Below are positions 1 through 20,736 of a stretch of DNA of 20,736 bases, piece by piece. The notes under the pieces are model-generated. The model was given only the letters and a program-made list of their open reading frames with translations, had not been told where the DNA came from and made no database searches. Origin of the DNA: a virus. The DNA lies in IMG/VR virus record IMGVR_UViG_3300017726_000112, positions 1-20,736 of that record. One strand, written 5' to 3'. Position numbers and translations under genes: made by a program. Numbering within the stretch: position 1 is the first letter of the stretch; each line of letters starts with the position of its first letter.

Positions 1-1052
1 ACATTACCTGTTACGTTACCTGTCAGGTTAGCTGTAACACCACCAGAGGCAGTTACTGTAGTAAAGGCACCAGTAGTTGCAGAGCTTGCACCGATAGTGG
101 TTCCGTCAATAGTACCGCCATTAATATCCGCTGTAGCTAGTGTAGCTTGACCAGAGGTAGACAGTGTAGTGAAGCTACCAGCGGCAGTACCTACAGCGCC
201 GATTACAGTACCGTCAATGTTACCACCGTTGATGTCTACAGTGTTAAGTGTAGCTTGGCCTGTGGACTGCAGTGTCGTGAACTTACCAGTAGTGTGGCTA
301 GTAGCACCAATAGTAGTACCATCAATAGTACCACCGTTAATGTCTGCAGTAGTTGCAGTCAGGCTGGTGTTAGCGTTAAGGGTAGTGAATGTACCAGCAA
401 CAGGTGTAGCTGAACCAATGACTGAGTTATCAATAGTACCAGAGTTAATGTCACCAGATGTAATTACTGTTGTACCTGTGGCAGAAAGGTCAACTGCATC
501 AAGATCAGAGAAGGTAGAAGTACCAGTTGATGTAACATCACCAGTCAAGTTACCTGTAACATTACCCGTTACGTTACCTGTCAAGTTACCTGTAATATTA
601 GCTACGACACCAGCAGGGGCAGTAATAACACCAGTTACGTTAAGTGTACCAGCTACTGTAGCATTCTCATGTACAGCTAGTGTGTCAATGTAACCTACAC
701 CGTCAATGTACAAGTCTTTAAACTCAGCACCTGTAGCACCAAGGTCAATGTCGTTATCTGTGATAGGGCGGATAACACCATCACGTACACTGATCTGTTC
801 TACAGGCACACCAGATACTTCAACGTAGAAGTCTACAGTGTTTGCACCTGTATTTACCTGTACTTTATTATTAGCGTCTAGGTCAGCGATCAGAGGTACG
901 TATTCACCTTCACCTGTTGTACCGTCATGCTTGTGACCACCTGTCGCAGCAAAGGCATCACGCAGAGCGTTATACTCAGCGTTAATTGGGGCAGCACGTA
1001 CCGTTGCTGTAGGGATGATGTCTGCTGTAGATTGTCTTGTATAACCTGCCAC
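1..1052 (-). CDS. Tail fibre protein, N-terminal part (runs off window)
   Basis: Open frame on the minus strand with no stop before the window edge, so only about 350 N-terminal residues are seen. I start it at GTG 1052 because AGGAGA lies 7 bases upstream and the N-terminus reads MAGYTRQSTADIIPTATV. The first ~50 residues (NAEYNALRDAF...GHKHDGT) look like the virion-attachment head of many short-tailed phage fibres. After a spacer the chain becomes Thr/Gly/Asn-rich: short TGNL/TGNV tetrapeptide repeats, then four copies of a 36-residue unit (ADINGGTIDGTTIGA...FTTL), then TGN repeats again. Such repeats usually form a trimeric beta shaft; the receptor-binding tip would be outside the window. 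It follows the nozzle-like gene by 3 bases. Fibre role is inferred from head motif, repeats and position. Confidence 0.8.
   Translation of the reverse strand, partial: MAGYTRQSTADIIPTATVRAAPINAEYNALRDAFAATGGHKHDGTTGEGEYVPLIADLDANNKVQVNTGANTVDFYVEVSGVPVEQISVRDGVIRPITDNDIDLGATGAEFKDLYIDGVGYIDTLAVHENATVAGTLNVTGVITAPAGVVANITGNLTGNVTGNVTGNLTGDVTSTGTSTFSDLDAVDLSATGTTVITSGDINSGTIDNSVIGSATPVAGTFTTLNANTSLTATTADINGGTIDGTTIGATSHTTGKFTTLQSTGQATLNTVDINGGNIDGTVIGAVGTAAGSFTTLSTSGQATLATADINGGTIDGTTIGASSATTGAFTTVTASGGVTANLTGNVTGN
97..528 (-). repeat. Four 108-bp in-frame repeats of the tail fibre
   Basis: The block around c(c/t)(g/a)tcaat-agtaccgcc recurs with starts at 103, 211, 319 and 427, exactly 108 bp apart each time, which equals 36 codons. 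On the minus strand each unit encodes xDINGGTIDGTTIGA followed by FTTL and SGQATL-like text; the copy at 427 is the most diverged (SGDINSGTIDNSVIGS). Boundaries are approximate because the units grade into flanking sequence. Confidence 0.85.
544..603 (-). repeat. Five 12-bp tandem repeats (TGN tetrapeptides)
   Basis: Five consecutive 12-base units at 544, 556, 568, 580 and 592 (variants of gt(c/t)a(a/c)gttacct) encode the N-I/L/V-T-G tetrapeptide run NITGNLTGNVTGN in the tail fibre. The same 12-base units reappear at 1-33, so two TGN blocks bracket the 36-residue repeats. Confidence 0.8.
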
Positions 1053-1055
1053 GGT

Positions 1056-2594
1056 TTATCTCCTGTCTGCTGTGCCATACGTAAGCGTAATAGCTTGAAT
1101 AGTATGACTTGCACTTTGATTATTGGTTACGTAACTAATAGAAACAGAGTTACCTGAGCCAGATACATTGGTTAGTTTTTTAGGTGAAGGGTTACCATCG
1201 AAGATGTCACCAGAGTCATAAATGGCTGTACCGTATAGTGCTGCCGCACCTTCTGTAGAAAAGTCGTATGTAGTTGGGTTGTTAGTGTTTACGTCATCAT
1301 AGTCATATGAAACACCTACAAAGACTTCTGTAGTACCTTCTGATCGTAGGTACGTGTGGATGTTATAGATATTCTTACGTATCTCTGGGTCTTCCATGTA
1401 GTAGTAAGGTGTTTGGTACAGACTAAATACGTCTTGGCCATTAAAAGATGTGCCACGCTCCTGCCTATGTACTTTACCTGCTGCATCACCGTGTATGACA
1501 TATTCGTACTGGCCAATGAAACCACTGGCAACGCAGTTAGCCTCAATACCAATAAGCTGACTATACTCAAAGATACTCTGTTTGTTCTGGCTCTTACGTA
1601 TAGCTCCAATCAAAGACAAAGAAGCATCATTCTTAAAGAAGAACCTAAACTGAGACTTACGTTGTATTACAGCAATACTAACATCTACAATATCTTCTGA
1701 CAAGTAATAATTATCAAAGATGTCTTGTATTTCTTTAGATATAGGAGCAAGTTCAACATCACCAATACGGTCAGTACCTGAAATAGGGCGTATACCGTCT
1801 GGCCCTAAGAAGAGCAAGTCACCACCAAATTCCACTACTGTGTCAGGTGCTACGCAACCCAAGTTAGATGTAACGCTTTGCAATTGAAAGTCAGATAAGT
1901 TAGTACCTACAAGCTTCTTAATATTGTTTGCGCCAAAGATAAACAATTCATTACGGAACTTCTTAATGGCTGTAATAGTATAGCCTACATTAATGACACC
2001 CGAACCGTTAGCGGGGCTATAGTCTGTAGCATTAAGAGGAGCGCTAAAGTACAAATTATATGGATCAGTAGTATCACCAGCTAGGAATATGTGAGAAGAA
2101 AACTCTTCTGAAAACTTAGGACTGTTAGGTGCATTAGCATGAGTGATCTGCGTGTAAGTAGTACCATCATAGGTAGCTGCAGGGTTCTGCCCGTCTGTGA
2201 GAAGCATAACTTCGCCAGACCAGTTATAGTTAACAAACCGTACACGACTAACGTTTGTCATGTCAGGCGTACCAGCAGAAGTTACAGCATCCCAGCTAGA
2301 GGTGCTGTTGTTCCACTTGTGTAGATAGTTATACCCAGAAGAAGGTTTTCTGCAAGCGAAAATACCATCATTAATGTTACCATTTACGTTAACACCAAGA
2401 ACCTGGCCCGTGCCTGTAACAGTACCAAAGTCATTCTGAAAGCCACTAATACGGCGATACCCACCAGATAGAGCAGGTTCATAGTTAATCATACGAATAG
2501 CACTGCCACTTAGAGCAGACGCTTGCGTGATAGGGTCTACGTTAGTGACCAAACCACCAGCGCAAACAGTAAGGTGCGTTCTGAGATTGTCCAT
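1056..2594 (-). CDS. Tail nozzle / packaged-DNA stabilisation-like protein
   Basis: 512 residues. No signal peptide or membrane segment. The text is a series of short beta-rich units with recurring aromatic and Gly/Asp turns (LFIFGANNIKKLVG, GDLLFLGPDGIRPISG, YEYVIHGDAAGKVHRQ), as expected for a beta-propeller such as the P22 gp10-type tail hub or the T7 gp12-type nozzle. It lies between the adaptor gene and the tail fibre gene, the usual place for the protein that closes the tail tube and carries the fibres. ATG 2594 directly abuts the preceding stop (TAAATG), suggesting translational coupling. The exact family cannot be fixed from the sequence alone; a general tail structural role is well supported. 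Confidence 0.7.
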   Translation of the reverse strand: MDNLRTHLTVCAGGLVTNVDPITQASALSGSAIRMINYEPALSGGYRRISGFQNDFGTVTGTGQVLGVNVNGNINDGIFACRKPSSGYNYLHKWNNSTSSWDAVTSAGTPDMTNVSRVRFVNYNWSGEVMLLTDGQNPAATYDGTTYTQITHANAPNSPKFSEEFSSHIFLAGDTTDPYNLYFSAPLNATDYSPANGSGVINVGYTITAIKKFRNELFIFGANNIKKLVGTNLSDFQLQSVTSNLGCVAPDTVVEFGGDLLFLGPDGIRPISGTDRIGDVELAPISKEIQDIFDNYYLSEDIVDVSIAVIQRKSQFRFFFKNDASLSLIGAIRKSQNKQSIFEYSQLIGIEANCVASGFIGQYEYVIHGDAAGKVHRQERGTSFNGQDVFSLYQTPYYYMEDPEIRKNIYNIHTYLRSEGTTEVFVGVSYDYDDVNTNNPTTYDFSTEGAAALYGTAIYDSGDIFDGNPSPKKLTNVSGSGNSVSISYVTNNQSASHTIQAITLTYGTADRR

Positions 2595-3296
2595 TTAGAA
2601 TGTACTTTTTGTTACAGTGTTATTGCGTACTGTAGAGTATAGTTCAGTAGGGCTATCTACGATAAGCCTACGCATAGTCTTAATACCTTTAAGGAATTTA
2701 TCTTGATGTACATTTGCAGATTGCTCATTAGAGCGGAAACGCATCATGTACATCATAGCGCCATCCGTAATGATGTGTTTAAAACGATCAGGTATAATAC
2801 ACACATCCTCTGCCAAGGTTAGATCTGTAGGGTACTTCCAATAGCGATACTCTACTTCGTAAGCCTTATCAGGCACAGGAGTCACGCCAAACTTATCTTC
2901 CATAGTCTTGTATACCCTAGTGGGTACACCACGTCCATCTGAACCACTGCTATCCTCTGCAGCACGGTACATGCGTGTGTACATCTCATAGGTGAGTGCA
3001 GGAAGAGTACTAGGGGCAGCGCCCTCAACAGCTTTAAGATAGAATGTTTCCCAGTCTGCTTTAGAGAAGTCAGCGGGGAAGTCGTAAGTGTTAGTACCTG
3101 CAGCTAGGGTCTGTGTATACGTAACTAATGTAAAAGGCCACTCTTGTGCCTCTTGCAATATCTCACGTACAGATGAGTTAACAGCATCTTTAGCGATAGC
3201 TTGTACGTTTCTAACACCGTCAAAGTCGGACACGTTAATAGTGACTTCATTAAGCCTACGAAGTAAATCGTTTACCAGTGTAATGTAAGTTGCCAT
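2595..3296 (-). CDS. Head-tail adaptor / tail tube protein
   Basis: 233 residues from ATG 3296 (MATYITLVNDLLRRLNEV). An upstream in-frame TTG at 3347 exists, but it would place translation inside the intergenic hairpin and has no ribosome site, so I reject it. The protein opens with a helical segment (LVNDLLRRLNEV, NVQAIAKDAVNSSVREILQ) followed by EWPFTLVTYTQTL...YDFPADFSKADWETFYL. This resembles phage adaptor proteins of the gp4/gp6/gp11 type that bind the portal from below and start the tail. Its place between capsid and nozzle-like gene agrees. Family named by memory of pattern, not by search. Confidence 0.65.
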   Translation of the reverse strand: MATYITLVNDLLRRLNEVTINVSDFDGVRNVQAIAKDAVNSSVREILQEAQEWPFTLVTYTQTLAAGTNTYDFPADFSKADWETFYLKAVEGAAPSTLPALTYEMYTRMYRAAEDSSGSDGRGVPTRVYKTMEDKFGVTPVPDKAYEVEYRYWKYPTDLTLAEDVCIIPDRFKHIITDGAMMYMMRFRSNEQSANVHQDKFLKGIKTMRRLIVDSPTELYSTVRNNTVTKSTF

Positions 3297-3322
3297 TTCA
3301 TATGCCCTGTAATAAGAGGGAA

Positions 3323-3345
3323 GGGGCCAGCGTGTAGCCAGCCCC
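3323..3345 (-). terminator. Stem-loop after the capsid gene, possible attenuator
   Basis: On minus-strand RNA GGGGCUGGC pairs with GCUGGCCCC around the loop UACAC: nine pairs, two of them G-U. It lies 13 bases after the capsid stop and is followed by a pyrimidine-rich CCUUCCCUCUUAUU, not a clean U-run. It could be a partial terminator lowering expression downstream of the capsid gene, or an RNA processing or stability element. Confidence 0.45.
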
Positions 3346-3358
3346 AACTCTAGGTAGT

Positions 3359-4408
3359 TTAAGCAGCGTTGTAACGTGCTGTGAGGAGTGCCTCTGGGCG
3401 CAGAATCTTGCGACCATAGAGGTGCATACCACGCACGATGTCAGCAAAGCTGTCTGGGTCACGGTAGTTCTCAACTTTGTTGATCTGCTCAGCAGAAGCA
3501 ACAGCATCGTCCTGACCAGCTACGATAACACCGTAGTTAGTAGACTGTGCAGTTGTACCGGATGTACCAGCACCTGTACCAGCAGCAGGCAAAGCGTTGG
3601 ACTGATAAACACGGAAGCCGTGAATGTTGTTCAACACCAGACCGTTTTGCAGGCCAGCACCACCGAAGTCACCGTTCAGCATACGTGAGTCTTCATCTTT
3701 CAGCATCTCAATAAATACTGGATCAAGAACAACCCAACGTCCACGTGATTCTACATTTGCTTGATCCATTTTACGAGCCATACGTGCAAGTACAGTCAAT
3801 GGGGAAACAGTTGTAGCTGACAGGGCAGTTGCACCTGGCAAGCGTGGAGCCAATGGAACGGAATCGCCTGCAGTAGCTGTACCAGAGATGGTCAAGTTAC
3901 CGAAGTCAGTTGCGTCCAAGTGGTTTGCAGTGATGTATTCACCAGTAGCTGTCAAAGCAGTTTGCTTGTCGCCAGCAGAAGTAGTGATGAAAGCACCTGC
4001 AGAAGTGTGACCTGAGAGGTAAGACAATACGTCTGTGTCCATTGCGTCTGCCATTTTATATGCAGCACGATCAGCGGCCAAAGATGTGAAGTCTACGTTT
4101 GCAAACTGCTCTTCAATGTCATCCATTTTGAAAGCAAAGTAGTTTGCTTGGTCAATGGTGAGCGAGAAGTCAGAGTCATCAAGCTTCTCTACTGAGATGC
4201 CTGTGTGACGCTGCAGAGCGTTGACGGTTACGTCTGGCTCTTTTTGAATGCGAACAGTATCGCCTTGGTTTGCAATTTCACCAAAATATGAATTGTTAGT
4301 GATTGCGTTAGTTACAGCAGAGCGGCGCAATGCGATCTGTGCTTGTTTGGAGTAAATAATCGGGGAGAAGTTCCCGTCAAATCCACCACCAGCGGTTCCA
4401 ATAGCCAT
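3359..4408 (-). CDS. Major capsid protein
   Basis: 349 residues. Start ATG 4408 has an excellent ribosome site (AAAGGAG, then AATTATT). The N-terminus MAIGTAGGGFDGNFSPIIYSK has no signal or obvious cleavage site. Features typical of HK97-fold capsid proteins of short-tailed phages are visible: an early SPIIYSKQAQIALRR helix, the VRIQKEPDVTVNALQR strand, a Gly/Ala/Thr-rich middle (residues ~120-190), VESRGRWVVLDPVFIEMLKDE, and a C-terminal FADIVRGMHLYGRKILRPEAL. It is preceded by the scaffold gene and followed by the adaptor gene, the standard order. A 237-base gap with a strong hairpin upstream suggests separate control of this abundantly needed product. Confidence 0.85.
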   Translation of the reverse strand: MAIGTAGGGFDGNFSPIIYSKQAQIALRRSAVTNAITNNSYFGEIANQGDTVRIQKEPDVTVNALQRHTGISVEKLDDSDFSLTIDQANYFAFKMDDIEEQFANVDFTSLAADRAAYKMADAMDTDVLSYLSGHTSAGAFITTSAGDKQTALTATGEYITANHLDATDFGNLTISGTATAGDSVPLAPRLPGATALSATTVSPLTVLARMARKMDQANVESRGRWVVLDPVFIEMLKDEDSRMLNGDFGGAGLQNGLVLNNIHGFRVYQSNALPAAGTGAGTSGTTAQSTNYGVIVAGQDDAVASAEQINKVENYRDPDSFADIVRGMHLYGRKILRPEALLTARYNAA

Positions 4409-4645
4409 AATAATTCTCCTTTATAGATATGGCGTGAGATTTAGACACTACATATCCACAATAAAAGAGGCTCTTTGTTTTAGGGTAGTCAGCTTTGCTT
4501 CAAGGATGGCCGTCCTATCTGCGCTGGGCCTATACTCAGAGGTAGTTCTTCGTGTGGCTAGTGCTTATTGAAAAGCATGTACAGGCAGTTAATCCCTGAC
4601 ACTGTACATGCCTATAGTTTTATCTACGATACAAGTATTGTCAAC
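4409..4645 (-). promoter_or_regulatory. Scaffold-capsid intergenic region
   Basis: 237 bases with no gene, the largest gap inside the late operon. It holds the hairpin described at 4571-4611, a short palindrome AAAGAG-G-CTCTTT (4465-4477) and an inverted pair GATATG (4426-4431)/CATATC (4452-4457) just before the capsid ribosome site. I could not recognise a clear sigma70 promoter here; a promoter for a phage-type RNA polymerase cannot be excluded. Confidence 0.45.
4571..4611 (-). terminator. Hairpin with U-tract after the scaffold gene
   Basis: Perfect 10-base inverted repeat: CTGTACATGC (4602-4611) and GCATGTACAG (4575-4584). In minus-strand RNA this gives GCAUGUACAG, a 17-base loop, CUGUACAUGC and then UUUUC. 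It is 35 bases past the scaffold stop. The layout fits a factor-independent terminator, though the stem has only five G-C pairs and the U-tract is four long. It may instead cap or process the capsid mRNA. Confidence 0.55.
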
Positions 4646-5572
4646 TTATTTCTTTGATACATCGTAAATAAATTTACCAGAGCGCTGAGCATCAAAGATC
4701 TCATCCATGCGCTGCTCGTATTCCTTCATGGACATCTTAGCTACCTGTGACTCCCTAATATACTTAGCTGAATCATCTGTGTCAGGGGTAGAACGTCCTT
4801 TAGCTTTAACGGAGGATGCTGCTGCTTTATCAGAGCTAGACACCTTCTTAGTCTTAATACCTTGATCTGCTTTATAAAGATCAATAACACGTGCAACAGA
4901 CTTAGCATCTTCACTGTTTTCATAGAGAGCATCCTGTACAACTTTAGGCTGTTTCTCTGCCCAAGTGTGGAATGCATCGTCTGCACGAATGTCGTGAAAG
5001 TCGGGGTGAAGTGAGACTAACTCTGCTTCTGCCTTCTCACGCTTAGCTGTAGCTCGTAGGGATTCAATCTCCTTTAAACGCCCATCTAGTTCTGAGGAAC
5101 GCTCATTAGCTTTTTTATCAGCAATAGCTTCTACAATGCCTGCAATGTCTGGGTATTTCTTAGCCCATGCATCTACTTCATCTTCTGACTTAGGTAGTAC
5201 AAGCTCATTCTTAGTAGCTGCCTCAAGCTGAGACTGTAGTTTATCAAGCTGTGCCTGAAACTCTTTCTCTTTCTCTTGAGTGTGTCGGCGTAGATCACCA
5301 TAACGTTTCTTGAAGTTCTTCTCTTCAGCACTTAGATCTTCTTCTTGTGCTTCAGCTTTTGGTTCTTCTTTTTGTTTGGTAACACTCTCTGCCTGAACTG
5401 AGGGTTCGCTAGACTCTGAGCTATCGGGTTCCGCTTCAACAGCTTCTTCTTCTGTTTCATCTTGTGTTGCTCCTGCTTGTTTAAGCAGTTCCCGTAGCTC
5501 CTCCTCATCCCGCTGTACACGAGACAGGTTACGTTTGTGTGACATTGAGTCCGTTTGAATGGCTTCCGACAT
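4646..5572 (-). CDS. Capsid scaffolding (assembly) protein
   Basis: 308 residues, start ATG 5572 with AAGGAG 7 bases upstream. The composition is that of a scaffold: an acidic disordered part (residues ~35-80, rich in E, S and A: EEEAVEAEPDSSESSEPS), a long charged coiled coil (~85-120, EKEKEFQAQLDKLQSQL), further helix (~150-185), a small domain LVSLHPDFHDIRADDAF, and a basic C-terminal tail that should contact the capsid (MKEYEQRMDEIFDAQRSG). It sits directly before the capsid gene. No protease motif is visible, so it is more likely recycled or lost than self-cleaving. The internal repeat of acidic residues makes exact homology hard to judge. Confidence 0.75.
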   Translation of the reverse strand: MSEAIQTDSMSHKRNLSRVQRDEEELRELLKQAGATQDETEEEAVEAEPDSSESSEPSVQAESVTKQKEEPKAEAQEEDLSAEEKNFKKRYGDLRRHTQEKEKEFQAQLDKLQSQLEAATKNELVLPKSEDEVDAWAKKYPDIAGIVEAIADKKANERSSELDGRLKEIESLRATAKREKAEAELVSLHPDFHDIRADDAFHTWAEKQPKVVQDALYENSEDAKSVARVIDLYKADQGIKTKKVSSSDKAAASSVKAKGRSTPDTDDSAKYIRESQVAKMSMKEYEQRMDEIFDAQRSGKFIYDVSKK

Positions 5573-5593
5573 TTTATTCTCCTTATGTTGGGG

Positions 5594-5610
5594 CCAGCGT
5601 TATTGCTGGG
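5594..5610 (-). promoter_or_regulatory. 5'-UTR stem-loop before the scaffold gene
   Basis: Minus-strand RNA CCAGC-AAUAAC-GCUGG, followed by CCCCAACAUAAGGAGAAUAAA and the scaffold ATG. It lies in a 72-base gap and resembles the stem-loop at 15757-15774 in stem, loop and downstream sequence. Confidence 0.5.
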
Positions 5611-5644
5611 TAGCCTTATTATTATATGGTAGTCTTAGTAGGTA

Positions 5645-8600
5645 TTAGTCAAAGTACCCTGATTTAGAACCTGCAAGGCTGCCCTTCTTGGTTTGTGCGC
5701 CTAAGCCTGCAGATATGTTTCTTTCTCTAGTAGCTGCAGCAGCCCTAGCATTAGCCATAGCTGTTTCGTATGTACTAGTATCGTTGTCATTATTGGCGGA
5801 GGATGCGGCTGCAGCCAAGGATGCCTGAGCGCTTACTTGTGCTTGTGCTGCTGCTATAGCTCTTTCTTGTGCTGCTATTTGTGCATCAATCTCTGCTATT
5901 TTAGCCTCACGTTCTGCTTTCTTTTCAGCCATAAGTTTATTAATAGTATCTCTGCGTTGATCTGCAATTACCTTATCTTCAGAAGCCAAGAAAGCACTCG
6001 CGTTATCTGTTTCTGGTGTTGTAACTGTAGGTGCTTCTGGCTGATATACATATGGCTCAGGTGTCCCACCTTTAGTATCTAACATAGGAGAAAGACCTGC
6101 TAATGGGCCTTTGTAGTCTCTAGCACCAGGTTCATCATTTAAAGAGGTAAGCTCAATAGGTTCAGGGTCAGAGATAGGTGCCATACCCGTAGGCATTTCT
6201 CCTGCAAACGCTGCTCTTACACTAGCATCAATAGCTTCAGCATCTACCTGTGCATCAACGGCTTGAGCGGCTTGTTGGGCAGGTGAGAGGTAATCCCTAC
6301 CTAGAACTTCCTCTGCTTCACTCTGATCTTTAAATAGCTTATCGGCTAAGCTTGGTTTGTCTGCTCTCTGTATTTCTAGGAGGTCTTCATAGAAAGTCTT
6401 ATCATATTCAGATAAATCCTCTTCTTTAAGCCTGCGAGCTAATTCATTCTCAACCTGAGTTGCTTGATGCCACATAGCTGCTTTAACTGCTAGACCCGCA
6501 AAAGGGTTCAACAAACCTGCTATAAGAGGCATTGTACGCGGCGCTAATTCTTGGCCTTGCTTAACCATATCTCTTAATTCATCAGGTGTCAACTCTTTGT
6601 AATTTACAGCTACTGGTTTAGGCATGTCAGCGACAGTGGTATCATCGCTGTCTCCGCCCATAGGTTTAGCTTCACCTGCATAGACAGGTTGCTGTTGTGC
6701 AACACTAGACGCTGCAACGTTACCTTCTTCTGCCGCTTCTGCTTCAACAATGTCTGTGTCTGTAACAACAGGTACATAACCCTCTGGTATGATAGACATA
6801 GGCATACCATTAAAGAACATGATAGTGATCTCTTCCCCTGCAGGATTTCTATACTGACGATACTCCATAAGACCACCAGCTTGATTAGAAAGGATATCAG
6901 AGGCTGAACCTACGACACCACCTTCTGCATAACCATCAACTACCTCAAAGTCACTATCTTCAAACATAATATCTAGATCGTCTTGAGGCTCTATGATAGC
7001 CATACCCACAGCAGGGATAGGCTCACCACCGATACGACCATTGGCTTCCATACTAGCAAAGCCACGCTTAGCTTCCGCACGAATGTCCTCAAAGAACTTA
7101 ACACCAAAGAAGCGTACAACGTCAGCAGGTACAACATACTCACCTTCACTCAGTTGAGCAGGGATGTCATCACGTACTTCTTCTGGCATAGAGCCGATAG
7201 GTACTTCGTTGCCTGACACAGGGTCTACACGTTCACCTGTGTCACCGAAGGCCATTTCCATTTGTTCATCCATTACTGCTCCGCCCTCTGCATATCCTGT
7301 GTGTTCAAAATCTAGTTTTGCATTCTTAGCTAGAACCAATGGCCCTATCTGTATTACTTCGCTTGCTTCACGTATAGGTACATGCTTGTTATCGCCTGCA
7401 CGAACATAGAAGCCGCCCTGCCTACGAGGGTCAAACCCTACCTGCGTCCACTCTGGATCGTTAAGGTATTGTGCTGCTTTGGCACGAATTGAGTCTACAT
7501 CTAAGTCTTGTACTATCCCATCAACAGTAGCATAGCCTGTTTTCTCATGCGTCTCAGGTGTGTATTCTGGGTCAGCCTTACCCTTACCTATCTTCTCACT
7601 TTTACCTTGCGAAGCTCTAAATACTACAGGTTTACCGTCTGCGCTACCGTAATGTATAGCCTTGGCATATACTGTACCTTTCTCTCCCTTAGGAGACTTA
7701 CCTGCAACGATCCAAGTGTCATAATCTTTATAGGCAGGTATATCTAAACGCCCTAAAAAGCGTTGACCAACAGCTAAAGCAGACTTAACTACTCCTAAGC
7801 TTTTAGCCGCTGCTTCTGACACCACAAAGAAACCATCCTTTCTCTGATTGGGCTTTAGTGAGAACACAGTAGCTTTATCAGAGGGTTCTCTTGGCAGCGC
7901 ATCCCACGGGTCAACAGGCTTAAACTGATCTACATTCTTTAAGTGCTGCTCTCTAGTAATCTTACCATCAATAAGATCCATTGTAGAGCTTTCTAACTCA
8001 GGTGTACGTACTGTCGGATTAACATCCCGTGACTCTTTTACAAACTTTTTAGTACTCTTTTGCCATGCATCTGCATCAGGTGCTTCGTCTAGCTGAGCCA
8101 TACGTGCATCATATTCTGTGTTAGATACTTGTTTGTTACTAGCTTTTGTTGAAGGTACATTAGACTCAACTACAGTAATGTCATTACCAAAGTGTATGTT
8201 GCGGCGATTTGTATTCCTAGAGTCTAGTATTTCTACAGGATGAAGACCTACCTCAGGGTCAAGTGTGTAGGGTACTTCTGGGGAAGCGTCCATACCTGCC
8301 TTCTTAGGGCCATAATCCTGTGTATAAACAAGCTTAGCTTTGCCGCCTTCTACAGGAACAAACTGCACAGGTATCTCTGTATTCTGAAAGAGAGGGCCAA
8401 GTTCGTCTACCCCCTCCCTAGTCATATAGATAGTTTTACCGCTACGGGGTTGTATGCCTACAGATTCAGAGTCACCTCTTTCAGCCCTATTACGTACTGT
8501 AGTGCTATCATCAAAAACATCGTATACAGAGCCTTTTGATGTCTTAAATGTACCTTTTACCATACCTTTAAGAACAGGTGCTGCTCCGGGGATAATACTT

Positions 8601-8848
8601 GCCGCTTCAACAGCACCCATACCAATAGCTTTTAAGTAGTCAGGATCATCACTACTCAACTCATCTTTAATGTCTGAAATGCCTTTGACAGTACCTACAG
8701 GTGTAAAGTCTAACCCAGCTTCCAGCATCTGAACACTTAACGGATCATCTACGTTCTCGTAGTCTTCACTAAACTGCGGAGCGCCGGGTGCTACTTCTGC
8801 ACGTTCTTCATCCGTCATATCAACGAGGCGTTTACGATAATCAGCCAT
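5645..8848 (-). CDS. Large internal/virion protein with polyvalent-type domain
   Basis: 1067 residues, start ATG 8848 with AGGGAC upstream, overlapping the previous gene by 8 bases. Visible parts: a hydrophobic Gly/Ala segment (~70-100, AIGMGAVEAASIIPGAAPVLKG); a beta-rich region (~110-240); a region around 400-500 with KAIHYGSADGKPVVFRAS and DPEWTQVGFDPRRQGGFYVR...EVIQIGPLVLAK, which I recognise as like a domain of large polyvalent phage proteins that are packaged and injected; two GYAEGG motifs (~520, ~640) flanking the conserved PAQLSEGEYVVPADVVRFFG block; a hydrophobic TMPLIAGLLNPFAGLAVKAAMW (~765); and an Ala/Gln-rich coiled coil (~965-1010). Position between portal and scaffold fits an internal core or ejection protein. 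No peptidase HExxH or lysozyme site was seen. Confidence 0.6.
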   Translation of the reverse strand: MADYRKRLVDMTDEERAEVAPGAPQFSEDYENVDDPLSVQMLEAGLDFTPVGTVKGISDIKDELSSDDPDYLKAIGMGAVEAASIIPGAAPVLKGMVKGTFKTSKGSVYDVFDDSTTVRNRAERGDSESVGIQPRSGKTIYMTREGVDELGPLFQNTEIPVQFVPVEGGKAKLVYTQDYGPKKAGMDASPEVPYTLDPEVGLHPVEILDSRNTNRRNIHFGNDITVVESNVPSTKASNKQVSNTEYDARMAQLDEAPDADAWQKSTKKFVKESRDVNPTVRTPELESSTMDLIDGKITREQHLKNVDQFKPVDPWDALPREPSDKATVFSLKPNQRKDGFFVVSEAAAKSLGVVKSALAVGQRFLGRLDIPAYKDYDTWIVAGKSPKGEKGTVYAKAIHYGSADGKPVVFRASQGKSEKIGKGKADPEYTPETHEKTGYATVDGIVQDLDVDSIRAKAAQYLNDPEWTQVGFDPRRQGGFYVRAGDNKHVPIREASEVIQIGPLVLAKNAKLDFEHTGYAEGGAVMDEQMEMAFGDTGERVDPVSGNEVPIGSMPEEVRDDIPAQLSEGEYVVPADVVRFFGVKFFEDIRAEAKRGFASMEANGRIGGEPIPAVGMAIIEPQDDLDIMFEDSDFEVVDGYAEGGVVGSASDILSNQAGGLMEYRQYRNPAGEEITIMFFNGMPMSIIPEGYVPVVTDTDIVEAEAAEEGNVAASSVAQQQPVYAGEAKPMGGDSDDTTVADMPKPVAVNYKELTPDELRDMVKQGQELAPRTMPLIAGLLNPFAGLAVKAAMWHQATQVENELARRLKEEDLSEYDKTFYEDLLEIQRADKPSLADKLFKDQSEAEEVLGRDYLSPAQQAAQAVDAQVDAEAIDASVRAAFAGEMPTGMAPISDPEPIELTSLNDEPGARDYKGPLAGLSPMLDTKGGTPEPYVYQPEAPTVTTPETDNASAFLASEDKVIADQRRDTINKLMAEKKAEREAKIAEIDAQIAAQERAIAAAQAQVSAQASLAAAASSANNDNDTSTYETAMANARAAAATRERNISAGLGAQTKKGSLAGSKSGYFD

Positions 8849-9029
8849 TCACTTTGTCCCTCAAGTACTGTAGTTGCCGTAGAGTACGTATAGCACCCTG
8901 ATGCCTATATAACTCAGACGTGTCTGTAACACTCTCCATGCTACGGTGTTGTGTGGAGATGCGCTCCTCAAGTTCAACAAGAAACGCATCCCAGATCTGT
9001 TTATCGTTAACTAGCTTTTTAAGCGACAT
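8841..9029 (-). CDS. Small helical protein between portal and internal protein
   Basis: 62 residues from ATG 9029 (MSLKKLVNDKQIWDAFLVELEERIS). A GTG at 9050 is also in frame but would lengthen the overlap with the portal gene to 32 bases and lacks a better ribosome site. Predicted as two amphipathic helices with a QGAIRTLRQLQYLRDKVNG end. Small charged proteins of this size commonly sit next to the portal gene in marine podoviruses; function unknown. It overlaps the portal stop by 11 bases and the next start by 8, so all three genes are translationally linked. Confidence 0.7.
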   Translation of the reverse strand: MSLKKLVNDKQIWDAFLVELEERISTQHRSMESVTDTSELYRHQGAIRTLRQLQYLRDKVNG

Positions 9030-11148
9030 TACCAGTGAACCCTTGCTCACCCGGTGTAGGCGCAGTACCGATACCTATCTGAGAGCCACCACCACCTGAG
9101 GTGTCCTGTACGCCCTGTGGAGCCTGTCCTTCTGGTGCTGGGCTACCCTGAGGCATGTTTACGCCTTCTGGCCCTGTAGGAGCCGCTGGTGGCTGCTGGA
9201 AGCCTTTGAGGATCTCAGCTTGGATAGCAGCATCCTGCATAGAGTTAGTAACCTTGTCAGGATCAAGATCCATAGACTTAGCAATCTCACGAATGATATA
9301 GTCCATCTTAGCGAAGGGAGCTAATACTGGATTCTGTGCAACCTGCAAGAACTGCATCAAGCGCTGTGACCGTACTTCGTTAGCCATTAAGCTCTCTGTA
9401 CCAGAAGCATGTACCTCTAAGTCACCACGAATCTGACTATCAAAGTCAAACTGCATGTTGAATGAGAAGAAAGCTTTACCTAAGGGGCGGATAAGATAAT
9501 CATCAACGTTCTTAACTACCGTCCGAATAGAACCGTTAGCAGCAGACATAAGCATAGAAATACCAGAAGCTGTACGCCCAACGCCAGATACTCCGGTTTG
9601 TCCGTGAGCGAAGCTAGGGAATCCAGTACTCTCATCTGCTAATACTCGTGCCTTATCAAACAGTTGCATGTTCTCCTGTGCAACATTCGGGAACTTAGTA
9701 CCAAAGATGCCTTGACCTGGAGCACCACCTTGGCGGCGGAAGACCTTACCGGGGTACACAGATAAGTCTTGACCGGGAACCATGTTAGTCTCATCTACTT
9801 CGATGATAAGGTTACCAGACAGTGCAGCGTTGTCAATAGCCATACGCATAAAGCCATTCATCAACGTCTGTGTGTCATCCATGTTCTCAGCAATACCTAC
9901 GCCAAAGAAGCTGTAGGGGTTATGCTCATAGGGAACAGCATAGTAAGGAATACGTGTTGGTTTGAATGGGTTAAGTACAAACCGTAGTACCTCACCATTA
10001 CATACCCATACGTTGCAGTTAACTTCATCCAAGTCTTTCAATGACTTAGGAATATCTACACCGTGCTCTTCAAGTACGTCTACGTCTACAAAGCCCCAGA
10101 ACTCCAACACTTCCCAGCGTTCAGAGTTTGGCTGTGTATCGTCATCCTCCATAGTCATTTCCCAGTACTTCTGGATGTAGTCTGGCCCTTTATCAATAGC
10201 CAAACCAATAGAGTCAGACATGAAGTAAGGACGCCCTTTAAGCGCACGTAATTGTGTACGTGACATCTTATGGCGCTGCACTACGTATTCTGCATCATCC
10301 ATAGACTTAGCTTCTGGGTCAGGGTAAAAGTCCCATACAGAAACGTGGCTACACTCAGGAACAGTCTTTACTAGAGGGTCGTACTCACCTTGGTCATCCC
10401 AATTAGGGTATTCCTTATCTACAGCAAACGGGCCTTTCATAACACCTGTACCAAGCAAAGCCATCTCAAATGCCATAGAGCGTAGGTGTACAGAAGCACC
10501 TGACTCTTGAAGTTGATCGTGGATCTTCTTTTCCATCTTCTTAGCAGCAATCATAGCTGGATGGAATGTTACAGTAGTAGGTGTAGTACCATCACCCTCA
10601 ACGATCTTATCAGATACCGCTTCAAGCTTAGTAGTTAATGGGCCTAAACGCTTAGCTAAGTCAGTAAGAGTTTCACCAGGTTTTAACTGTGTTTCACCAT
10701 CTATCAAGTAAGGTTGTGCAGTTTTAGTTTGCATTACATCACTTAGAGCCGAACCTGCTGCTTTAGCATTAGGGTCTAAGTTGATGTGTACAGACTCAGA
10801 CACACCGTCAGGTAATACAGAAGGATTTACTGAGAGAGGAAACTTGTTATTACCAAACAGTACATCTACGATCTGACCGTATGCAGCAAGTGTCTTGGTC
10901 TTAGTAACCTTAACAAACACACGAGACTTCTCAGTATCTGTAAACTGTACATCTTTACCATACAAACCACGATAGTTACGGTAAGCTTTAAGCCACCGCT
11001 CTTCGTCTGCATAGCGTGAGTCTTCTGCACGTTTATAGCGTTCTGCTACAAAAGACACTACACTGGATTTAGTCTCAAAGATTTTGTCTTCGCTATCTTC
11101 TGCAGCTACGACTTCATCTGTTTCAAACATTTCTTCTTGTTCTGCCAT
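9019..11148 (-). CDS. Portal (head-tail connector) protein
   Basis: 709 residues from ATG 11148; an in-frame TTG two codons earlier overlaps the terminase stop and is less likely. The length fits podovirus portals. The acidic N-terminal tail (MAEQEEMFETDEVVAAEDSED) precedes the helix YKRAEDSRYADEERWLKAYRNYRGLYG. Typical portal text follows: FVKVTKTKTLAAYGQIVDVLFGN, ECSHVSVWDFYPDPEAKSMDDAEYVV, LNPFKPTRIPYYAVPYEHNPYSFFGVGIAEN, then DTQTLMNGFMRMAIDNAALSGN and GRTASGISMLMSAANGSIRT. The C-terminal ~70 residues are Pro/Gly/Gln-rich and probably disordered. It forms the dodecameric ring through which DNA enters and leaves. The preceding gene is the large terminase, its motor partner. Confidence 0.85.
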   Translation of the reverse strand: MAEQEEMFETDEVVAAEDSEDKIFETKSSVVSFVAERYKRAEDSRYADEERWLKAYRNYRGLYGKDVQFTDTEKSRVFVKVTKTKTLAAYGQIVDVLFGNNKFPLSVNPSVLPDGVSESVHINLDPNAKAAGSALSDVMQTKTAQPYLIDGETQLKPGETLTDLAKRLGPLTTKLEAVSDKIVEGDGTTPTTVTFHPAMIAAKKMEKKIHDQLQESGASVHLRSMAFEMALLGTGVMKGPFAVDKEYPNWDDQGEYDPLVKTVPECSHVSVWDFYPDPEAKSMDDAEYVVQRHKMSRTQLRALKGRPYFMSDSIGLAIDKGPDYIQKYWEMTMEDDDTQPNSERWEVLEFWGFVDVDVLEEHGVDIPKSLKDLDEVNCNVWVCNGEVLRFVLNPFKPTRIPYYAVPYEHNPYSFFGVGIAENMDDTQTLMNGFMRMAIDNAALSGNLIIEVDETNMVPGQDLSVYPGKVFRRQGGAPGQGIFGTKFPNVAQENMQLFDKARVLADESTGFPSFAHGQTGVSGVGRTASGISMLMSAANGSIRTVVKNVDDYLIRPLGKAFFSFNMQFDFDSQIRGDLEVHASGTESLMANEVRSQRLMQFLQVAQNPVLAPFAKMDYIIREIAKSMDLDPDKVTNSMQDAAIQAEILKGFQQPPAAPTGPEGVNMPQGSPAPEGQAPQGVQDTSGGGGSQIGIGTAPTPGEQGFTGNVA

Positions 11149-11150
11149 TA

Positions 11151-12635
11151 TCAATACCCGAATGATGGATCACTAGCTTGAAAACCAGTGCGTTGTTTTG
11201 CTGGGTTGTAATCCCATATGCTGCTACGTGGACGTGTCATTATACCATACCTTAGAGCGTCATAAAGGTGATCCTCTGCGTGAGTATCAACATCTTCTGG
11301 ATTCTTCTTATCCAGAGGAATACTAGGAATCTGTGCAATAGTGTTAGTGCAGTTGTCCATAAACACAAGTTGTGGCTTCTCAGTGAACTCATCCACCTTC
11401 AATCGCCTATGTATCTCGTTCTTACCTGCGACACGTGAGCCTCTTGACCTGTCAGACGGACGCCAGCGGCATCCCTTTTGATTCATCTGCTCTGCCAAGC
11501 TAGGCCCAGTGTCGCCACGGTTGTGCCATAAAGAACTATCTAGCACCCCGTATCTCATTGTACCATCTTTTGATTCTGCTTCCAAGATTAAATCTGCTAA
11601 GTCAGAAGCTGTAACTTTAGAGACATACATCTCACGGTATACAATTACTTGTTCGTCAGGAGCTACAGCAAACCACAGAACGCCAGTGTAACTACCATAC
11701 CCGTAATCACAAGCCCTAAACTTTGCCCAAGAGTCAGGGATCTCGAATGCGTCTACGACATGTACTTTTCTGTCAAACTCTGGAAAAGCGGCACCCTCAT
11801 TAATATCCCAGTTACCTTCAAGTAGCTGCTTACGCTGATGCTCCGGCAGAGAGAGAAGCATTGCTTCATAGTCTCCAGAGTCAGATAAGTACGGATTGTC
11901 GAATAGAGAGGCTGGAATAAAGCGTCTTTTAAATAGAGGCTCACCCTCTTTACTGTGACCTTTAGGGAAGGTGATTGTTTCACCTGAGTCGATATCTGTT
12001 GCCCAAAAAGCTTTGCCTGCTCTTTCAGGGTCAATAAACATTTTCTTAACCCAAGCATGTCCTGCTCCTCCGGGGTTTGTTGTGGCTCTCATGTAAAGCC
12101 CAAGCTCTGACGCATGTGCAGACCTCAAGCGTGATCTCATATAACCCCAAGCGTAAGGGCTAGTCCATTGTGTAAGTTCGTCAAAACCAATCCAATTAAA
12201 AGCCTGCCCTTGGTAACGGGTAACATCTGTGTCTTTATCCAAGTACGACATCCAGAGGCGACCACCTCTAGGAGATATCCATTGCGACTTACGCTCTGAC
12301 CATTTGATTCCCGGTACTGCACGTGGGTACAACTCCTGTGACTTCTGTATTAGTTCTCTTAGTTCTTCTGTAGTGTGACGTACAAGTAGTCCAGAGAAGT
12401 TAGGATCATTCAAACCGTGTAGTGGATCAGCTAACATAGCGTATGACTTACCACCACCAGCGGCACCACCATAAAGTACTTCACGCTCTGAGGCACTAAG
12501 GAAGCTTGTTTGGGGGCCGGGGTTTGGCTTGAACACAACATCCATAGCCGCATCTACATCATACTCAGGGGCTTTGACTTGCGCAGGAACAGTCTCTACC
12601 TTGGGGGTGGCGACTACTTCAACTGTCTCTGTCAA
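11151..12635 (-). CDS. terL: Terminase large subunit (packaging ATPase-nuclease)
   Basis: Walker A is clear (LYGGAAGGGKSYA, ~55-66 of the short form), Walker B is WIGFDE (~150), and the RNase H-like nuclease acids are seen in RACDYGYG (~307), GVLDSS (~365) and AEDHLYDALRYG (~457). It packages DNA through the portal and cuts the concatemer. The frame stays open to TTG 12758 (535 aa), but that part lies fully inside the overlapping HTH gene and is a Lys/Ser-rich reading of its bases. I prefer TTG 12635, giving 494 residues and a 17-base overlap; ATG 12545 is another option. The ribosome site is weak in every case, so the start is uncertain while the identity is not. Confidence 0.88.
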   Translation of the reverse strand: MTETVEVVATPKVETVPAQVKAPEYDVDAAMDVVFKPNPGPQTSFLSASEREVLYGGAAGGGKSYAMLADPLHGLNDPNFSGLLVRHTTEELRELIQKSQELYPRAVPGIKWSERKSQWISPRGGRLWMSYLDKDTDVTRYQGQAFNWIGFDELTQWTSPYAWGYMRSRLRSAHASELGLYMRATTNPGGAGHAWVKKMFIDPERAGKAFWATDIDSGETITFPKGHSKEGEPLFKRRFIPASLFDNPYLSDSGDYEAMLLSLPEHQRKQLLEGNWDINEGAAFPEFDRKVHVVDAFEIPDSWAKFRACDYGYGSYTGVLWFAVAPDEQVIVYREMYVSKVTASDLADLILEAESKDGTMRYGVLDSSLWHNRGDTGPSLAEQMNQKGCRWRPSDRSRGSRVAGKNEIHRRLKVDEFTEKPQLVFMDNCTNTIAQIPSIPLDKKNPEDVDTHAEDHLYDALRYGIMTRPRSSIWDYNPAKQRTGFQASDPSFGY

Positions 12636-13035
12636 TTTCTGCGTATGCCCCGACCCCTTTGGCTTCAAGCTTTTCGATTTCCTCAAGGGTTTCTTTGAGC
12701 CACTTGGCAAGCTTGCGTTTAATTGCAATTGTTTTTTTACGTCTTTGCTCAACTTCAATTCGCCTCTTTAAGCCTGTATGGCCTATACTACGACCAGTTT
12801 CTCTGCTTAGCCAGTGGGCTACTGCACGATAACTATACTGCTTTAAGTGGCGCTTGGCAAGTTCTAAAGCTTCTAGTTCAGACTCAATAGGTACAAGTAG
12901 TTTGTCGTTGTCAGGATGTAGCTCGTAACCAAAGGGGATACGTTTTGTTACCCTTACAATGGTATGCCATTTCTTGTTGTGGTTCTTTGGCGGTAACGGT
13001 AGCTGCCAAAAACCTAGATCTCTTTCAGGTATTAT
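12619..13035 (-). CDS. HTH protein lacking a canonical start codon
   Basis: An open frame of 138 codons plus stop with convincing protein text: IPERDLGFWQLPLPPKNHNK, KRIPFGYELHPDNDKLLVP, ELEALELAKRHLKQYSYRAVA, HWLSRETGRSIGHTGLKRRI and a basic C-terminal helix ending GVGAYAEIDRDS. YSYRAVAHWLSRETGR..GHTGLKRRI looks like a helix-turn-helix of the kind found in phage packaging or recombinase-like proteins. No ATG, GTG or TTG occurs in frame between the small terminase stop and the end of the gene. An ATA at 13035 (or 13032) has AGAAGG 9 bases upstream and overlaps the upstream stop as ATAA, so ATA initiation is possible; so is a -1 frameshift from the small terminase frame, or a sequence error. 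The role may be DNA recognition during packaging, beside the terminase genes. Confidence 0.6.
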   Translation of the reverse strand: MIPERDLGFWQLPLPPKNHNKKWHTIVRVTKRIPFGYELHPDNDKLLVPIESELEALELAKRHLKQYSYRAVAHWLSRETGRSIGHTGLKRRIEVEQRRKKTIAIKRKLAKWLKETLEEIEKLEAKGVGAYAEIDRDS

Positions 13036-13400
13036 TCGTTTGAACCTTCTTTTGGTGGCAGATAGAAGATGCCTCCGCCAGATGTTACGTCTACTTTGTC
13101 TACCTTACCAAGTCCTGCACGATCAAGCAAGTCTTTTGCTGCTACCATCTTTTCTTTAATGCCTAACTCTGTAGGGTCATACAAAGCACCTACCATAGCC
13201 ATAGCTGCCTTAGGTGCAGTACGTGCAAAGTACGTGCGTGTCTTCTCACCAATCTCATCCTTGAGAGCCTCAACAATAGCAGCCGTACTTGAAGCAGGAT
13301 CATAACCTGCCAGTTTCTTAGCTGCTACTGCATCACCGTTAGCCTCATCAAAGAGTACCTCTAAGAAGCGCTGTTGCTTTTCTGTTAATGCTCTAGCCAT
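13032..13400 (-). CDS. terS: Terminase small subunit-like protein
   Basis: 122 residues, ATG 13400 with AAGGA upstream. LTEKQQRFLEVLFDEANGDAVAAKKLAGYDP is the recognisable N-terminal pattern of small terminases (LTxKQxxF...A...AGY), forming the DNA-binding helix-turn-helix. It is followed by ALKDEIGEKTRTYFARTAPKAAMAMV and KEKMVAAKDLLDRAGLGKVDKV, helices that oligomerise in this family. The tail GGGIFYLPPKEGSNE is typical of the large-terminase contact. It precedes the HTH gene and the large subunit. It is slightly shorter than many small terminases. The reading frame ends just where the following frame begins in -1 register. Confidence 0.7.
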   Translation of the reverse strand: MARALTEKQQRFLEVLFDEANGDAVAAKKLAGYDPASSTAAIVEALKDEIGEKTRTYFARTAPKAAMAMVGALYDPTELGIKEKMVAAKDLLDRAGLGKVDKVDVTSGGGIFYLPPKEGSNE

Positions 13401-13409
13401 AGTATTTCC

Positions 13410-13991
13410 TTATAGAGGATTATTGACTAGCTCATCATACGCTTTCCAGATATCATCTACTTCTGTTTGTAGAGTGTCTAGCGTATCGCCTAGTCCGTCT
13501 GTAATAGTTGTAGCCTTATCCACTTGGCTACGAAGGTCTAGTAACAGCTTCTGCTGCTCTAGGATCTGTGTCATGTTTGTGCTTAGCTGTGCAAGCTTCT
13601 GATTCAAACCACGTACATCGTTATCTGCAATAGCCTGCTCTAAGGTTTGTATACGAGATACAAGCTTAGCTTCTAGCTCCTGAGACTTAGTGAGTAGCAT
13701 AGAGTCTAAAGCTACAATCTCACCACTAAGGTTATTGTTTACCTCTGTGAGGTTGCGCTGGGCTACAGTTTCTACTGAAGTGACACGTTTGTCTAGCTGA
13801 CCCGCCTTAGAGTCAAAGGATGCAGACTTATCTACAACCTCTGCAATACCAGCCTCAACACCGTAGAAGCGTTGCAGTGTATCGTAAGACCACCATACAC
13901 CACCTGCAACTGTAGAAAGAACTGGAAGTGCTACAGCAACCATCCAGCCCTTAATGTTGTAACCACCTATGCTAAACTCAAAGTCCATCAT
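13410..13991 (-). CDS. Membrane-anchored coiled-coil protein
   Basis: 193 residues. A short N-terminal part (MMDFEFSIGGYNIKGW) leads into one membrane segment (MVAVALPVLSTVAGGVWW, ~17-34), then a long heptad-patterned coiled coil (~60-185, VTSVETVAQRNLTEVNNNL...LLLDLRSQVDKATTI...LDTLQTEVDDIWKAYDELV). This is the shape of an inner-membrane spanin or of a tail or core protein that touches the membrane. I recall similar ~190-residue membrane coiled-coil proteins in other marine phages. Its start overlaps the preceding stop as ATGATGA. With the exported proteins just upstream it could belong to a lysis or envelope module, but no endolysin is visible nearby. Confidence 0.6.
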   Translation of the reverse strand: MMDFEFSIGGYNIKGWMVAVALPVLSTVAGGVWWSYDTLQRFYGVEAGIAEVVDKSASFDSKAGQLDKRVTSVETVAQRNLTEVNNNLSGEIVALDSMLLTKSQELEAKLVSRIQTLEQAIADNDVRGLNQKLAQLSTNMTQILEQQKLLLDLRSQVDKATTITDGLGDTLDTLQTEVDDIWKAYDELVNNPL

Positions 13992-14824
13992 TGTGTTGGC
14001 ATTGCCCCATACTGATTAATGTATTCACCAGCAGCGTAGATCTCTGTGGCGTTCTTCATCTCAGGTGTCAGGTAGCCTTGAAAGCCTGTGCCAAACCCTG
14101 AGTCATCCCAAGTAATAACGAACTCATCAACTGACTGAGTGTAGGTAATAGCTGTGTAGCTACCAACCATGAAGTTACCCTGAGTAGCATAAGTATCTAC
14201 ACTAGCTGTAAGTTCATCGTTATTAGCAGCAGCCATAAAAGCACCAGCTTGTTGAGCAAAGTTCTCTACAGCAGCTACAGCTTCATTATATTCGTTAACT
14301 TCTGCTGTGTCAAGGCTGTATGCGTCTGTCTCTAACATACCCTGCAGTTCAACCTGCTCAGGCTTAGTATCTGCCTCTGCTGCTGTAGAAGCTACCTCAA
14401 CCGCTGTCATAACTACAGTCGTAGCAGCAGTAAGGTTATCTACTGCAGTGTTAAGACTATTCATGTTAGCTGCATGTTCTTGCATAAACATCTGCTCTGC
14501 TGTCTCAGCAATAGCGTAGTCATGGTTGAGTACAAGTTCTTTAGCTTCTAGATATGCGCCTATTTCCTCTGTAGTAATGATACCAGCATTAAGTGCATCA
14601 TCGTTAATGACACCACCAATAGCAGCATAACCTACAGCACCTACAGCTAGAACAGCACTATCAGTTATACGATCTTGTATATCACCAATAGAAGCGATAA
14701 GCATATCAATCTTCTCTTGCCCTGTCAGTGAGTACTCAGGGGGTGGTGGCGACTCTGCGTTTGCTACTGCGGAAACGGTCACTAAGGCTGAGCTTAGGAG
14801 TAGTGTCTTGAGCGATCTCTTCAT
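13988..14824 (-). CDS. Exported Ala-rich protein with Sec signal
   Basis: 278 residues, ATG 14824 with GAGGAAG upstream. Clear Sec signal peptide: MKRSLKTLLLSSALVTVSAVANA with a cut after ANA before ESPPPP. The mature part is Ala- and acid-rich, with a short hydrophobic Gly/Ala stretch (AVLAVGAVGYAAIGGV), helical segments (~100-190) and a C-terminal Tyr/Gly/Asp-rich region (ITWDDSGFGTGFQGYLTPEM). No Cys and no recognised enzyme motif. Its first 89 bases overlap the end of the upstream gene in another frame. Most phage late proteins are cytoplasmic, so a cleavable signal implies work in the periplasm or envelope during infection. Function unknown. Confidence 0.65.
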   Translation of the reverse strand: MKRSLKTLLLSSALVTVSAVANAESPPPPEYSLTGQEKIDMLIASIGDIQDRITDSAVLAVGAVGYAAIGGVINDDALNAGIITTEEIGAYLEAKELVLNHDYAIAETAEQMFMQEHAANMNSLNTAVDNLTAATTVVMTAVEVASTAAEADTKPEQVELQGMLETDAYSLDTAEVNEYNEAVAAVENFAQQAGAFMAAANNDELTASVDTYATQGNFMVGSYTAITYTQSVDEFVITWDDSGFGTGFQGYLTPEMKNATEIYAAGEYINQYGAMPTQ

Positions 14825-15458
14825 CTGTGTCTTCCTCTCCTACCCGTAACAGGGTATCCCAGAACGGTTGGTCTGTCTCATATCCAACTATGTAAAGCGC
14901 TGGACTCTCTCTGTACTTTTTTATTGCTGCCTTCCCCATGAGCAGCTTTCCCGTCTTACTGTCGTTGATAGGGCATGGTGTATTAGCTAACATCATACTC
15001 CTGAACACGACAGGGTCTTGACATAACACAGATATAGCAGATACCTGTAACCCTAAGCCACCAACTTGCTGTGGTGCGCCTAAGAGCCTAGCATTCTTCC
15101 TGCGATTACAAGACTCATCCTGTTGCATCTCACCACGAGATATACCGATAATGCTAACCTGTATCCCTGTAGAGCTAGGTAGTAAGCAACTGTCGTTACC
15201 ACCACCACCCATCATAGTAGGTGCTATCGCACTCATGACAGGAGCAGCACTACCAGCGCCTGTAGCATTGTAGTTATTAGTTACAGTCTCATCACTATTG
15301 TTACTATCTACAGTAGAGTTATCATAACCATTAGAGAAGTCACCAGTAACATCACCAGCCTGCGCAGTCATCCCCAATAACATCACGGAGATCAGGGTCA
15401 CTGCACATAAGCTGTAGAGCGGCATCTTTCTGACCGATATATGTAAGAGTTTGTGCAT
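14736..15458 (-). CDS. Exported Cys-containing protein of unknown function
   Basis: 240 residues from ATG 15458; ATG 15425 (MPLYSLCAV) is an equally good start and lies in the same signal sequence. The signal is MPLYSLCAVTLISVMLLGMTAQA before GDVTGDFSNGYD. The mature part begins with an Asn/Ser/Asp-rich linker and a Gly run (PTMMGGGGNDSCLLPSS), then IQVSIIGISRGEMQQDESCNRRKNARLL, LQVSAISVLCQDPVVFRSMM and NTPCPIND. Four spaced Cys suggest disulphides in the periplasm. The block from SAIAPT to CPIND resembles a marine phage ORFan I recall but cannot name. It overlaps both neighbours strongly, by 107 bases with the gene before and 89 with the one after. Function unknown. Confidence 0.6.
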   Translation of the reverse strand: MHKLLHISVRKMPLYSLCAVTLISVMLLGMTAQAGDVTGDFSNGYDNSTVDSNNSDETVTNNYNATGAGSAAPVMSAIAPTMMGGGGNDSCLLPSSTGIQVSIIGISRGEMQQDESCNRRKNARLLGAPQQVGGLGLQVSAISVLCQDPVVFRSMMLANTPCPINDSKTGKLLMGKAAIKKYRESPALYIVGYETDQPFWDTLLRVGEEDTDEEIAQDTTPKLSLSDRFRSSKRRVATTP

Positions 15459-15591
15459 CTAAGTTCCGTTGGCATTTGCTATCATTAGCTGGGCAAGAGG
15501 AAGGTAAGACCACATTTGAAGTACTACATGCAGTAGTTATACTCATACAAATCAGAAAAGCAAGACTATTTAAAGGATTCAGCCACGACAT
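15352..15591 (-). CDS. Small Cys-rich exported protein, possible lipoprotein
   Basis: 79 residues from ATG 15591; the frame extends further upstream, but that part overlaps the DUF1127-like gene. The N-terminus MSWLNPLNSLAFLICMSITTACSTS has a hydrophobic core followed by TTAC, a loose match to a lipobox (the -3 position is T, not L/V/I), so lipid attachment at Cys22 is only possible. The rest, LPSSCPANDSKCQRNLDAQTLTYIGQKDAALQLMCSDPDLRDVIGDDCAGW, has four more Cys. A short Cys-bearing exported protein overlapping a second exported protein in another frame recalls Rz1/Rz spanin gene architecture, but the partner lacks a coiled coil. Role unproven. Confidence 0.5.
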   Translation of the reverse strand: MSWLNPLNSLAFLICMSITTACSTSNVVLPSSCPANDSKCQRNLDAQTLTYIGQKDAALQLMCSDPDLRDVIGDDCAGW

Positions 15592-15736
15592 TGCGGATGT
15601 CGCCACGTGCGATACCAATGTCATGAAGTTCTTTGTCTGACATGTTAGTGAGAATCCAGTAGTCTGCACGAGCTTGCTGTGCCTTTTGTAAGCTTGCCAA
15701 GAAGTCTGTGAATGTTTTAATAATTAGTGCGAACAT
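15566..15736 (-). CDS. DUF1127-like small protein
   Basis: 56 residues, ATG 15736 with TAGGAAA upstream. MFALIIKTFTDFLASLQKAQ is an amphipathic helix, and RADYWILTNMSDKELHDIGIARGDIRNVVAESFK matches the DUF1127/YjiS signature (L..MSD.EL.DIGI.RGDI). In bacteria these short proteins occur mainly in alpha- and gammaproteobacteria; some alphaproteobacterial ones are linked to small-RNA regulation and phosphate or stress physiology (established for the family; mechanism poorly known). Here it sits inside the late phage operon just after a 5'-UTR hairpin, overlapping the next gene by 26 bases, so it is probably expressed in infection and may be host-derived. The Arg content is lower than in many host members. 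Confidence 0.75.
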   Translation of the reverse strand: MFALIIKTFTDFLASLQKAQQARADYWILTNMSDKELHDIGIARGDIRNVVAESFK

Positions 15737-15756
15737 GATATGTTTCCTATGTTAAG

Positions 15757-15774
15757 CCCAGCACTATTGCTAGG
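15757..15774 (-). promoter_or_regulatory. 5'-UTR stem-loop before the DUF1127-like gene
   Basis: Minus-strand RNA CCUAGC-AAUAGU-GCUGGG (six pairs, one U-G), followed by CUUAACAUAGGAAACAUAUC and the ATG. The gap 15737-15839 holds otherwise nothing recognisable. Stem, loop and downstream AACAUA(A)GGA(G/A)AA nearly repeat the element before the scaffold gene. Confidence 0.5.
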
Positions 15775-15839
15775 GACGTACATAGTTATACACATATGTC
15801 AGACAGTTACCTCTACTAAGTTTGCATACCCGTTATACG

Positions 15840-16199
15840 CTACACGCCTGAGAAAGTCTCTGTAACAGTCAGTATAGTGTCTACATGCCCGGCTGTTGCA
15901 GGTGTTACTTGTATCTTATCGCCAGGAGCTAAAACAATCTCAATATCTGAGAAGGTTATGTATTCGTTTGCACCCAAGTTCTTACCTGTGAGGAAGTGTG
16001 ATGTATAAGTATCTTCTGCAACATACCACTCAATCTCAAGGCTAACATTACCAAGAGTATTGATAATGTGAAGATAGCTAATCTCAGCCGTACAGTTAGG
16101 AGGACATGTATATACATCCTCTGTAGTAGTACCTGTGTTATGCCCGTAGACAGAACGCCTACGAGCAGGTCTACCTGCATGATTGAGTGTAACAGTCAT
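15840..16199 (-). CDS. Small beta-sandwich structural-type protein
   Basis: 119 residues, ATG 16199, which overlaps the preceding stop as TAATG. After a short basic N-terminus (GRPARRRSVYG) it is all beta-like: TEDVYTCPPNCTAEISYLHIINTLGNVSLEIEWYV, FLTGKNLGANEYITFSDIEIVLAPGDKIQVTPA, HVDTILTVTETF. Alternating hydrophobic strands with Gly/Asn/Pro turns and the LAPGDKIQV motif resemble small head-decoration or tail-attached proteins of marine phages. No signal peptide. Two Cys close together (CPPNC) may bind metal or form a disulphide. Virion role is inferred from fold pattern only. Confidence 0.55.
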   Translation of the reverse strand: MTVTLNHAGRPARRRSVYGHNTGTTTEDVYTCPPNCTAEISYLHIINTLGNVSLEIEWYVAEDTYTSHFLTGKNLGANEYITFSDIEIVLAPGDKIQVTPATAGHVDTILTVTETFSGV

Positions 16200-16501
16200 T
16201 ACTCGTCAACCCACGCTTCATTCTCTGGTGTGTTAGGGTCATCCTTAACGTAGTGGCCTTTAGCTGTACGAGCACGTTTCTTACCAGGAGGAGGTGTAGC
16301 TTTCTTAGGCTTCTTAGGCTTAGTAGCTGCAATGTCTGCCTCTGCACAGATGTAGTTGATGTTCTCATCTTTACTCTGTACGTTACCATAGTTGTCTTCA
16401 CCAGCAGACTGATTACCTGCAGAGTCCCACACGTAGCCGTGCTCATCTACACGGTAGCCCTTAGCTTCTAGGGCATCTTTGTATTTAAGATAATACTTCA
16501 T
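16199..16501 (-). CDS. Small basic C-terminal tail protein, unknown
   Basis: 100 residues from ATG 16501 (MKYYLKYKDALEAKGYRVDEHGYVWDSAGNQ), chosen over an upstream in-frame start because AAGGG is 6 bases before it and it overlaps the upstream stop as TAATG. An N-terminal KYKDALEAKGYRVDEHGYVWDSAG module is followed by an acidic spacer, then a Lys/Pro-rich stretch (KPKKPKKATPPPGKKRARTAKGHYV) that could bind nucleic acid, and an acidic end. No known family recognised. Confidence 0.6.
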   Translation of the reverse strand: MKYYLKYKDALEAKGYRVDEHGYVWDSAGNQSAGEDNYGNVQSKDENINYICAEADIAATKPKKPKKATPPPGKKRARTAKGHYVKDDPNTPENEAWVDE

Positions 16502-16752
16502 TATTTGCCCTTCTTCATAGGACGTGCTGCAGGGTTGGATGCACCACAAGCTAAACCACCGTGAGCATATCCCATTTTCTTAGTCATACCACCCTTCATG
16601 TAACCCATCTTCTTAGCTACTTCTGGTGCCTCTTTCTTGAGAGCTTTCATACCTTTGTTCATCATACCACCTTTGTTCATACCTTCATGATAACCTGTTC
16701 CACCACAGTGAGAACAACCTTTACCTTTACACTTAGGACATACCTTCTTCAT
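16501..16752 (-). CDS. Zinc-ribbon protein with GYxxGG repeats
   Basis: 83 residues, ATG 16752 with GGGAG upstream; the start overlaps the previous stop as ATGA. MKKVCPKCKGKGCSHCGGTGY has the DnaJ-type CxxCxGxGCxxCxGTG pattern, probably one zinc site. Then come Met/Gly/Lys-rich repeats: GMNKGGMMNKGMKAL, KKMGYMKGGMTKKMGYAHGGLACG and NPAARPMKKGK. No J domain is present, so it is not a chaperone in itself. Glycine-rich small proteins with KMGYxxGG text are widespread in marine phages as I recall, without known role. It follows the DUF5872-like gene, which has a related GYAKGG motif. Confidence 0.65.
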   Translation of the reverse strand: MKKVCPKCKGKGCSHCGGTGYHEGMNKGGMMNKGMKALKKEAPEVAKKMGYMKGGMTKKMGYAHGGLACGASNPAARPMKKGK

Positions 16753-17021
16753 GTTCGTTTTCTCCCCGATGCTGTCGTAGACCACTTAACTTTCTTTGGG
16801 CCTGTCTTCTTTGCTGCTTCTTGTTTACTAATCTTACTTGCTACTGCCTTTGGTCTACAAGCTGGGTAGGATCTACCGTCACCCTTTTGCCTACCACACT
16901 CTTTACCCGTCTTAACGTCCGTCCACTCTTCACCAAACCACTTACCTAAGCCGCCCTTGGCATAACCTCGGGTGCTTGGCAGTACGTGTTGACTACGAGA
17001 CTTTATTGTTCTTCGTGCCAC
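16749..17021 (-). CDS. DUF5872-like protein
   Basis: 90 residues starting at GTG 17021. This start has a perfect-looking ribosome site (GGAGG, seven bases before GTG) inside the end of the preceding gene; longer ATG starts upstream read through that gene in the wrong frame. The core GYAKGGLGKWFGEEWTDVKTGKECGRQKGDGRSYPACRP matches the KGGL..WF.E.W.DV..G..CGR....YP.CRP signature of DUF5872, found in phages and some large viruses. Two Cys (CGRQ, ACRP) may bind metal. The tail is very basic (KKTGPKKVKWSTTASGRKRT). Overlaps the previous gene by 29 bases and the next by 4. Function unknown. Confidence 0.7.
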   Translation of the reverse strand: MARRTIKSRSQHVLPSTRGYAKGGLGKWFGEEWTDVKTGKECGRQKGDGRSYPACRPKAVASKISKQEAAKKTGPKKVKWSTTASGRKRT

Positions 17022-17160
17022 TGTACTTACCTCCACGTGCTTTGTATGTCTTAGTAAGCCAAGCAGAGCCATAAGCGCTGGGCCATACGTCAAACTTCTT
17101 CTTAGCTTCTGCCTTTACTTTAGCGTACAGCTTCTTGTTTGTAGGGGTAGGGGATGCCAT
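16993..17160 (-). CDS. Small basic protein (55 aa)
   Basis: 55 residues, ATG 17160, overlapping the previous stop as TAATG. MASPTPTNKKLYAKVKAEAKKKFDVWPSAYGSAWLTKTYKARGGKYSGTKNNKVS: a Lys-rich helix followed by a conserved-looking FDVWPSAYGSAWLTKTYKARGGKY block that I recall from small marine phage proteins encoded beside DUF5872. Likely nucleic acid binding because of its charge, but no family function is known. Confidence 0.7.
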   Translation of the reverse strand: MASPTPTNKKLYAKVKAEAKKKFDVWPSAYGSAWLTKTYKARGGKYSGTKNNKVS

Positions 17161-17438
17161 TACCATTTCACCTTATCTGCCCAGTAAGCTGCTGAGAGCT
17201 TACCCTTCTTGATGTTCTTAGCGTGTCTAGCTTTGAAGCTTGCACGTTTCTTCTTCATCTTGTCAGACTCACCCGCTTTAGGCTTGCCTGCTGTGGATGC
17301 TCCCTGCTCACCAAAGCGGATGAGCTTGATGGTGTCACCCTCCTTGGCAAGTACAGCGTGGGATTTAGTTGGATGCTTTGGTGTACGCTTGGGTTTGTTG
17401 TAACCCTCAAACTTCTCACCTCTATATTCAATCGCCAT
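17160..17438 (-). CDS. Small basic protein with SFKARH...AYWADKVKW motif
   Basis: 92 residues, ATG 17438. YNKPKRTPKHPTKSHAVLAKEGDTIKLIRFGEQG, then KMKKKRASFKARHAKNIKKGKLSAAYWADKVKW. The pattern (KSHAVLAKEG...IRFG...R.SFKARH......AAYW..KVKW) is one I recognise from small proteins of marine phages and some large viruses, probably of the DUF6321 kind, without a settled role. Strongly basic; five Lys-rich blocks suggest DNA or RNA contact. Overlaps the preceding gene by 11 bases and the next start by one. Confidence 0.7.
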   Translation of the reverse strand: MAIEYRGEKFEGYNKPKRTPKHPTKSHAVLAKEGDTIKLIRFGEQGASTAGKPKAGESDKMKKKRASFKARHAKNIKKGKLSAAYWADKVKW

Positions 17439-17688
17439 AAGGTCTTTTCCTATCAGGGTCTAGTACATCGTTACGACTTAACATGCCCTCAAGATACATA
17501 GCTCTCTCTACATGATCTAAAGTGTAACGCACTCCAGTGTCAGCCTCTATTGCAGCACGTACATAGAACACATCACTACGAGGGATATGAATACGGCGTA
17601 TACGATTGGCACTACCGTCAGCTAACGCAGAGTAAAACTCTTCAAGTACGTTATCATCTGCGTATAGTTGTACGGGTTTAGTAGTCAT
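17428..17688 (-). CDS. First gene of late operon, unknown (86 aa)
   Basis: 86 residues from ATG 17688 (MTTKPVQLYADDNVLEEFY); an in-frame TTG two codons earlier is ignored. Text: EFYSALADGSANRIRRIHIPRSDVFYVRAAIEADTGVRYTLDHVERAMYLEGMLSRNDVLDPDRKRPYGD. It appears to be a small alpha/beta protein with a helical C-terminus; I do not recognise the family. No clear ribosome site precedes it (AAGAAAAG is about 10 bases away), odd for the promoter-proximal gene, and the leader before it carries alternative hairpins. Confidence 0.65.
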   Translation of the reverse strand: MTTKPVQLYADDNVLEEFYSALADGSANRIRRIHIPRSDVFYVRAAIEADTGVRYTLDHVERAMYLEGMLSRNDVLDPDRKRPYGD

Positions 17689-17715
17689 TGTCAATACTTT
17701 TCTTGGTAAAGAAGT

Positions 17716-17790
17716 GGTACGTGTCGCAAACTACGTGTTAGGAGAGAGGAGACAGGAGGAGAGTTACACATAATGTTTGTAACACGTACC
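17716..17790 (-). promoter_or_regulatory. Late-operon leader with alternative hairpins
   Basis: In minus-strand RNA, GGUACGUGUUA (17790-17780) can pair with UAACACGUA (17740-17732) or with ACACGUACC (17724-17716), nine pairs in each case, but not with both at once. Between them lies a 23-base pyrimidine tract (purines on the plus strand, 17741-17762). The last segment is 28 bases before the first ATG. On DNA these are also three copies of a TACGTGT box, so protein binding is the alternative reading. Confidence 0.5.
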
Positions 17791-17842
17791 AGTAGTGTAA
17801 CACTTATATGTTTATACAAGTTTATGTGTGTTACATACCTAT

Positions 17843-17871
17843 AGTGTACAAACTATAAAGAAGAGTGTCAA
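17843..17871 (-). promoter_or_regulatory. Late promoter P1 (sigma70-type)
   Basis: Minus strand: TTGACA (17871-17866), 17-base spacer, TACACT (17848-17843). The -35 is consensus and the -10 matches four of six. It points into the late operon with a leader of about 148 bases. Two nonamer boxes lie just upstream of the -35. Confidence 0.65.
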
Positions 17872-17877
17872 CCCTAT

Positions 17878-17997
17878 AGTTAAACTTTCTATAGTTAAAC
17901 TCTTCCTATGTCCAGTATCTTTATTAACACACTCTTTATATAGTTTAACTATTTATTATTTATTACTTGTATTAAGTTAAACTAAGAAAGTTAAACT
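17878..17997. repeat. Array of five AGTTWAACT nonamer boxes
   Basis: AGTTAAACT at 17878-17886, 17893-17901, 17975-17983 and 17989-17997, and its complement AGTTTAACT at 17942-17950. Pairs are spaced 15 and 14 bp start to start, a bit over one helical turn. Several are extended to (T)ATAGTT(A/T)AACT. They fill the stretch between the two late promoters, the typical place for an operator or activator array; a further copy is at 19437-19445. Confidence 0.7.
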
Positions 17998-18017
17998 CTG
18001 TCTGCTCCTGCTCCGCA

Positions 18018-18045
18018 GTTATACTCATGGAAACACCCTAGTCAA
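18018..18045 (-). promoter_or_regulatory. Late promoter P2 (sigma70-type)
   Basis: Minus strand: TTGACT (18045-18040), 16-base spacer, TATAAC (18023-18018). Both hexamers match five of six. Expected start is near 18011, so boxes at 17989-17997 and 17975-17983 fall just inside the transcript, as operators of a repressor would. Confidence 0.6.
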
Positions 18046-18058
18046 CCCATAAAATGTG

Positions 18059-18109
18059 TATAATCACAAAGATGTTACTAAATGTTACGACTTTGTAACA
18101 TATTGTGAT
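18059..18109. promoter_or_regulatory. TATAAT with nested inverted repeats
   Basis: Perfect TATAAT at 18059-18064 (plus strand; no good -35) runs into ATCACAA (18063-18069), then ATGTTAC-GACTTT-GTAACAT (18082-18101), then TTGTGAT (18103-18109). The outer and inner arms are both complementary, giving a nested palindrome that could be an operator or, in RNA, a hairpin. Confidence 0.5.
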
Positions 18110-18352
18110 AATAATACCACACATGTACTACTAAATAAGGCAAAACCTGGGCAAAGCTAAAAACCCCGTGTGTGTATTTGTGTATATACGTATACCTCAT
18201 ACCCCCCACTGGCCCTCGCACCCCCTCGTTTTTGCCTGTGTTTCGCATTATGTGGGGGCATTTCATTGCAAGCGCTTGTTTTTGTTGCAATCCTTAACTG
18301 TTACCGCGTCAGATTCTGCGTGAAATAGGGCGTTTTTAGGGTGGTTTCAGAG
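18110..18352. other. Part of control region without gene
   Basis: No convincing gene on either strand. Contents: a CA/TG-rich stretch with the palindrome TATACGTATA (18185-18194), a C-rich run (18199-18228), and the palindrome CAAGCGCTTG (18269-18278) flanked by TTGCAA at 18266-18271 and 18285-18290, which resembles LacI-family operators. Two short frames on the minus strand look random. Confidence 0.5.
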
Positions 18353-18431
18353 TTTGTGATCACAAATAGCAAAGGGATGCATCTAAACCATACCGCCACC
18401 CCTATTTTGTGATCACAAATATGCCACCCCT
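18353..18431. promoter_or_regulatory. Twin TTTGTGATCACAAA palindromes
   Basis: The perfect 14-bp palindrome TTTGTGATCACAAA occurs at 18353-18366 and 18406-18419, 53 bp apart, which is about five helical turns. GCCACCCCT flanks the second copy on both sides (18395-18403 and 18423-18431). The TGTGA..TCACA halves resemble CRP/FNR-like sites, but the spacer is absent (TGTGATCACA), so a different dimeric regulator is more likely. Confidence 0.65.
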
Positions 18432-18730
18432 CATACGCCATGCCGATTGCGTTAGGTAATAGATTCGCGCGTGTAGTATTACATCCGCGAGGCAGTAATT
18501 AGTTTATCAAGTAAGATCAACGCCTTAGCTAAACTCTGCCTAAGTCCAAATGAAATGTTACAGTTTAAAACTAAACAAAACAAAGAGTTAACTTTATTTC
18601 GTGATCGGTTAAAGTTTTTTATTGAATATCTGAAATCCCATTGCTAGGTTGAATACATCGAAAGCGACAAGGAATGCAGCGATAGGGCAAGCCCCCACGA
18701 TTCAAAGCTTCCAGCGTCCTAGACGATCAA
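18432..18730. other. Part of control region without gene
   Basis: No gene seen. AT-rich in the middle, with AGTTTAAAACT (18562-18572) and AGTTAAC (18586-18592) as weak relatives of the nonamer box, GAATA words at 18624 and 18651 that extend the repeat pattern further on, and a run of T (18615-18620). No tRNA cloverleaf or attachment site recognised. Confidence 0.5.
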
Positions 18731-18821
18731 GCCGCATAGAAGAGCCGCATAGAATATAAGACCGAATAAAAAACTTGACTAACAAAACCGAATATGCAGA
18801 CTGAATACCAAGAACAGAATA
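18731..18821. repeat. Degenerate ~13-bp repeat array (iteron-like)
   Basis: GCCGCATAGAAGA at 18731-18743 is followed directly by GCCGCATAGAATA at 18744-18756. Then ACCGAATA (18761), ACCGAATA (18787), ACTGAATA (18800) and ACAGAATA (18814). Distances are 13, 12, 26, 13 and 14 bp. The array is AT-rich and lies between divergent operons, as replication iterons or regulator arrays often do. Confidence 0.45.
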
Positions 18822-18837
18822 AACGCTATTTGACATA

Positions 18838-18849
18838 TCTCGAAAGAGA
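18838..18849. other. TCTC-GAAA-GAGA mini-hairpin
   Basis: Four-pair stem closed by a GAAA (GNRA) tetraloop, just after TTGACA at 18830-18835. That TTGACA has no acceptable -10 element at normal spacing. Confidence 0.35.
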
Positions 18850-18867
18850 CCACCCACGTTTTACGCC

Positions 18868-18942
18868 ATGATGCGAGGGTCTATATTACGGCAAAACATG
18901 GCCCACACTGTGACGGGTGTGGCACCGATAGGCGGCGCTTGA
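18868..18942 (+). CDS. Possible leader peptide 1 (24 aa)
   Basis: Frame of 24 codons starting ATGATG: MMRGSILRQNMAHTVTGVAPIGGA. No ribosome site is visible and coding character cannot be judged at this length. It is listed only because its stop overlaps the start of the next small frame (TGATG). Confidence 0.15.
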   Translation: MMRGSILRQNMAHTVTGVAPIGGA

Positions 18943-19019
18943 TGTATATATGCGATAATTGCATCCAGCGTCCATGGCTGAAGGGGTGGCGTGTGGCAAA
19001 TGCAAAGCACGATTTATAA
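18942..19019 (+). CDS. Possible leader peptide 2 (25 aa, CxxC)
   Basis: MYICDNCIQRPWLKGWRVANAKHDL, from ATG 18942, overlapping the previous stop as TGATG. Contains CxxC and a Trp-rich basic middle. It ends 12 bases before the stem-loop at 19031. No clear ribosome site. Could be random. Confidence 0.2.
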   Translation: MYICDNCIQRPWLKGWRVANAKHDL

Positions 19020-19030
19020 GATATAGCTAG

Positions 19031-19058
19031 GATAGGCGCGTCCAGGATTGTGCCTATC
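19031..19058 (+). promoter_or_regulatory. Stem-loop upstream of the DUF7303-like gene
   Basis: GATAGGCGC pairs with GTGCCTATC (nine pairs, one G-U) around a 10-base loop, followed by TCATGGTG. No U-run, so it is not a simple terminator. Shares the TAGGCGC...GTGCCTA core with the element at 19408-19427. Confidence 0.5.
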
Positions 19059-19125
19059 TCATGGTGTATCTTCACCAATCTATGACCGACCAACCTTAAC
19101 CACTAGACATAAGATAGGACAGACC

Positions 19126-19392
19126 ATGTATAAAATCGAAAAGAACGTACCCCTTCACAACTCACCACGCAACGGCCACGCATTCTATAAGTACCCTTTC
19201 TTCGATATGAAAGTGAATGATAGCTTTGCTGTGCCAGTGGATCCAACCACCACGCTAAACTATATCCGTGTGGCTAATCGTGTGGCGATTGCTATCTGCA
19301 CCCAATACAAGCGATCCAATAACAATGGCATGAAATTCTGCTACCGCACAGATAAAGTCAACCGCGTGATCCGTGTTTGGCGCACAGCATAA
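19126..19392 (+). CDS. DUF7303-like small protein
   Basis: 88 residues from ATG 19126, with AGGA 7 bases before; the frame is open further upstream but has no better start. MYKIEKNVPLHNSPRNGHAF, YPFFDMKVNDSFAVPVDP, TLNYIRVANRVAIAICTQ, KFCYRTDKVNRVIRVWRTA. The pattern, a short KYPF...M.VGDSF.VP loop, then a helix with repeated V/I, then F..R...G..RVWR, is that of the DUF7303 family, common in phages of Proteobacteria. Function unknown; no catalytic residues visible. It is the first clear gene of the divergent plus-strand block. Confidence 0.75.
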   Translation: MYKIEKNVPLHNSPRNGHAFYKYPFFDMKVNDSFAVPVDPTTTLNYIRVANRVAIAICTQYKRSNNNGMKFCYRTDKVNRVIRVWRTA

Positions 19393-19400
19393 AAACTTTC

Positions 19401-19445
19401 TTGACAGGTAGGCGCTGCGGTGCCTACTCTCTGGATAGTTTAACT
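19401..19445 (+). promoter_or_regulatory. TTGACA, hairpin and nonamer box before 19460 gene
   Basis: Consensus -35 TTGACA (19401-19406). The spacer carries the stem-loop GTAGGCGC-TGCG-GTGCCTAC (19408-19427). A weak -10 TACTCT lies at 19425-19430. Then AGTTTAACT at 19437-19445, near the predicted start, the same nonamer as in the late control region. The -10 is poor, so the promoter is a proposal. Confidence 0.45.
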
Positions 19446-19459
19446 TTGGAGAGAGACCC

Positions 19460-19648
19460 ATGAATAAATCAAAAGTTATGCCTGATGGATGGACTAAAAA
19501 TATTCACTTGGATGCAGGTGCATACGTGCTTGACGTTAATGTGAAACCGGATACTTGCTTTGACGATAGGTTCAAGGCGTGGTGCAATGATGAAAATGAA
19601 ATACTAATAATTGACGGATGGAATGTATCAATTTTGGAGGTGGAATAA
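19460..19648 (+). CDS. Small protein of unknown function (62 aa)
   Basis: 62 residues, ATG 19460 with GGAGAGA upstream. MNKSKVMPDGWTKNIHLDAGAYVLDVNVKPDTCFDDRFKAWCNDENEILIIDGWNVSILEVE. A beta-rich small protein with paired hydrophobic strands (YVLDVNV, EILIIDGWNVSILEV) and two Cys. The end overlaps the next start as TAATG. No family recognised. Confidence 0.65.
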   Translation: MNKSKVMPDGWTKNIHLDAGAYVLDVNVKPDTCFDDRFKAWCNDENEILIIDGWNVSILEVE

Positions 19649-20370
19649 TGTCACAATATAAACTCTTGGGCGTAGGCACTAACGCAAAAACTGTCAAAGG
19701 TGACGGGGATGAATACCTCACAGCCATTTTGTATATGACACCCTATAAAGTCATGGTTGACAACAAGTTGTATAACTCATGCAGCATGGCAGTTTTGGCT
19801 GGATGCATTGAAGCTTGCCTAAATACCGCTGGGCGTGGTGCAATGAATAGCGTTCAATCGGCACGAGAACGCAAAGCGCAATGGTTTTATAGTGATCGTG
19901 ATGGTTTCATGCGCCAAGTCATGCAGGACATTGCCAAGTTTCAAACATACTGTAACAAGCGCGATATTCAGCCTGTGGTCAGACTAAACGGCACAACAGA
20001 CATTCGCTGGGAATTGATAAAGCTTGATGGCTATACCATCTTTGAATTATTCCCACGGGTGCAATTCTATGACTACACAAAGATCAGCAATCGCAAGGTC
20101 TCACATATCCCCAACTATCATCTGACTTGGAGCTATAGCGGGGCGAATGCTACCTATGCGGCACAGTTGGATAAAGCTTTGGCGGCTGGTATGAATGCGG
20201 CTGTGGTATTCCGTGAAGCAATGACCCAAGAGACATGGCAAGGCTTGCCTGTGGTCAATGGTGACGCTGATGATCTGCGGATCTTAGACCCAGAAGGTGG
20301 TCACATCGTGGCGCTGTATGCCAAGGGCAAGGCCAAGCGTGACACATCCGGCTTTGTGGTGGATGTGTAA
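19648..20370 (+). CDS. DUF7227 / gp88-like phage protein
   Basis: 240 residues from ATG 19648, with GGAGG upstream, chosen over an in-frame ATG ten codons earlier that lies in the preceding gene. Early part: YKLLGVGTNAKTVKGDGDEYLTAILYM. Then a block with Cys (NSCSMAVLAGCIEACLNTAGRGAMNS), helices, VVRLNGTTDIRWELIKLDG, FELFPRVQFYDYTKISNRK, NYHLTWSYSGAN, NAAVVFREAM, LPVVNGDADDLRILDPEGGHIVALYAKGKAKRDTSGFVVDV. The line FPRVQFYDYTK...NYHLTWSYS...VVNGDADDLR...LYAKGKA is a signature I recognise from gp88/DUF7227-type proteins of many phages. Biochemical role unknown; conserved Cys near the N-terminus might bind metal. Member of the divergent block, probably early. Confidence 0.65.
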   Translation: MSQYKLLGVGTNAKTVKGDGDEYLTAILYMTPYKVMVDNKLYNSCSMAVLAGCIEACLNTAGRGAMNSVQSARERKAQWFYSDRDGFMRQVMQDIAKFQTYCNKRDIQPVVRLNGTTDIRWELIKLDGYTIFELFPRVQFYDYTKISNRKVSHIPNYHLTWSYSGANATYAAQLDKALAAGMNAAVVFREAMTQETWQGLPVVNGDADDLRILDPEGGHIVALYAKGKAKRDTSGFVVDV

Positions 20371-20371
20371 C

Positions 20372-20473
20372 ATGATGGCAACACTTTTAATCTTTGCCCT
20401 ATGCTTGGGCTTTTCAATCGCTGGGGCTGCGTTTATGTATTTCCCATTGGATGACAACAAAGAGGATGAATGA
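20372..20473 (+). CDS. Single-helix membrane peptide (33 aa)
   Basis: MMATLLIFALCLGFSIAGAAFMYFPLDDNKEDE. One hydrophobic helix (residues 3-25) and a short acidic tail. Starts one base after the previous stop; GGATG is a poor ribosome site, so translation is probably coupled. Too short for family assignment; small membrane peptides are common in early phage blocks. Confidence 0.55.
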   Translation: MMATLLIFALCLGFSIAGAAFMYFPLDDNKEDE

Positions 20474-20474
20474 C

Positions 20475-20696
20475 ATGGCACACTTAGACATCGACACAAC
20501 CACGCTGGAAGTAGCAACAAGAGCTTTGGCCCTCTTTAAGTCTGAATACCCCGACAGGATTACTGTTTGGGCAGAGACAGCAGAGGGACAGTTAGACATC
20601 AAGATCGGCAGTATAGCCAAGAACAAAAACGAGGGGCCAATGCGCCATCACATCTACTTCAACAAAACCCGAACACTTATGGAGGTAAGCCAATGA
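20475..20696 (+). CDS. Small protein of unknown function (73 aa)
   Basis: 73 residues from ATG 20475 with GAGGA upstream, one base after the previous stop. MAHLDIDTTTLEVATRALALFK, SEYPDRITVWAETAEGQLDIKIGSIAKNK, MRHHIYFNKTRTLMEVSQ: a helix followed by three or four strands, compact and soluble. The end overlaps the next start as ATGA. No family recognised. Confidence 0.6.
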   Translation: MAHLDIDTTTLEVATRALALFKSEYPDRITVWAETAEGQLDIKIGSIAKNKNEGPMRHHIYFNKTRTLMEVSQ

Positions 20697-20736
20697 TCTA
20701 CGCAATAGCTGATGTACCGCACGAAGACTATGACAA
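20693..20736 (+). CDS. Start of a further gene, cut by window end
   Basis: ATG 20693 overlaps the preceding stop (ATGA), with GGAGG 8 bases upstream. Only MIYAIADVPHEDYD is visible. The strong ribosome site and coupling support it; identity unknown. Confidence 0.5.
   Translation, partial: MIYAIADVPHEDYD

Follow-up and report, generated by a model that had tools for sequence, protein, structure and literature searches.

The window, that is, the whole 20,736-base virus record from IMG/VR that was analysed, carries on its minus strand the small terminase gene terS, a reading frame without a canonical start codon, the large terminase gene terL and a portal-like gene, in this order (Table 1). TerS matched phrog_2538 (E 2.6e-05); its match to Pfam Terminase_2 (E 0.0082) lay below the Pfam cut-off. 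The portal-like gene was named from its position adjoining terL, as in the CRP phages. The last codons of terS hold a Shine-Dalgarno (SD)-like site as well as the first base of the predicted AUA start codon of the following gene, the putative gene for a protein of the helix-turn-helix (HTH) type.

Table 1. Positions of the features around the terS-terL junction in the window
Feature	Position	Strand	Remarks
Small terminase gene terS	13032..13400	-	ATG start, TAA stop at 13034-13032
SD-like AAAGAAGG within terS	13045..13052	-	Identical in 141/141 ATA-type relatives
Predicted AUA start codon	13033..13035	-	Overlaps the terS stop as ATAA
HTH-type protein gene	12619..13035	-	138 codons plus TGA, without canonical start
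Large terminase gene terL	11151..12752	-	Likely start TTG 12752 inside the HTH gene; TTG 12758 in the list of open reading frames

The sense codons of the startless frame extend from 13035 to 12622 and are followed by the stop at 12621-12619, with no ATG, GTG or TTG among them. The initial annotation had placed such a frame between the two terminase genes and had described its ATA as overlapping the terS stop, the motif AGAAGG as lying 9 bases upstream of ATA, and the frame as -1 to terS and open past the end of terS. All of this was found in the window, with AGAAGG at 13050-13045. Among the stop-to-stop frames of the window with at least 80 codons, only the one at 12619-13104 (161 codons) contains none of the three canonical starts. 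Two explanations had been offered, an ATA start or a -1 frameshift; our analysis supported the ATA start and lent no support to a slip near CCAAAAG.

The product of the frame is probably a small helix-turn-helix protein and is predicted to bind DNA. An alignment of 36 family members revealed the motifs W-x-L-P, PFGY and L-x-P-I and a stretch Y-S-x-R-x-V-A-x-W-L, followed by a basic C-terminal part. The succession of PFGY and the HTH-like stretch is what we take to be a resemblance to the DNA-binding recombinase domain of large serine integrases. An AlphaFold2 model (33 rows; mean pLDDT 82.9, pTM 0.64) consisted of two short strands, two helices and one long helix. When the model was compared with the PDB by Foldseek, the top five rows were DNA-bound serine integrases, all weak matches with E-values of 0.8-1.9 (best 0.83). 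In VIA-align, integrases reached Z 2.6-3.9, one of them with Z 3.9 at 4.8 A over 76 residues, and a TEA domain scored above them (Z 5.7, 2.1 A, 76 residues). The integrase family phrog_95 was matched by two of the 36 members. For the window member, the PHROG search gave no match and Pfam nothing above its cut-off, Phage_Mu_Gp27 (E 0.0098) falling below it. A sequence search of the PDB with the HTH protein yielded no match up to E 1, and a profile comparison with TerS revealed no relation. Four matches with E 1.8e-06 or better, 113-160 residues long, were obtained from a viral library; three were unnamed and one uncharacterized. The HTH protein thus bears a weak resemblance to the recombinase domain found in large serine integrases and, in contrast to these enzymes, has no catalytic domain in its 138 residues. 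That it acts in packaging or late regulation is a guess based on where its gene lies.

A tblastn search of a phage collection with the HTH frame gave 11 records, from the Roseobacter phages CRP-207, CRP-603, CRP-2, CRP-345, CRP-1, CRP-13 and CRP-9, HMO-2011 (two records), Pelagibacter phage HTVC033P and one uncultured podovirus; ten of the 11 were fetched. With 83% identity to the HTH frame of the window, CRP-207 exhibits the ATA arrangement in an isolate genome and is the sole ATA-type isolate among the ten phage records. Whereas the window and CRP-207 use ATA, the other fetched CRP phages (CRP-1, CRP-2, CRP-9, CRP-13, CRP-345 and CRP-603) and HMO-2011 start the HTH gene at ATG. This ATG lies five bases downstream of the first terS stop base in CRP-603 and CRP-2, and five bases upstream of it in HMO-2011 and CRP-345. 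HMO-2011-type phages are described as a dominant and broadly distributed marine group (PMC9038755). HMO-2011, CRP-207 and CRP-603 share with the window the order terS, HTH gene, terL and portal. Two homologues lack a matching annotation. In HTVC033P (L084, 2116-2319) terS and terL flank an unannotated HTH homologue, and ATGs in its frame occur within the terS tail; in the uncultured podovirus MW202701 (L087, 2501-2803) no CDS runs across the homologue except a 99-base hypothetical one and the start of terL.

Further relatives were collected in six overlapping protein scans of IMG/VR, each contributing its 80 best matches out of 156 to 598 relatives, the total for the last scan being a lower bound. 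In the first scan, the best 80 (78-100% identity) contained no ATG, GTG or TTG from the in-frame stop upstream to the beginning of the match. The census input comprised 483 sequences, namely 482 loci and the window, and a terS stop at most 90 nt from the conserved W-x-L-P motif (its position hereafter W) was used as criterion. On this basis 56 sequences were dropped: 52 with a terS stop more than 90 nt from W, mostly of the HMO-2011 type, three without terS, and HTVC033P without the W motif. The remaining 427 included duplicate contigs from the overlap of the scans; counts are given for the 294 distinct junctions among them.

Reading from the in-frame stop upstream as far as W, an ATG or GTG was present in 152 of the 294 junctions and absent from 141; a single junction (L196) had a TTG, which overlaps a TGA stop. 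ATA overlapping the terS stop was found in all 141 junctions without ATG or GTG, as compared with two of the 152 with one (L139 and L140). In these two, the in-frame ATA overlap is joined by an ATG six bases downstream, possibly an intermediate state. Relative to the terS stop, the last ATG or GTG before W in the 152 relatives lay at -5 to +10 nt. The ATA is found within a few bases of the normal ATG of sister phages. Homologues starting deep inside the frame with a normal codon, which the initial annotation had regarded as a point against its reading, were not seen among these 152. Four loci (L395-L398) start the HTH gene at a GTG that follows the first stop base by five bases, and G, not A, precedes their terS stop.

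The overlap in the 141 ATA-type junctions takes the form ATAA (111) or ATAG (30), the terS stop being TAA or TAG in the same numbers and never TGA, which would create ATG. The canonical overlaps ATGA and GTGA were both absent (0/141). The last terS codon was GAA in 133 junctions, CAA in six, GTA in one and TTA in one; its first two bases vary, and thus only the A is kept. Outside the ATA set, the base before the terS stop in the 53 rows of the same frame (52 with ATG or GTG, and L196) was G in 49, T in two and A in two. The codon aligned with the ATG of sister phages was likewise variable (ATA 71, GTA 35, AAA 19, ATT 7, ATC 5, AGA 4) and is therefore not a kept start. Starts at this codon or at the second codon were rejected because neither is conserved. 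Among nine positions tested around the start, ATA was the only near-cognate codon in 141/141, but codon W+16 further downstream is also near-cognate. From ATA the frame spans 133-152 codons to its stop in every one of the 141. The pattern CCNAAAGAAGG-4N-AACGAATGA, which represents the ATG version of the junction, was matched once in viral_contigs, by a contig that carries neither gene, and none of 80 loci taken from a broad ATGA pattern scan with at least that many matches contained terS or the HTH gene.

A tree was computed from columns of terS and HTH that lie at a distance from the junction for 133 of the 294 junctions (62 with ATA), after removal of six short rows and near-copies. The ATA rows fell into two groups of 43 and 19, with two changes on the best tree, one of them forced by well supported branches. 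An independent-pairs test of ATA versus ATG found one to two pairs (p = 1, not significant); the exclusion of ATA and ATG rests on few events and cannot be tested by contrasts. Synonymous constraint was assessed at 16 terS columns of Glu, Lys or Gln conserved in at least 50 of the 62 ATA rows. No third-position change had occurred at the two SD codons (Lys AAA and Glu GAA) or at the last terS codon, as against 3-14 changes at each of the other 13. The terS stop in the 62 rows had changed nine times at its third base and never at its second, and the A of AUA was without change on the tree among ATA-type phages. In 23 canonical rows of the CRP-603 type, the SD Lys codon had changed three times and the last codon twice, and the SD Glu and Asn codons not at all, which indicates that the ATA type does not account for all of the synonymous constraint.

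With a dN/dS of about 0.1, the HTH protein evolves under purifying selection. Values in the HTH frame were 0.12 for codons W to W+24, 0.08 for W+24 to W+60 and 0.22 for W+60 to W+90, a segment that partly overlaps terL. The two other frames, read from W-6 to W+24, gave 1.2 and 1.5 and contained 2.5-2.7 stops per row. For codons W-6 to W-1 the estimate was saturated and gave no number. The retention of ATA in 141/141, the constraint on the SD and ATA, and the dN/dS confirmed at the level of sequence that the startless frame is more than a chance occurrence. Comparison of the relatives thus established the missing canonical start, the invariant AUA, the absence of synonymous change at the SD codons and the coding constraint; from these we infer that AUA is the codon actually read.

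To score the SD, the 22 bases upstream of the start were paired with the 16S tail and the most favourable pairing was taken; only ATG or GTG counted as start in the canonical control rows. Pairing energies ranged from -6.0 to -9.3 kcal/mol in 62/62 ATA rows. Canonical rows reached -6.0 or stronger in 12 of 71 cases, 11 of which were among the 23 rows of the CRP-603 type. The site of the window scored -6.0, its eight pairs being interrupted by a single mismatch. Five of 13 other genes in the window have stronger pairing. The SD is therefore solid and kept, yet not exceptional.

The reading that we favour, with a probability of roughly 0.8, is that the HTH gene is real and is translated from an AUA overlapping the terS stop, with its SD inside terS. 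The ATA and the upstream AAAGAAGG, each invariant in the 141 distinct relatives without ATG or GTG, argue for this part of the earlier proposal. Initiation at AUA is probably coupled to terS termination. A ribosome finishing TerS at UAA (UAG in relatives) would be positioned over AUA; AAAGAAGG just upstream would pair with the 3' end of the 16S rRNA and hold the small subunit, and the initiator tRNA would start at AUA despite the mismatch at the third base. The yield would be low relative to an AUG start, perhaps about a tenth, as in the poor-medium reporters described in the accessible part of PMC13009471. Such a low yield may have been selected, keeping the HTH protein scarce relative to TerS.

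Four other explanations were considered. The AUA might be reached by ordinary binding of the small subunit at the SD, uncoupled from terS termination, the ATAA overlap being incidental. That the SD pairing matches several ordinary window genes is consistent with this, as are the AUA starts of Staphylococcus aureus, which the available text does not describe as stop overlaps (PMC13009471). The retention of the overlap in 141/141 and the location of the SD inside translated terS codons speak against it, and we consider uncoupled initiation rather unlikely. A start further downstream appears improbable. Candidates are the second codon, which is ATA in 66/141 but otherwise AGT, GTA, GCT, AGC and others; a TTG 7-8 codons into the frame, at the position of a conserved Leu, which is a possible start in the 15/141 that have it; codon W+16 (Ile), which is ATA, ATT or ATC in 141/141 but would cost the protein its conserved N-terminus; and an internal ATG, GTG or TTG, as annotated in CRP-207. 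The first canonical codon after W is missing from 31/141 and lies anywhere from codon 12 to 88 elsewhere, and the strong constraint on codons W to W+24 also counts against a later start. In GenBank, gp62 of CRP-207 begins at codon 88 of the HTH frame (52 aa). This start drops strongly constrained codons and is best read as a gene-finder artefact: with an AUA start, gene finders limited to ATG, GTG and TTG would miss the HTH gene or truncate it, as in gp62.

A programmed -1 frameshift, near CCAAAAG as proposed in the initial annotation or at another place in the terS tail, would yield a TerS-HTH fusion and leave AUA without a role as start. The -1 frame is open through the end of terS in the window, and the conserved AAAGAAGG could serve as an SD-type frameshift stimulator. 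In the relatives, however, stops in the HTH frame occur 3 nt (4/141), 6 nt (22/141) and 15 nt (20/141) before ATA. Owing to those at 3 or 6 nt, a slip at CCAAAAG would terminate immediately in at least 26/141. The last terS codon is variable, and no slippery heptamer X-XXY-YYZ was seen in the upstream frame (read by eye, about 13060-13032). Moreover, relatives have an ATG start for this gene at the corresponding junction, frequently in a different frame, which makes a frameshift needless. The fusion was rejected on account of the stops close upstream of ATA, and we give frameshifting very little credence. An assembly error or a pseudogene, of which an absent start could be a sign, has a negligible probability. 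The same junction is found in many contigs and in the isolate genome of CRP-207, which makes a sequencing error very unlikely, and both the dN/dS of about 0.1 and the frame that stays open from ATA in all ATA-type relatives contradict decay.

Bacteria very rarely start translation at AUA, and a few of their genes are known to do so. Stop/start overlaps of four bases are common. The S. aureus genes infC, ccpN and citZ resemble the HTH gene in combining an AUA start with SD pairing (PMC13009471, as far as accessible). There, AUA-start reporters gave about 10% of AUG in poor medium, ccpN reached up to 30% in rich medium, and non-canonical starts were accompanied by extended SDs. The odd start of ccpN is conserved between S. 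aureus and B. subtilis, as the ATA of the HTH gene is invariant among the relatives without ATG or GTG. The S. aureus genes differ in being cellular and, in the accessible text, without a described stop overlap, whereas the AUA of the HTH gene is built from a UAA or UAG stop in a phage packaging operon. In Escherichia coli, ATT was the seventh best start at about 0.3% of ATG (PMC10666635, in the part available), from which AUA would be expected to be very weak there; this counts against an AUA start. With ATGA/GTGA termination-reinitiation, as portrayed in the available parts of PMC6728339 and PMC10666635, the HTH junction shares the 4-nt overlap, the SD in the upstream gene and the linked neighbours. 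The usual 4-nt overlap in these sources joins a UGA stop to an NUG start, while the stop of the HTH junction is UAA or UAG, and the overlapping start is consequently AUA. Non-canonical starts (ATT) are raised in the accessible text of PMC10666635 only for the rare -5 overlaps. Streptomyces sigR likewise has a weak non-canonical start in an operon: its GTC start is coupled to rsrA, sets the operon stoichiometry and is repressed by IF3 (PMC5472188, available in part). In that system the odd start belongs to the first gene and control by IF3 was put to the test, whereas in the phage operon it belongs to the second gene.

An AUA start and a stop/start overlap are each known, and their combination was not seen in the literature searched. 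Among the matches listed for the open PMC literature, neither a phage gene with an AUA start nor a conserved AUA start made from a UAA or UAG stop in a phage gene was found. The marine-phage packaging operon provides a well supported sequence-comparison case of a conserved AUA start in phages. With the ATG-using sister phages as controls, it is a natural system for asking whether near-cognate starts are better tolerated in reinitiation than in fresh initiation, and whether stoichiometry is set by weak starts. More tentatively, and rather less likely than not, the HTH gene may represent a distinct kind of phage gene with a start carved out of the upstream stop, in which a ribosome ending at UAA or UAG would re-read the overlapping AUA with initiator tRNA and the weak start would be selected. 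Selection rather than mere tolerance is suggested because the single change from TAA to TGA would give ATG and is unseen in 141 distinct sequences. If this held true, the HTH gene would respond to termination and to the state of IF3, a DNA-binding packaging accessory would be kept scarce, in constant proportion to TerS, and gene finders would overlook genes of this kind in other phages.

The next gene of the operon, terL, most likely starts inside the HTH gene at TTG, also a weak codon. A TTG in the terL frame 256 bases past W (12752 in the window) was present in 139/141 ATA-type and 61/65 CRP-603-type junctions, and a TAG stop two codons before it in 81/141 and 58/65, respectively; the conserved TTG and the nearby stop together point to this start. 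In a survey of the 133 tree rows, the terL motif was found in 87. Four rows of the HMO-2011 or CRP-345 type have a terL ATG one codon further, beside a one-residue insertion in the HTH protein. In the GenBank records of CRP-207 and CRP-603, terL is annotated to begin after the HTH stop. The portal-like gene can start at TTG 11154 on the minus strand, overlapping the terL stop as TTGA (11151-11154), which would be another weak start in the operon. At the right end of the window, a plus-strand frame of 250 aa (19618-20370) runs opposite in direction to the late genes.
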